Origin: a virus
Strand: one strand, 5' to 3'
DNA: 42,358 bases
IMG/VR virus record: IMGVR_UViG_3300025860_000033
Location: 1 to 42,358 of that record
Shown: positions 1 through 42,358 of the stretch, one piece after another
Numbering within the stretch: the first letter of the stretch is position 1
Layout: every line of letters begins with the position of its first letter
The notes under the pieces: generated by a model
The model's input: the letters and a program-made list of their open reading frames with translations, nothing else
What the model was told of the DNA's origin: nothing
Databases searched by the model: none
Made by a program: the position numbers and the translations under genes

Positions 1-66
1 AAAAATTTAAACTATTCTAACAGTTATAAAACAGTTCTTATGGTATGTTTTAGGGTATTGTTATTT

Positions 67-3000
67 TTAACTTAAACCATTAATTGTTACATTCTCAAAA
101 TCATTAGATACCATACTATTAAGCTGTAACTTAGTAGCGTTTTGGTCATCAACCAATTGTTGATTTCTAATACCGTTAGCGTAAGAATCAGTAACACCAT
201 CTCCCATAAGCCACATCTGAGTAGCACGACCTGTGTTTACATTTCCGCTAGTAAAGTTGTATCCTGCATCTCCTGCTGAATTAGGCTCTCTAAATGGGTT
301 ACCAACCTTATAATCAGCTACCCATGAAACAGGGTCTGTAATCATAGCTCTAATTTCAGCATCAGTAGGCATAGGTTGACCAATTCTTAATGTGGTTACG
401 ACCATAGAAGCCACCTTACCGTGGAAGTTTCTGTTAGAACCTCTACCACCGATAGTAAAATCTCCTGTGTAGCTTCTGTCCATTCTAGCCCCTATTGAAC
501 TAGAAGAAGAACTCCATCTAGCTACTGTACCTACATCATAGAGACCTGACCAAGCACTAGGTGCATCGTTTGAACCCATAAGTCTAATATCAAAGGCATC
601 TGCTAAGTTAGACGCAGTAGCATTTGAAGCACTTAATCTAGTACCATTGTGAGCTATATAAATTCCCCACCAATGAGTAGAGTTTGCACTTCCACCAATA
701 TTACCAATTAAAACTTCATTAACCTCACCTTGTCTACCCCATCCAAAGTATAAATCACCATTAGTGCCTGTAACTCTTAGATAGATGTTGTCATCAGTTG
801 AACCTGCTCCTTCTCCTTGATTCCAAATGTGTTGGTTGCTAGTAACATTCTTAGACTGAAATACTATTGCAGTTGCCCAAGGACGAACACTAGAACCATA
901 AGCAGTATTGCCCGCCGTAGTAGGTGCAGCAATGTTCGTAGCAAAGTTACTCATACGTAAAGCGTTGGTTGTAGAGTAGTTGCCAACTTGCTTTAAGTGT
1001 TCATTACTACCACTAAAATCTAAAGCCTTATCCCAAGATGTTAAATTAGATACTGGTGCAGCAGGTGTAGTAATAGTCTCTATATCATCAGTACTAATAT
1101 CACCGCTAGTATTTAAAGTAGCCATGTGAATAGTCACAGGAGCAGTATCTTCAATAGAAGTAGCTTCATAAGTGTTTGAGAAAGTACCACCATCAGCAGG
1201 ACTCGCTTCATTCATTATGTTATTTATGTTACAAGCTATCAACCAAGCACTTGTTCCATTTACTTCAATTGCATAATCATAGAAAGCTTGAGTCATAGAG
1301 TTAATTGCTATATTTTGAACTACTGAACCATCTCTATAAAACTTAAACGTATGACTAGATGCAGTCTCATATTCCCATACGATAGCCGTATCAAAATCAG
1401 ACAACTCTAATGTACCAAATGTTTCTGGTTGATTAGATAAACCAATAATGTACTTATCATTAGCAGCGTTTAAGCTAGGTAATATGTTAGTTTCCACATA
1501 AGCCTTCTCAATTACAAACCTTTCACCATCAGCAACTGTATTATTTACATGAACAACTGAACCATCATCCATAGTATCTGCATCAATCATAGCAGTTGTT
1601 CCACTTATATGGTTAAATCCACTAATGGCAGTTACGGGTGCAGTTAAGTTCGCAACTGTCAAAGTTACTGTAGCAGAACTTGAACCATAAGAGTTTGTTC
1701 TTGTTACTATAAGAGTATAAACGTCTGTAGGGTTAGTGTTGTAATCCCCTGTAACTTCTGGAGAAGTGCCTTCTATATTAAGTCCTACTAAAGTTAAGCC
1801 CGAGCTATCTACATCTGTAATAGTAGTTGTAAAACTCGCATCTGCGGGGGCTACTGCTATATTAACAGCACTCAACTCACTAATAGTCAAGTTCCAATCT
1901 AAGAAAGATGGTGGTGCTAAATCAGCATTAGATTGAGAAGTTATCTCAGTCCAATTTATAGCATTACCTTCAAACAATATTGCACTTGTAGGTGCTACAA
2001 ATGCATTATGGGTATGACCATTTGTAGGCTCATACCATTGAGTGAATGTAGGCTCATCGGGATAAACATTAGTTGAGCTTGTACCTGTACCACCATTTTG
2101 TAAATCAAAGTAATTTGCTTCTTCTTCAGTTAAAAAAAGTGGATAGTGAAAGTTATCATCAGGACTTTCTATATATCTAAAATACATAGTAGGTGCTTGA
2201 GATAATTGTCCTTTTGCCAAGGTTTCAAATGTAGCTCCCGCATCTCTACCTATATACATAAGCCTGTAATCTCCATCAATAGAAGCAGAAGACAAATGCT
2301 TACTTACAATAAAATTAACTCCGTCTGTAGAACTCCATACTGTGAGTTTACCTTGGTTATCAAAACCTATTCTAAAGTGAGTTGCTACAAATCTACTACC
2401 TACAGTAGCAGGAAGCCCTGACCAATTGTGATGACTTAAAGTTACAGCACCTAAATTATTAATAGGTTGACCAAAGTAAGAATATGTATTTATTAAGTCT
2501 GCAGAATCGTCAGCAGCAATAGTTGCAACTAAGTGTGTATCTGCATTAACTAAAGAAACTGTATGGTTTGACCCTAAATTTACTTCAAACTCAAAATACT
2601 CACCAGATGCACTAAGCCCCTCTTCAGTAATAAATCCATTGTCTGTATTAGCACCTGAAGCAGTTGCAATCCCATCATTTAAAGTGCCAATAGCATCTCC
2701 CAATAAAGTTATGTTTGTATCTCCAATAGCGGTGGGTGAATCGTCTACTTCTAATAAGTGAACCTTTGGTAAAGTGTGAACCCTAGCCTCTGTGTCATTA
2801 GTCTTGATCCCTAAGTGAAATTCAGCACCATCTACAATAGGGTAAGAAGTTCTTGCATGAACTACCCAATCAGTACCATCTCTTAAAGTTTCTATAGATA
2901 TATAACTGTTACTGTCAATTCCTACTCTAACCTTTATAGGATTACCAGCTAACCAATCTGTTTGCTCTTGAGTACCATTAAAGTTTAACCATCCATCTCT

Positions 3001-3972
3001 CATAGAATATCCTGTGTTAGCACCATAGTTAGTCCAAGATCCGTTAGGAGTTGAGTGAAACCAGTGTGAAAATTGGAATCCGTAATGTGCTGAGTTATCT
3101 ATACCAAATCTTGTAGGGTCTGAATAATTTGCGTTACCATTGTAGTAACCATTATCATAAGAAGCTTGAGAGTGTACTAAACCAAAACCAATAACACCCT
3201 CTACCCTAATGTCAAAGGTAAAATATTCCCCTGCCTGGTCAATAGTCTCAACAGTTTTATATCCATTTTGTGAATTTGAGCTTGTAGATCCATAAACATC
3301 AGTACCTACAGGGTCAATTCCATCGCCTACATAAGAAGTAGTTGTATCAACACCTAAAACATCAGCTACCATTGTTGAATAAGGATCAGATATTACTATG
3401 CTTTCAAAAGCACCAACTGTAAACAATTCATTTAATGTATTAACTATATCTTGCAAACCACCAGCAACAGGCTCACTATTTACACAAGTATTAGCAGCAT
3501 CTAGGTGGTGAAAATAAGTAATATTATCAGCACCATCATTAGATACAATGTGAACTGTACCATCTGAATGTGGTATCGCCTTAATAGTATTTACACCATA
3601 AGAATGTCCTGTATCTAGCATTATTGAAGTACTTGTAGCGTCTAAAGAAAAACAAACTGTTTCTCCTGTTAAATCAATACCTTCACCACTTAATCCAATA
3701 ACATTTGCTTTTTCAGTAATATAATCTGCAGCTTCCTGAGCAGAAGCAAAAGAATTTCCTTCTTTGTCTACAAAATCTGTATACGGAATTTGAAAAAACT
3801 CTGGTTTCTTTTTACCTGTTTGTGCAGTAATTATATCGTTAATTATATTTACAGTATCAGGGAAATTTGGATCTACTTCTCCACTAAGGCAAGCGTTCCA
3901 ATAAGTTGGATTGCTTGTTCCGTGAAAGTTTATACAATTACCTGCCTCATTTCTTTCAATTCTTATTGCCAT
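67..3972 (-). CDS. Large tail-fibre/appendage protein with LamG-like repeats
   Basis: A 1301-residue protein at the distal end of the minus-strand virion operon, five bases after its upstream neighbour. The N-terminus (about 1-100) has a compact start followed by a variable region. Roughly residues 240-410 and 440-590 look like concanavalin/LamG-type beta-sandwich repeats with sequence such as GYFTF or GEYFEFEV. About 600-690 is a linker, 690-775 an Ig/cadherin-like segment, and 780-960 and 980-1240 further lectin-like domains ending near RIGQPMPTDAEIRAM. Such domains on a phage virion usually bind surface glycans, so receptor binding is the likely role. This is inferred from architecture and position. 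No intramolecular chaperone or lyase motif was seen. Confidence 0.7.
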   Translation of the reverse strand: MAIRIERNEAGNCINFHGTSNPTYWNACLSGEVDPNFPDTVNIINDIITAQTGKKKPEFFQIPYTDFVDKEGNSFASAQEAADYITEKANVIGLSGEGIDLTGETVCFSLDATSTSIMLDTGHSYGVNTIKAIPHSDGTVHIVSNDGADNITYFHHLDAANTCVNSEPVAGGLQDIVNTLNELFTVGAFESIVISDPYSTMVADVLGVDTTTSYVGDGIDPVGTDVYGSTSSNSQNGYKTVETIDQAGEYFTFDIRVEGVIGFGLVHSQASYDNGYYNGNANYSDPTRFGIDNSAHYGFQFSHWFHSTPNGSWTNYGANTGYSMRDGWLNFNGTQEQTDWLAGNPIKVRVGIDSNSYISIETLRDGTDWVVHARTSYPIVDGAEFHLGIKTNDTEARVHTLPKVHLLEVDDSPTAIGDTNITLLGDAIGTLNDGIATASGANTDNGFITEEGLSASGEYFEFEVNLGSNHTVSLVNADTHLVATIAADDSADLINTYSYFGQPINNLGAVTLSHHNWSGLPATVGSRFVATHFRIGFDNQGKLTVWSSTDGVNFIVSKHLSSASIDGDYRLMYIGRDAGATFETLAKGQLSQAPTMYFRYIESPDDNFHYPLFLTEEEANYFDLQNGGTGTSSTNVYPDEPTFTQWYEPTNGHTHNAFVAPTSAILFEGNAINWTEITSQSNADLAPPSFLDWNLTISELSAVNIAVAPADASFTTTITDVDSSGLTLVGLNIEGTSPEVTGDYNTNPTDVYTLIVTRTNSYGSSSATVTLTVANLTAPVTAISGFNHISGTTAMIDADTMDDGSVVHVNNTVADGERFVIEKAYVETNILPSLNAANDKYIIGLSNQPETFGTLELSDFDTAIVWEYETASSHTFKFYRDGSVVQNIAINSMTQAFYDYAIEVNGTSAWLIACNINNIMNEASPADGGTFSNTYEATSIEDTAPVTIHMATLNTSGDISTDDIETITTPAAPVSNLTSWDKALDFSGSNEHLKQVGNYSTTNALRMSNFATNIAAPTTAGNTAYGSSVRPWATAIVFQSKNVTSNQHIWNQGEGAGSTDDNIYLRVTGTNGDLYFGWGRQGEVNEVLIGNIGGSANSTHWWGIYIAHNGTRLSASNATASNLADAFDIRLMGSNDAPSAWSGLYDVGTVARWSSSSSSIGARMDRSYTGDFTIGGRGSNRNFHGKVASMVVTTLRIGQPMPTDAEIRAMITDPVSWVADYKVGNPFREPNSAGDAGYNFTSGNVNTGRATQMWLMGDGVTDSYANGIRNQQLVDDQNATKLQLNSMVSNDFENVTINGLS

Positions 3973-3976
3973 ATTT

Positions 3977-4786
3977 TTATCTTATTACAGTTAGTAAACA
4001 GCTTAGTGGCTGTATAATTATTGGGTTACTACTTTTTATTGCAAAATGAGATAAAGAATCTATGTCTTCTTGAGATGCAATATATATTGTTATTTCTGGC
4101 CTATGTAATCTTGACACCCCAACTGTATCTGTACCTAAAAATATAGGTGATGTTGTTAAAGAAAAAGTAAATGTCACATTTCCTTCTGAGTCTCTATTTT
4201 TATACCATATAGCAGGTTCAATAGTAGTGTTTGCAATTTGAGGTATTGCATTAAAATCAAATCTAACTTCAACTTTATCACCTACTTGTAATTGAGAAAA
4301 GTCTAATCCACCAATAGTTTGTATATTGGTGCCATCTTCGTATGTATCGCTATCTACAGAGCTGTAGTCAAAAACACTTGAAACTCCTCCGGGAAGATAA
4401 GAACCTCCAAAAACACCTTTCCCTACATGGTCAGCTGGTGTTGGATCACTCCAGTAAGGCGTATCAACTTGAGATTGAACTGCAGAATCTAAACTAAATG
4501 TTTTAAATAGTTCATTATCAACATCGCTTTGTGTTATATTAATTCCAGTACCAGATTCCCACACATAATTGTTTGATAAAGGTTTTCCTGCAAAAGCACC
4601 TGTAAATTCTATTCCTGATTTAGAGTTAAAATTATCAATTGTATCGCCTCCTATTAAAACAGGTTTCATGTTTTGCCCATACAAAAATAACTCTTGAGTA
4701 TCTTCACAAACATAAATTGATCCTGCTTGCAGCCTACTAGGCATTTTAGATTTTAATCCAAAAAATTGATTTTGTGTTTGCTTCAT
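3977..4786 (-). CDS. Putative virion structural/fibre-adaptor protein
   Basis: A 269-residue protein between portal and the giant fibre-like gene, 14 bases after the portal stop. The N-terminus (MKQTQNQFFGLKSKMPSRL, then GSIYVCEDTQELFLYG around 22-37) resembles the short N-terminal modules that attach phage fibre or head-decoration proteins to the virion. The remainder is rich in Asp, Ser, Thr and Val with beta-strand character (FSLTTSPIFLGTDTVGVSRLH near 210). No catalytic motif is visible. A structural role is inferred from position and composition; it could be a head fibre or a fibre adaptor. Confidence 0.5.
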   Translation of the reverse strand: MKQTQNQFFGLKSKMPSRLQAGSIYVCEDTQELFLYGQNMKPVLIGGDTIDNFNSKSGIEFTGAFAGKPLSNNYVWESGTGINITQSDVDNELFKTFSLDSAVQSQVDTPYWSDPTPADHVGKGVFGGSYLPGGVSSVFDYSSVDSDTYEDGTNIQTIGGLDFSQLQVGDKVEVRFDFNAIPQIANTTIEPAIWYKNRDSEGNVTFTFSLTTSPIFLGTDTVGVSRLHRPEITIYIASQEDIDSLSHFAIKSSNPIIIQPLSCLLTVIR

Positions 4787-4800
4787 GTTATATATTTATT

Positions 4801-7212
4801 TTATTTTTTTATCTGATTATTAGATTGACTTCTTTTAATAGATATCTCTTGATCCTTTCTTAACATTTGGTCATTGTGCTTTATCATGTCATTTGATAAG
4901 GCCTGCTTCTTTACCCCTAATTCTTGCTCAAATTTTGCGAAGTCTTCAGAGTCATCATCAACTGATTCAGCACCTCTTTGATCCATAGATATTTTTAACT
5001 CAGCTGTAGCATTTTGCAATTCAGCAATATACCTCTTAGTTTCATCTTCTCTATTAAATTTCTGTAAGTCAAGATTAGCAGATTGCTGTTCTTGTAATGC
5101 TTGTTGCTCCATTTGAGCTTGCATTTGTTTTTGTTGAGCCTCAGCTTCTTGTTGTTGAGATTGCTTCATATTCTGCTCATCTTTTTCAATAAGTCTTTGA
5201 ATCTCTCTCATTGAAGAAGAGTTGTACATTTTAATTGCACTAGAGAATGATATCATTTGGTTCTGCAATCCTAATTGAACCATTCCGTCTAATTTTTGTT
5301 GCAACGCATTAATGTTGTCATCATTAGATACTGTCAATCCATATTCTTCTTCAGCAAACTCATCTCCATCTATCTCAGCTAATTGACGAGTCATATCATC
5401 ACCTATATAAGAAAACTTAACATGCTGACCTTTTAATGCAATCTTTGCAGTTTCTAGTAATATTTCAAAACATCTTTTCTTGCAATAATCATGCATTGTA
5501 AATAGCTCCTCTGTAATGTGATTAGATTGGCTAACAGCTCTTTCTATACCTCCTACAGTTTCTCTATTCTCAGTTTGTCCAAGTCTCTGTCTAGACACTC
5601 CAGTGATCTCGTCCATTTGAGCTTTAGCATATTCCATCATTTCCATGTGAACCTGAATGAAGTCACCTACTCTTTGTTCAAGAACTCTACCAGTTGTATT
5701 CCCTACTGCTCCGGCAAGTTTACCTTTAGCCATACCTTTCTGCCCCTCTCTAAAACTATCCACTACAGATATTCCAGATTTACGCGCGAAGTATAACCAT
5801 TTAGTTACTGACCATCCTTTTGGCACTTTAGCTAAATCTAGTTCAACAATTGAACCTAAGTATTTAGACATCGCCTCATTTACCCTATACCATGAGATAT
5901 CAAATAAATATTGGAATGGCTTAGCTTTATCCACCATTGTAACAGCTTCAGAATCACTTGTATTATAAATCTGTCCAACAATACCACAAGAATTGAAAGA
6001 TGGTTGATTCATTTTATTGTATTGAATCTCTCTAGGTTTAATTTGTAAATAAGTATCCTTACCTACTTTTACACCTTTCCACCATTGAGGAACCCATAGC
6101 CACTCTACAGTTTCACCCATAGCCTTGTCTACAATATACTCTTCACTTCTAAACTTTACTTGTTTCTTACCCATTTGATCAAAGTAAGTTACCTTAGCAA
6201 TTTTCTTCATGGATTTCCAAAACATTCTAATTACTCGAATATTTCCTCTTGTATCTTTGTATGAATCTTTAGCTCCTGAAGATTGCTCAGAATCATAAAC
6301 TCCCGTAGAGTTTAAGTATGAATCAAAGCCTAATCTATCTAATAATCTATACCCTTCTTCATCATCAATTGCTTCAGACATACCATCAAGGTTCTTGTCA
6401 TTAGCTCCCGGAGTTGTAACTTCATCATCTAAACTCTTTACTTGAACATCAGATAAGTCATTATAAAAAGTATCTTGTATTTTTCCAGGACTCCAAAAGT
6501 CATCTAAAACTATGATGTCTGAATCTTCTATTTTACTAGATGAGCCGGATCTTAATGTATGTACTTTTGTAGGATTTAATCTTTCAAATGTTACATTACC
6601 ATTAACTATATCAAACATATAAATCTCTTCTCCAAATATCAAGGCATCTTTAAATCCTTTCTGGAATAAGTATTTCATATTTAACTTAGAGATGTAATTC
6701 TTCATCAATAAGTTTGCTCTCTTTTCTCTTAAATCTTGGTAATCAAAGTTGATGTAATCACCATACTTTATTAATTCTTGTTCCAGTTCTTCATCAGAAA
6801 CATCCGATTGCAACATTTCCATTAGTTTCTTATCAACTAACTTCTTCTTATCCTCTTTAATTTTAGATAATGTGTCTGGATTAATTATCTCTACTGACCA
6901 ATCAAACTTTCTCCTCTTTTCTTCACCCACTAGAACATTAATTCTAGGAGTAATAATTGGGTAGTGCTGAATTGCATCAGGTACAAAAAACTTCTCAAGC
7001 CCTCCCGGGTTAAGGATTAGTTTCATGTCCTGAACATCTGCCTTACCATTATATAGGTTAAGGTTTATAATTTTATTTTTAAGCTTTCTTCTTATAGCTG
7101 AGTTGTTTATATAACTATTGTTATCTGCCCAGTCTAAATGCTTTCTTCTCCACTTTTTAGTTTTTCTCTTGAAAGGAAGTTTCTGCGATGGAAAGTTTGT
7201 TAATTCTGACAT
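4801..7212 (-). CDS. Portal protein
   Basis: An 803-residue protein immediately downstream of TerL (about 60 bases apart), the usual position of the portal ring subunit. It forms the DNA entry/exit channel at one capsid vertex. Visible features are a basic N-terminus, a central segment ALIFGEEIYMFDIVNG (about 190-205) followed by NPTKVHTLRSG, typical of phage portal wing/stem regions, and a GVSRQRLGQTENRE stretch (about 540). A long Gln/Glu-rich coiled coil (about 670-800) forms the C-terminus. The size and the TerL-portal order match crAss-like phages. The identification rests on these features, without a database match. Confidence 0.82.
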   Translation of the reverse strand: MSELTNFPSQKLPFKRKTKKWRRKHLDWADNNSYINNSAIRRKLKNKIINLNLYNGKADVQDMKLILNPGGLEKFFVPDAIQHYPIITPRINVLVGEEKRRKFDWSVEIINPDTLSKIKEDKKKLVDKKLMEMLQSDVSDEELEQELIKYGDYINFDYQDLREKRANLLMKNYISKLNMKYLFQKGFKDALIFGEEIYMFDIVNGNVTFERLNPTKVHTLRSGSSSKIEDSDIIVLDDFWSPGKIQDTFYNDLSDVQVKSLDDEVTTPGANDKNLDGMSEAIDDEEGYRLLDRLGFDSYLNSTGVYDSEQSSGAKDSYKDTRGNIRVIRMFWKSMKKIAKVTYFDQMGKKQVKFRSEEYIVDKAMGETVEWLWVPQWWKGVKVGKDTYLQIKPREIQYNKMNQPSFNSCGIVGQIYNTSDSEAVTMVDKAKPFQYLFDISWYRVNEAMSKYLGSIVELDLAKVPKGWSVTKWLYFARKSGISVVDSFREGQKGMAKGKLAGAVGNTTGRVLEQRVGDFIQVHMEMMEYAKAQMDEITGVSRQRLGQTENRETVGGIERAVSQSNHITEELFTMHDYCKKRCFEILLETAKIALKGQHVKFSYIGDDMTRQLAEIDGDEFAEEEYGLTVSNDDNINALQQKLDGMVQLGLQNQMISFSSAIKMYNSSSMREIQRLIEKDEQNMKQSQQQEAEAQQKQMQAQMEQQALQEQQSANLDLQKFNREDETKRYIAELQNATAELKISMDQRGAESVDDDSEDFAKFEQELGVKKQALSNDMIKHNDQMLRKDQEISIKRSQSNNQIKK

Positions 7213-7273
7213 AATTTTGATTAATTAAGTAAATTTAATACAATATTGCTCTTTTTGCCTTAATTTCTTATAG

Positions 7274-9628
7274 CTAAAAGACATCTGGGATATCCGGGTC
7301 ATGCATATTTCCTATTTTATCCATGGCATTCTTCCAATTAAGATCCAAGAATTCATCATCATGAAAGTATAAATCTGTATTCTCTACTCTAGATTCTTCG
7401 AATGCATTAGTTAGTTTAGCTCTATCTTCTCTAAGTATCATTACCATATCCATAGCTGACACCCTATCCGTATTTATATCTGGATTCCAAGCTATACATT
7501 CCTTGATATATCCAATGCTTCTTATTCTTCTTAGATTAGGAACTGAATATTCTTTGTGCTCCTTAGTGTCTTCATCATATCTCTCCTCAAGGTATGGTGA
7601 TAACATCCATTGTCTTTGAAGAGTCTTCCCTAGTTTTATTACCTCAGCAGTTGTTCTAGTTCCTTTACTCCTATTCCCGAAGAGGTTTGACTTAACAATC
7701 TCCATATCTCTAAGAATATCTGGGCTATCTGCCAACAAGTGTAATGCATTATTATTAGAGAAGTAAGAAAATAATCCTTTTAAGTTATTCTCGTAATTAG
7801 CTTCAGCATTATAAAAGGTTGTTAATCTTAAGCAAGTCTCATAAAATTCATCTGCCATGTTAGGCCTACCGGTATATTCTGCAACTATCTTATCTGTCCA
7901 CAAGTCAAACACTATTATAGAAGCTAAAGACCCACCAATTGTGTAATCATTATCAATAGGGTCAATCCCACAAATATATCTGTTTTGAAATATATTCCCA
8001 TCTCTATCTTTATTAGGCATTTCGAATATTTCGACAGCTCCACTAGAATCTCTAGTTCCTCTAACTCTAAATGGAAACTCTCTAATTGGAATTGCCTGAT
8101 TATCATTATTCCATTTTACTAATCCAGCTTCATCATAAGTAAAGTGTCCAACCCAGTGAGAATCCACGAAACCTTGCATCTCCGGCATTATATCTTCTAA
8201 ATAGTCTCTCAAGTCAGCTACAGGAAATGCTGTCCCCTCTGTCCTCATAATAGCTTCTTGAGGAGTAATAGGTTCCTCAGCCTTAGCTTGGACTATTGCA
8301 TTAGGATCTGATGATCCTGTTTTAATTGTAGTTCTCTTTTTATTAATCTCAATAAGTGCACCAATAACATCACTGTTGCCATCCTTATCCATCTTGCCTC
8401 TAAAGTTTAGGTAAGTTCCAAAGAAGAAGGCACATTTACCTTTTCCATTAGTATTTTTGTCAAACACATTGGGCATAGAATGAATATTGTAACCTGATGA
8501 ATTGTAGAAGATTTCTTCTAATCCCTCAAATGCACCCCCTTCAACACCACCAGTACCACCTGCCATCATAAATCCAAATGCAAATCCAGATTCCTCTACA
8601 GAGGGTTGAGCAATTTTCCATGCTGTTAAGAAGTCATCAAATTTACCAGCTTCTTCCCATAGTACTAATGCACCCCTTTTACCCCTTGCCTTCTGTGGGT
8701 CATTCTTTAAGGTAACTCCCATCACTTCATTCAAGACTCCAACTTCAGTACCTCTAGAGTTATCTTTTCTACCCATTCTCCAATGCATATCATTAAGAGA
8801 ATCTTTCAGGGTTCTTATTCTTGGCCATGGTGTAGTTCCCGCGCACCAGTCTATAACTGACACGAACTTATTTAATATACCATCCTTAGTTAAATATTCT
8901 TTCTCATTTGCAATAGCAAATGATTTTACCTTCTTTTTAGCTTTAGCAGTATCTCCAAGTACAAAGTTTTTGGCCAACATGTTACTAGCTTTTACAGAGT
9001 ATCCACATCCCCTTCTCTTAAGATTAGCTCCATGCATACCTAGTGCTCTACACTGTTCTACATAATGAAAGAACCAGTAGTCTGCATCATATACATAGGC
9101 AAATCCCTCTACCCTGTCAGCTTGCTTAGTTCCTTTCTTAATCTCAGCTCTTAATAATGGAGCATAGTTTAACTGGAAGTAATAATTACCTGGAATCCAC
9201 TCACCATCACTCTGTCTTATGTAACCTTCTCTACATCTTCTTGCTTCCTCTGCCCAGAACTTAAAGTATTCTGAGTTAGGGTTCTTATTAGGAAATATCT
9301 TGGTATAACATCCGTGATTCTCAAAATGAATTGCTGCAGGTCTAAAGTAATTCATATCAGTTAAGATATGTGGATTAGTTAAATCTACTGCTATTGTTCC
9401 TTTTGGATCAAGCTTTCTTGGTTCTAAATCTGGGTCATCTGATGTCTCTGGAAGTAATGGGTTGTCCCATCTGTCTAAATCTTTACAGTACTTTCTAGTT
9501 GGGCTAGCTAAGTTCTGTATAAACATGATACTATCAATTGAGTCTAGTAGGTCTTGCTTCTCTATACGAGGCATTGCTTCTAGTAACTCTGTAGTAAGTT
9601 TTGTTTGTATGCTGTTAAATTCCCTCAT
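7274..9628 (-). CDS. terL: Terminase large subunit (TerL)
   Basis: A 784-residue packaging motor. The ATPase half has a non-standard P-loop KRRGCGYSVK (204-213), Walker B with catalytic Glu in ALVLWEEAG (320-328) and a coupling motif MMAGGTGG (354-361). The C-terminal RNase H-like nuclease has acidic residues in GIDPID (554-559), NYEN (about 611-614) and DRVSAMDM (about 721-728). WIPGNYYFQLNYAPL (144-158) resembles the conserved N-terminal region of crAss-like TerL proteins. The start shares a base with the stop of the upstream 184-residue gene, indicating translational coupling. TerL pumps concatemeric DNA through the portal into the prohead and cuts it. Confidence 0.92.
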   Translation of the reverse strand: MREFNSIQTKLTTELLEAMPRIEKQDLLDSIDSIMFIQNLASPTRKYCKDLDRWDNPLLPETSDDPDLEPRKLDPKGTIAVDLTNPHILTDMNYFRPAAIHFENHGCYTKIFPNKNPNSEYFKFWAEEARRCREGYIRQSDGEWIPGNYYFQLNYAPLLRAEIKKGTKQADRVEGFAYVYDADYWFFHYVEQCRALGMHGANLKRRGCGYSVKASNMLAKNFVLGDTAKAKKKVKSFAIANEKEYLTKDGILNKFVSVIDWCAGTTPWPRIRTLKDSLNDMHWRMGRKDNSRGTEVGVLNEVMGVTLKNDPQKARGKRGALVLWEEAGKFDDFLTAWKIAQPSVEESGFAFGFMMAGGTGGVEGGAFEGLEEIFYNSSGYNIHSMPNVFDKNTNGKGKCAFFFGTYLNFRGKMDKDGNSDVIGALIEINKKRTTIKTGSSDPNAIVQAKAEEPITPQEAIMRTEGTAFPVADLRDYLEDIMPEMQGFVDSHWVGHFTYDEAGLVKWNNDNQAIPIREFPFRVRGTRDSSGAVEIFEMPNKDRDGNIFQNRYICGIDPIDNDYTIGGSLASIIVFDLWTDKIVAEYTGRPNMADEFYETCLRLTTFYNAEANYENNLKGLFSYFSNNNALHLLADSPDILRDMEIVKSNLFGNRSKGTRTTAEVIKLGKTLQRQWMLSPYLEERYDEDTKEHKEYSVPNLRRIRSIGYIKECIAWNPDINTDRVSAMDMVMILREDRAKLTNAFEESRVENTDLYFHDDEFLDLNWKNAMDKIGNMHDPDIPDVF

Positions 9629-10182
9629 TAGAAATTACCTTCTTCAAACATTGCAGCAGTTTTGTTACCAGATGAAGCTTTCATTTCTTTCTCTTTGATA
9701 ACTTCTTTCTCTACTTCATTTAATGCTTTGATTAATTTAGGTATTTTTTCTACAGATGAGGTAATCTTACCTATGTCATGTATAGGTTTATTACTCTTTG
9801 GATCTCTCTCATCCATATCAATATTGTCCAAGAATTGAGATATCTTCTTGATTACCAATCTAGTACTGGTTAGTAGTCTTGTACTTGTAGTTTCTGAGAT
9901 TTGTTTATAGAACTCTATAGCCTTTACATAGTTTTTTCCAGTTCCCTTAAATGCTGGAGGTAATTCCATAAATTTCTTTATTTCATCAATCCTTTCCTGC
10001 TCATCTAAGATATGCATAAAGTCACTTCTTTGATCTGACATGTAGTAAATAAACCCAAGATACTTTGCAGCCTTAGTCTTATCTTTACTTTTATCACTAT
10101 CCCATATTGCCTTAAATGGTGCAATAAGTAATGCTTGTGGACTAAACACCACAACATTATTCTCAATTTCAAATAAATTCAT
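9628..10182 (-). CDS. Conserved-position protein upstream of TerL; possible small terminase
   Basis: A 184-residue, mostly helical protein that overlaps the terL start. It has hydrophobic N-terminal sequence (SPQALLIAPFKAIWDSD), a central helical region (about 60-130) and a charged C-terminal coiled coil with EVEKEVIKEKEMKAS. The position directly before terL is where a small terminase subunit often lies, and the helical, oligomer-like composition fits. No helix-turn-helix is clear, so the function is a positional guess. The tRNA-Gln gene lies 13 bases upstream. Confidence 0.55.
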   Translation of the reverse strand: MNLFEIENNVVVFSPQALLIAPFKAIWDSDKSKDKTKAAKYLGFIYYMSDQRSDFMHILDEQERIDEIKKFMELPPAFKGTGKNYVKAIEFYKQISETTSTRLLTSTRLVIKKISQFLDNIDMDERDPKSNKPIHDIGKITSSVEKIPKLIKALNEVEKEVIKEKEMKASSGNKTAAMFEEGNF

Positions 10183-10195
10183 TTCCTCTCTTTAG

Positions 10196-10268
10196 TTGAA
10201 ACACCAGGACTCGAACCTAGGCTAGTTGCGTCAAAGGCAACTGTGCTACACATCTACACTATGTTTCA
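10196..10268 (-). tRNA. tRNA-Gln (anticodon TTG)
   Basis: The only fully canonical tRNA cloverleaf seen in the window. On the minus strand the acceptor is TGAAACA/TGTTTCA, the D stem GTGT/GCAC, and the anticodon stem GTTGC/GCAAC closes loop CTTTGAC, giving anticodon TTG (Gln). The T stem CTAGG/CCTGG carries loop TTCGAGT. CCA is not encoded. It lies in the leader of the terL operon, 13 bases before the next start, and is probably cut from the same transcript. Confidence 0.93.
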
Positions 10269-10269
10269 T

Positions 10270-10402
10270 GTTACTATTTCATCTTCAACGGGAGAAATAG
10301 CTAACACCTGCAGTCCTTTTGTTTAATAGGTAGCGAAATTCCTTTGTTCACCTTATTTACGATGACTCACATGCACGAAGGGTGACTAAACTCCGGTGAG
10401 TA
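10270..10402 (-). ncRNA. Structured leader RNA before tRNA-Gln
   Basis: A non-coding stretch between a promoter-like site and tRNA-Gln. It contains hairpins CTATTTC/GAAATAG (10274-10280 with 10294-10300) and ACTCAC/GTGAGT (10365-10370 with 10396-10401). On the minus strand the sequence GTAAATAAGG resembles ATAAATAAGG in the separate RNA locus at 16.8 kb, hinting at related elements. It is probably the 5' part of the terL-operon transcript. Confidence 0.45.
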
Positions 10403-10405
10403 ACA

Positions 10406-10436
10406 CAAATCTAATAAAAAAAAGCCTTACTGTCAA
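10406..10436 (-). promoter_or_regulatory. Bacteroidota-type promoter for the tRNA-Gln/terL operon
   Basis: On the minus strand TTG (10434-10436), exactly 20 bases, then TAGATTTG (10406-10413) match the Bacteroidota primary-sigma form TTG-N19/20-TAnnTTTG. The -33 element lies inside the terminator hairpin of the preceding operon, so stop and restart signals overlap. Confidence 0.65.
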
Positions 10437-10443
10437 GTAAGGC
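10415..10443 (-). terminator. Rho-independent terminator of the chaperonin operon
   Basis: On the minus strand a hairpin of GCCTTAC/GTAAGGC with a six-base loop (10424-10443) is followed by a U-tract encoded by the A-run at 10416-10423. It lies 16 bases after the GroES-like gene and separates the small-gene/chaperonin operon from the packaging operon. Confidence 0.85.
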
Positions 10444-10459
10444 TGTCATACACTTTGTG

Positions 10460-11023
10460 TTATAGTGGTTTTATTATTATCTCATTAGTGTTTGACACAT
10501 ACATTACATCTCTTTCATTTAGATAAATATATTCAATTCCCTCTACTACTTTGATAGGTAAATCATAGCTGTACTCTTTGTTTACTTTTTGAGCTACTGT
10601 ATCAGATAGTCTTCTTTTAAAATTTTCTACATTAATAACAACTTCCCATCCTGGCTCAATCTCTCTTACAGATCCTCCTACCGCCAAAACTATTTGTGTA
10701 TCTGAGAAATCTACCTCTAAGTCTGTATCACCATTTGATCCAAATGATGCAGTTGGTAGATACAGTCCATTCTCAGTTAATTTATTTCTTCTCGCTGATA
10801 AAAATAAATTATTAAACAATGGCTTAATATGAGGAGGTAAAGTCTCTATTTCTAGAGACTTATTATATAACTCCTCTTTTGTATTGATCTCCTCTGATAA
10901 GACGTTATTAGTATCAAATACAAGTCCAGAGGACTCTCTTTTAGATACATCTCTGTTTCTAAAAAAATCCTTTATTCCTTCCTCTGCAGCTTCTTGCTGT
11001 TTGACATTAGATAAATCTTTCAT
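10460..11023 (-). CDS. GroES-like co-chaperonin
   Basis: A 187-residue protein. Its middle and C-terminus follow the GroES pattern: HIKPLFNNLFLS (65-76) aligns with the first GroES strand, NGLYLPT (85-91) precedes a flexible mobile-loop-like segment (92-108), QIVLAVGGSV (110-119) matches the VLAVGxG core, PGWEVVI (124-130) the VGDxVxF turn, and IYLNERDVMYV (166-176) the closing strand. An extra N-terminus of about 60 residues and an insertion near 131-160 make it larger than the roughly 97-residue bacterial GroES. A groEL gene lies in the same operon 1.5 kb upstream, so it probably caps the phage chaperonin, as T4 gp31 does for host GroEL. The call is from pattern alignment by eye. Confidence 0.68.
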   Translation of the reverse strand: MKDLSNVKQQEAAEEGIKDFFRNRDVSKRESSGLVFDTNNVLSEEINTKEELYNKSLEIETLPPHIKPLFNNLFLSARRNKLTENGLYLPTASFGSNGDTDLEVDFSDTQIVLAVGGSVREIEPGWEVVINVENFKRRLSDTVAQKVNKEYSYDLPIKVVEGIEYIYLNERDVMYVSNTNEIIIKPL

Positions 11024-11027
11024 AGGG

Positions 11028-11255
11028 CTACTGTGCTACCGATTCTTTAGCTTCAGGCTGCGCATCCGCTGATTCTACAGCATCTTCTTTAATGTGCACT
11101 GGCCTGCTCTGTTCTAAAGCCATGGCTAATTGATTAACAGCTCCTCTTGGCTGAGTATCAAGGTATTGCAATAATGCTTGTACTACTTGCATTGAAACTA
11201 CTACAGCATTAGGCTGTACCATTTCTTGTTCCTTTATTTCTACTTCCTCACTCAT
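11028..11255 (-). CDS. Small acidic hypothetical protein
   Basis: A 75-residue protein, four bases upstream of the GroES-like gene. The N-terminus is acidic, the centre is helical (VVSMQVVQALLQYLDTQPRG, about 19-38) and the tail is Glu/Ala-rich. No known motif. A TAGATTTG -7-like box on the minus strand (11288-11295) lies 33 bases upstream, so it may head a transcript containing the GroES-like gene. Confidence 0.65.
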   Translation of the reverse strand: MSEEVEIKEQEMVQPNAVVVSMQVVQALLQYLDTQPRGAVNQLAMALEQSRPVHIKEDAVESADAQPEAKESVAQ

Positions 11256-11287
11256 GTTTAATTATTTAAATATTAATATTAATTCTA

Positions 11288-11295
11288 CAAATCTA
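11288..11295 (-). promoter_or_regulatory. Possible -7 promoter box
   Basis: The minus-strand octamer TAGATTTG is identical to the -7 box at 10406-10413. No TTG lies at the expected 20-base spacing, so this is a weak candidate internal promoter before the 75-residue gene. Confidence 0.3.
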
Positions 11296-11315
11296 GTAAA
11301 TTCTATTTTAAAATC

Positions 11316-11579
11316 CTACTCTTTTCTTTTCTTTTTTTGTATCTCCTTGTAAGCATAGTATGATGCAAACATTTTAAATAGAGATGGCATATTGAAATTA
11401 GTCTTCTTATTCATAAACTCCTCCTCAGTTAAGTCTTCTTTTAGATTAAGATCTGTCAGCTTATCTCTCATAAATTCGTATGGTGAGTAAACTATCTCTT
11501 TTGCTTGCTCAAAAGATATTTCATACCTTTCTGCAATCTCTTCTATTTTTTGCTTATCTAATTTTCTAGAATTATGCAT
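11316..11579 (-). CDS. Small hypothetical protein
   Basis: An 87-residue charged, helical protein ending in a basic tail (EIQKKKRKE). It overlaps the end of the upstream 133-residue gene by eight bases, consistent with coupled translation. The segment ISFEQAKEIVYSPYEFMRD (about 21-39) is amphipathic and may mediate protein contact. No family recognised. Confidence 0.7.
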   Translation of the reverse strand: MHNSRKLDKQKIEEIAERYEISFEQAKEIVYSPYEFMRDKLTDLNLKEDLTEEEFMNKKTNFNMPSLFKMFASYYAYKEIQKKKRKE

Positions 11580-11973
11580 TGTTCTTTATATCAAAGTCAA
11601 ATATTAACTGGAATCCATCTTCAGTCATGTTTGGAACAAGCACACTATTAATCCTATTCCCTTTATCATCTTTAACTAAAACACCTTTCTTTCTAAGTGA
11701 AGTTAATAGATTATTAAAGACTTTGTGATCCATATCTCCTAATTCCTTTTTAATCTTTAATCTAGTTTTCTCGGAGAATAATAATGTGTTTATAAGCTCC
11801 GGGTTCTCTACCTCTAATGAAAACTCATACCTGTAAAATAACATTAAGCTCAATGCCTCAATCTCTTTAGGTCTAAGCTTATGGTAAGGCTTTAAGAATT
11901 CTAACCAATATCTAAATATTGACCTCTTGTCTGTGTGAATTCTCTTTATGTTTATGTTTCTTCTTGTTTGCAT
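11572..11973 (-). CDS. Possible winged-helix protein
   Basis: A 133-residue protein with helices followed by KVFNNLLTSLRKKGVLVKDD (about 85-104), which reads like the recognition helix and wing of a winged-helix fold. The start overlaps the upstream gene by 62 bases, which is long, but no better ATG is available. DNA binding is plausible but unproven. Downstream genes are coupled by short overlaps. Confidence 0.6.
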   Translation of the reverse strand: MQTRRNINIKRIHTDKRSIFRYWLEFLKPYHKLRPKEIEALSLMLFYRYEFSLEVENPELINTLLFSEKTRLKIKKELGDMDHKVFNNLLTSLRKKGVLVKDDKGNRINSVLVPNMTEDGFQLIFDFDIKNNA

Positions 11974-12205
11974 AATATTTTATTTCTACGCTAAGTGAAT
12001 AATGTTTCTCAGATTTGTCTGCCACAATAGATGTGTGTACTACATATTTTCCAGTTATCAAGACCTTATTCAAGTCTTCTATAATGTTATGTATCCTGGA
12101 GGCTTCTTTATCTACATATTTAATAGTAGATGCAGATTCTTCTTTATAGAAGAGATGTTTACCTTTCCAGTTTCTTGGGTTAAGTATATCTGCTAAAGTT
12201 ACCAT
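11912..12205 (-). CDS. Hypothetical protein
   Basis: A 97-residue protein with a mixed alpha/beta middle (about 30-75) and a Lys/His-rich tail (NKKKHKHKEN). Its start shares a base with the stop of the preceding zinc-ribbon-like gene, showing coupling. The C-terminal 20 codons overlap the next gene. No family recognised. Confidence 0.65.
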   Translation of the reverse strand: MVTLADILNPRNWKGKHLFYKEESASTIKYVDKEASRIHNIIEDLNKVLITGKYVVHTSIVADKSEKHYSLSVEIKYYANKKKHKHKENSHRQEVNI

Positions 12206-12552
12206 TAATCTAAAAAGTCTTCATTATATTTTTCTCTATAAATCTCCTTCCATTCGAATATTGTTACTGCTGTATCAATATCTGTATTTCCACAACATGT
12301 ACAGTAAGTAATGTAATCCTCTTTTGTTTGACTTCTTTCTGATGGTATCTTTATATCTTTCAAAGATAATGATAGACAAGTCTTACAATAGTCTACTCTC
12401 AATTCATCATAATCTGGCTTGCTGCTATTCTCCATAATGTTTTTTAATATTTTTAAATCAATTATTACTTCCGTGTCATACACTGGAAAAGGAGCTGCTT
12501 TGTTAGCCTTCTCTCTTCTAAGTATTTCTATTTCTAATTCTTGTGGTGTCAT
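12205..12552 (-). CDS. Zinc-ribbon-like protein
   Basis: A 115-residue protein. I chose the ATG at 12552 (MTPQELEIEIL), two bases after the groEL stop, rather than the upstream ATG that would overlap groEL. CKTC (about 64-67) and CTCCG (about 92-96) form a Cys2/Cys2-type zinc-binding pair about 25 residues apart, as in zinc ribbons. It may bind nucleic acid or protein. It is co-transcribed with groEL. Confidence 0.68.
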   Translation of the reverse strand: MTPQELEIEILRREKANKAAPFPVYDTEVIIDLKILKNIMENSSKPDYDELRVDYCKTCLSLSLKDIKIPSERSQTKEDYITYCTCCGNTDIDTAVTIFEWKEIYREKYNEDFLD

Positions 12553-12554
12553 TT

Positions 12555-14314
<1,760 letters not shown>

Positions 14315-14316
14315 AC

Positions 14317-14736
14317 TTATACTATATTTAATTGTTTTAATAACCTTTTAAGTTCTGATTTGTTTTTTACTGGCACTACCGCTACATCAAATAACATGCT
14401 ACCTTCTTTCTTTCTTATCGTAACAGAGTTACTAGGTGTAACCAAAGAAAAATTATACCATAAAGAAATATTAGTTTCTGGTAAATCATAAACTAGACCA
14501 TTAACGTGTTTAAACCCTAAAGACTCTATATCTTCTCTGTCTAGGTATTTTACTCTTACTAGTTGTCTCCCCCTGGCTATCTCATATAATAAAGTAGAGC
14601 TATCATAATCTCCTGTTAAATCATCCCATTTATCTAAAGTAGCAGGGTTGTATTTAGTTTTACTCCCCATTTCTAACATCTCATACTCAAACCCTACATG
14701 AAACTCCTCTATCTCTGGTGTATAGTACTTGCTCAT
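14317..14736 (-). CDS. Hypothetical protein of a Bacteroidota phage/prophage type
   Basis: A 139-residue soluble protein. The N-terminus (YYTPEIEEFHVGFEYE, about 4-19) and the segment SLGFKHVNGLVYDL (about 71-84) resemble small hypothetical proteins common in Bacteroidota phages and prophages; the resemblance is from memory. The end, LKRLLKQLNIV, is basic and helical. Its start overlaps the upstream stop by one base, so expression is coupled. No enzymatic motif. Confidence 0.68.
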   Translation of the reverse strand: MSKYYTPEIEEFHVGFEYEMLEMGSKTKYNPATLDKWDDLTGDYDSSTLLYEIARGRQLVRVKYLDREDIESLGFKHVNGLVYDLPETNISLWYNFSLVTPSNSVTIRKKEGSMLFDVAVVPVKNKSELKRLLKQLNIV

Positions 14737-14918
14737 TATATTGTTGTCAATTGTTTAACTAGATATTTGTTACTTATATTTGCCTCCACGTAGACTGTTC
14801 CATTTACTATAAATGCCTCTTTAGGCCCATAACCAAAATCTACATGTATTACAGTTCCGTAGTTTCTTAAGAACTCTATCACTGAATCTTCTAACATTAC
14901 AAACATATTCTCTACCAT
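14736..14918 (-). CDS. Small hypothetical protein
   Basis: A 60-residue protein beginning MVENMFVMLEDSVIEFLRNYG and continuing with short beta-strand sequence (VIHVDFGYGPKEAFIV). It overlaps its upstream neighbour by seven bases and the downstream start by one, so it belongs to a coupled cluster. No family recognised. Confidence 0.6.
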   Translation of the reverse strand: MVENMFVMLEDSVIEFLRNYGTVIHVDFGYGPKEAFIVNGTVYVEANISNKYLVKQLTTI

Positions 14919-15103
14919 TTTAATTTTCTTCTATTACAAGTTTTATTTGCTTCCTCATCGTATTTAAGCTTAGCTTCATTAAACGCATCTTCTGCAAGTA
15001 TTATGTTTTTTAGCATGTCATTAATCTTTTCCATATTATACTCAGCAGCATACCCAGCACTTGTGTTAGCTTTAATAATTTGATCTCTTAATCCTTCTCC
15101 CAT
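14912..15103 (-). CDS. Small helical protein with NRRKLKW tail
   Basis: A 63-residue, largely alpha-helical protein (EKINDMLKNIILAEDAFNEA, about 24-43). It ends NRRKLKW, a basic-hydrophobic tail also found with small changes on otherwise unrelated small proteins in this window. It overlaps the upstream gene by 16 bases and the downstream one by seven. Function unknown; the shared tail may be a localisation or packaging signal. Confidence 0.65.
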   Translation of the reverse strand: MGEGLRDQIIKANTSAGYAAEYNMEKINDMLKNIILAEDAFNEAKLKYDEEANKTCNRRKLKW

Positions 15104-15267
15104 CTTAGTTTTCTTTTAGTAATTGTTTTAACCTCAAGAGGAGTGACTTCAAAAGGATCAACTCCAAACATTATGTTTTTCTCCATAGCTTCATGAAATA
15201 ATTTTGCTCCAGCTAAACTTGTTGATATTTTAAAATTTTTTAATTTTTTTCTATTGTATGTAGTCAT
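15088..15267 (-). CDS. Small protein with KRKLRW near the C-terminus
   Basis: A 59-residue protein whose start (MTTYNRKKLKNFK) overlaps the previous stop by one base. The middle (SLAGAKLFHEAMEKNIMFGV) is amphipathic. Near the end is TKRKLRW, the shared basic-hydrophobic tail, followed by three extra residues where the frame runs into the next gene. Function unknown. Confidence 0.62.
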   Translation of the reverse strand: MTTYNRKKLKNFKISTSLAGAKLFHEAMEKNIMFGVDPFEVTPLEVKTITKRKLRWEKD

Positions 15268-15485
15268 TACCAGTTACCCTCCGGGCAGTTTGTTATTAAT
15301 GATCTAGTTTTAGCAGGAAGTGGACATCCACATTTTCCGCATCTATCTTTAGGTGTTTTATGAGGACATCCATTACAGATAGTTCTCCTTGCTTGAAACA
15401 CCTCTTCATCTTTCTCGTCTGATAAACCTAACTTGGATTTAACTAAGTTAGAATATCCGTTAACTATTTCTTTAAATCTACTCAT
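15267..15485 (-). CDS. Cysteine-rich zinc-binding protein, DUF6171-like
   Basis: A 72-residue protein. An N-terminal helix (1-30) is followed by a compact Cys cluster: CNGCPHK (37-43), CGKCGCPLPAKTRS (49-62) and NCPEGNW at the end. This Cys pattern with CPLPAKTR and a final CPxGxW matches the short zinc-binding DUF6171-type family seen in many phages (recalled, not searched). It probably binds one zinc and interacts with protein or nucleic acid. Coupled by overlap to the membrane-protein gene upstream. Confidence 0.72.
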   Translation of the reverse strand: MSRFKEIVNGYSNLVKSKLGLSDEKDEEVFQARRTICNGCPHKTPKDRCGKCGCPLPAKTRSLITNCPEGNW

Positions 15486-15714
15486 CTTTATTTTCTTCTA
15501 GGTCTAGTATTGTTTCGTATAATAGTATGATTGTGCGCCAAACCCATCTTAAGAATAAAAGCAATGTAAGTAAAGTACATAAGCTAAATAGTATTCTAAA
15601 AAAAAGTTCAGTGTTTGTAATTAAAATTGAAAGCCATGCAATGGCAACAAGTAGAATTACTACTGTTTTTATTAATGCTCTATATTTTGCTGTCATGTTT
15701 TTATTCATCATCAT
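15478..15714 (-). CDS. Small two-helix membrane protein
   Basis: A 78-residue protein with two hydrophobic segments (about 13-33, KTVVILLVAIAWLSILI, and about 37-58, LFFRILFSLCTLLTLLLF), a basic turn and an acidic cytoplasmic-type tail (DLEENKDE). It overlaps both neighbours. Small inner-membrane proteins in a late phage operon can be lysis-related (holin/antiholin), but no lysin is adjacent, so that is only a possibility. Confidence 0.65.
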   Translation of the reverse strand: MMMNKNMTAKYRALIKTVVILLVAIAWLSILITNTELFFRILFSLCTLLTLLLFLRWVWRTIILLYETILDLEENKDE

Positions 15715-16000
15715 CTATTCCTTCACCCGAGTCTAGTTCCAAATCTATGAACTCCTCAGCTATTATTCTTCCATCTGAATCTAAATTATATCCAACTTGA
15801 CTGAAATAATGTCTAAATGCTGCTGCTACATCATCAGCACTCTTTAATCTTTCTCCATAAATGAAGAATCCCTGATCAGTAACCTTTATAACTTCTTTGA
15901 CATTCCCTTCTTCATCATCTATCTGGAAAGTTATTGTATTTTCATCTATATCCTCATCACCTCTAAATTCTAAGAAGTCACTTTCTTCATCTTCACTCAT
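15701..16000 (-). CDS. Acidic hypothetical protein
   Basis: A 99-residue, strongly acidic protein with acidic ends (SEDEESDF and GEGIDDDE) and a beta-type centre (TDQGFFIYGERLKSADDVAAAFRH, about 42-65). It overlaps the next gene by 14 bases and the previous one by four. No known family. Confidence 0.65.
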   Translation of the reverse strand: MSEDEESDFLEFRGDEDIDENTITFQIDDEEGNVKEVIKVTDQGFFIYGERLKSADDVAAAFRHYFSQVGYNLDSDGRIIAEEFIDLELDSGEGIDDDE

Positions 16001-16236
16001 ACGTATTTATCTATTGGTTTAACTGATACATAAACCCCAAGTCCAGTAATAAATAATTCATTCTTATTGTAATCTACTCTTCCCAGGTTCATTCCCCTTA
16101 ATTCTAGCGTTACTTCTTTTATGATGGAATCTGCCGCGTATAGGATAAGAAAGTCATCATCTCTACCTGCAGCTTCTTCTACATGCTGAACTATCTTCTC
16201 TTGAAGATTATTCGTGTTCTTCAGTACTATCTCCAT
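15997..16236 (-). CDS. Hypothetical protein
   Basis: A 79-residue protein with helices in the first half (NNLQEKIVQHVEEAAGRDDD) and short strands at the end (ELFITGLGVYVSVKP). Start overlaps the upstream gene by 29 bases; stop overlaps the next start by four. No family recognised. Confidence 0.62.
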   Translation of the reverse strand: MEIVLKNTNNLQEKIVQHVEEAAGRDDDFLILYAADSIIKEVTLELRGMNLGRVDYNKNELFITGLGVYVSVKPIDKYV

Positions 16237-16498
16237 TGTCGTATGAATTATATAAGTTTAATTTTTGACTAATCTCTGTAACTATTTCTAATCCTAAGTC
16301 TGATATCTCAGCATTTACTTCATCATAAGTATATAGCCCTTTCTCTAATCCATATGCAACTCTAAGTTGAACTGCATCTCTTTGAGCTCTTGACAATGAA
16401 CTTGATTTGTGTACAATTAATGCATGGTGCTTAAGTAGTATTTCTTTCTTCATGTGAAATACTCTACCCAATGTTGGAGTTAATCTAGGTCTTTTCAT
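16208..16498 (-). CDS. Helical hypothetical protein
   Basis: A 96-residue protein. An in-frame ATG at 16684 would extend it through a terminator and an RNA locus; I chose MKRPRLTPTLGR at 16498, which lies after the terminator and after a TATATTTG -7-like box (16523-16530, minus). It is basic at the N-terminus, helical in the middle (SLSRAQRDAVQLRVAYGLEK, about 44-63) and acidic at the end. It heads the long small-gene/groEL operon. Function unknown. Confidence 0.65.
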   Translation of the reverse strand: MKRPRLTPTLGRVFHMKKEILLKHHALIVHKSSSLSRAQRDAVQLRVAYGLEKGLYTYDEVNAEISDLGLEIVTEISQKLNLYNSYDNGDSTEEHE

Positions 16499-16522
16499 AT
16501 ATATTATGTGTTTATAGTCATC

Positions 16523-16530
16523 CAAATATA
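16523..16530 (-). promoter_or_regulatory. Possible -7 box of the small-gene/groEL operon
   Basis: Minus-strand TATATTTG fits TAnnTTTG and lies 24 bases before the ATG at 16498, just after a terminator. The 20-base-upstream position holds TTT rather than TTG, so the -33 element is imperfect. Confidence 0.4.
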
Positions 16531-16561
16531 GTGCTTTATTTTGAATAAAAAAACTTTTACG

Positions 16562-16598
16562 CAAAAAAAATACCTTACCGAATATATCAGTAAGGTAT
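16562..16598 (-). terminator. Terminator of the 16.6-16.9 kb RNA locus
   Basis: On the minus strand a hairpin TACCTTAC/GTAAGGTA (16571-16578 with 16590-16597, 11-base loop) is followed by eight U residues encoded by the A-run at 16563-16570. It resembles the terminator at 10.4 kb. Confidence 0.85.
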
Positions 16599-16935
16599 GA
16601 AACACAATTATTAAAACACTTAAAACAACTTATATAAATCTTTTCCTTTATTAAATAAAGGGTATAATTATCCCTATCCAGCAAGAGTTTGCTAGATTAG
16701 AATGGAAAATTACTAATCCATCCACTTTAACCTTTATACTTTTTGTAAGTCTGTTCACATGACCCACTCGGGTGGCTTTACCTGCCTTATTTATCCCGAC
16801 ACTTACAAAGTATTCAAAAGGTCTTTTTCGAACCTACCGGAGAAACTATCAGCTATATAGGAAGCTTACCAATCCGATGTCTAAGTTCCTCCCGTTAGGT
16901 CCAGAACTGTAATAGTGAGGTAACACTATGATTCT
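16599..16935 (-). ncRNA. Free-standing structured RNA locus with own promoter and terminator
   Basis: About 340 bases without a supportable ORF, bounded upstream by a perfect promoter match and downstream by a strong terminator. The plus-strand coordinates show hairpins GATTAG/CTAATC (around 16695-16718), a helix-closed 74-base unit (16738-16811), AGGT/ACCT around 16817-16838, and CTTA/TAAG near 16865-16885. A T-arm-like GGTTCGAA occurs on the minus strand near 16830. The transcript would be about 370 nt. It is either one ornate RNA or several units processed from one precursor. Confidence 0.6.
16738..16811 (-). ncRNA. Helix-closed 74-nt RNA unit
   Basis: The ends pair as ACTT-(TT)-TGTAAGT (16738-16750) with ACTTACAAAGT (16801-16811), eleven base pairs with a two-base bulge. 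Inside is the hairpin CCCAC-TCGG-GTGGC (around 16763-16775). tRNA-sized but without a cloverleaf. GTAAGT/ACTTAC also closes a unit at 20.83-20.90 kb. Confidence 0.5.
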
Positions 16936-16938
16936 TTG

Positions 16939-16969
16939 CAAAGATAAACTATTTATTTGTTGAATGCAA
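16939..16969 (-). promoter_or_regulatory. Bacteroidota-type promoter of the RNA locus
   Basis: On the minus strand TTG (16967-16969), exactly 20 bases, then TATCTTTG (16939-16946) form a perfect TTG-N20-TAnnTTTG match. Transcription would start near 16932 and run through the RNA locus to the terminator at 16562. Confidence 0.68.
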
Positions 16970-16996
16970 GTTTTGCTATCATACAAAAATGTTATA

Positions 16997-17233
16997 CTAG
17001 TTTCTCCATAGTATTGCAATTGCAATAAAGAATAAACAGAATTGAATTTGAGATATCTCAATATCTTCAGTTTCACCAGAATCTTCCTCAGCTACAGTGT
17101 ATGTAGTTTTCTCATAAGAACTACCTACCAGTATTCCTGAGAAGGTAAGAACCTTTATTGTTGCTCCAGTTACAATTGCTATTATTACTGCAACGAATGC
17201 TATTAATATTGTTAATGTTAATAATAAATTCAT
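16997..17233 (-). CDS. Small membrane protein
   Basis: A 78-residue protein with an N-terminal hydrophobic helix (LLLTLTILIAFVAVIIAIV, about 3-21), an acidic linker (EEDSGETEDIE) and a second short hydrophobic segment (FCLFFIAIAIL) near the C-terminus. It overlaps the upstream stop by four bases and is the last gene before the RNA locus promoter. Function unknown. Confidence 0.6.
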   Translation of the reverse strand: MNLLLTLTILIAFVAVIIAIVTGATIKVLTFSGILVGSSYEKTTYTVAEEDSGETEDIEISQIQFCLFFIAIAILWRN

Positions 17234-17604
17234 AATTTTAATTTTCTTTTTTTAATTTTAACTCCTTTTGCATTTTGCATCTTCCCAACTACCATTTTAG
17301 TCATCTTATTGAGTGTACCTAATAAATCTTCAAGTTCCTCAATAGTATATTCTTTAGTACGACTTATTGATACTATATCTGATTCATCCCATGAATATTG
17401 ATTGATAGCATACGTGTTAGGAACAGTACCTGAATGTGTTCCATCAGTAGTAAGCAGATTTAGATTTGTTGTTGATCCATCAGGGAGATGAATGTAGCCT
17501 TGTAAAGAAGATTCATTTCCTGTTGTTTGATGGCTATGTCCATAAGCAACATTATATTTATCATTGGGATGCATTGATTCTAGTATTGAATTTTCATCAT
17601 TCAT
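17230..17604 (-). CDS. Hypothetical protein with KKRKLKL tail
   Basis: A 124-residue soluble protein, Asn/Ser/Thr-rich in the first half (YGHSHQTTGNESSLQG), helical from 80 to 110 (YTIEELEDLLGTLNKM). It ends VKIKKRKLKL, the shared basic-hydrophobic tail. Starts within eight bases of the upstream stop. Function unknown. Confidence 0.68.
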   Translation of the reverse strand: MNDENSILESMHPNDKYNVAYGHSHQTTGNESSLQGYIHLPDGSTTNLNLLTTDGTHSGTVPNTYAINQYSWDESDIVSISRTKEYTIEELEDLLGTLNKMTKMVVGKMQNAKGVKIKKRKLKL

Positions 17605-17815
17605 TTTCTATTGTTTTATTTATTATTTGTTTAAAATGATCAAAGCTATCTATGAAGTTATCATACTCTACAGTTTGTTCATTCTTTATTCTGAATAGAT
17701 TTAAAAATATCTTTTCAACAGTAATGAATCTACCAAATCCTTTACTCTTTCTGTAGGAGTCAGTAGATTCACTATATTCAAATCCTTTTTCTTTTAAGAA
17801 AGATTTAAATCCCAC
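17597..17815 (-). CDS. Small hypothetical protein
   Basis: A 72-residue basic protein (MGFKSFLKEKGFEYSES, then SFDHFKQIINKTIENE at the end) of mixed strand/helix character. It starts five bases after the 58-residue gene upstream and overlaps the next gene by eight. No family recognised. Confidence 0.62.
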   Translation of the reverse strand: MGFKSFLKEKGFEYSESTDSYRKSKGFGRFITVEKIFLNLFRIKNEQTVEYDNFIDSFDHFKQIINKTIENE

Positions 17816-17820
17816 TTAGA

Positions 17821-17997
17821 TTAGTGTGTCATTTCTTTGTAGTTTGCTACATCATCCGCCTTCTCCGTGAAGTGTCTTATTTCTTCTATCCTGAATTCAA
17901 ATGTTTCTTTAGCTGTTTCAATTGTCATTACAGTGTACTCATCATCTACACCTCTTTTCTTTACATTCTTGAACTTGAAATCTTTTACTTTTAACAT
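17821..17997 (-). CDS. Small hypothetical protein
   Basis: A 58-residue charged protein starting MLKVKDFKFKNVKKRG and ending ANYKEMTH. It reads like a short beta-sheet (EYTVMTIETAKETFEFRIEE) followed by a helix. Tight spacing with both neighbours supports it as a real gene. Function unknown. Confidence 0.6.
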   Translation of the reverse strand: MLKVKDFKFKNVKKRGVDDEYTVMTIETAKETFEFRIEEIRHFTEKADDVANYKEMTH

Positions 17998-18006
17998 GCT
18001 TTATAT

Positions 18007-18147
18007 TTAATTGGTTATTATATTATAAATTATATAGATGACTAGTGCTAGGAAGGTTGTTAAACTTATTGTTCTAGGTATGTACATATTCTCTACCCTT
18101 ACAATAGCTCCCCAAAAATACATTATAGTTCCTATTAATTTATTCAT
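18007..18147 (-). CDS. Small single-pass membrane protein
   Basis: A 46-residue protein starting MNKLIGTIMYFWGAIVRV with a hydrophobic C-terminal helix (SLTTFLALVIYIIYNII, about 28-44). It is the first gene of the leftward block. A TACATTTG -7-like box on the minus strand lies ten bases before its ATG, implying a very short leader. Function unknown. Confidence 0.58.
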   Translation of the reverse strand: MNKLIGTIMYFWGAIVRVENMYIPRTISLTTFLALVIYIIYNIITN

Positions 18148-18156
18148 TGTTTGAAT

Positions 18157-18164
18157 CAAATGTA
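18157..18164 (-). promoter_or_regulatory. -7-like box of the leftward block
   Basis: Minus-strand TACATTTG fits TAnnTTTG. The -33 region is a T-tract without TTG, so it may need a phage factor. The transcript would be almost leaderless for the gene starting at 18147. Confidence 0.42.
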
Positions 18165-18481
18165 AGAATAATATCTTGGATAAAAAAATTTTTTAATTTT
18201 TATTTTTTTTTTGAATTTTTTTGAACTGATAGTTAAGTGCTGGATATTAGCTATCAACACCCCCCATTGAAAAAAAAATTGGGTTATGGGGTGGCAGTTT
18301 TGTGAGCAGGAAGTAATCTTGTTTCATTATTTCACTTATCAGCTCATTATTTCATTCACATCAAATGATCTCACTACGTTCGATGGAATCACATTCAATC
18401 ACCATTTTTAAGTATTGGGAATGTACTCTAACAACACGTGTTGGGGGTATTGCATTCTCTAACCTCATTAAAACTATTGAT
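18165..18481. other. Divergent intergenic region between the two transcription blocks
   Basis: About 310 bases separate leftward and rightward genes. It holds long A/T tracts (18184-18228) and a hairpin CACCCC/GGGGTG (18258-18263 with 18288-18293) enclosing an A-run. This is the expected place for early promoters and perhaps a replication origin; neither can be fixed from sequence alone. An ORF from 18365 runs through it, but I place that gene's start at 18482. Confidence 0.5.
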
Positions 18482-18727
18482 ATGAGTAATGACACTAAGG
18501 TAGCTACGCCTAAAGTAGCAATTAGCAAGAAGAGGTTTAATTACCTATTTGGGTGTTTCATGTGTGTAGTCACGTTTGTGATTTGGTGCATTGGAATGTT
18601 TATGCTTATTCTTTCTGTCCAAGAAGATAACAGCACATTAGTGTTATGCTATGGTGCATTCACTTTAAATTGGACAGCTTTCACTGGATTAACCTTTTGG
18701 GCAACTCCAAGTAAGGAAGAGTCTTAA
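18482..18727 (+). CDS. Small two-pass membrane protein
   Basis: An 81-residue protein from MSNDTKVATPKVAISKKR. Two hydrophobic segments (about 22-45, FGCFMCVVTFVIWCIGMFMLI, and about 52-73) follow the basic N-terminus. An in-frame ATG lies 39 codons upstream, but that extension is low-complexity and the downstream start has an A/T-rich leader. First gene of the rightward block; possibly an early host-envelope modifier, by position only. Confidence 0.55.
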   Translation: MSNDTKVATPKVAISKKRFNYLFGCFMCVVTFVIWCIGMFMLILSVQEDNSTLVLCYGAFTLNWTAFTGLTFWATPSKEES

Positions 18728-18745
18728 TTTGAGCTTGGAGATGTT

Positions 18746-18828
18746 AGTTACCTATGTAGGTAACTCGCTCCGCTCGTTAGGAATTTTCTTTAATTACCTT
18801 TTTTAATTATTGGGATTAGTTATCCCAA
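18746..18828 (+). promoter_or_regulatory. Duplicated leader element, copy 1
   Basis: A hairpin AGTTACCT/AGGTAACT (18746-18753 with 18758-18765), then ACTCGCTCCGCTCG (18763-18776), then an AT-rich stretch and a second hairpin TTGGGAT/ATCCCAA (18810-18816 with 18822-18828). The same order occurs before the paralogous gene at 19817, so it is probably a shared control element. Confidence 0.55.
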
Positions 18829-18863
18829 ACCTTAATTACTAACATCTTAAAAACTTAATCAAG

Positions 18864-19316
18864 ATGAAATTACCTATTTTAGTACAAGCACACCCTGAAT
18901 CTCAGCAATTAGTAACAATGCGAACTATCATCAACAAGAAAACTGGTGAGGAGCGTGAGGTTGGTAACATTATGGTAAAACAGAATGTTATCAGTGGACT
19001 CTCTGGTATTGGTCGCGTGAGCAAGCGTGTTGCCTTTATTACTTTGGAGCGTGAAGTTGTGGAACTTCTTACTCCTATGTTAGCTGAAAATGCTCCCTTC
19101 CCTGTGGATGGAAAGCTTGTTGTTGAGGAAACTCTGGTACCTTACGTTAAGAAGGATGGTACCCTTCAGACTCCTAAACAGCATGGTGAGACTGGTGAAG
19201 TGATGACCTATCAAGGTCAACCTGTTTACAGGAACACCTTCTTCACTGAAATCATGTCCACTCAGGATGTATTCCTGCGTGACTCAGCCTCTGATGAAGA
19301 GACTGCTCCTGAGTAA
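18864..19316 (+). CDS. Paralogous early protein A
   Basis: A 150-residue soluble protein beginning MKLPILVQAHPESQQLVTM. It is clearly homologous along its whole length to the 148-residue protein at 19817 (shared KTGEER, KRVAF, TLE, GKLVV, KKDG, YRNT, DEE/DET ends). Beta-rich N-terminal half, acidic C-terminus (DSASDEETAPE), as in some ssDNA-binding proteins, but no OB-fold signature can be proven. Codon use is visibly more GC-rich than in its paralogue (CGT, GAG, GGT), suggesting different ancestry or recent acquisition of one copy. Followed by its own terminator. Confidence 0.72.
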   Translation: MKLPILVQAHPESQQLVTMRTIINKKTGEEREVGNIMVKQNVISGLSGIGRVSKRVAFITLEREVVELLTPMLAENAPFPVDGKLVVEETLVPYVKKDGTLQTPKQHGETGEVMTYQGQPVYRNTFFTEIMSTQDVFLRDSASDEETAPE

Positions 19317-19324
19317 TCAGGCCT

Positions 19325-19357
19325 GAACTGCCCCTTAATTGGGGTGGTTCTTTTTTT
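19325..19357 (+). terminator. Terminator after paralogue A
   Basis: Hairpin GAACTGCCCC/GGGGTGGTTC (19325-19334 with 19341-19350, loop TTAATT) followed by seven T. The stem is similar in sequence to the terminator at 19587. Confidence 0.85.
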
Positions 19358-19390
19358 AACTTAATTACTAACTCTTAAATTCTTATTCTT

Positions 19391-19579
19391 ATGAAATTGT
19401 ATATCCTGCAAGACTCAGTGACTGGTGAAAAGTTTGCTCAAATTTATGACAAACCTTGTAATGTAATCTTTAACACAAACACTGTTGTATTGTTTGTTGT
19501 GAATGTTGCATTCAAGACTGTACCTAGTTATTTTGAGCAAATTGATATCATGCGCTCAATGCCAATTTTAGTTGGTTAA
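19391..19579 (+). CDS. Small hypothetical protein
   Basis: A 62-residue protein (MKLYILQDSVTGEKFAQIYD) with a central hydrophobic stretch (TNTVVLFVVNVAFKTV). Its N-terminus faintly echoes the start of the preceding paralogue. It stands alone between two related terminators. Function unknown. Confidence 0.55.
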   Translation: MKLYILQDSVTGEKFAQIYDKPCNVIFNTNTVVLFVVNVAFKTVPSYFEQIDIMRSMPILVG

Positions 19580-19586
19580 TCAATTT

Positions 19587-19618
19587 GAACCATCCTTTAA
19601 TTAGGGTGGTTCATCTTT
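19587..19618 (+). terminator. Terminator related to that at 19325
   Basis: Hairpin GAACCATCCT/AGGGTGGTTC (19587-19596 with 19603-19612) followed by ATCTTT. Shares GAAC...GGTGGTTC with the previous terminator; the T-run is weaker. Confidence 0.6.
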
Positions 19619-19693
19619 AACAAAGGGGTTACCATTGATAATACAAAGTTTTTCCACCCGAGCTTAGCTGAATACAACCTAGAGTATTAGGAT

Positions 19694-19772
19694 GTAGGCA
19701 CTCGCTGCGCTCGTGGGAATCACCTACCACACCCTTTTTAGGATTTGGGATAATCTATACTTTGATTATCCC
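19694..19772 (+). promoter_or_regulatory. Duplicated leader element, copy 2
   Basis: Stem GTAGG/CCTAC (19694-19698 with 19723-19727) encloses CACTCGCTGCGCTCG (19699-19713), followed by hairpin GGGATAATC/GATTATCCC (19747-19755 with 19764-19772). Matches copy 1 in order and in the CTCGCT-CGCTCG core, and precedes the paralogous gene. Confidence 0.55.
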
Positions 19773-19816
19773 AGTGTAATACAATAAAATTAACATTAAC
19801 ATTAAATTTAAATCAC

Positions 19817-20263
19817 ATGAAAAGTAAAGTATTAGTACGTGCCCACAAGGACACTGGAGCAATTGTAACAATGAAAACTATTGTTAACAAAGAAACTGGA
19901 GAAGAGAGACAAGTTGGAACTGTAATGGTTGAACAGTCTAAAATTACAGGATTAGGGGCAATTGCTCGTATAGCCAAGAGAGTTGCATTTGTAACACTAG
20001 AGGAAGAAGTAGTTAATCTACTACAACCTATGTTAACAAATGGAGGTGAATTTCCTGTTGAAGGAAAATTAGTAGTTACAGAGACTACAAAACCTTATAT
20101 CAAGAAAGATGGTAGTCTTCAAGAACCTAAGAAGAATGGATCTACTGGTCAAGTAATGATGTATAAGGGAGAGCCTATATATAGAAACACTGATTTCAGT
20201 GAGGATATGTCAGCTCAAGATATCTTGTTAAGAGATGTATCAGGGGATGAAACTCCTGAGTAG
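19817..20263 (+). CDS. Paralogous early protein B
   Basis: A 148-residue homologue of the gene at 18864, starting MKSKVLVRAHKDTGAIVTM. Conserved blocks include NKETGEER (about 24-31), AKRVAFVTLEEEVV (about 54-67), GKLVVTET (about 83-90) and KKDGSLQEPKKNG (about 95-107). The acidic tail ends SGDETPE. Unlike paralogue A its codons match the AT-rich phage average. Repeated leader and pairwise conservation suggest a dosage or specialisation pair. Function unknown. Confidence 0.72.
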   Translation: MKSKVLVRAHKDTGAIVTMKTIVNKETGEERQVGTVMVEQSKITGLGAIARIAKRVAFVTLEEEVVNLLQPMLTNGGEFPVEGKLVVTETTKPYIKKDGSLQEPKKNGSTGQVMMYKGEPIYRNTDFSEDMSAQDILLRDVSGDETPE

Positions 20264-20276
20264 TTAGAAGCTACGT

Positions 20277-20330
20277 AGAGGTGCTCAGTTGGTGAGTGTT
20301 AATTAATGGTTCGAATCCATTTCACCTCTC
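20277..20330 (+). ncRNA. tRNA-like RNA lacking an anticodon arm
   Basis: AGAGGTG (20277-20283) pairs with CACCTCT (20323-20329) as an acceptor. CTCAGTTGGTGAG (20284-20296) is a typical D arm. AATGG-TTCGAAT-CCATT (20305-20321) is a perfect T arm. Only eight bases lie between D and T arms, so there is no anticodon arm. At about 54 nt it cannot decode. It begins 13 bases after the stop of paralogue B. Confidence 0.65.
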
Positions 20331-20368
20331 TAATGATTAAGTTAAGTTAGTAGGTAAGTAGTTGGTAA

Positions 20369-20424
20369 TGAGAGTGGTGAATGTATTTGTTCCTTGAGGG
20401 AGATAATACCCAAACCCACTCTCA
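20369..20424 (+). ncRNA. Helix-closed RNA unit
   Basis: TGAGAGTGG (20369-20377) pairs perfectly with CCACTCTCA (20416-20424), a nine-pair terminal helix around 38 bases. No ORF and no T-tract follows, so it is not a simple terminator. A smaller hairpin AGCC/GGCT follows near 20457-20474. Confidence 0.5.
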
Positions 20425-20534
20425 CAACTATTTTAACACCCCTTAACAATAATACAGCCTATTATAAATGGCTAAAAACAACAATTATAATACAAACAAT
20501 TAACTATTAACTAAACTAAAATACACAAAAAAGT

Positions 20535-20807
20535 ATGACAATTCAATACATAAGTGCTAATAACGGATTAGATGAAAGAATACTAATTGACTACGGGAAT
20601 AAGACTAAAGAGCACAGATGTGACACTAGAGGACTACAATTATCTAAAGAGTATGAAGCAGATTGGTGTGAGATGAATCAATCATATACTCTAGTATTCA
20701 AAGTGTATAACTCACATAAAGAAGTGATAAAACACATTGCTAAATCTAAAGAGTTAGAAAAGGCAGAGGATTTATTAGCCTCATTTGTAAACTATAATTT
20801 TAAATAA
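20535..20807 (+). CDS. Hypothetical protein
   Basis: A 90-residue protein (MTIQYISANNGLDERILIDY) with a beta-rich first half and a helical C-terminus (KELEKAEDLLASFVNY). Preceded by an A-rich leader and flanked on both sides by RNA units. No family recognised. Confidence 0.62.
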   Translation: MTIQYISANNGLDERILIDYGNKTKEHRCDTRGLQLSKEYEADWCEMNQSYTLVFKVYNSHKEVIKHIAKSKELEKAEDLLASFVNYNFK

Positions 20808-20832
20808 AGCATAAAAGCACGTTAGTCTTGGA

Positions 20833-20922
20833 GTAAGTAGACTGTATAAAAACTCTCCCATTGGACATATTCTACTGTATAAATAGTAATATCAGACTTA
20901 CATTTAACAGTGTGCCAGGCAC
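20833..20922 (+). ncRNA. Helix-closed RNA unit and adjacent hairpin
   Basis: GTAAGT (20833-20838) pairs with ACTTAC (20896-20901), enclosing a 69-base unit; the same closing helix is used in the minus-strand unit at 16738-16811. Immediately after is hairpin GTGC-CAG-GCAC (20912-20922). The rest of the gap up to 20990 shows no clear feature. Confidence 0.42.
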
Positions 20923-20990
20923 AAATATGGTAGAGGTGAATGCATCATACTCTTTTATCAATGCTATTTTAACTTTAAACACAACTAACT

Positions 20991-21254
20991 ATGAAAATGA
21001 TTATATTAAAAGAAGGTGATAAAATCCATCTTAAAGAAAAGAATGGAATATACACTGTTGTTAATATACATCAAAATAGTGTAGATATTTCATGTAATGC
21101 GTGGATTAGAAGAGCCAACTATCCTAAGTTTATTCCTACAAAGAATATACTATACAGTGAGATTCATTGTCTTGCTGGAGGATGGAAGAATAGGAGAAAG
21201 TTCGAAACCTATGAGGTTAAACCACTTCCTGCATCACCATGTAAATTAATTTAG
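20991..21254 (+). CDS. Hypothetical protein
   Basis: An 87-residue basic protein starting MKMIILKEGDKIHLKEKNGI, with SH3/KOW-like short strands (YTVVNIHQNSVDISCNAWIR) and a final EVKPLPASPCKLI. Could be a small nucleic-acid-binding barrel, but no diagnostic motif is present. Followed by 1.1 kb of RNA units. Confidence 0.6.
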   Translation: MKMIILKEGDKIHLKEKNGIYTVVNIHQNSVDISCNAWIRRANYPKFIPTKNILYSEIHCLAGGWKNRRKFETYEVKPLPASPCKLI

Positions 21255-21262
21255 ATTAGAGG

Positions 21263-21296
21263 GCTATCTGGATAGAAATATCAATGATCGGATAGC
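21263..21296 (+). ncRNA. Hairpin with competing pairings
   Basis: GCTATC (21263-21268) can pair with GGATAG directly beside it or with GATAGC at 21291-21296. Two mutually exclusive foldings within 34 bases is a switch-like arrangement. Short and unproven. Confidence 0.35.
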
Positions 21297-21396
21297 TTAC
21301 ACAAAAAGGTATTAGGCCTTATTATTATTTATACATTACGTTATCACTCATGCAAGTGCTATCCTATAGTAGAAATTTATTTAATCTAAAAATATT

Positions 21397-21474
21397 GTAC
21401 CTAACCATGTACATGACTTGTATATTCAAGAAGAATATTCTGCTTCAACCTGCAACACGGTAATAAAAGGGTAC
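21397..21474 (+). ncRNA. Helix-closed RNA unit
   Basis: GTACC (21397-21401) pairs with GGTAC (21470-21474). Inside are hairpins CATGTACATG (around 21406-21415) and AAGAATATTCTGCTT (around 21431-21445). First of an ordered series of units separated by TTTAAAATATAA-type spacers. Confidence 0.42.
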
Positions 21475-21498
21475 CCATTCCTTTTACTTTAAAATATA

Positions 21499-21570
21499 AT
21501 CTCCGATAAGTTAATTACAAATAAAGCATAGGTGTTCATAGCAGCCACATAACTGAAATGATGCGGAGAT
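21499..21570 (+). ncRNA. Helix-closed RNA unit, tRNA-sized
   Basis: ATCTCCG (21499-21505) pairs perfectly with CGGAGAT (21564-21570); a second helix AGTTA/TAACT lies just inside. The 72-nt length and seven-pair end helix are tRNA-like, but no D or T arm is present. Spacers TTTAAAATATA and TTTAAATA flank it. Confidence 0.52.
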
Positions 21571-21576
21571 TTAAAT

Positions 21577-21683
21577 AGAGAGTTGGCGGAATTGGTAGAC
21601 GCAAGTGAGGTATTATATTCCGCAGATGTAGCAGCTGATGGAGTAAGTATAATACTATACAGGTTCGAATCCTGTACTCTCAC
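21577..21683 (+). ncRNA. tRNA-Leu-like RNA with abnormal anticodon region
   Basis: The acceptor AGAGAGT pairs with ACTCTCA except at the first position. TGGCGGAATTGGTAGACGC (21584-21602) is the usual bacterial tRNA-Leu D region and ACAGG-TTCGAAT-CCTGT (21659-21675) a perfect T arm. Between them there is no five-pair stem with seven-base loop. Instead GTATTAT/ATAATAC (21610-21616 with 21649-21655) forms a seven-pair helix around 32 bases. It could be a tRNA with a remodelled or interrupted anticodon arm. Confidence 0.62.
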
Positions 21684-21696
21684 ATAAAATTAAATT

Positions 21697-21867
21697 AAGC
21701 TCTTTGCTTGAAGATAAATAGTAATATCGGGAATGGTCGGCTAGATATTACAAACTACATTTCAGAGTAGTTGTTGTTTATTGAATGATAATTCGTGGAA
21801 AATTGAACCACTCTGTCAAAAATATCATTATCCCACATAAACTGAATAGTGGAGCAAAGAGTTTTTT
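21697..21867 (+). ncRNA. Structured RNA family E/H, copy 1
   Basis: AAGCTCTTTGC (21697-21707) pairs with GCAAAGAGTTT (21854-21864), eleven pairs including one G-U. It ends in a T-tract, as a free RNA might. Motifs shared with copy 2 (22137-22355) are TTGAAGATAAA at the 5' side, GGGAATGG, GTTTATTG, ATAATTCGT/ATAATCGT, and TATCCCAC near the 3' side. GGGA and TCCC may pair. The unit follows the tRNA-Leu-like element, as copy 2 follows another tRNA-like element. Confidence 0.65.
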
Positions 21868-21874
21868 AAAATAT

Positions 21875-21968
21875 AAAGGTTATATGGCTCGTCATATTGT
21901 ATTAAGTTAAAAGTTAGCTTGAAGGAAATTTTCAACAATTACAATGATATGCAACCTAAGTGACCTTT
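21875..21968 (+). ncRNA. Helix-closed RNA unit
   Basis: AAAGGTTA (21875-21882) pairs with TGACCTTT (21961-21968), eight pairs with one G-U. Within it CATATTGTA can pair with TACAATGATATG, and TTGAAGGAAATTTTCAA is a hairpin. Flanked by TTTTAAAATATAAA spacers on both sides. Confidence 0.52.
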
Positions 21969-21976
21969 TAAAATAT

Positions 21977-22055
21977 AAAGTACAAGTAAACAGTTATACT
22001 CTAACAGGTGAGTTCTAGTGGGTTGAATCATTGTAACGTTAGTTGCTTGTACTTT
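21977..22055 (+). ncRNA. Helix-closed RNA unit
   Basis: AAAGTACAAG (21977-21986) pairs perfectly with CTTGTACTTT (22046-22055), ten pairs. At 79 nt it is tRNA-sized, with no cloverleaf. Spacers TTTTAAAATATA and TTTAAAATA flank it. Confidence 0.55.
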
Positions 22056-22060
22056 AAAAT

Positions 22061-22125
22061 AGAGAGTGATAATAGGTCAGGCAGTGGTACGCTATTTGTC
22101 GCAGGTTCGAATCCTGTACTCTCTA
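22061..22125 (+). ncRNA. tRNA-like RNA with one arm in place of D and anticodon arms
   Basis: Acceptor AGAGAGT/ACTCTCT (22061-22067 with 22118-22124) is perfect and T arm GCAGG-TTCGAAT-CCTGT (22101-22117) is canonical. The 33 bases between them are too short for two arms; GATAATAG pairs imperfectly with CTATTTGTC to make a single arm with loop GTCAGGCAGTGGTACG. It has no anticodon arm. The 3' half is nearly identical to that of the element at 21577. Confidence 0.62.
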
Positions 22126-22136
22126 CAAATAAAATT

Positions 22137-22357
22137 AAGCTCTTTGATTGAAGATAAACAATATAGGCGTTGGGAATGGGAGAGGGTGAAAGGCTCTCTT
22201 GATATAAAACTGTATCAGCAGTTGTGTTTATTGTAGATGTATAATCGTTAGCATATAGGCTCCATGAGAGCATTGAAATGCACTGGATGCGCTCCAGAAG
22301 AGATTGGTGAAAATCCAATACAAACATATCCCACTGAAATTTGGGCAAAGAGTTTTT
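22137..22357 (+). ncRNA. Structured RNA family E/H, copy 2
   Basis: AAGCTCTTTG (22137-22146) pairs with CAAAGAGTTT (22346-22355), followed by T's. It is about 50 nt longer than copy 1. Shared motifs are TTGAAGATAAA, GGGAATGG, GTTTATTG, ATAATCGTTA and TATCCCAC-TGAA. Extra hairpins are present here: GAGAG/CTCTC after GGGAATGG, and ATTGG-TGAAAAT-CCAAT near the 3' end. Preserved motifs with changed helices suggest a functional RNA. Confidence 0.66.
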
Positions 22358-22389
22358 AATTAAAAATATTAACCATAAACATTAAAATC

Positions 22390-22542
22390 ATGAAGAAATT
22401 TAGTTTCAAATCAGCATTTATGCTAAACTTATTAATAACAATATTTTTTATATCAGTTGCAACGTATACAGAGATGATTATATTATGGGCAATGTCAATT
22501 ATATTTGCATCTATATTACCAATGTGTGATATAGAAAAGTAA
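22390..22542 (+). CDS. Small membrane protein
   Basis: A 50-residue protein, MKKFSFKSAFMLNLLITIFF, with two hydrophobic stretches (about 8-24 and 29-44) and a short polar end (CDIEK). It has an A-rich leader and lies between RNA units. Function unknown. Confidence 0.55.
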   Translation: MKKFSFKSAFMLNLLITIFFISVATYTEMIILWAMSIIFASILPMCDIEK

Positions 22543-22606
22543 AACAACAGGAATGAAAGCTAGTGCCTGTTCTAGGGTTGAAAATCCAAAAACAAGAATA
22601 AAGATT

Positions 22607-22713
22607 AAACTCTCATCCAATTGCAGGTGATTTAGACTATACGAGGTGAAGCAGTGAACTCTGCCGTCATAATTAGTTAGCTGTCAAGGTGCAACCTTGT
22701 GAGAGTTTTTTTT
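22607..22713 (+). ncRNA. Helix-closed RNA unit ending in a T-tract
   Basis: AAACTCTCA (22607-22615) pairs with TGAGAGTTT (22700-22708), followed by five more T. A hairpin CAAGG-TGCAA-CCTTG precedes the 3' strand. The long-range end helix plus T-tract matches the style of the E/H family, though the sequence differs. Confidence 0.55.
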
Positions 22714-22768
22714 TAAATAACCTTGGTAGTTATAGGTTAAACTACAATGTTCATTGCCCTCACTTCCG

Positions 22769-22870
22769 AACTCTAGGGTGCATAATATAGAGTTTTTAAG
22801 GGTTTTATTTTTTTTACCCTTATGTTTTTTTTCATAGCAAGTTTCCCACCTCTCAACGATGTGGGTTTTT
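22769..22870 (+). terminator. Three consecutive terminator-like hairpins
   Basis: AACTCTA/TAGAGTT (22769-22775 with 22788-22794) plus five T; TAAGGGT/ACCCTTA (22797-22803 with 22816-22822) followed by eight T after TG; and CCCAC/GTGGG (22845-22849 with 22861-22865) plus seven T. Together they should block readthrough from the upstream RNA array. Confidence 0.7.
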
Positions 22871-22920
22871 TTACACAAGACATTAAAGTATTAACAATAC
22901 TCTTCATAATTATTAGATTG

Positions 22921-22950
22921 CGCGCTATATAGGTAGAGAACTATGGCGCG
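22921..22950 (+). ncRNA. Strong GC-rich hairpin
   Basis: CGCGCTATA (22921-22929) pairs with TATGGCGCG (22942-22950), nine pairs with one G-U, loop of 12. Exceptional GC content for this genome. Downstream, GATATTAACAAGCTA and GATATCGTTAAGCTA (around 22953 and 22994) are imperfect direct repeats. Confidence 0.45.
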
Positions 22951-23032
22951 AAGATATTAACAAGCTAACCTTCAGTATTGAAATATACACGGTGATATCG
23001 TTAAGCTACCTAGAGTAGTTACCAATAGCTAA

Positions 23033-23132
23033 AATTAGAGTTATGCGAGTAGGGTTCGACTCCTTACAGTCTATCATATGGCAAACGGTGAAGTGTTCCA
23101 TCTCCCGAAAAGTTGGTGGAATAACTCTAATT
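23033..23132 (+). ncRNA. RNA unit with 12-pair end helix and T arm on the 5' side
   Basis: AATTAGAGTTAT (23033-23044) and ATAACTCTAATT (23121-23132) are perfectly complementary. A T-arm-like TAGGG-TTCGACT-CCTTA (around 23051-23067) follows closely after the 5' strand, rather than before the 3' strand as in a normal tRNA, giving a permuted order. The next gene starts 33 bases later. Confidence 0.58.
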
Positions 23133-23165
23133 GAATACACGGAATAATAACACTAAAACAAGAAC

Positions 23166-23372
23166 ATGAATACAAAGGATATACCAAGTGGTTGGTGGTT
23201 AAATGTAACACCAATGGCAAGATTTCAAGACTACTTTATTGTAGGTATTTTGAGGAAAGGAAAAGCAAGTTGGATAACAGAGAACGTATTAAAAGACTTT
23301 AAAACATCAGAAGAAGCTTACGAAGCTGGGATGGAATGGATAAAGAAATATTTAGAATATAATATGAAATAA
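23166..23372 (+). CDS. Small hypothetical protein
   Basis: A 68-residue protein (MNTKDIPSGWWLNVTPMARF) with paired Trp residues at 10-11 and a helical end (SEEAYEAGMEWIKKYLEYNM). The layout, a small sheet followed by a helix, is seen in many short phage proteins. Function unknown. Confidence 0.6.
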   Translation: MNTKDIPSGWWLNVTPMARFQDYFIVGILRKGKASWITENVLKDFKTSEEAYEAGMEWIKKYLEYNMK

Positions 23373-23448
23373 ATTATGACACAGAAAGCATAACTACTGC
23401 TAACTTATCGCAGATATGACACGTTTATTAACTTAAATTAATAAAAAA

Positions 23449-23685
23449 ATGATATTACATCTTATAAAATTTATATTTAGCAAACAATACAGAAAACAAT
23501 GTGTTTTATCTGATGTTATGTGTAGTTGTGGTAAATATGATAAATGTATTAGAAAAGTAAGAATGACTAATAAAGGTTACTTTGGAATAGATACTTTGTA
23601 TGTTAGAAACCAAGACCATTTTAGATGTGGAAAGGTGCAAAAACAAATTAAGCAAATGAAAGATGCATTTAACAATTACACTTAA
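23449..23685 (+). CDS. Small Cys-rich hypothetical protein
   Basis: A 78-residue basic protein. CSCGKYDKC (about 26-34) and a later Cys (about 64) could form a small metal site. Basic end with KQIKQMKDAFNNYT. No family recognised. Confidence 0.55.
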   Translation: MILHLIKFIFSKQYRKQCVLSDVMCSCGKYDKCIRKVRMTNKGYFGIDTLYVRNQDHFRCGKVQKQIKQMKDAFNNYT

Positions 23686-23720
23686 AACGCATTAGAATAT
23701 GAATTTTAAATAAAACGGAT

Positions 23721-23873
23721 ATGAAACTAATTACATTAAATTTTGGCACTTGGAATAATGGTGCAAGAGGTGGTAGACTAAGGAGAATCTACCAAAGGAT
23801 TTACATAAAAGGATATAAATGGACACCATTTGTAACGGTAAGATTTAAACTACTTGTCGCAAATATAGTATAA
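23721..23873 (+). CDS. Small basic hypothetical protein
   Basis: A 50-residue, strongly basic protein (GGRLRRIYQRIYIKGYKW in the middle) starting MKLITLNFGTWNNGARG. It lies just upstream of the cassette-like repeats. Function unknown. Confidence 0.5.
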   Translation: MKLITLNFGTWNNGARGGRLRRIYQRIYIKGYKWTPFVTVRFKLLVANIV

Positions 23874-24295
23874 ATATGCGACAAAGTTTAATAACAAAAC
23901 TTTACTATACACGTTGTTATGTGTAGTTTGATTGCTTTAGGGTGTTGGCTAAATTACTTACAACTTTATTAGATATGAAAAGTGTGGTTTGATTGATATT
24001 ACAATCAAAAACATATAAATTGATTGAAATAACAAACATTTTTTTTAAAAGCGTATAGTTAGCATTTTTTATATGTGTAGTTGTAATTAGTGTTTGTGTA
24101 TTATTATACACAAAAACATATAAAACGTGTAAAATAACACACATTATACGTATAAACGTATATTAAAGCGAGTAAAAACAAACATTACTTACAGCGGTTT
24201 GGCTATGAATTGAAGCCGATAAAACGAAAATTAATTATTAACTAACAAGACCTAATTAGGCTTTTATTTATAGCCGTTGTTAGGCAACGTTTAAG
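23874..24295. other. Intergenic region with cassette-type repeats
   Basis: No convincing gene. It contains GTTGTTATGTGTAGT (23913-23927), nearly identical to 24514-24528, another TGTGTAGTTG near 24072, and many short inverted repeats of TGTGT/ACACA type, ending with an attC-like hairpin site at 24188-24285. Confidence 0.5.
24188..24285 (+). repeat. attC-like recombination site, copy 1
   Basis: ACAGC-GGTTT-GGCTAT (24191-24206) pairs with ATAGCC-GTTGT (24270-24280), leaving a one-sided bulge, and ends with GTTAGGC, which fits the attC R' consensus GTTRRRY. The 5' R'' box is degenerate. Length about 98 bases, within the attC range. CGGTTTGGCTAT is repeated exactly at 24475. Confidence 0.45.
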
Positions 24296-24463
24296 ATGGA
24301 AAATAAACCAAACTCACAAATAAGATATGACTTTTATTGTTTTTATAACGACAAAAAAGTATTAGAATACAGTTGTCATAGTGAAGAAAAGAAAAATATA
24401 AAAGAGCGAAAACTTAAATCTAAAAACATTAAGCACGAAATAGTTAAAGTAGCATTATTCTAA
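24296..24463 (+). CDS. Cassette-borne small protein
   Basis: A 55-residue charged protein (MENKPNSQIRYDFYCFYNDK, ending KHEIVKVALF) lying exactly between two attC-like sites, with its start 11 bases after the first. Function unknown. Confidence 0.58.
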   Translation: MENKPNSQIRYDFYCFYNDKKVLEYSCHSEEKKNIKERKLKSKNIKHEIVKVALF

Positions 24464-24468
24464 ATGTT

Positions 24469-24530
24469 GTCTAACGGTTTGGCTATACGTCTGTACTTGT
24501 ATGGCGTATAGGTGTTGTTGTGTGTAGTGC
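24469..24530 (+). repeat. attC-like recombination site, copy 2
   Basis: Starts GTCTAAC, a match to the attC R'' consensus RYYYAAC, then CGGTTTGGCTAT identical to copy 1, then stem CTATACG/CGTATAG (24483-24489 with 24505-24511) and GTTGTT. The 3' part (24511-24530) is an inverted match of 24779-24795 beyond the next gene. Confidence 0.45.
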
Positions 24531-24557
24531 GGATTATTAACCAAAAACTTAATTGAA

Positions 24558-24779
24558 ATGAAAGGATATGTGATAGCAGTTAGACAAGTAGCTGCACCAG
24601 TAGGGATACTAAAAAAGGAAAATAAAGTTCTTTTATTTAGCACAGAAAGTAAGGCAAGAACATACGCAAGAGAAGAAGTAGAAGGCAATGTATTCATGAT
24701 GATTGCTTGGAACATTTCGCCTTGCTCTAATTGGACTAATGAAATAAAAGAAAGTGGTGGCGTAAAGCGAATGGATTAG
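24558..24779 (+). CDS. Cassette-borne hypothetical protein
   Basis: A 73-residue protein (MKGYVIAVRQVAAPVGILKK) with YVIAVRQ and KVLLFSTESKARTYAREE suggesting a small alpha/beta fold. It is framed by inverted repeats at 24511-24530 and 24779-24795 (about 16 of 17 complementary positions apart from a three-base insertion). Function unknown. Confidence 0.6.
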   Translation: MKGYVIAVRQVAAPVGILKKENKVLLFSTESKARTYAREEVEGNVFMMIAWNISPCSNWTNEIKESGGVKRMD

Positions 24780-24795
24780 CATTACACACAACACC
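24779..24795 (+). repeat. Inverted repeat paired with 24511-24530
   Basis: GCATTACACACAACACC is the near-perfect inverse complement of the sequence before the cassette gene and overlaps its stop codon. Hairpins ACCCAC/GTGGGT follow before the next gene. Confidence 0.45.
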
Positions 24796-24885
24796 AAGAT
24801 AAGAAAGCGTTTTAATGCTTTTTATCAACTGTTGACCCACGTTTTTAATGTGGGTAATAAATTAAACTAAATAAATAAATAAATT

Positions 24886-25074
24886 ATGACAGTAGGAGAA
24901 AGAGTAGATTTATTAGTAAATGCAACTGATGAATATGCAAAAATAAGACTAAAAACTAGTGATGAATTTATAGAAATGATGAAGTTTATGTTTAGTGAAA
25001 AATATGAACTTATAAAGCATAAAGAAAAAGAATATTATAAGATGTTAGATATAATTAAAAATATTGGCTCTTAA
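24886..25074 (+). CDS. Small helical hypothetical protein
   Basis: A 62-residue helical, charged protein (MTVGERVDLLVNATDEYAKI, ending YYKMLDIIKNIGS). The leader AATAAATAAATAAATT is like that of other genes in this cluster. Function unknown. Confidence 0.58.
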   Translation: MTVGERVDLLVNATDEYAKIRLKTSDEFIEMMKFMFSEKYELIKHKEKEYYKMLDIIKNIGS

Positions 25075-25103
25075 TGTTTGCTAACTAATTAAAATAAATT
25101 AAG

Positions 25104-25325
25104 ATGGATATTTACTCAGAAGAAGGAACAAAGGTAATAGTTACAGAAGACAGTATAAAAAATGGTTATGACCATGTAGAAGAACATGCAAGGAAATTTT
25201 TAAAAGTTGGTAAAACTTACACAATAGAAAGCACCCATGTAAGCGGATGGAGTACCAGAGTTTACATTAAGGAATTTCCTGATGAAGTATTTAATAGTGT
25301 AAGTTTTGAGGGTGTAGAAAGTTAA
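25104..25325 (+). CDS. Small hypothetical protein
   Basis: A 73-residue protein (MDIYSEEGTKVIVTEDSIKN) with strands such as KTYTIESTHVSGWSTRVYIK, which looks like a small beta-barrel similar to short phage proteins of Bacteroidota. Function unknown. Confidence 0.62.
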   Translation: MDIYSEEGTKVIVTEDSIKNGYDHVEEHARKFLKVGKTYTIESTHVSGWSTRVYIKEFPDEVFNSVSFEGVES

Positions 25326-25355
25326 TGCACCCTAACTAATAAAAATAAGAAACGT

Positions 25356-25577
25356 ATGAAAAATACACTATTAGACCAAGTACTACAACAAGTACAAAAT
25401 AAAGAAATAAGTATTGAAAAAGCACGAGAATTAATATGTGTTTTATTTGATGTTAGCCAACAACGTGAACTTTTGTTTTGTGGTGGTTGTGGAAACAAGA
25501 AACAATTAATAGTTGAAACTGATATTAATAGCCAAATAGTTTGCAAAAATAAATTATGCAAACAAAATAAATTATGA
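25356..25577 (+). CDS. Zinc-finger-like small protein
   Basis: A 73-residue protein with a helical N-terminus (LLDQVLQQVQNKEISIEKAR) and Cys pairs CGGCGNKK (about 45-52) and CKNKLC (about 64-69), a probable zinc ribbon. The stop overlaps the next start (ATGA), so the two are coupled. Confidence 0.65.
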   Translation: MKNTLLDQVLQQVQNKEISIEKARELICVLFDVSQQRELLFCGGCGNKKQLIVETDINSQIVCKNKLCKQNKL

Positions 25578-25774
25578 CACCAAAAGAAGAAGCAATAGGA
25601 TTAGTACGCGAGTTCTACAATATAACTGAACAAGAAGGTTATCACGAAGAGTTTGAAGAAGCTAAAAAATGTGCCTTAATTTGTGTGAATAGAATTTTAG
25701 ATATATACGAATTAGATGAATATGCTCATTGGAGAAAAGTTAAACAAGAAATAATCAAACTAGAAAAATTATAA
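25574..25774 (+). CDS. Small helical hypothetical protein
   Basis: A 66-residue all-helical protein (MTPKEEAIGLVREFYNITEQ, CALICVNRILDIYEL). Short proteins with the pattern KEEAIxLVxxF and a central CAxxxVxxI are common in Bacteroidota phages, where their role is unknown (recalled resemblance). Confidence 0.68.
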   Translation: MTPKEEAIGLVREFYNITEQEGYHEEFEEAKKCALICVNRILDIYELDEYAHWRKVKQEIIKLEKL

Positions 25775-25778
25775 AAAC

Positions 25779-25919
25779 ATGGGAAGTAAAAAGAAAAGAA
25801 AAAAGAATAAGTCATCTGTAGCAGTAGGCATGACTACATTTATATTGGGCTCTGCATTCTTAGTATCATTATACATAATAGGTATAGCGCTAATAATAGC
25901 AGCTAGTAAAGATTTATAA
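25779..25919 (+). CDS. Small single-pass membrane protein
   Basis: A 46-residue protein with a very basic N-terminus (MGSKKKRKKNKSS) followed by a hydrophobic helix (FILGSAFLVSLYIIGIALII, about 21-40). It begins four bases after its neighbour. Topology predicts a cytoplasmic basic tail. Function unknown. Confidence 0.55.
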   Translation: MGSKKKRKKNKSSVAVGMTTFILGSAFLVSLYIIGIALIIAASKDL

Positions 25920-25982
25920 TGTCAAAAAATATTACGATAATTAAGTCAGCCCTTTGTGGACTATGTAATTGACTAATTTAAA

Positions 25983-26049
25983 GATACCTAGTGATAGGGA
26001 GGGTATCACATAAACAAGTGTCAGGTTTAGGAGTATTCCTGACACTTTA
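25983..26049 (+). ncRNA. Hairpin pair after small-gene cluster
   Basis: GATACC/GGTATC (25983-25988 with 26002-26007) is followed by a strong stem AAGTGTCAGG/CCTGACACTT (26016-26025 with 26038-26047). The second has only a short T-rich tail, so it may be a weak terminator or an RNA-processing structure. Confidence 0.48.
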
Positions 26050-26075
26050 TTGTCATCATTTTAACTAACAAATCA

Positions 26076-26312
26076 ATGAGGAGGAGAATAAAAAAAACTA
26101 TAGAAATTCTAACAAGTATGGAAGTAGGGCATGTTTATGCAAAGAGAACATTAATAAGAATGGTAGATCCTGATGCTCTAAAAATAGAGGATGAGGAATT
26201 AAATAGATGTGAAATGAGATCCTTTGATGTCACGTTGTGTAGAGCTAAGGCTAGAATAATGTTCGCGCACTATAGAACTAACATCAATAAGCAGATAGAG
26301 AGAATACTGTAG
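26076..26312 (+). CDS. Small basic hypothetical protein
   Basis: A 78-residue basic protein (MRRRIKKTIEILTSMEVGHV, then CRAKARIMFAHYRTNINKQI). The pattern suggests a small nucleic-acid-binding helix bundle, without specific evidence. Upstream of the tRNA-like element at 26374. Confidence 0.58.
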   Translation: MRRRIKKTIEILTSMEVGHVYAKRTLIRMVDPDALKIEDEELNRCEMRSFDVTLCRAKARIMFAHYRTNINKQIERIL

Positions 26313-26373
26313 CGTATGCTACATATAATACATAATTAATGATAGTAATATAGTAAAATATATACTGTCAACC

Positions 26374-26452
26374 AGGAAGTTAGCTCAATTGGTAGAGCTA
26401 TGCAAGCATGTGCTATAAGACAGAGACATAGGTTCGAACCCTATACTTTCTA
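26374..26452 (+). ncRNA. tRNA-like RNA with irregular anticodon arm
   Basis: Acceptor AGGAAGT/ACTTTCT (one G-U), D arm GCTC-AATTGGTA-GAGC (26383-26398) and T arm ATAGG-TTCGAAC-CCTAT (26428-26444) are canonical. The 29 bases between D and T arms form at best a bulged stem ATGCA/TGC-T-AT with loop AGCATG, lacking the U33-type seven-base loop. It may be a damaged or specialised tRNA. No anticodon can be assigned. Confidence 0.6.
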
Positions 26453-26483
26453 CGAATAAACATTAACCTAAAAACTAAACAAG

Positions 26484-26720
26484 ATGAAAAAAGAAACACA
26501 AAATTGGACTACAAATCCACAGCAACTAAGCTTCCCAGAGAAGATTTCAACATTATTATCAATGTCTAACAAGTTAGTACTAAATCAAGTGCATGAGCTA
26601 GAAAGACTTAAGCTTAAAAAGAACAATAAAAAGAGCGGGACACAATTAGCATTTATAAATTATTTGTATGACCATTATGTTATACAAGGAATGCCTAAAA
26701 CATATCTCGCTAGTAATTAA
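26484..26720 (+). CDS. Small hypothetical protein
   Basis: A 78-residue helical, basic protein (MKKETQNWTTNPQQLSFPEK, LERLKLKKNNKKSG). It follows the tRNA-like element closely and is itself followed by a ten-pair hairpin. Function unknown. Confidence 0.6.
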   Translation: MKKETQNWTTNPQQLSFPEKISTLLSMSNKLVLNQVHELERLKLKKNNKKSGTQLAFINYLYDHYVIQGMPKTYLASN

Positions 26721-26736
26721 CAATAACATCTTATAT

Positions 26737-26760
26737 TCCTATACCCAACCGGGTGTAGGA
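26737..26760 (+). other. Ten-pair hairpin
   Basis: TCCTATACCC-AACC-GGGTGTAGGA (26737-26760), one G-U. No T-tract follows, so it is more likely a processing or protection structure than a terminator. Confidence 0.5.
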
Positions 26761-26782
26761 GTAAAAGACAATCCGTGAACAA

Positions 26783-26923
26783 ATGAAAGAACTTAAAAAC
26801 TTAAAGAATAAGACTAATCTTGATGAAGAAGCAAAAACTTCCATCGTGCTTGCTGGAATAATAGTAGGACTAATATTGATTGGATACATTGTAGTTCAAA
26901 TGATGAATGGACCTTATTCTTAA
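26783..26923 (+). CDS. Small single-pass membrane protein
   Basis: A 46-residue protein: charged N-terminus (MKELKNLKNKTNLDEEAK), hydrophobic helix (SIVLAGIIVGLILIGYIVV, about 20-38), short tail MMNGPYS. It resembles the other tiny membrane proteins of this block in layout only. Confidence 0.55.
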   Translation: MKELKNLKNKTNLDEEAKTSIVLAGIIVGLILIGYIVVQMMNGPYS

Positions 26924-26934
26924 AACAAATAGAG

Positions 26935-27453
26935 ATGAAAAAACTAGAAACAAAAACACTAACTGTTCAAGAGATATTTAATTTAGTTAGCTCATACATT
27001 GACATAGATATAACCTTAAAAACAAGACAGGATGACTATGTTTATGCAAGAGCAGTATATTTTAAATTATGTCATGAAGAGAAGCACACATTGCAGTCAG
27101 CTGCAAAGCTAGTGAATAAAGATCATGCAACAGCTGTGCATGGTAGAAAAGTATTCTTAGACTTATTTAGTCAATTAAGATTTAGAAGATTTAAAGACCT
27201 GTACCTTAATTGCAAACTAGAAATGGATGCATTAAAGGATGATAATTTAAACTTAACTGATTTCTTACTTAGATTTAAGGAAGATATAAAGATCATGAGT
27301 TTAGAGAAGTATGTAAAATTTAAAGTAACAGTATTAAAAGGAATTAACGAACACAATGAAGCAAGAGAACAAGAAGATAATTACATTCGCGCTAAAGCTA
27401 GCGGCTATGACCCTTATTTCTTTAATCCTAGCCCAACTGATAAAGTAGGTTAA
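26935..27453 (+). CDS. DnaA domain IV-like DNA-binding protein
   Basis: A 172-residue protein. Residues about 36-75 follow the helix-turn-helix of the DnaA C-terminal domain: ARAVYFKLCHEEKHTLQSAA (38-57), then KDHATAVHGRKV (62-73) corresponding to the DnaA signature RDHSTVLHA. There is no AAA+ domain, so it is a DNA binder and not an initiator ATPase. It could bind DnaA-box-like sites for origin or transcription control. The remaining helical region (80-172) is unrecognised. It lies just before a 1.1 kb non-coding locus. The family call is by motif. Confidence 0.66.
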   Translation: MKKLETKTLTVQEIFNLVSSYIDIDITLKTRQDDYVYARAVYFKLCHEEKHTLQSAAKLVNKDHATAVHGRKVFLDLFSQLRFRRFKDLYLNCKLEMDALKDDNLNLTDFLLRFKEDIKIMSLEKYVKFKVTVLKGINEHNEAREQEDNYIRAKASGYDPYFFNPSPTDKVG

Positions 27454-27476
27454 ACATTAAATACATTTGTGAATAT
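27449..27476 (+). promoter_or_regulatory. Repeated promoter-like element, copy 1
   Basis: GGTTAAACATTAAATACATT and the following TGTGAATA match copy 2 at 27699-27726 at nearly every position. It contains TACATTTG (27462-27469), fitting TAnnTTTG, but GAT rather than TTG at the -33 position. It overlaps the stop of the preceding gene. Confidence 0.45.
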
Positions 27477-27688
27477 CTAGAAGGATATACGAGATACAAT
27501 CTATGCGAGTTAGATGTATTCACAATAAAAATACGGGCCAACTAAGATTGAAAATTTAGTTAACACTAGGCTAGTGTACCACACACGAAGAGAAATCAGG
27601 TAGTTCTGATAGTGGATACAGGGGTGCTGAGATGTCCCAGATTAATCATCTGCTCAAGAATAGGTAAGAGTTTGTAGTACCTAAATGA

Positions 27689-27726
27689 TTGCTTACAGGT
27701 TAAACATTGAATACCTTTGTGAATAT
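27689..27726 (+). promoter_or_regulatory. Bacteroidota-type promoter, repeat copy 2
   Basis: TTG (27689-27691), exactly 20 bases, then TACCTTTG (27712-27719): a perfect TTG-N20-TAnnTTTG match. The surrounding GGTTAAACATTGAATACC is the second copy of the repeat at 27449. Transcription would begin near 27725 and run through the RNA modules into the SPFH gene. Confidence 0.66.
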
Positions 27727-28085
27727 TAGAGATTAAGCAGGAGAAATTCTCAATACAATCTGCATACTCACATAAAGATACTAATCCTGAATTGACAGGA
27801 TGTTATTTAGCCACAAGAACGCTTCTGTAGATATACAGATGGTCTTTAGACAAAGCTCAGTATTGTAAAGAAATGGAGTAATCCTAGATGTATTTTTCCC
27901 TTTGAGAAAGGGAATTCCTTGAATCATTAGATAGCATAGATATGTGTCATATAAAATACACATGTTGAGGAAATCTAAGAATACAAATGAGCAAGTATCC
28001 GCGAGGACTTGGACTATTATATTGAAGGAGGATGGCTTCTTAACACTTTACGCTGAAATATGTGTCCTTTTAGTGAATATTATAG

Positions 28086-28250
28086 TTTTTCAGCAAGTAG
28101 TTAAATAGGAATTAACAGGCTTTTAATTTAGGTTAAAAAGTAATGGCACAATCTATTTAAATACGTGACCCTACTCTTATTAGTGAATTGAGTAAAGCCT
28201 TTTAATGACCGTAAATTGAGGTAACAGCTAATAAGAAAGAGGGTGCTAAA
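28086..28250 (+). ncRNA. RNA module N, copy 1
   Basis: Starts with CAGCAAGTAGTTAA and ends with helix ACCCT-(ACT)-CTTATTAG (28168-28183) paired to CTAATAAG-(AAAG)-AGGGT (28228-28244), then GCTAAA. The internal loop ACT/AAAG is identical in copy 2 while the distal helix has changed on both strands, i.e. compensatory substitution. Confidence 0.66.
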
Positions 28251-28342
28251 TACAAGTTGAAATCGACCAACTTTAATTAGAAGAGTATAGTAATATACTC
28301 CATAGATGCACCTGTATGAGATATGGTGCTACAAACTATGAG

Positions 28343-28537
28343 AAGTTCTCAGCAAGTAGTTAATGCGAAGAAGGTGCATAGTAATATGTATGAATGGCAA
28401 CGAGTTAATATGATACCTTGATAATAGACCCGTCTTAGAGGAAATTCCACGAACACCTCCGTAACTACGTGACCCTACTCTTTATCTAACCAAATAGGTT
28501 TAACCATAGAGGGATGATAAAGAAAGAGGGTGCTAAA
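28343..28537 (+). ncRNA. RNA module N, copy 2
   Basis: Starts with CAGCAAGTAGTTAA and ends with ACCCT-(ACT)-CTTTATC (28472-28486) paired to GATAAAG-(AAAG)-AGGGT (28516-28531), then GCTAAA. It ends 26 bases before the SPFH start, so it could also act in cis on that gene. Confidence 0.66.
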
Positions 28538-28563
28538 ATATTAATATTTTAAAACAAAGTAAA

Positions 28564-29748
28564 ATGATTAAAAAGTTGAAAATTCCTATTTTAATAGGTG
28601 TATTAGTGATTGTGGGTTTAGCGTTAAATCCATTTTCAATTAACGATGCTGGTAATAGGCAGGTTATACAAACATTTGGAGGTGATCTAAATGTAAAGTT
28701 TGATCCTGGATTTTATTATGCAGGAGTAAGAGCTAAAGTGACTACTTACCCAAACAATGTTACTGTTCAGGTAGGCCCTGAAGAAAAAAAGTCTGAAGAG
28801 GCAGATTATTGGAGGCCTGCTCATACAGCTACATTTGGAGAAGGTGACCAAGCTTTAGTTGGGCATACAGTTAAATGGGATTTACCTAATGGGAGTAAAG
28901 AAATGGTTGAATTACATACTACATATAATAGTATAGATAATTTAATGAAAACTACTTTGTTACAATACCAAAAGGAAACTATGAACTATAGTACTCAGAG
29001 ATTATCTTCTGAAGCTCATTATAGTGGTGGTCAATCTCAATTGAAAGAGTACTTTCAAGATCAGTTAAGAAGAGGTCAGGTGTTATTAATCACTGAAACT
29101 AAAACTAGGAAACTAGAAGATGGTACAGAGAAGACATACATTAAAGTCCAGGAAAAAACTGATGTTGATGGAAATTTCTTAAGAACTCAATCAGACATAC
29201 AAACTTATGGAATGATTGCTTCATTTAGTTCAATAGACTTTGTTCAATATGATGCAAGAATATATGAGAAGTTGAAGTCTAAGATTGATGCAGCATCTGA
29301 TGAAGCTACAGCTAAACAACAATTAATAACAGCTCAACAAGAAGCTTTAACAGAAAAAGCTAAGGGTGAGAAGTTAATTGCTGAAACTAAAGCTAGAGAA
29401 GAATCAGCTAAATTACAAGCAGTTATTAGAGCACAAAAGGAAGCAGCAGTAGCAGAACAGAATCTTAAAAGAGATAAGTTAAATGCAGCAGCAATACTAG
29501 CTTTAAAGAGAGCTGAAGCTCAAGGTGATAAACTTAAGGTTCAAGCTGGATTATCTCCATTAGAGATGGCTGAAATTGAAAGAGACACTAGAATTGGTGT
29601 AATGAAAGCATTAGCGGGCCCAAGTGGAATTGTATTTCCTAAAATTGTATCAGGAGGATCTGGTGGCAGTGGTGGAGGTGCACTTCAAACATTTCAGTTA
29701 GAAAGATTATATGAACTTTCTACTAAAATGAGTAAACAAAGAAAATAG
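28564..29748 (+). CDS. SPFH/prohibitin-family membrane protein
   Basis: A 394-residue protein. An N-terminal membrane helix (about 7-23, ILIGVLVIVGLALNPF) is followed by NDAGNRQVIQTFGG and an SPFH-like domain (about 28-240). A long Ala/Glu/Lys coiled coil (about 245-345, EALTEKAKGEKLIAETKARE) and a Gly-rich linker (about 364-376) lead to the C-terminal tail. SPFH proteins assemble into ring-like membrane scaffolds and can control proteases or membrane integrity; phage versions may protect the envelope or block superinfection. That role is inference. It has its own promoter/RNA leader and terminator, so it is a separate transcription unit. Confidence 0.8.
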   Translation: MIKKLKIPILIGVLVIVGLALNPFSINDAGNRQVIQTFGGDLNVKFDPGFYYAGVRAKVTTYPNNVTVQVGPEEKKSEEADYWRPAHTATFGEGDQALVGHTVKWDLPNGSKEMVELHTTYNSIDNLMKTTLLQYQKETMNYSTQRLSSEAHYSGGQSQLKEYFQDQLRRGQVLLITETKTRKLEDGTEKTYIKVQEKTDVDGNFLRTQSDIQTYGMIASFSSIDFVQYDARIYEKLKSKIDAASDEATAKQQLITAQQEALTEKAKGEKLIAETKAREESAKLQAVIRAQKEAAVAEQNLKRDKLNAAAILALKRAEAQGDKLKVQAGLSPLEMAEIERDTRIGVMKALAGPSGIVFPKIVSGGSGGSGGGALQTFQLERLYELSTKMSKQRK

Positions 29749-29762
29749 AATAAACAACAATT

Positions 29763-29794
29763 AAAAAGCCCTGTATAATATATAGGGCTTTTTT
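29763..29794 (+). terminator. Terminator after the SPFH gene
   Basis: AAAAAGCCCT/AGGGCTTTTT (29763-29772 with 29784-29793) with an 11-base loop and a T-run. Strong and symmetrical, so it could work on both strands. Confidence 0.9.
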
Positions 29795-29814
29795 AACTTA
29801 AAAATTCAAATCAC

Positions 29815-29985
29815 ATGACAAAAAGAATCAGATTCAAAACATTAAAAGGCTCAGTTAAAAAACAAGCTCTTAAAGACATAAGGGAATCACCATTTGAAAC
29901 TTGTTACATAGATAGAGAATATCTAGTTAGAAGAATTACGCATAATATACCTGCTTTCATAAGCATAAATACCTGCAGATTATAG
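29815..29985 (+). CDS. Small basic hypothetical protein
   Basis: A 56-residue basic protein (MTKRIRFKTLKGSVKKQALK, ending AFISINTCRL). The stop is two bases before the next ATG. Function unknown. Confidence 0.55.
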   Translation: MTKRIRFKTLKGSVKKQALKDIRESPFETCYIDREYLVRRITHNIPAFISINTCRL

Positions 29986-29987
29986 GC

Positions 29988-30236
29988 ATGAAAGAAAAGG
30001 TATACAAAATTAAACTAAAGAATGGTGCTTACTATTCAATAAAACAAGGAGATTTGAGTATTTCCGGTAATTATGATTTATGCTATGGATGCTCATTTAT
30101 AGCTAATCAAGATGAATGTTTAGAAGCAAAGATTACTTCCTTAAAACTTTATGGAGTATCATGTACTAAACTAGACAGTGTATATCTTCCTGTAATAAAT
30201 ATAAAAACTACAGTAAAAAGAAAACTTAAATTATAA
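29988..30236 (+). CDS. Small protein with VKRKLKL tail
   Basis: An 82-residue beta-rich protein (MKEKVYKIKLKNGAYYSIKQ) with Cys residues near 30, 34, 45 and 57 that might bind metal. It ends TTVKRKLKL, the tail shared with small proteins of the leftward block. Followed by structured non-coding sequence. Confidence 0.65.
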   Translation: MKEKVYKIKLKNGAYYSIKQGDLSISGNYDLCYGCSFIANQDECLEAKITSLKLYGVSCTKLDSVYLPVINIKTTVKRKLKL

Positions 30237-30241
30237 TCTAT

Positions 30242-30358
30242 CACTTACTCAGGGCATTCCCAGGGAAGTGACGTAAGAAAGAGTGCAGTTGAAGCCAACA
30301 AGAATAAAACCACTTGTGTGATTCATATTTAGATAATAAAGCTGGATACTCACTCTTT
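30242..30358 (+). ncRNA. Helix-closed RNA units
   Basis: Hairpin TCACTT/AAGTGA (around 30241-30271) is followed by AAAGAGTG (30278-30285) pairing with CACTCTTT (30351-30358) and then TT. AAGAAAGAGTG resembles the 3' strand of module N. No ORF is present. Confidence 0.5.
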
Positions 30359-30375
30359 TTAAGATATTTAAAATT

Positions 30376-30516
30376 AACTCCTCCTGAGGTGTATGAGCAA
30401 TAAGCCACGAGTAATTAAACTCTCGTAAGTCCATATATGGCAGGATAAGAATGAAAATACGGATGATATTGTTAAAGTATCCACACAGAGCTCCGAACCT
30501 GGATACCAGGAGGGTT
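30376..30516 (+). ncRNA. Helix-closed 141-nt RNA unit
   Basis: AACTC-(C)-TCCTG (30376-30386) pairs with CAGGA-GGGTT (30507-30516), ten pairs with one bulged C and one G-U. A hairpin CCTGG-ATA-CCAGG (around 30498-30510) competes with the closing helix, which could make a switch. It ends 38 bases before the next start. Confidence 0.5.
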
Positions 30517-30554
30517 ATAAAACATTAACTAATTTAAAAAAAAAAAACAAAATC

Positions 30555-30770
30555 ATGGAAACATTTTTAAACATTATGCTGGTAATATACTTTTTATCAA
30601 CATCTTATTATTTATACAACTTAACAATTGAATTGATTGAATGGGCTGAAACTGGCATTGTGACAAAATTATATGTCGCAGTTTCTATATTCTCATTCAT
30701 TGGAGCATTTGTACCTTTATTTAATACATTTATTTCATTAAGATTGCTTAGAATTTATTTAAGAAAATAA
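30555..30770 (+). CDS. Small two-pass membrane protein
   Basis: A 71-residue protein with hydrophobic segments at about 5-25 (NIMLVIYFLSTSYYLYNLT) and about 40-62 (VAVSIFSFIGAFVPLFNTF), and a basic end (LRIYLRK). It stops one base before the next ATG. Function unknown. Confidence 0.6.
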   Translation: METFLNIMLVIYFLSTSYYLYNLTIELIEWAETGIVTKLYVAVSIFSFIGAFVPLFNTFISLRLLRIYLRK

Positions 30771-30771
30771 T

Positions 30772-31077
30772 ATGGAACTACGTAAAAGAAAAGTATCAAG
30801 ATATACAATGGATTCATTAATAATAGTGAATCATGGGATAGCAAGAAGAGCTATGTCTTGGACATCAGAGTCAGGTAATGTCACTCCTTTAAAGACTATG
30901 AACATTAATCATTTAAAGAATGCTATTGCAAAGATAAAAAGAGGTCATCATCCTAAAAAGGAAAGCTTCTTGCCAACTCTTGAATTAGAATTAATATACA
31001 GAGAAACAGAAGAGAATCATAATAATAAAATTAAAACTAAACATGGAAAAAAAAGATCACTCGAAGGAATTGGATAA
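30772..31077 (+). CDS. Conserved-type phage protein
   Basis: A 101-residue basic protein. MSWTSESGNVTPLKTMNINH (about 28-47) followed by HLKNAI matches a pattern often seen in small proteins of Bacteroidota phages (W-T-x-G ... M ... HL-x-N-x-I), a recalled resemblance. Overlaps the next gene by 35 bases. Function unknown; it heads the replication module. Confidence 0.66.
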   Translation: MELRKRKVSRYTMDSLIIVNHGIARRAMSWTSESGNVTPLKTMNINHLKNAIAKIKRGHHPKKESFLPTLELELIYRETEENHNNKIKTKHGKKRSLEGIG

Positions 31078-31516
31078 GATCCTATCGGAACAAGAAGTAA
31101 CTAGCGAGAAAACTCAAGAAAAAGTAGCATTTAGTAATAATGAATCATTTAAAAATGCAATAGGGAATGAAGAATTCTCTTCAGTAATAACATTATTAAC
31201 TAATATTGTTGAAAAGATTTCAGATAGTTTAGAGAATAGAGAAAGTGCTAAACAAGCTGCAATTACTAAGCTGAAAGAGATGAAAGAAACATTTGGTGAC
31301 AATGATCAAATGTCAGTAGGAATCAAAATTGTTAAAAGAAAATTGATGGAAACTGATGTTAAAGTTTATGAGACATTCTCAAATGAATTCGAGAACTTAA
31401 CTAATACTATTGAGTTCTTAAACAGGTTCAGACCTGTAGATGACATGATACCTTATGTTAATTTAAGCTGGGTAAGTAAAGTAAAAAAATATTTAAACAA
31501 CAAAAAAAATAAATAA
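31043..31516 (+). CDS. Helical hypothetical protein
   Basis: A 157-residue charged helical protein (LSEQEVTSEKTQEKVAFSNN early, then SSVITLLTNIVEKISDSLEN). Likely coiled coil around 50-110. It ends one base before the next start. Conserved position in the module suggests a replication accessory role, but no motif supports this. Confidence 0.65.
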   Translation: MEKKDHSKELDKILSEQEVTSEKTQEKVAFSNNESFKNAIGNEEFSSVITLLTNIVEKISDSLENRESAKQAAITKLKEMKETFGDNDQMSVGIKIVKRKLMETDVKVYETFSNEFENLTNTIEFLNRFRPVDDMIPYVNLSWVSKVKKYLNNKKNK

Positions 31517-31517
31517 A

Positions 31518-32075
31518 ATGAGTAGTTTTTTCAAAAAATTAGGTAATAGTAAAAGAGATGAGGTAATAAATGAGTTCGAAGAAACTGTAAGAGGTGGAAT
31601 AAAAGAGCTTGACAGCCTTAATGATGAGTTAAATAATCTTAATGTAGATAATTCTACAATAATATTAACATCTTGTGAGTCAGTTAAAGCTTCTGAAGGA
31701 ATGATGGTGTTAGGAGGGATTATGGGTAAAAGAGGTTTAATTATTAGTTTGCTTCGTAAATCAATGGAAAGAGATAAAGACTTTAAAGATATTGTTGTAG
31801 AGGCTTTAAGCTCTCTTTCTGGCGGAGGTGCTGTGTCATCTTCTATAGAAGCGTTAGCTATGGGTCCAAATGGAGAGATACTAGACATCAATGATGAAAA
31901 TCTTCCTCAAGATGTTAGAGATGCAATGGAAAGAATATTGAAATCTAAGAGAAATGGAGATGATATCTCTTCATCTACATCTAGAGCAGGTGGATTATCA
32001 TTTGATGATATGGCTAAGGAGAATTTAGATGATTTTAGTGATGACATTGAGGAACTAGAAGATGAAGACTACTAG
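31518..32075 (+). CDS. Hypothetical protein of the replication module
   Basis: A 185-residue protein. Helical N-terminus (KRDEVINEFEETVRGGIKEL), a hydrophobic Gly-rich middle (ASEGMMVLGGIMGKRGLIIS, about 58-77), a long disordered acidic C-terminus (DDFSDDIEELEDEDY). Acidic tails of this kind often recruit partners in replication complexes. The stop overlaps the helicase start by 14 bases. Confidence 0.66.
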   Translation: MSSFFKKLGNSKRDEVINEFEETVRGGIKELDSLNDELNNLNVDNSTIILTSCESVKASEGMMVLGGIMGKRGLIISLLRKSMERDKDFKDIVVEALSSLSGGGAVSSSIEALAMGPNGEILDINDENLPQDVRDAMERILKSKRNGDDISSSTSRAGGLSFDDMAKENLDDFSDDIEELEDEDY

Positions 32076-33321
32076 TCAGAATCAAACTAGAGATAAAATA
32101 CAACAGAAAGCTGTAGCTTTAAGTAAGAAACACCAGTTCCTATGTTTACAATGGGCAACTGGTGCAGGTAAGACTTTGGCTGCAGCAAAGGTTGTAGAAG
32201 GTTTCATTAAGAGTAATAAGAAAGCTAAAGGATATATAGTCTGTAAAGAGAATACACATAAAAAGAACTGGAAGGATGACTTTATTAAGCATAGGAAAAA
32301 AGGCTTACTAAAGAACATTGATATAGTTTTATATGCTTCTCTTCACAAATACAAAGACAAGGCAGATTTTATTATTTTAGATGAATGTCATGCATTGACT
32401 GACAAAAGAGCTAGTTCTTTAAGGAATATCCTTCAGAAAGATGTTAATTTGTTATTCTTGTCAGCTACTATTCCATTAGAGAAGAGGAAGCTGTTAGATA
32501 GCTTGTGTAGAAATAAAATACACTACAACACTATCACACTGACAAATGCATTTGACCTGGGATTATTACCAGAACCTGAACTTATTGTTCATAAGTTTAA
32601 TTTGAATAAGAATCATGCTGGAAAGATATGGTCACATCAAATGAAGAAACCTAAAAAGGGCAGTGATGTTAGCTGGAAATGTAATTTTAAAGATTACGGA
32701 ACCTTTAAATGGAAGGTTCCGAAAGGTGTAGGGATAATTTGCCAAGGTACAGAGCAAGAATACTATGATGGCATAACTGCTGAGATAGAGAAATTGAAAG
32801 CAATTTCTATGGATGGTACTAATTTTAACTATTTATTAAAGCAGAACTGCAGAAATAAATATTTAAACCTATCAACTGTAAGAAAGAGATTTATTGCAGA
32901 GGTAAAGACTACTAGAGTCAAGGCCTTAATAGAGCAATTTAGAGCACAAAAGAATAGATTCATCTGTTTTACTGGATCAGTAAATCAATCAGAGGAAATA
33001 GGTTCAGATAGTGCTGTACATTCAAATAATACTAAAGAATATAATCAAGATTTAATTGATTGTTTCAATAGAGAAGAATGTGATGAATTATTTGCAGTAA
33101 AAATGCTTAGGGAGAGTGTTAATTTAACTAACATTGAAAAAGGAGTGATTACACAATTGGATAGTACAATTGGGTCATTCTATCAAATGATGGGTAGAAC
33201 ACTTAGACATGAGTTTCCAGAACTACATTTATTTGTAGTGGATAATACTCAAGATATTAAATATTTTGAGAACTCTATGAAAGATTTTGACGATAAATAC
33301 GTAAAATACAAGCAAAAATGA
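32062..33321 (+). CDS. SF2 DNA helicase
   Basis: A 419-residue superfamily 2 helicase. Motif I ATGAGKT (32-38), motif II DECH (107-110), motif III SAT (134-136), a second RecA lobe with FICFTGS and motif VI QMMGRTLRHE (about 370-379). The overall length resembles UvsW/RadD-type phage helicases. It would unwind or remodel branched DNA in replication or recombination. It overlaps both flanking genes by short stretches. Confidence 0.85.
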   Translation: MKTTSQNQTRDKIQQKAVALSKKHQFLCLQWATGAGKTLAAAKVVEGFIKSNKKAKGYIVCKENTHKKNWKDDFIKHRKKGLLKNIDIVLYASLHKYKDKADFIILDECHALTDKRASSLRNILQKDVNLLFLSATIPLEKRKLLDSLCRNKIHYNTITLTNAFDLGLLPEPELIVHKFNLNKNHAGKIWSHQMKKPKKGSDVSWKCNFKDYGTFKWKVPKGVGIICQGTEQEYYDGITAEIEKLKAISMDGTNFNYLLKQNCRNKYLNLSTVRKRFIAEVKTTRVKALIEQFRAQKNRFICFTGSVNQSEEIGSDSAVHSNNTKEYNQDLIDCFNREECDELFAVKMLRESVNLTNIEKGVITQLDSTIGSFYQMMGRTLRHEFPELHLFVVDNTQDIKYFENSMKDFDDKYVKYKQK

Positions 33322-33725
33322 AAGAACAATTAGTAACATTTGAAGTAGCTAAGTTAGCTAAGGAGAAAGGATATAAAGTAAAATATGAATCAGGACAATT
33401 TTTCTTTCTAGCTGATAAAGATGAAAATTATTTAAAAGATAAACCACACCGTACACCTTTTGAACATTATGCATATATTTTATCATCTACCCAATCACTC
33501 TTGCAGAAATGGTTGAGGGATGAGCACGATATTCAAGTATATTCTTATTCTCATACAGTGAGAGGGGGAGATAAAGGTAAAAAATTTGGAGATTATATTT
33601 ATGTAGTTAATCCTTTATATGGAGATACTGTGCTTATGGGAGATTCTAGAGAGGGTAAATATCAATCTTATGAAGAAGCCTTGGAGAAAGGGATTTATCA
33701 AGCATTAAAATTAATTAAGATATGA
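33318..33725 (+). CDS. Tandem paralogue 1 of a Bacteroidota phage family
   Basis: A 135-residue protein starting MKEQLVTFEVAKLAKEKGY, with SSTQSLLQKWLRDEHDI (about 55-71) and a final EEALEKGIYQALKLIKI. These two conserved blocks define a family common in Bacteroidota phages and prophages (recalled). The function is unknown. It is coupled to its neighbours by four-base overlaps and is a duplicate of the next gene. Confidence 0.75.
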   Translation: MKEQLVTFEVAKLAKEKGYKVKYESGQFFFLADKDENYLKDKPHRTPFEHYAYILSSTQSLLQKWLRDEHDIQVYSYSHTVRGGDKGKKFGDYIYVVNPLYGDTVLMGDSREGKYQSYEEALEKGIYQALKLIKI

Positions 33726-34159
33726 AAGAATCATTAATAACATTTGAGACTGCAAAGTTAGCTAAAGAAAAAGGGTTTAATGAATTAGTTAAAACTTTAT
33801 ATATAAGTGATAATGATGTGGTAAAATCAGCAAAAGCCAATAATAGTGGAAGAACAAATTCTAATTATACAGAACGTGAGGATTATAAGGTATATTCTGC
33901 ACCAACACAATCATTACTACAGAAGTGGTTGAGAGAAGAGCATAATTTATCTGTAGAGGTAGAATTTGATTATTCTTATGAAATAGATGAAGGAAAAGGC
34001 AACTATTCTGATGCTATCTTTACAGTCAAAATATCAAATATATCTAATCCTAGAAAAAATGATGTATTCTCACCTAGTTGGCAAAGAAGAGATGGTAATC
34101 AGTTTACTTATGAAGGAGCGTTAGAGAAAGGATTATATGAAGCACTAAAATTAATATAA
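33722..34159 (+). CDS. Tandem paralogue 2 of a Bacteroidota phage family
   Basis: A 145-residue homologue of the preceding gene, with ITFETAKLAKEKGF (about 6-19), PTQSLLQKWLREEHNL (about 60-75) and EGALEKGLYEALKLI at the end; the middle has diverged. Tandem duplication is clear from the shared ends. Function unknown. Confidence 0.75.
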   Translation: MKESLITFETAKLAKEKGFNELVKTLYISDNDVVKSAKANNSGRTNSNYTEREDYKVYSAPTQSLLQKWLREEHNLSVEVEFDYSYEIDEGKGNYSDAIFTVKISNISNPRKNDVFSPSWQRRDGNQFTYEGALEKGLYEALKLI

Positions 34160-34160
34160 C

Positions 34161-34715
34161 ATGGATGAATTAACACTACCGTTAGCTCTTATTAGACAAA
34201 ATAAATTGTCAATAGTTGAGTATTTGTTATTGTATGATATTGCTCATGGTTATCCAATAGGAGATTTAATAGATGATCCTCTACCCTCTTTAGTTTCATT
34301 AGAAGGAAAAGGATTTATTAAAATGACTAACAACCAAGTATATTTGAGAGATAAGGGTAGTGAATTCTTTAATGAAGATGAAGATTATTTTGCAATCTGG
34401 TTAGAGAACTATCCTACAATGGTGAAGAAGAAGTATGGAGGCAGAAGAGCCCTCTCTCCTTCTAAACCTGATACAATCTTGGGTAAAGCATTAAGAAAGA
34501 AATGGAACTCTATGTTTAAGAAAGACATAAGAGCTAAAGAGAAAGCTATCTTAGTATTGCAAGAAGAGGTTAAAGACAAGAGAAAGAATGGAAATCTTGA
34601 ATTTATGGTTGAAGCTAGAAGATGGTTATCAGAAGGATATCATGAGAAGTACTCATTCCTAGTGGATGATGGGATAGTCCCGGATAATAAATATAGTAAT
34701 GAAGATTACTTGTAA
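34161..34715 (+). CDS. Possible winged-helix replication accessory protein
   Basis: A 184-residue protein. Residues about 10-75 read as a winged helix (LSIVEYLLLYDIAHGYPIGD then SLEGKGFIKMTNNQVYLRDK). The C-terminal half is basic and helical and ends with ARRWLSEGYHEKY (about 152-164), similar in feel to the end of phage replisome-organiser proteins. DNA binding or helicase loading is an inference. Confidence 0.6.
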   Translation: MDELTLPLALIRQNKLSIVEYLLLYDIAHGYPIGDLIDDPLPSLVSLEGKGFIKMTNNQVYLRDKGSEFFNEDEDYFAIWLENYPTMVKKKYGGRRALSPSKPDTILGKALRKKWNSMFKKDIRAKEKAILVLQEEVKDKRKNGNLEFMVEARRWLSEGYHEKYSFLVDDGIVPDNKYSNEDYL

Positions 34716-34739
34716 TCAAATATTTTTAAAAATATAATT

Positions 34740-35240
34740 ATGGCTAGAGAATTTAAATGTAAAGAATGTGGTACAGGATATACTACAGTAGGTAATGATG
34801 TACCACCTAGTCCTAATTGGGCAGATGGTCATGTATGTGAAATGGCAGAGGTTGAGTGTGAACTTGTCGAGCTAACTTACAAGGAGAGAATATTGTGGTT
34901 TATGGCAAACTACTATGAAACAGGTATGGAATATCAACATATTTTTGAGTCATTTAAAGATTCTGATTTAGATAATTTTAAATGGTACAATGAGACTATA
35001 TCTTTTCCTAAGTATAAAAGTGATATAGTAGAGGTTGAAGGTAAGACAGCTCACTCTCACAAGAGCATGGAAACTGGAGAGTACTTAGCAAGTAAAGAGG
35101 CTAGAGAAAGAGCTTTTGGTTACATGAAGTTGAAAAAATCACAATGTCAAGGTCACTCAGAATTTTCAGAGAATGAAGAGGAGAGAGAGAATAGAATGAA
35201 AATTATAGCTCAGAATGGAAATGACGGGCTACATTATTAA
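34740..35240 (+). CDS. Hypothetical protein with Cys/His-containing N-terminus
   Basis: A 166-residue protein. CKECGTGY (about 6-13) with HVCEMAEVEC (about 31-40) could bind zinc. The C-terminal half is helical and polar. Phage proteins with a short zinc site and no enzymatic motif are often adaptor proteins; function unknown. Confidence 0.64.
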   Translation: MAREFKCKECGTGYTTVGNDVPPSPNWADGHVCEMAEVECELVELTYKERILWFMANYYETGMEYQHIFESFKDSDLDNFKWYNETISFPKYKSDIVEVEGKTAHSHKSMETGEYLASKEARERAFGYMKLKKSQCQGHSEFSENEEERENRMKIIAQNGNDGLHY

Positions 35241-35258
35241 CAATAAAAACTAATAAAT

Positions 35259-35501
35259 ATGGTAATAGTAATTTGTATAGTTTGGTACTTATCAGGAGCA
35301 GTTGCTCTTTGGAAGTTTATTCAAAAAGAACAAGGCTTCTTAACTTATGGAGATCTTTTCATGGTAATTCTTGGAGGGCTTAGTGGATTCATTGTAGTTT
35401 TTGTAACTCTTGCAGTTATTCATGATGATAAAATTAAAAGAGCTTTTGATAAAGAAATAACCTTGTCTAAAAGAAAGAAATCTTATGGAAGAAGAGATTA
35501 A
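35259..35501 (+). CDS. Small two-pass membrane protein
   Basis: An 80-residue protein with hydrophobic segments at 1-18 (MVIVICIVWYLSGAVALW) and about 30-52 (GDLFMVILGGLSGFIVVFVT), and a basic tail (SKRKKSYGRRD). The stop lies inside the next gene by 17 bases. Function unknown. Confidence 0.62.
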   Translation: MVIVICIVWYLSGAVALWKFIQKEQGFLTYGDLFMVILGGLSGFIVVFVTLAVIHDDKIKRAFDKEITLSKRKKSYGRRD

Positions 35502-36744
35502 GATTGGTAAGGTTAGACAGAGAGTAGAGGAGTTAAAGAAGATAAAGTCTGATAAAGATTCTGGTAAGATATTTTGTATACCTTTTGAAAATTATCCTAA
35601 GTTATCTCAATCTGTTCCGGGAGTAGTTCCTGGAATGATACAGATGGTTACAGCAGGGTCTGGTGTGGGTAAAACCCAATTGACTAAGGCTCTGTATGTT
35701 AGAGAACCTTTAGAATATGCATTGAAGCATGGAATAAAGTTGAAGATATTTTACTTTGCCTTAGAGGAATCTGAGAAAGAGTTTATTGATACAATGATAT
35801 GCAACTTCATATCTAAAAGGTGTAGTATAAAGATGGACTTGTTAACACTTCAAGGTTACAGACAGAATTCTTTAGACAGCAGTATGATGAAGCTAATAGA
35901 TTCACATATTGATGACATAGAAGACTTACTTGACAATGTAGAAATTATAGATAGTGTTTACAATCCTACGGGGATATATAAATACTGTCGTAATTATGCT
36001 GACCATAATGGTGAGCATGTTTATGAGGATAGAGAATTTATTAAGAATAAAATTGATAGAAATCCAAATAGTCCTACATACGGAAAGAAGATTACAGTAA
36101 AAGAAAATGTCAAGGTGTATAGTCACTATGTACCAAATGACCCAAATTCTATTGTAATTGTAGTGGTTGATCACATGAGTTTACTTACACCTGAAAAGAT
36201 TAAGGATGGTGACTCTATGATGAGTAAGCATCAGACAATGGCACACTGGAGTACTAATTATGCTTTAAAGCAAATTACTAAACATTGGAATTGGGCTGTG
36301 GTAAATGTTATACAGCAGGAGCAATCTGGAGAAAAGGAACAATTCACCAATAGAGGTGAAAGTATTCAGAAGAAAACTGAACCTTCTCTAGCTAACTTTG
36401 CTAATAACAAGGAAATACAGAGAGATGCTAAGGTTGTTATAGGAGTGTATTCTCCTGACAGATATGGATTTGAGGATTATCATGGATATCCTATACAGAG
36501 ATTTAGAGATTGCTTCAGAGCTGCAGTAGTATTGAAAAATAGATTTGGTAGACCTAATGTTTATCATCATTTTCTATTTGACGGAGCTACTAATAGATTT
36601 GCAGAATTACCTAAATCAAGTGAAGTTTCATTGTTAGAGCCTTTTGCTCAGCAAGCTGACACTCTTCTTGGCAGGACAACTTCTCCAAGAAACTCCAAGC
36701 AGTTTCCAGTTAAGAATAATAGTCGTAAAAACTTTGGATTATGA
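35485..36744 (+). CDS. DnaB/RecA-type replicative helicase
   Basis: A 419-residue single-lobe RecA-fold ATPase. Walker A AGSGVGKT (57-64), the catalytic-Glu region FYFALEESEKEF (89-100), Walker B/Asp region IVVVDHMSLL (about 225-234) and NVIQQEQSG (about 272-280) match the DnaB C-terminal domain. There is no DnaB N-terminal collar domain, as in several phage replicative helicases. It probably drives the replication fork together with ligase and the other module proteins. Confidence 0.82.
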   Translation: MEEEIKIGKVRQRVEELKKIKSDKDSGKIFCIPFENYPKLSQSVPGVVPGMIQMVTAGSGVGKTQLTKALYVREPLEYALKHGIKLKIFYFALEESEKEFIDTMICNFISKRCSIKMDLLTLQGYRQNSLDSSMMKLIDSHIDDIEDLLDNVEIIDSVYNPTGIYKYCRNYADHNGEHVYEDREFIKNKIDRNPNSPTYGKKITVKENVKVYSHYVPNDPNSIVIVVVDHMSLLTPEKIKDGDSMMSKHQTMAHWSTNYALKQITKHWNWAVVNVIQQEQSGEKEQFTNRGESIQKKTEPSLANFANNKEIQRDAKVVIGVYSPDRYGFEDYHGYPIQRFRDCFRAAVVLKNRFGRPNVYHHFLFDGATNRFAELPKSSEVSLLEPFAQQADTLLGRTTSPRNSKQFPVKNNSRKNFGL

Positions 36745-37085
36745 TGCAAAAATTAATAAAAAAGCTAGTAGAAGAATGCTTCAAAGCTTATTTCTTTTGT
36801 AAACATAATCCAGAGACTAATAACTATGGTGATGAATATGAATCTGCAAGTATGAGGGTAAGTTTGATATTTGATACTGATCACAAAAACTTTTGGCTTA
36901 GAATTACTGACAGGAGGATTGTTGACCATGTTACAGTGTTTTCTTACGACTCTAAGACTGAAGAAATTAAGCTTAACTGTAATTTTTTAAATAATGAAGA
37001 TATAAGCTTATTTATAAATAGTGTAATGAGTGCGCAAAAGAAATTTAAGAGTAAAGTAATAAAAAAAAGAAAATTAACATTTTAA
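36741..37085 (+). CDS. Hypothetical protein with KKRKLTF tail
   Basis: A 114-residue protein (MMQKLIKKLVEECFKAYFFC) with a beta-rich middle (RVSLIFDTDHKNFWLRITDR). It ends KVIKKRKLTF, a variant of the shared C-terminal tail. Overlaps the helicase stop by four bases. Function unknown. Confidence 0.66.
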   Translation: MMQKLIKKLVEECFKAYFFCKHNPETNNYGDEYESASMRVSLIFDTDHKNFWLRITDRRIVDHVTVFSYDSKTEEIKLNCNFLNNEDISLFINSVMSAQKKFKSKVIKKRKLTF

Positions 37086-37096
37086 ATTAAAAAATA

Positions 37097-37339
37097 ATGG
37101 GATTATTTGACAAGAAGCAACAAGATGTAGTTGCAAAACACAGTAATGCAAGTGCAGTAGCATTTGGAATTTTTAATTCAACAATAGAGTCATTGAATCA
37201 CCAAGAAGGTGAAATAGATAGTGATATTAAGATTGTAGAGGATGTATTAGCTAAGGCTGAAGCAGACAAGAAATCACTTATTGCTATCAAGGATAAGAAT
37301 GCTAACTTTGTGAAGAAGTTACAACAATTTATGTCATAA
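37097..37339 (+). CDS. Small coiled-coil protein
   Basis: An 80-residue helical protein (MGLFDKKQQDVVAKHSNASA, then KIVEDVLAKAEADKKSLIAI). Predicted single coiled coil. The stop shares a base with the ligase start, so expression is coupled. Confidence 0.66.
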   Translation: MGLFDKKQQDVVAKHSNASAVAFGIFNSTIESLNHQEGEIDSDIKIVEDVLAKAEADKKSLIAIKDKNANFVKKLQQFMS

Positions 37340-38394
37340 TGAATACTTTATACAAAAAAGATAGTAAAGGGAAGCTAAGGTTTCTTGATATTAGCACAGA
37401 TGGTGCTACTGTAGTTCAAGTTTCAGGATTAATAGATGGTAAGGCTGTTACAAATGTAACTCAATGTGTAGGAAAGAATATTGGAAGATCCAATGAGACT
37501 ACTCCTGAGGAACAAGCAGATTTGCAAGCTAAAGCTAAATATAAGAAGAAACTTAAAGAGGGTTATTTCTTAACCCAAAGAGATGCACTTGATCAAGTAG
37601 TAATACTTCCAATGCTTGCAAAAGTATTTTCAGAGGAAGAGAAAAAAGTATCTTATCCATGTTACGCTCAGCCTAAATTAGATGGTATGAGAGCACTGGG
37701 TGATGCTGTTAATGGTACATTGACATCTCGTTCAGGTAATCTAATTAAAACATTGGATCACATTACAAATGAGCTTCCTTATATGGGAATTATGCTTGAT
37801 GGGGAATTGTATGCTCATGGTGAAACATTTCAAGAGAATATGAGAATGATAAAGAAATACAGGCCAGGTAAAACTGAGAATGTTAAATATCATGTTTATG
37901 ACCTTATTCTTGATAAGCCATTTAGAGATAGATTAGATATTCTTCAAAGACTATATTCAAGATGTCCTGATGTTATTGAATATGTTCCTACTAAAATTAT
38001 CAGCAATAAAGAGGACTTAATGAAATTTCATGCTTTAAATATTTCTGAAGGATATGAAGGAACTATTGTTCGTCATGGTGATGAAGGATATAAGCTTAAT
38101 GGTAGAAGTTCAAGTTTATTGAAATTGAAAGATTTCGAAGACATGTCTTTAATATTAATGGATGTAGTGCCATCAGAGAAGAGGCCTACACATGGTAAAC
38201 CTATTTTCTTCTGGGAAGGAGCTGAAAACAACAGACTGGGTGCAGGTATTTCATTATCTCACGCTGAGGCTGAAGACTTGCTAGCTAATAAGCATTTGCA
38301 TATTGGTAAAGCATGTGAGTTAAGATTCTTTGAATACTCTGATACGGGAGTACCAAGGCATCCAGTTATGTATGGATTTAGACTAGATAAATAG
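37339..38394 (+). CDS. ATP-dependent DNA ligase
   Basis: A 351-residue ligase. The N-terminal 1-75 is a WGR-like module (KGKLRFLDISTDG and KNIGRSNETTPEEQA). The nucleotidyltransferase core has motif I KLDG (113-116, lysine K113 adenylated), motif Ia/III SRSG (130-133), DGELYA (154-159), motif IV EGTIVR (240-245) and motif V LLKLKDF (260-266). A C-terminal OB-fold is expected from about 270. It seals nicks in phage DNA during replication and repair. All key residues are intact. Confidence 0.9.
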   Translation: MNTLYKKDSKGKLRFLDISTDGATVVQVSGLIDGKAVTNVTQCVGKNIGRSNETTPEEQADLQAKAKYKKKLKEGYFLTQRDALDQVVILPMLAKVFSEEEKKVSYPCYAQPKLDGMRALGDAVNGTLTSRSGNLIKTLDHITNELPYMGIMLDGELYAHGETFQENMRMIKKYRPGKTENVKYHVYDLILDKPFRDRLDILQRLYSRCPDVIEYVPTKIISNKEDLMKFHALNISEGYEGTIVRHGDEGYKLNGRSSSLLKLKDFEDMSLILMDVVPSEKRPTHGKPIFFWEGAENNRLGAGISLSHAEAEDLLANKHLHIGKACELRFFEYSDTGVPRHPVMYGFRLDK

Positions 38395-38403
38395 ATACTT
38401 GTC

Positions 38404-38589
38404 ATGAAAAGTAAATTAGTAGTCTTAGATTTTATTAGTCAAATTACTTATGTATTTGATTATGATAGAGCTGTATTTGATGACGGAATTGAGTGTATTA
38501 TGGCAGCTAATGATGAATTTGGATTAGATATAAGTATAGATAATTGCAATTTCATGGAAGTTGATGAGTTTAATTTAAAAATATTATAA
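38404..38589 (+). CDS. Small hypothetical protein
   Basis: A 61-residue beta-type protein (MKSKLVVLDFISQITYVFDY, ending NFMEVDEFNLKIL). It stops immediately before the next ATG. Function unknown. Confidence 0.58.
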   Translation: MKSKLVVLDFISQITYVFDYDRAVFDDGIECIMAANDEFGLDISIDNCNFMEVDEFNLKIL

Positions 38590-39495
38590 ATGAAAACAAA
38601 TTTAATAGGAATTAGTGGCAAAATAGGTTCAGGTAAAGATACTGTAGGAGAAATTATAAGACTTTTATGGGACATTGAAAATACTGAAGATGGACAGCAT
38701 CTTACAGTTGAGGATTTTATAGCAGCACCTAGTGATGTAGATTCTTCTAACCCTTACGAAATCAAAAAGTTTGCAGACAAACTTAAAGATATAGCTTGTT
38801 TACTTATTGGTTGTACTAGAGGGCAGTTAGAAGATAGAGAGTTTAAAGAGAAAGAACTTGGAGAAGAGTGGAAAGTTTGGAGTGTGTGGATTTCTTTTGA
38901 TCAAGACTCAAAAATCTTTTCTACAAAAAAAGAGGCCGAAAACTTTCATTCTGAAGTCTGGGACGATACAGGTTCTCATATAAAGAGCTATTTGTTGACA
39001 CCTCGTAAACTCTTACAACTTTTAGGTACTGAATGTGGCAGACAAATTATTCATCCTAATATTTGGGTAAATGCTTTGTTTGCTGATTATAAGTCAAAAT
39101 TTACGCCTTGTATACATTGGAGAAAAGATAGAGAAAGTATTAATTGTATGTGCGGTGGAGTTAATGCTATGGCAGAAAACAAAGGTATAACTTTATGCGA
39201 GACTGAGGCAAATTCACTTAACTGGATAATAACAGATGTTAGATTTCCTAATGAAGTCCAAGCTATTAAAGATAGAGGTGGTATTGTTATTAGGGTTAAT
39301 AGACCTGAAACATGGAAATCTACAGGGTGTGTTATAATGGATATGTCTTCTAACGATAGAAGTAAAGATGTTGTAATAAAATACACAGAACATCCCTCAG
39401 AAACAGCTTTGGATGATTATGAGTTTGACATTGTCGTTGAGAATGATGGTAGTATTGAGGAATTAGTAGAGAAAGTTAAAAAGTTAAAATTATGA
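38590..39495 (+). CDS. Deoxynucleoside monophosphate kinase
   Basis: A 301-residue P-loop kinase. Walker A GISGKIGSGKDT (7-18) is followed by the typical phage dNMP kinase layout, with RKLLQLLGTECGRQIIHPNI (about 138-157) and ITDVRFPNEVQAI (about 215-227). It phosphorylates dNMPs to dNDPs, supplying nucleotide for replication. Ends KVKKLKL, close to the shared tail. Its stop overlaps the next start (ATGA). Confidence 0.82.
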   Translation: MKTNLIGISGKIGSGKDTVGEIIRLLWDIENTEDGQHLTVEDFIAAPSDVDSSNPYEIKKFADKLKDIACLLIGCTRGQLEDREFKEKELGEEWKVWSVWISFDQDSKIFSTKKEAENFHSEVWDDTGSHIKSYLLTPRKLLQLLGTECGRQIIHPNIWVNALFADYKSKFTPCIHWRKDRESINCMCGGVNAMAENKGITLCETEANSLNWIITDVRFPNEVQAIKDRGGIVIRVNRPETWKSTGCVIMDMSSNDRSKDVVIKYTEHPSETALDDYEFDIVVENDGSIEELVEKVKKLKL

Positions 39496-39656
39496 AAAAA
39501 CTAATAGTTCAATCAATATTAATTGTAATTTATATTGGTATTTATCCTATAGAATTACAAGTATTAGCTCCTTCAATATTTTTAATAATTGGAATATTAT
39601 TATTTAATATAGTTGGGGCTGTAGTAGAAAAAGTTAAACAATTAAAATTAATATAA
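39492..39656 (+). CDS. Small membrane protein
   Basis: A 54-residue protein, mostly hydrophobic (IVQSILIVIYIGIYPIEL and SIFLIIGILLFNIVGAVV), ending KVKQLKLI. It follows the kinase by a four-base overlap and precedes another tiny membrane protein by one base. Function unknown. Confidence 0.55.
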   Translation: MKKLIVQSILIVIYIGIYPIELQVLAPSIFLIIGILLFNIVGAVVEKVKQLKLI

Positions 39657-39657
39657 A

Positions 39658-39822
39658 ATGATGCAATTAATATTCAATGTCCTATCTATCATATTCATTC
39701 TATGGATGAGCTTTAGATGGGATCCAAGTAAGTTTAAGGATTCAATGGTTAAGGTATTTTTATTTCTTTTAGCAGTATTAGGAATAATTTTAGTAATTAA
39801 TGAATTAAACATACTGTTATGA
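39658..39822 (+). CDS. Small membrane protein
   Basis: A 54-residue protein with two hydrophobic segments (LIFNVLSIIFILWMSF, about 4-19, and VFLFLLAVLGIILVI, about 33-47). It overlaps the next start by four bases. Function unknown. Confidence 0.55.
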   Translation: MMQLIFNVLSIIFILWMSFRWDPSKFKDSMVKVFLFLLAVLGIILVINELNILL

Positions 39823-40211
39823 CTAATACATCTCAAATAATAAGTTACGTGACACCCTTTAAAGCAATATTATCTATTGACTTTGATGGAACTATATGCA
39901 TGAGCAATTATCCTCATTTAGGTCCGCAGAGAAAAAATGCAAGATCAATGATAAAGAGATTAGTTCAGTCTGGTTATGGAATTATAATAAACACATGTAG
40001 AGAGGGGGTAGCATTATCAGACGCTATTAAATGGCTTCATAAAAATGATATCCCTTATCACTATGTTAATTCTAATTTTCCTCATATCATACAGTATTAT
40101 GGTGCAGACTGTCGTAAGATATCTGCAGATTTGTATATAGATGATAAGTGCTTAACAGGACTTCCTAAATGGAAAGAAATCTATAAGATTACAGAGAGGA
40201 AATTTAGATAA
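39819..40211 (+). CDS. HAD-superfamily hydrolase-like protein
   Basis: A 130-residue protein. Motif I is DFDGT (21-25) with nucleophile Asp21, motif II is in IIINTCRE (about 55-62, Thr/Cys position), and YIDDK (about 107-111) gives the motif IV acidic pair. It is short, without a cap domain. Likely phosphatase, perhaps on a nucleotide, given its replication-module position. The substrate is not shown. Confidence 0.75.
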   Translation: MTNTSQIISYVTPFKAILSIDFDGTICMSNYPHLGPQRKNARSMIKRLVQSGYGIIINTCREGVALSDAIKWLHKNDIPYHYVNSNFPHIIQYYGADCRKISADLYIDDKCLTGLPKWKEIYKITERKFR

Positions 40212-40266
40212 AAATTTGCGTATCTCGCAGATTATTAGTATATTAGCAACTTAAAACAATTAAATA

Positions 40267-40575
40267 ATGGCAGAAGATTTCTTCCTAAAAAGGAAAAGTA
40301 CATCAGTAGAAATTGATGGTTACTCGAAAGAGTATGATAGTAGTAATGAAGATGACAAGTTAGCTTGTGGATTAATCTCTGAAGGGTCAACCTTCGGGGA
40401 TAGGAATATAGTATTCTTTGAGGTATTGCAGGATAATATGGCTAAGGCAGAGCCAGGCACTAACCCAGTAGCAATAGTTTCCTCATGTCTTGAGAGTCAT
40501 TTCTCAACTAGAGAGATGTCATTTTTACTAGCTAAAAGTGTTATTGGAACTATATCAAAAGATGATGAAAAGTAA
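40267..40575 (+). CDS. Hypothetical protein
   Basis: A 102-residue protein (MAEDFFLKRKSTSVEIDGYS) with mixed acidic/basic segments and a helical end (SFLLAKSVIGTISKDDEK). It starts the final gene group before the Sak4-like ATPase. Function unknown. Confidence 0.62.
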   Translation: MAEDFFLKRKSTSVEIDGYSKEYDSSNEDDKLACGLISEGSTFGDRNIVFFEVLQDNMAKAEPGTNPVAIVSSCLESHFSTREMSFLLAKSVIGTISKDDEK

Positions 40576-40606
40576 TACAATTAATTATTAATAAAAACAA
40601 TAAAAT

Positions 40607-41302
40607 ATGGCAAGTAAAATTCTTATAACTGGTTACAGTGGGACAGGTAAAACTTACTCTTTAGGTACATTAGATCCTAAAGAAACATTCATCATTTGTC
40701 CAGATGAAAAAGCTCCACCTTTTAGAGGCTGGAAGAAAAATTATCTTATGAAAACTCCTGAAGGAATTTTTGATCCTAATGTATGTAATTATTTCAAAAC
40801 TACCGGATGGGAGGCCATTAAGAGTGCAATGAAATTTGTTAGTGCTAACAGGCCTGACATTAAGACTATTGTAATAGATACTATTACATACGCAATGATT
40901 GCAGAATTTATGGAAAAGGCTAAGACGGTAGGATACGCAAAGTTTACAGAAATGGGAGACAATGTGTATAAGACTTTAAAAATGATTGATGGACTAAGAG
41001 ATGACTTAACTGTAATAGTTATGGCTCATACTGAAGTTAAATCATTTAATGGAGTTGATAGAACTGTATTTGGAGTACCGGGAGGTAAATTAGTTCAGGA
41101 TGTTGTAAAACCTGAAGGAATGTTTAGTGTTATCTTAGAAACAGTAGTTGAAAAGAAAGGTAATGACGTATCATACGGATTTATGACACAAAACAATACA
41201 ACTAATATGGCAAAAAGTCCAGCTGATATGTTTTCAGGAAATATTATTCCTAATGACATGAACTCTGTATTAACAGCTATTACAAAGTATGAAGAGGGTT
41301 AA
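40607..41302 (+). CDS. Sak4-like RecA-fold ATPase
   Basis: A 231-residue single-domain ATPase. Walker A GYSGTGKT (9-16), Walker B TIVIDTITY (about 87-95) and VIVMAHTEVK (about 137-146) match the phage Sak4/AAA_24 recombinase-like family. These proteins anneal or exchange strands together with an SSB. The next two genes could supply the SSB. Whether it acts in recombination here is inferred from family. Confidence 0.78.
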   Translation: MASKILITGYSGTGKTYSLGTLDPKETFIICPDEKAPPFRGWKKNYLMKTPEGIFDPNVCNYFKTTGWEAIKSAMKFVSANRPDIKTIVIDTITYAMIAEFMEKAKTVGYAKFTEMGDNVYKTLKMIDGLRDDLTVIVMAHTEVKSFNGVDRTVFGVPGGKLVQDVVKPEGMFSVILETVVEKKGNDVSYGFMTQNNTTNMAKSPADMFSGNIIPNDMNSVLTAITKYEEG

Positions 41303-41352
41303 GATAATCTTCTAATTTTTAAAACAATTATTAACACAAATAAATCAGGATT

Positions 41353-41994
41353 ATGAGTAAAAATGTAATTATCTTTGGAGCAAGAAAGTTTGGAGTATCT
41401 AATACACCATTAACAACAACAAAGTATCCAGAAAGTGCTGTAATAACAGTAGAGCCATCTAAGGATGGAGGAAGAAGCAGAAGAGTATTATTTAATGCAA
41501 AAGCTTCTGAAGTATTAAACCTTGAAATGGGAGAAGTTCAACAAATTGTATTTGGATTTGTAGAAGGGACAACTATAGGTTTAATTGCAAATGCAAGCTT
41601 ATTAGGAAGTGAAGTTGTTGCGGCTATGACCACATACAGAACTTCAAAGAATAAAGTAAGCTTTGAAACAACAAAAGAAAAGGGTAAAGCTATTTCTTCA
41701 ACAACTATTGCAAATGAAATTTCTACGTATTTTTCATTAGATGATAGTTTTGAGAATGAATTTTCCTTAACACCTCATGAAGCAGAAGGAGTTGAATCTT
41801 TCTCTTTAGAAATTATGACTAGCCAAGAAGCTCCTGTACAAGGTACGGTAGAAGCTATGGATCAAGCTGTAACTTTTGAAGAGGTACAAGATGAAATTGC
41901 TCCTGTTGATACTGTTGAGTCTAATGACAGTGATTTTAATTTGAGTAGAACTACAGTGACATCCACAGTAGCTGAAAGTGATACTCAGTGGTGA
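41353..41994 (+). CDS. Hypothetical protein with acidic tail
   Basis: A 213-residue protein. The beta-rich N-terminal part (VIIFGARKFGVSNTPL) is followed by helical and low-complexity acidic sequence. The position after a Sak4-like ATPase, and a disordered acidic tail ending SDTQW, suit an ssDNA-associated protein, but no OB-fold motif is provable. Function unassigned. Confidence 0.6.
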   Translation: MSKNVIIFGARKFGVSNTPLTTTKYPESAVITVEPSKDGGRSRRVLFNAKASEVLNLEMGEVQQIVFGFVEGTTIGLIANASLLGSEVVAAMTTYRTSKNKVSFETTKEKGKAISSTTIANEISTYFSLDDSFENEFSLTPHEAEGVESFSLEIMTSQEAPVQGTVEAMDQAVTFEEVQDEIAPVDTVESNDSDFNLSRTTVTSTVAESDTQW

Positions 41995-42049
41995 TTAAAA
42001 GTATTAGGCAGTAAATTAATATAAGTTAAATTTTAAAATTAAAAAAATT

Positions 42050-42358
42050 ATGAGTAACGGATTTGGATCAAGTCAAGAAGTACAAGAAGGACCAGTAGTA
42101 AAATATTATACTGGAGTAGAGAACTTTAAAGTAGTAGCAGTTAACCCTTCAAAAGAAGAGTTAGAAGCTATTTATGGTAGAGAATTAAATTTCACTCCAG
42201 AATACATAGGAGAAACTGATGTTGAAGATGGAGATGGAAAGAGAGTTGTACCTCAGTACAGAATTGACTTATATTTAGCTAATGAGGATAACTCTATTAC
42301 AACTAAAGCTCAATTCTACATTGCTGATACACATCACCTATCTGCAACAGGTAAGTAC
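42050..42358 (+). CDS. Hypothetical protein, truncated by window end
   Basis: The first 103 codons of a gene running off the window, beginning MSNGFGSSQEVQEGPVVKYY and continuing with KVVAVNPSKEELEAIYG. Proteins with KVVAVNPxKxELExxYG occur in the recombination/replication clusters of Bacteroidota phages (recalled), and an ssDNA-binding role is possible given its position. Incomplete, so domain layout is unknown. Confidence 0.65.
   Translation, partial: MSNGFGSSQEVQEGPVVKYYTGVENFKVVAVNPSKEELEAIYGRELNFTPEYIGETDVEDGDGKRVVPQYRIDLYLANEDNSITTKAQFYIADTHHLSATGKY

Follow-up and report, generated by a model that had tools for sequence, protein, structure and literature searches.

Phage RNA families with a conserved helix-closed scaffold and hypervariable arms in an array of a crAss-like phage

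Introduction

The tRNA cluster of phage T4 encodes RNA C and RNA D, two stable small RNAs of unknown function for which we know of no organization into a scaffold and variable arms. Phages also carry RNAs that act against host immunity, the RNA anti-CRISPRs (Racrs). ROOL and GOLLD are phage non-coding RNAs that often lie near tRNA islands and adopt elaborate folds with kissing loops, on which their assembly rests; the function of GOLLD is unknown and ROOL is without an identified protein partner (PMC12286853). Here we examine a 42,358-nt fragment of a crAss-like phage (the window), in which two or more new phage RNA families are represented, each built from a conserved helix-closed scaffold and hypervariable arms.

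Results and Discussion

A Row of Helix-Closed Units

The original prediction, made from the letters of the window alone, described the region from 20.26 to 23.14 kb as a row of units with complementary ends. We confirmed that this row is real. The ends of each of the 13 listed units are complementary, with a longest uninterrupted closing helix of 6–13 bp located at most 3 nt from the ends, and in the minimum-energy fold both ends are paired in 13 of 13 units. Inverted repeats (loop 30–230) were counted in the non-coding stretches of the array region and in dinucleotide-shuffled controls. Repeats of at least 9 bp occur 13 times, compared to 5.8 ± 2.4 in the shuffles (0/100 reach 13), and repeats of at least 12 bp occur three times, compared to 0.13 (0/100). 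With a cutoff of at least 8 bp, the count of 20 does not differ significantly from the 16.1 found in shuffles. Unit ends coincide with 7 of the 13 repeats of at least 9 bp.

Fold z-scores of the units reach −4.3 (20369–20424) at one end of the range and 0.0 (20833–20901) at the other, and three units are individually at chance level (20833–20901, p 0.45; 21397–21474, p 0.13; 21499–21570, p 0.14). The interpretation in the prediction is supported in part: the proposal of discrete helix-closed RNAs split by AU-rich spacers stands for the two copies of R1, for R2 and for the tRNA-like units described below; the same three units are unproven. One spacer has exactly three exact copies in 42 kb, all at unit boundaries (21488, 21865, and 21967):

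21488..21499, + strand: spacer TTTAAAATATAA, also at 21865-21876 and 21967-21978

The units at 21697, 22137, and 22607 are not absent from related phages: dozens of phage contigs contain them, and the same row layout is seen in related phages. We found no enrichment of sigma-70-type promoters or classical terminators. The prediction had overlooked that the units group into conserved families, in which the core hardly varies and the arms are hypervariable and exchangeable.

The R1 Family

R1 and R2 are securely established as undescribed, widespread phage RNA families. R1 consists of a closing helix P1, a helix P2, hairpins P4 and P6 with kissing loops, and two hypervariable arms. Both copies in the window contain all of these elements, and both were detected independently by a model built without the window.

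22132..22362, + strand: R1 copy 1, whole unit with flanks (112 bits, E 6.9e-25, window-free model)
22137..22146, + strand: copy 1, 5' strand of P1, pairing with 22346-22355 (two-sided changes in 10 of 10 P1 pairs family-wide)
22346..22355, + strand: copy 1, 3' strand of P1, followed by a T-run (family covariation)
22153..22159, + strand: copy 1, 5' strand of P2, GATAAAC, pairing with GTTTATT at 22226-22232 (99.7% of cells paired)
22160..22207, + strand: copy 1, hypervariable arm 1 (positions from the family alignment)
22208..22223, + strand: copy 1, hairpin P4, whose loop TCAG (22215-22218) kisses CTGA (22334-22337)
22239..22329, + strand: copy 1, hypervariable arm 2 (family alignment)
22330..22345, + strand: copy 1, hairpin P6 with kissing loop CTGA (family covariation)
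21692..21871, + strand: R1 copy 2, a divergent paralogue (61.6 bits, E 3.5e-13)
21697-21708/21853-21864, + strand: copy 2, P1
21761-21765/21842-21846, + strand: copy 2, kissing pair TTCAG/CTGAA (read from sequence)

The kissing pair of copy 2 was read by eye because the family alignment left that loop unaligned. The R1 set comprises 57 distinct members; identical units were collapsed before counting, so that pairs sharing both arms exactly are excluded by construction. In this set, 94.6% of cells are paired (84.4 ± 0.4 in shuffles), compensatory changes on both sides are found in 33 of 42 pairs (14.3 in shuffles), and the covariation score is 0.324 (0.139 in shuffles), with 0 of 500 shuffles reaching these values. 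Slid controls were only 36–50% paired. The kissing helix is 98.6% paired and covaries although it is not part of the model, and a self-complementary CUAG/CUAG variant of the loops exists. This covarying loop–loop contact is part of the R1 scaffold. Misalignment of the arms and of two P6 length classes limits what RNAalifold recovers from the raw R1 alignment to P1, P4, and a small spurious hairpin. A third copy at 21493–21578 was considered and rejected, since this stretch scores a nonsignificant 7.8 bits despite a similar ATAACTGAAAT segment.

Exchange of R1 Arms

Comparison of individual loci shows that R1 arms are exchanged as whole units between phages. L085 and L091 have flanks of 93–98% identity and an identical arm 2 combined with unrelated arms 1, and L022 and L039 are 94% identical across 1.8 kb, again with unrelated arms 1. 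Arm 1 is 100% common to L011 and L075 and to L089 and L091, and is shared by L019 and L027 at 100% over its 48 matched nt; arm 2 is not shared in any of these pairs. Copy 2 of the window has arm 1, and not arm 2, in common with L281, and a scan of the collection found the core of this arm, besides unrelated sequence, only in R1 of L204 and L281. Two phages of different genera that infect one host species (Cellulophaga baltica), phi4:1 and phi14:2, also share R1 arm 1. We consider the RNA families and the R1 arm exchange, taken jointly, to be practically certain.

The R1 arms are structured modules. They range from 23 to 124 nt in length and have covarying basal stems, and arm 1 of L055 and L080 differs by nine two-sided changes without a broken pair and in 8 of 50 unpaired positions. 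Folded alone, the arms are only marginally more stable than their shuffled versions (mean z −0.56 and −0.67). Arm modules shared across scaffolds appeared only as weak BLAST hits, and module-specific scans of the collection with two modules returned only R1 units or chance matches, and no other scaffold. Complementarity of the arms to the phage's own locus is not in excess over that of reversed arms, which led us to reject an antisense function against this locus.

The R2 Family

R2 members are closed by a helix and carry a conserved hairpin together with a single hypervariable arm. We identified about 36 distinct members, and the family occurs in 18 Flavobacterium psychrophilum phages. The unit in the window contains P1, the CCAATTGCAG block, the CAAGGTGCAACCTTG hairpin, and one variable arm.

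22603..22715, + strand: R2 RNA (about 36 distinct members, P1 covariation)
22607-22615/22700-22708, + strand: P1
22685-22699, + strand: hairpin CAAGGTGCAACCTTG
22621-22625/22690-22694, + strand: possible pseudoknot, TTGCA with TGCAA
22627..22684, + strand: hypervariable arm

P1 of R2 covaries, with a score reached by 0 of 500 shuffles. The candidate pseudoknot UUGCA × UGCAA is pairable in 90.9% of cells and is without a two-sided change.

tRNA-like and Other Units

Several units keep a tRNA body but have no normal anticodon arm, a feature that the prediction had also overlooked. Other units are helix-closed.

21577..21683, + strand: tRNA-Leu-like body, anticodon arm replaced by a long hairpin (Rfam tRNA, 29.3 bits)
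22061..22125, + strand: tRNA-like unit without anticodon arm (tRNA-model alignment, fold)
20277..20330, + strand: minimal tRNA-like unit with acceptor, D- and T-arm only (tRNA-model alignment, fold)
20369..20424, + strand: helix-closed unit, no family assigned (fold z −4.3)
21875..21968, + strand: helix-closed unit, 32 nt in common with phi14:2 (E 7e-5; fold z −2.0)
21977..22055, + strand: helix-closed unit (13-14 bp), no relative found
23033..23132, + strand: helix-closed unit (12 bp), which competes with an alternative T-armed unit at 22914-23073 and may be part of it

The acceptor stem and the T-arm with GGTTCGAATCC are present in 21577, 22061, and 20277 according to tRNA-model alignments, and for 20277 and 22061 also according to folds. 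None of the three was called as a tRNA by ARAGORN or matched in the standard gathering scan: 22061 and 20277 score below gathering of the tRNA model, and 21577 scores 29.3 against 29 in E-value mode only. The body of 21577–21683 recurs with other inserts in L076 and L097. The sister locus L076 contains a tRNA-Asn (634–714) syntenic with 20277–20330 and a helix-closed unit of different sequence (757–817) in the same place as 20369–20424. ARAGORN and Rfam found no tmRNA in the window; true tmRNAs are present in the related arrays of phi14:2, Fpv20, and L007. Loose searches for further RNA families returned noise only.

Carriers and Genomic Context

Cultured isolates carry both families: R1 is found in phi14:2, phi4:1, and phi17:2, and R2 in Fpv20 and FPSV phages. 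Of the records having the crAss portal gene, 31 of 31 carry the RNA on the strand opposite to it, in an arm that is presumably early, judging from gene layout only. R1 is also present on a phage contig whose terminase is different, and in many phages R1 and R2 adjoin tRNAs or tmRNAs. We could reject a cellular origin: the one exact match in 84,980 species genomes is located on a contig that carries phage genes (terminase, Erf, and NinG), and 298 other genomes of the same family contain no occurrence. The idea that phi4:1 and phi14:2 are unrelated was also rejected, since both have a crAss-type portal, though they are placed in different taxa. The annotated gp168 of phi4:1 overlaps R1; the corresponding feature of phi14:2 has since been removed from its record.

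Proposed Explanation

We propose that the array is transcribed early, as suggested by gene layout, and probably as one precursor; separation at the AU-rich spacers would release stable RNAs with protected ends. Stability would come from the scaffold, which would perhaps also recruit one common partner. The arms would be interchangeable structured modules that bind host factors and neutralize or redirect them; proteins of defence or RNA handling are the most likely targets, and the modules would turn over as hosts change. As a whole, early modular RNAs with exchangeable arms acting on host factors, possibly defences, are the best explanation, which we hold at slightly less than even confidence. 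The host-directed modular role of the arms is putative, and we advance it somewhat more tentatively. With the same reserve, we suggest that Flavobacteriia phages maintain early-expressed arrays of RNA chassis (R1, R2, and tRNA bodies) as a modular anti-host arsenal, in which arms traded by recombination would be swapped for retargeting.

An unlikely alternative is that the units are guide or antisense RNAs, whose arms pair with host rather than phage RNA or DNA and whose scaffold brings in a nuclease or an RNA chaperone. The combination of a conserved scaffold and segments that vary is reminiscent of guide RNAs, and R1 arm exchange would retarget such guides, but arms varying between 23 and 124 nt with covarying basal stems and structured modules argue against this function, as does the lack of excess complementarity at the phage's own locus. 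It is just as improbable that R1 and R2 are housekeeping RNAs or ribozymes serving arrays rich in tRNA and tmRNA, with arms as extensions at the periphery whose drift and recombination matter little. The neighbouring tRNAs or tmRNAs and the conserved junction nucleotides are consistent with such a role; the retention of arm modules through compensatory changes across unrelated flanks and the replacement of whole arms between near-identical loci are not.

We assign a slightly lower chance still to self-assembling particles of the ROOL/GOLLD type, in which the P4–P6 contact would be intermolecular and the arms a variable decoration facing out or in. Kissing loops do underlie the assembly of ROOL and GOLLD (PMC12286853), and the CUAG/CUAG variant of R1 is self-complementary, but R1 is much smaller than these RNAs and an intramolecular contact accounts equally well for the covariation. 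Ordinary decay, leaving functionless tRNA-array remnants and incidental hairpins, is very improbable as a general explanation: several units are degenerate tRNAs and three are at chance level, but strong covariation in dozens of phages includes units of the window. Decay is contradicted for R1 and R2 and may still apply to 20833, 21397, and 21499.

R1 and R2 add two RNA families that are new and accessible to experiment, and cultured isolates are among the crAss-like and other large Bacteroidota phages that carry them. To our knowledge, a strictly conserved core, a tertiary contact that covaries, and arms exchanged like cassettes have not been described together for any natural RNA. If the arms are indeed host-directed, they would parallel, at the RNA level, the modular proteins that counter defence, and they would offer natural RNA-binding modules. 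A role would then also fall to non-coding stretches in which spurious proteins had been annotated.

Comparison with Known Systems

The prediction that no described phage system has this layout agrees with our searches, which revealed no match in Rfam and no described counterpart in the open-access papers searched. In Rfam 15 scans of the window and 20 loci, mostly carriers, only tRNA and tmRNA models scored above gathering, none of them on the R1 or R2 core; the tmRNA match of L007 extends into the R1 region by 5' overlap at most. On this basis we rejected assignment to a known RNA family. The ROOL and GOLLD covariance models gave no match above gathering, and no CRISPR repeat was detected at Rfam thresholds (best model 16.1 bits, threshold 35).

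The window RNAs resemble Racrs and CRISPR in that they could counter immunity and in that exchangeable segments recall spacers; the window differs from CRISPR in lacking a repeat-spacer array. T4 RNA C and RNA D are comparable as small RNAs encoded within a phage tRNA cluster. Similarity to tRNA and tmRNA lies in the acceptor and T-arm kept in 21577–21683, 22061–22125, and 20277–20330, in which, unlike in tRNA, the anticodon arm is missing or replaced. R1 shares kissing loops and a tRNA neighbourhood with ROOL and GOLLD, but R1 and R2 are distinguished by a size of about 70–260 nt, by the absence of an Rfam match, and by hypervariable, exchangeable arms.

Genomic Context and the Row of Helix-Closed Units

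This virus contig of 42,358 bases encodes a terminase, a phage GroEL, and a portal protein with about 40–45% identity to crAss-like phage portals. Up to about 17.8 kb most long genes are encoded on the minus strand; from 18.4 kb onward most are on the plus strand, and the RNA array sits near the beginning of this plus-strand arm. A 172-aa protein at 26935–27453 weakly matches the DnaA C-terminal DNA-binding domain, with a Pfam E-value of 7e-7 that narrowly misses the cut-off. Outside the array we located the following features:

10195–10268, minus strand: tRNA-Gln(TTG)
12555–14138, minus strand: phage-encoded GroEL, 527 aa (phrog_5725, E 1e-143)
26374–26452, plus strand: second tRNA (Rfam 46 bits; without ARAGORN call)

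The original prediction described the array as a row of structured RNA units with complementary ends, and folding indeed pairs both ends in all 13 listed units. Long closing helices also exceed the shuffled level: the non-coding parts contain 13 inverted repeats of at least 9 bp (shuffled: 5.8±2.4, 0/100) and three of at least 12 bp (shuffled: 0.13, 0/100). Units 20833, 21397, and 21499, each taken singly, are no better than chance. The window contains exactly three copies of the spacer TTTAAAATATAA, each of them at a unit boundary. The case for structured RNA proved stronger than first described for two families, R1 and R2, and for tRNA-like units, and this confirmation does not extend to the rest. 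A non-coding 71-nt stretch (22543–22613) is 93% identical to L076:2249–2319 from a sister phage. Since this stretch precedes R2 in the window but R1 in the sister phage, the units have been reordered.

R1 Is a Conserved Scaffold with a Covarying Tertiary Contact

The entry point to R1 was a 38-nt match of unit 22137–22355 in Cellulophaga phage phi4:1, which led to a 17-base core. This core has 72 matches in viral contigs, the majority within homologous RNAs and the remainder chance matches in genes; the 5′ and 3′ blocks, used as further queries, yielded additional members. We trained a covariance model on 18 sequences, all from contigs other than the window. It matches the window at 22132–22362 (copy 1: 112 bits, E 6.9e-25) and at 21692–21871 (copy 2: 61.6 bits, E 3.5e-13). 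Of the remaining matches in 17 kb, the highest-scoring is a terminator-like hairpin at 19 bits. Across the fetched loci we count 57 distinct members at E ≤ 1e-7.

Helix P1 closes the whole molecule. P2 (GAUAAAC/GUUUAUU) surrounds hypervariable arm 1 and hairpin P4 (AACUG-UAUCAG-CAGUU), arm 2 is borne on another basal helix, and hairpin P6 (CCA..CUGAAA..UGG) lies just ahead of the P1 3′ strand. Fitting the 57-member alignment to the secondary structure biases pairing statistics in favor of that structure: 94.6% of cells are paired (shuffled: 84.4±0.4), two-sided changes occur in 33 of 42 pairs (shuffled: 14.3), and the covariation score is 0.324 (shuffled: 0.139), each with 0/500. Sliding the partners by 1–3 columns leaves 36–50% paired. 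The contact between the P4 and P6 loops, absent from the model, is 98.6% paired. Here UCAG × CUGA is swapped for CUAG × CUAG in L124 and L142 and for UUAG × CUAA in L116. Loci L187, L204, L213, and L220 carry CUAG in both loops; because they were found through R2, they were not selected by the R1 core pattern. In copy 2 of the window, the sequence directly reads UUCAG × CUGAA.

Exchange of R1 Arms

R1 arms are exchanged between phages. Many pairs of non-identical members have one arm in common; no pair sharing both was found among them, identical units having been collapsed beforehand. Loci L085 and L091 have flanks that are 93–98% identical on both sides and an identical arm 2, with unrelated arms 1. 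Likewise, L022 and L039 differ completely in arm 1 despite 94% identity over 1.8 kb. Homology between L011 and L075, and between L016 and L030, is limited to the RNA unit. Copy 2 of the window has its 33-nt arm 1, not arm 2, in common with L281, and differs in both arms from the sister copy in L076. On the host Cellulophaga baltica, phages phi4:1 and phi14:2 have arm 1 in common, not arm 2.

In bulk, the arms fold just slightly better than shuffles. Recurrent arms behave as structured modules: the common arm 1 of L055 and L080 contains nine two-sided changes, and arm 2 of L007 and L088 four, with no broken pair in either. The Lutibacter MAG contig L183 encodes an Erf-like annealing protein and NinG alongside R1 and a phrog_38 terminase; recombinases such as these could drive arm exchange.

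R2 and tRNA-like Units

Unit 22607–22708 defines R2, in which block CCAATTGCAG, hairpin CAAGGTGCAACCTTG, and P1 are common to about 36 distinct members. Because these members were gathered by their hairpin, its constancy carries no weight as evidence; neither the 5′ block nor P1 belonged to the search pattern. P1 covaries (0.275 vs 0.113, 0/500), partly owing to a one-base register change that several members share, and independently in L184 and L202. R2 also has a hypervariable arm. A pseudoknot between UUGCA of the 5′ block and loop UGCAA, possible in 90.9% of cells, is no more than suggested, since the pairing shows no covariation. In annotated F. psychrophilum phages, Fpv20 among them, R2 lies between genes; R1 and R2 lie near each other in several phages.

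Units 20277–20330 and 22061–22125 combine an acceptor and a T-arm without an anticodon arm, and 21577–21683 is a tRNA-Leu-like body with a long hairpin in its place. ARAGORN called none of the three; against an Rfam gathering score of 29 they reach 20.0, 24.3, and 29.3 bits, respectively. Comparable bodies with different inserts occur in L076 and L097. On this thinner evidence, the tRNA-like units are plausibly a third chassis on which RNA modules are mounted.

Related phages contain tmRNA genes within or next to their arrays: L234:4031–4500 (phi14:2; tag GSSVQKLAMVA, ARAGORN), and L230:4988–5402 (Fpv20) and L007:980–1359, both found by Rfam. A helix-closed unit of ~55 nt, marked internally by the motif GCAACAACC / GCGACAACC / GCAGACAACC, recurs beside R2 in L187, L220, and L073 and is a possible additional RNA family. 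Another candidate family is represented at L076:2529–2584 and in the R1 3′ flank of L015 by a helix-closed unit in which GACACAATAATAGTTCAAAT..ATCCTAACAGAACA is conserved and the closing helices differ.

Distribution and Possible Role

Among 49 carrier records, 37 contain R1, 19 R2, and 31 a crAss portal. Wherever the portal gene is present (31 of 31 records), R1/R2 are encoded on the other strand, usually at a distance of about 5–20 kb. Among named phages, phi14:2, phi4:1, and phi17:2 carry R1, and the Fpv/FPSV phages carry R2. The presence of R1 in portal-less records of 120–326 kb and on the Lutibacter contig with its phrog_38 terminase indicates that this family spans more than one phage group. 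In the cellular genomes searched, R1 is essentially absent. Portal matches in G045, G031, G033, G044, and other carriers contain in-frame stops (e.g., 3 TGA, 1 TAG, 2 TAA), possibly through stop-codon recoding, frameshifts, or matches ending past the gene.

The sequences show conserved scaffolds with hypervariable arms and, in R1, a covarying tertiary contact and arm exchange; from these we infer function as follows. The array would be transcribed early and the RNAs separated at AU-rich spacers; P1 may protect their ends, and the arms may bind host factors. R1 and R2 are located in the divergent genome arm. A host-directed, arms-race role would fit better than a housekeeping role, because whole arms are replaced between otherwise near-identical phages, different phages of one host have an arm in common, and the RNAs sit in the arm presumed to be expressed early. 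A test for antisense action on the phage's own locus gave no support for it.

Relation to Known Systems

A search of open-access papers returned no description of these RNAs. We take T4 RNA C and D to be a parallel. ROOL and GOLLD are phage RNAs that contain kissing loops and lie close to tRNA islands (PMC12286853), and the RNAs described here resemble them in part. Unlike ROOL and GOLLD, they are much smaller and have exchangeable arms, and these differences, together with the lack of an Rfam match, place them outside both families.

Follow-up and report, generated by a model that had tools for sequence, protein, structure and literature searches.

Two RNAs of a crAss-like phage, E and H, belong to a widespread family of folded noncoding RNAs in which the core is under selection and discrete modules are exchanged between phages. 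The family is apparently undescribed, as judged by Rfam 15 and the open-access literature. Its most unusual feature, missed by the preliminary description made from the sequence alone, is that two internal modules are replaced wholesale and independently of each other.

Position and structure of E and H

The stretch of DNA analysed (the window) is a virus record of 42,358 bases that encodes a portal (phrog_6547) and a terminase (phrog_6681), both of crAss type. A phage GroEL-like chaperonin was also encoded at 12555-14138 (phrog_5725, E 1e-143; Pfam Cpn60_TCP1). E and H both lie on the + strand within a long, mostly noncoding stretch at ~20.2-24.3 kb, between two oppositely directed gene blocks, and each starts 13-15 nt 3' of a tRNA-like element. 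Extents are given for the full unit from P1 to P1'.

RNA E (subtype 1) occupies 21697-21864. The P1 5' strand AAGCUCUUUGC (21697-21707) is paired with the 3' strand GCAAAGAGUUU (21854-21864), a helix that covaries across the family, and the P2 5' strand GAUAAAU (21713-21719) is paired with GUUUAUU (21776-21782). Between them lie variable module 1 (var1, the P2a hairpin, 21720-21752), which includes GGGAATGG, and the P3 hairpin (21753-21772; loop AUUUCAGA), of which UUCAG kisses the P5 loop. Variable module 2 (var2, the P4 domain, 21783-21832) is followed by the P5 hairpin CCAC-AUAAACUGAAUA-GUGG (21833-21852; loop CUGAA). RNA H (subtype 2) occupies 22137-22355 and has the same parts in the same order: P1 (22137-22146 paired with 22346-22355), P2 (GAUAAAC at 22153-22159 paired with GUUUAUU at 22226-22232), var1 (22160-22207), the P3 hairpin AACUG-UAUCAG-CAGUU (22208-22223), var2 (P4 domain, 22233-22329) and the P5 hairpin CCCA-CUGAAAUU-UGGG (22330-22345), whose loop CUGA kisses UCAG of P3. 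Both RNAs were matched by the family covariance models, H at 78.5 bits (E 3.5e-14) and E at 60.3 bits (E 4.3e-10); these scores are not independent, as the set of 28 sequences used to build the model included both RNAs, and E-values from the family models are rough. Unconstrained folding of E yielded the family core (P1, P2, P2a, P3 and P5) at z -3.3, with 0 of 200 shuffles as good; by folding energy H alone was marginal (z -1.65).

The preliminary description had placed two copies of order-conserved motifs at exactly these positions and had read them as a functional RNA with variable helices. The motifs recur in independent phage contigs and in family-model matches, so that chance is excluded. 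Homologues and covariation lend strong support to the reading as a functional, folded RNA family. Its proposed GGGA/UCCC pairing was wrong: GGGAATGG sits in a variable module and TATCCCAC in one strand of P5. The latter contains the P5 5' strand, for which the partner is TGGG (H) or GTGG (E) just 5' of P1', not GGGA; the former, taken for a conserved core motif, is part of var1, occurs in E, in members L020 and L240 and partly in H, and is missing in most relatives. To call E and H a simple local duplication is likewise misleading, since they represent two subtypes and the closest relative of E found, L020, comes from another phage (94% identity over 100 nt).

Homologue search and distribution

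IMG/VR was scanned with three exact patterns taken from separate regions of the RNA (5' end, 3' end and P3), which returned overlapping sets of contigs. An initial pattern, TTGAAGATAAA..GGGAATGG, had returned 42 contigs, of which only L020 was homologous; the other matches were due to chance and fell for the most part in coding regions. Manual segmentation of the homologues gave a consistent order of elements, and an additional scan with the six P3-loop bases left free recovered a third subtype. Covariance model R1 (28 members) gave 83 matches above 30 bits. A finder requiring P1, P2 and P5 pairing retained 68 members with identical-module copies removed and 101 copies without removal. The 101 copies, from pattern scans and covariance models, are 72 distinct by module pair and lie nearly all in virus contigs, which makes the observation larger than first reported. 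Lengths range from 134 to 336 nt (median 194), with a few segmentations imperfect (L125, L101). Because IMG/VR was searched by exact patterns only, these counts understate how widely the family occurs and favour close relatives.

Only one of 395 Flavobacteriales genomes contained a member, in a Lutibacter MAG contig. A crAss-type terminase profile was matched in 20 of 31 records tested (two only weakly), and 11 gave no match. Ten crAss-like or related phage genomes (crAss001, DAC15, frurule, cr111_1, cr112_1, cr7_1, CrAssphage ZA, bajarodcaudo virus 1, Fpv20 and FPSV-S29) were searched and had no significant match (best E 0.03-0.07). There is usually one copy per phage record; besides the window, two copies were seen in the contigs of L088/L089 (7517-7693 and 8190-8384), L113 and L251, and in the L088 contig the two agree in their var1 end and differ in var2. 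Rfam 15 (4227 families) gave no match over E or H at the gathering threshold or at E<=5, nor over the loci of 12 other members at E<=3. No description of the family was found in the open-access literature.

Three cultured Cellulophaga phages carry a member: phi4:1, phi17:2 and phi14:2. Against named phages, blastn returned the phi4:1/phi17:2 group only. In phi4:1 and phi17:2 (Lightbulbvirus) nearly the same RNA occupies the same site, with flanks 99% identical, and overlaps an annotated hypothetical gene; the phi4:1 copy spans 129599-129792 (~195 nt), and that of phi14:2 begins at 1285 and measures ~325 nt. The member in phi14:2 (Crassvirales) lies directly 3' of an OmpA-domain gene, as in phi4:1, and RefSeq has withdrawn two ORFs at this copy. 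Hypothetical proteins overlie the RNA at L045 4941-5099 (phi4:1 gp168) and phi14:2 1321-1619; the proteins annotated there are probably spurious. Phages phi4:1 and phi14:2 are unrelated and infect the same host species, Cellulophaga baltica; their RNAs have var1 in common (4 substitutions and 1 indel over 56 nt) and not var2.

Core fold and loop-loop contact

The scaffold is closed by P1, a helix of ~10 bp. Within it lie P2, which encloses P2a and the P3 hairpin, then P4 and the P5 hairpin. P5 is stacked beside P1, and P2a and P4 form the var1 and var2 arms. Changes on both sides were found in 24 of 39 pairs (38 distinct sequences), against 14.0 +/- 1.4 in shuffled and at most 12 in slid versions. 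Across the family alignment 93.9% of cells were paired, a figure inflated for P1, P2 and P5, by whose pairing members were selected; P4 and the kiss were not used in selection. P1 occurs as AAACUCUUUG/CAAAGAGUUU, AAGUUCUUUG/CAAAGAACUU, AAAUCACUUG/CAAGUGAUUU and other variants, with a wholly different helix in L112, and P2, GAUAAAC/GUUUAUU, becomes GACAAAC/GUUUGUU in L087, L088 and L090.

The P3 loops UAUCAG, UUUCAG, UAUUAG and UACUAG are complementary to P5 loops CUGA, CUGA, CUAA and CUAG, respectively, so that UCAG/CUGA changes to UUAG/CUAA (as in L052) and to CUAG/CUAG. At least four contiguous Watson-Crick kiss pairs were present in 66 of 68 members, compared with a mean of 41 and a maximum of 51 when partners were dealt anew, and this complementarity had been used by no selection step. 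In 10-11 sequences two of the kiss pairs have switched jointly, one from U-A to C-G and the other from C-G to U-A. P1, P2, P3, P5 and the P3-P5 kiss are kept by compensatory changes, as in a structured RNA family. A protein-coding gene is not indicated: across members there is no consistent ORF, and module lengths vary regardless of frame. An intrinsic terminator was ruled out, the U run belonging to P1.

Replacement and exchange of the variable modules

Both modules are hypervariable; var1, between P2 and P3, measures ~25-170 nt and var2, between P2' and P5, ~10-105 nt. In most pairs of members both were unrelated, with median identities of 0.52 and 0.55, equal to background. Either module may nevertheless be common to two members without the other: E and L020 have var1 in common (a 32-nt module) and not var2, and L057 and L020 have var2 and not var1. 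Further recurring modules were found for var1 in L088/L090 and L081/L102 and for var2 in L087/L090 and L111/L123. Sharing crosses subtypes, as in the var1 of L046/L075 and L057/L082, and L240, of subtype 3, has the E var1 loop GGGAATGGTCGGCTA.

Flank identity was used to calibrate these comparisons. Where flanks were >=97% identical the modules were the same; at ~95-97% they were either identical or replaced; below ~95% they were mostly at background similarity, with one module intact in some pairs. For L111/L125 (flanks 94.7%) and L087/L090 (flanks 96.1%) var1 was at background similarity; for L111/L123 (flanks 87%) var2 was identical over 65 of 65 positions, and for L104/L141 (flanks 94.9%) both modules were identical. 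In the informative cases of intact modules 0 differences were seen, against 3-8.5 expected by flank calibration; the pairs are few and not independent, and the combined significance is moderate. L081/L102 and L020/window are alike in RNA sequence and have no adjacent flank in common, the RNA gene being a discrete unit found in unrelated surroundings. A module is passed on unaltered or substituted as a whole, and the two are exchanged between phages independently of each other; this all-or-none pattern speaks, moderately, for modules that are functional in themselves and against neutral arms. The replacement patterns may reflect diversifying selection and could also be produced by recombination hot spots at the conserved core.

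Sense and antisense matches of var1 and var2 to the surrounding phage DNA showed no excess over shuffles, and the modules were rejected as antisense to their own phage. Canonical tRNA T-arm hairpins (GGTTCGA) were observed in the var1 of L249 (~7316-7381) and the var2 of L218 (~10690-10820), as if taken from tRNAs.

Genomic context and tRNA neighbours

Of 61 cases, 51 have the RNA in the same sense as the upstream ORF, in 22 of these <=20 nt past the stop codon, and ~13 members end 12-36 nt 5' of the next ORF. Across the 72 distinct loci no neighbour gene is held in common; the largest cluster of flanking ORFs covers 9 loci, and a shared partner gene was ruled out on these clusters.

A tRNA lies within 3 kb in 24 of 83 matches, in some at a spacing of 4-16 nt. 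One group of contigs carries arrays of up to 24 tRNAs in a single locus, and within these the RNA is flanked by tRNA-Glu and tRNA-Ala, separated from it by 10-13 nt. In the window, a tRNA-Leu-like element precedes E (21577-21683, + strand; 29.3 bits to RF00005, threshold 29), and a tRNA-like element apparently without an anticodon arm precedes H (22061-22125, + strand; 24.3 bits against the same threshold, delimited by an acceptor and T-arm scan and fold). The two match in the T arm and acceptor 3' strand, in line with the almost identical 3' halves that had been described. The link to tRNA-like units drawn at that stage applies to the window and a minority of relatives and fails for the many members right after protein genes; universal tRNA punctuation was rejected, only some members adjoining a tRNA or tRNA-like element. 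Genes for tmRNA occur in RNA-carrying phage contigs at L098 980-1359, ~90 nt upstream of the family RNA, and at L256 3156-3517.

Other structured elements

Elements resembling tRNA-Leu stand beside members in the window (21577-21683), L057 (735-836), L094 (1580-1690) and L047 (243-362); all keep D and T arms, and unrelated middles replace the anticodon region. A further tRNA-like sequence at 20278-20329 of the window has an acceptor stem and D and T arms, apparently without an anticodon arm (20.0 bits to RF00005). Unit I (22607-22708) is a second RNA scaffold, with the closing helix AAACUCUCA/UGAGAGUUU and a 3' hairpin AAGG-UGCAA-CCUU, the loop of which is complementary to an upstream UUGCA. 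Each of its 8 members carries a completely different insert (33-85 nt); for most members the unit ends were set by the search pattern. Two RNA-like units lie between E and H, at 21877-21975 and 21980-22058, closed by AAAGGU/ACCUUU and AAAGUACAAG/CUUGUACUUU.

Comparison with known RNAs

Riboswitches such as the cobalamin class combine a conserved core, a loop-loop contact and variable peripheral arms. The E/H family resembles them in these features and differs in having no conserved downstream gene, no Rfam match and modules swapped as units; among the 72 distinct loci the position upstream of a defined gene expected of a cis-regulatory RNA or riboswitch was not found. Some members have tRNA neighbours at 4-16 nt and a few modules have T-arm-like hairpins, but E and H gave no match to RF00005 and have a five-helix core, not a cloverleaf. 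ROOL and GOLLD are structured phage or prophage RNAs of unknown function, often beside tRNA islands (PMC12286853). They are similar in being phage-encoded, structured and near tRNA islands and in having kissing loops; they are several hundred nt or more in length, whereas the E/H family has another secondary structure at ~134-336 nt, carries two independently exchanged modules and matches neither their Rfam models nor their large size.

Interpretation

The wholesale replacement of two variable arms suggests a rapidly moving conflict in which this RNA takes part. We favour, with a little less than even confidence, a trans-acting RNA for conflict with hosts or rival phages, in which an unchanging core displays specificity modules that change. 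The fold and the module exchange are established; expression, partner and purpose are inferred as follows. The RNA would be transcribed in sense with upstream genes or within tRNA arrays and cut from the longer transcript, with tRNA or tRNA-like neighbours, where present, supplying the cuts. In trans, an invariant partner (a protein or RNA of host or phage) would recognise the constant core, and specificity would come from the two modules and change under selection from host defences, host variants or competing phages.

If the RNA acts in trans and the core does everything, the arms are peripheral and their exchange is neutral recombination at the core. Peripheral helices of many large RNAs do vary in length and sequence, and a conserved core flanking both modules would favour recombination; drift, however, is not seen, modules at 95-97% flank identity being identical or at background (with moderate significance), and unrelated scaffolds in the same phages also have hypervariable inserts. 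Neutral arms are judged unlikely. A cis-acting structure for processing, stability or translation control of neighbouring genes would fit the sense orientation between genes, the ~13 members placed 12-36 nt before the next ORF and the short U-tract into which the P1 3' strand continues, but the U run is largely that strand itself, no gene consistently adjoins, and in tRNA arrays there are tRNAs on both sides; we regard such a role as quite improbable.

Very little weight is given to a ROOL- or GOLLD-like assembly made of RNA only, a multimer with arms pointing into or out of the particle. In its favour, the RNA is phage-encoded and often near tRNA islands, as described for those families (PMC12286853), and its kissing loops might in principle join separate molecules; against it stand the far smaller size (134-336 nt), the lack of an Rfam match and a geometry that fits an internal kiss. 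That the RNA is a selfish mobile gene, ribozyme- or RT-borne, spreading between phages without serving them, agrees with its being a discrete unit in unrelated flanks, but it has no conserved RT or endonuclease neighbour and usually occurs once per phage record; this origin is judged more improbable still.

Because unit I and the tRNA-Leu-like elements follow the same plan, it is conceivable, though on the whole doubtful, that they form a general RNA display system, in which several unrelated scaffolds (the E/H family, unit I at 22607-22708 and the tRNA-Leu-like elements with a replaced anticodon region) would each present a hypervariable, interchangeable module. Its logic would be comparable to antigenic or specificity-domain swapping in proteins, but made of RNA.

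Few groups of Bacteroidota phages are as well known as the crAss-like phages, and to our knowledge RNAs of this kind in them have been given no function. The family is widespread in aquatic Bacteroidota phages and present in three cultured phages, where it is open to deletion and probing. A constant scaffold with two wholesale-replaced modules is an unusual mode of evolution for an RNA. If the modules set specificity, the family would represent an RNA arm of phage-host or phage-phage conflict, invisible to protein-centred searches.

Follow-up and report, generated by a model that had tools for sequence, protein, structure and literature searches.

The window, that is, the whole stretch of 42,358 nucleotides analysed here, contains two copies of a hairpin whose distal stem differs between the copies in sequence but not in pairing. 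The question is whether this hairpin is an RNA module in its own right, as the first-pass annotation proposed, whether its pairing is maintained by selection and in what kind of gene it resides. Every part named in that annotation is present in both copies (28168–28250 and 28472–28537). In copy 1, ACCCT (28168–28172), ACT (28173–28175) and CTTATTAG (28176–28183) on the 5' side are followed on the 3' side by CTAATAAG (28228–28235), AAAG (28236–28239) and AGGGT (28240–28244). In copy 2, the same order is formed by ACCCT (28472–28476), ACT (28477–28479) and CTTTATC (28480–28486), then GATAAAG (28516–28522), AAAG (28523–28526) and AGGGT (28527–28531). Both copies are indeed preceded by CAGCAAGTAGTTAA (28091–28104 and 28350–28363) and both fold as claimed, with a z-score of -2.6 for copy 1. 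The corresponding pattern, ACCCTACTCTT..AAGAAAGAGGGT, has two occurrences in the window against none in 100 dinucleotide shuffles, and no ORF of at least 60 amino acids runs across both copies on the plus strand.

The proposed module, denoted N, does not stand alone: it is helix P6, the last helix and the 3' domain of a larger RNA, in which P1 to P5 and a pseudoknot lie upstream. Pattern scans of IMG/VR and a BLAST search against GenBank phages yielded 97 distinct copies, and model R2 added about 50 copies without use of the P6 pattern. The RNA is about 250–550 nt long, usually occurs in a single copy and contains helices P1, P2, P3, P3a, P5 and P6; the full-length copies L010 and L009 measure 249 and 250 nt. 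Its 5' half consists of AGGYUAAACAUUGA, P1, AUAAAGAUAC, P2 with a GNRA loop, and P3 enclosing P3a (loop CUUGAGAAA) and the variable arm P3b; the 3' half consists of CAAAUGAGUUCUCAGC, P5 and P6, both with variable tips, and GCUAA. The ends, AGGYUAAACAUUGA ... GGGUGCUAA, are sharp: at the 5' boundary, compared in 61 copies, position -1 is A in 58 and position 0 is G in 60. About a dozen copies lack the entire P5, both strands at once (CAGCUUGACCC). The A0 block was considered as a lone promoter and rejected, the P1 3' strand block being found at most 300 nt after 91 of its 107 occurrences; among the other occurrences listed, most are followed by variant P1 forms.

All six helices covary above shuffles. 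RNAalifold, applied unaided to 38 trimmed sequences, recovered five of the six (P2, P3, P3a, P5 and P6), with two-sided changes. For P2 and P3a taken together (alignment A1), 98.7% of the cells are paired and 46 cells are changed on both sides. Their covariation score is 0.515, whereas shuffles average 0.127, none of 500 being as high, and slid versions do not exceed 0.071. The P2 loop is GNRA in all 47 short forms (GUAA in 40, GAGA in four, GAAA in two and GUGA in one). For P5 and P6 (alignment A2), 93.6% of the cells are paired, none of 500 shuffles equals this value, and slid versions reach at most 46.5%. In P1, pairs 3 and 6 score above all 1000 shuffles, and some copies have the alternative GAUAGU/ACUAUC. 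As to the distal stem of P6, its pairing is kept across relatives: position 6 is paired in 73% of 83 distinct hairpins, whereas shuffles give 45% on average and never more than 59%. We regard it as almost certain that the RNA structure is real and that selection maintains its pairing.

The proximal helix of P6, ACCCT/AGGGT, is nearly invariant and therefore yields little covariation signal. The conservation of the internal loop as seen in the first set of copies is circular and overstated, since P6 itself served to select the copies, and we rely on a P6-independent sample of 85 distinct hairpins from loci picked by the P3–P5 linker alone. The outer pairs ACC(C/U)..GGGU are present in 82 of them and the compensated ACCU/AGGU in two more, so that the outer ends are paired in 84 of 85, and we found essentially no relatives having the motif with unpaired flanks. 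The ACU/AAAG loop had been described as fixed. It is the same in both window copies and is the commonest form in the sample (36 of 85, or 38 with small register variants), but this amounts to only about 45%; the others have ACU/ACAAG (8), a two-nucleotide 5' bulge (6), ACU/AG or further variants. Docking of the GNRA loop into a P6 receptor was considered and found unsupported, as the P6 loop takes several forms while P2 stays GNRA. One P6 tip, a 79-nt hairpin, holds a tRNA-like minihelix, GGGCGAU..ACAGGUUUGAAUCCUGU..AUUGUCC, that is, one RNA scaffold nested in another.

The P3a loop (UGAGAA) is complementary to the linker UUCUCA. Both strands are nearly invariant, and hence most copies are silent on whether they pair. 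However, UGAGA is kept in different P3a frameworks, a G-U pair preserves the complementarity in the window, and L381, a distant relative, combines UGUGA with UCACA, a change on both sides. The UGAGA/UCUCA loop–linker pseudoknot is well supported, although not proven, as there is a single compensating event.

While the core is constant, the tips of four arms, P1, P3b, P5 and P6, are hypervariable, ranging from a few to more than 100 nt and forming 51–74 clusters per arm at 80% identity. Comparison of 50 full-length copies gave 31 pairs with one or more arms in common, and in 27 of these pairs exactly one of the four is shared, which shows that the arms are exchanged between phages independently, in a cassette-like manner. 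The arms were also considered as structured units, but this was rejected, as they fold only slightly better than shuffles (mean z from -0.4 to -0.8). As their replacement, loss (P5) and the insertion of genes are tolerated, they are peripheral and not needed for the core fold.

Genes inserted within the RNA encode endonucleases. A NUMOD4-HNH gene is found in L171 (by Pfam) and in L156 (by sequence), HNH-like genes in L185 and L024, and a GIY-YIG-like gene in L028 (all three by sequence). Such inserts are seen in few of the approximately 150 copies, at several sites. The L156 unit is inserted at CAAATGAGTTCT^CAGCAAG, and its end carries its own P2, P3, P3a and GAAGTTCT, so that the downstream half of the interrupted RNA is again provided with a complete 5' partner. 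Homing-endonuclease units able to repair the gene into which they insert have reportedly been described, the Allomyces atp6 type being an example. The insert here likewise brings a substitute for the portion that it displaces, namely P2-P3-P3a; the differences are that the restored gene is an RNA and that homing is putative.

Against this background, the window RNA is a complete copy (copy B, containing copy 1 of P6) followed in tandem by copy C (containing copy 2), the 5' half of which probably comes from an endonuclease-borne replacement half. All parts are on the plus strand. Upstream of both there is an extra divergent 5' block with P1 (AGGTTAAACATTAAATACATTTGTGAATAT ... ATTCACAATAAAAATAC, 27447–27534), a 30-nt repeat of which is 93% identical to 27697–27726; nothing more of this copy can be recognised. 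Copy B starts with the conserved 5' block AGGTTAAACATTGAATACC and the P1 5' strand (27697–27727), delimited by the sharp 5' boundary of the family and by P1 covariation, and continues with the P1 3' strand and ACATAAAGATAC (27767–27781; alignment A1, pair counts). Its P2 arm has an extended branched form (27781–27887; R1 match at 27854–27914, E = 1.3e-3) with the terminal GNRA hairpin GGA-GUAA-UCC (27875–27884). P3 (27889–27985) pairs UGUAUU (27889–27894) with AAUACA (27980–27985), P3 and P3a being recovered by RNAalifold with two-sided changes, and P3a, CCCUUUGAGAAAGGG (27898–27912), lies inside P3 beside the variable arm P3b. Comparison with the consensus CAAATGAG-TTCTCAG reveals a 94-nt insert (27992–28085) after CAAATGAG, at the same joint that is occupied by endonuclease units in other phages. 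The pseudoknot strand UUUUUCA (28086–28092) is complementary to the P3a loop UGAGAAA with one G-U pair. It is followed by P5 with a variable tip (CAAGUAGUUAA ... UUUAAAUACGUG, 28091–28167; R2 match at 28087–28250, E = 2.1e-14), by P6, ACCCU-ACU-CUUAUUAG ... CUAAUAAG-AAAG-AGGGU (28168–28244; pattern, fold and R2 match), and by the conserved 3' tail GCTAAA (28245–28250; alignment A2).

Copy C opens with the hairpin AAGTTG-AAATCGAC-CAACTT (28252–28282), nearly identical in sequence to the end of the endonuclease gene in L156 and L171: it resembles the last codons (YKLKSTNFN*) of the HNH gene in these phages. Then come the P2 hairpin GAGUAUA-GUAA-UAUACUC with a GNRA loop (28283–28300), P3 formed by CAUAG (28301–28305) and CUAUG (28336–28340), and P3a, GCACC-UGUAUGAGAUAU-GGUGC (28308–28329). 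Compensated versions of the latter two helices, AAUGG/CCAUU and GCAAC/GUUGC, are found in L043, L185 and L141. The pseudoknot strand UUCUCA (28346–28351) pairs with UGAGA of the P3a loop, and the remainder is of the common kind: P5 with a variable tip (28350–28471; R2 match at 28330–28537, E = 1.1e-16), P6 (28472–28531; pattern, fold and R2 match) and the 3' tail GCTAAA (28532–28537; alignment A2). The 5' half (28252–28345) is of the same kind as the half carried by the L156 unit, and no endonuclease gene is left in it. We infer from these resemblances that the tandem pair probably descends from an endonuclease unit of the L156 type, and point mutation of a single copy is unlikely to be the whole origin of the two. 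This bears on the proposal that the pair is direct within-genome evidence of covariation. Selection for pairing is upheld, but the comparison of the two copies is weaker evidence than it looks, as arm tips are exchangeable cassettes and copy C has a different 5' half, one that in other phages accompanies an HNH homing-endonuclease gene. It is the comparison between genomes that carries the weight.

The search for the RNA elsewhere found about 150 loci in IMG/VR, Cellulophaga phage phi14:2 and one MAG contig. Phage phi14:2 is the sole BLAST match among GenBank phages. In GTDB, the P6 pattern has no match and the P3a–P3' pattern has three; one of these, L272 on a Sphingobacteriales MAG contig, is real by both models, whereas the other two have no R1 match. 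Model R1 has a match in 42 of 50 records (contigs of 27–373 kb), a single one in 41 of the 42, and R2 finds the RNA in seven of the remaining eight. The crAss-like terminase family phrog_6681 is present in 32 of the 50 records, and the window is crAss-like by its portal, terminase and GroEL families. The presence of the RNA is patchy: among TerL-chosen crAss-like contigs with a length of 69 kb or more, it was found in three of eight, some of these contigs being incomplete at the expected site, and it is absent from eight named gut, rodent and Flavobacterium relatives. The carriers are many aquatic crAss-like and some jumbo phages. In crAss001, R2 gave a weak match (E = 0.019) that falls inside a tail-fibre gene and was treated as chance. 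In phi14:2, the short ORFs gp007–gp009 (L002 3106–3431, KC821624.1), annotated opposite the RNA strand, are probably not genes. Terminase genes with in-frame TGA (six) or TAG (one) occur in the records of L035, L200 and L213 (G019, G042, G047), which suggests that stop codons are recoded in some of the phages carrying the RNA.

The genomic position is constant. Records in which R1 matches and the terminase gene is clear number 25, all of them crAss-like; in every one the RNA lies on the strand opposite to TerL and upstream of it, at 5.7–38 kb (circular distance for four records). All 43 tRNA genes within 1 kb of the RNA are on its strand, and 29% of copies have a tRNA gene at this distance against a background of 18%, an enrichment of about 1.6–2 fold. 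A tmRNA gene lies 48–61 nt downstream of the RNA in L009 (180–505), L038 (154–528) and L203 (1225–1547), and L168 (1454–1826) also has a phage tmRNA gene close downstream. The tmRNA tag peptides of L009 and L038 end in VAVAA. The 87 ORFs downstream of the RNA fall into 70 families; with such diversity, it does not behave as the leader or riboswitch of one gene. An ORF does start soon after the RNA 3' end in about half of the copies, and this leaves room for a role in cis.

Taken as a whole, these data incline us, with somewhat better than an even chance, to a trans-acting structured non-coding RNA gene of the phage tRNA/tmRNA cluster. The gene would belong to the early region that runs away from the terminase module and is rich in tRNA and tmRNA genes, and it would be transcribed together with these neighbours. 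Processing at the sharp ends, near GGUUAAACAUUGA and GGGUGCUAA, would release it as a separate RNA. It would fold independently into a compact tertiary core and, by analogy with what is presumed for GOLLD and ROOL, would act in trans during infection as a stable RNA or an RNP scaffold. A rather doubtful elaboration is that the four hypervariable arms on the scaffold form a repertoire, shuffled by recombination, of exchangeable parts for recognition, perhaps of host or rival-phage factors that themselves vary, and that the scaffold spreads by homologous exchange and by endonuclease units carrying the replacement half.

An unlikely alternative, albeit one to be taken seriously, is an RNA that acts in cis within a long early transcript, such as an antiterminator acting on RNA polymerase in the manner of HK022 put or Bacillus EAR. 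Location always on the early-gene strand, single copy number and a fixed place close to where the divergent early arm begins agree with it, and the unrelated downstream genes would be explained by service to the whole operon. However, the window RNA is situated about 9 kb inside a rightward gene array, away from its start, endonuclease genes within the RNA and tandem copies are awkward for a switch in nascent RNA, and, to our knowledge, the known antiterminator RNAs are smaller and have fewer arms. A further alternative is that the compact core, the sharp ends and the homing-endonuclease cargo are those of a self-splicing or self-cleaving ribozyme or a mobile intron-like element: HNH and GIY-YIG-like genes do sit inside the RNA (L171, L156, L185, L024, L028), and the GNRA loop, pseudoknot and conserved core recall the build of catalytic RNAs. 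We hold this to be improbable, given fixed synteny, a single copy and the rarity of endonuclease inserts among the approximately 150 copies, as well as the lack of any Rfam match, group I introns included, even at loose cut-offs; no interrupted or split gene was seen around the RNA in the loci read. Finally, the hairpins could be merely RNA-like and mark a DNA site of recombination or replication, for instance an origin. The arms do recombine, a nearby gene has a DnaA-C-like domain just under the Pfam cut-off, and the gene strand switches about 10 kb away, with the GC skew changing sign there. Nevertheless, several helices use G-U pairs (in P2, one pair is U-G in 17 of 30), GNRA loops and the pseudoknot are features of RNA, and the terminase gene and nearby tRNAs always have the same orientation with respect to the element, which makes a DNA site highly improbable.

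The RNA is apparently uncatalogued, as judged against Rfam 15 and the open-access literature, in which nothing on such an RNA was found. At gathering and loose cut-offs (E up to 1–10), no Rfam family matches it in the window, in 13 record stretches with relatives, or in L032 and L171; these scans otherwise picked up neighbouring tRNA and tmRNA genes or, below threshold, families of an unrelated kind. The models of GOLLD (RF02032) and ROOL (RF03087) had no match in the same scans. Neither did the group I intron model (RF00028), applied to whole records, match within the RNA, although the model works on these phages, as it has matches elsewhere in some of them. GOLLD is a large structured RNA of phages, frequently located close to tRNA islands, with a conserved part and a variable part able to hold tRNAs (PMC12286853); ROOL, from phages and prophages, also lies near tRNA islands, contains pseudoknots and has no known function (PMC12286853). 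Like GOLLD, our RNA is large, structured and adjoins tRNA genes, but it is shorter, and its core is scattered between four exchangeable arms, unlike the single variable 5' region of GOLLD. With ROOL it shares the neighbourhood of tRNA genes and a pseudoknot, but no match in sequence or structure. Compactness, a GNRA loop and hosted endonuclease genes are common to it and group I introns, whereas here no exons are seen and the locus is a fixed intergenic one. The kind is therefore known, and what sets the new RNA apart is its construction as a mosaic, together with endonuclease units that restore the gene.

A widespread structured RNA is hereby added to the crAss-like phages. Since it is carried by a cultivable pair, Cellulophaga baltica and phi14:2, its function is directly testable. 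The combination of a constant core, independently swapped arms and an endonuclease-borne replacement half is an unusual route of evolution for an RNA gene. Moreover, phage tRNA/tmRNA regions contain unannotated RNA genes that are now labelled as small hypothetical proteins.

The window has further RNA-like elements. Two tRNA-like sequences (20270–20331 and 22060–22125) have acceptor, D-like and T arms (GGTTCGAATCC), apparently without an anticodon arm, and a third one (21580–21690) has a long insert; none of the three is called by ARAGORN or Rfam. In L021 and L036, Rfam tRNA matches of 105–122 nt suggest enlarged tRNA-like genes of the same kind as the latter. A second RNA-like family, AAGCTCTTTG..GAAGATAAAYARTA..GCAAAGAGTTTT, with a variable interior (21697–21865 and 22137–22358), follows each tRNA-like element directly, and similar sequence is present in L012 and L014. 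A third RNA-like element, AAACTCTCATCCAATTGCAGG..AAGGTGCAACCTTGTGAGAGTTTT, is situated at 22609–22713 and occurs in L012 as well.
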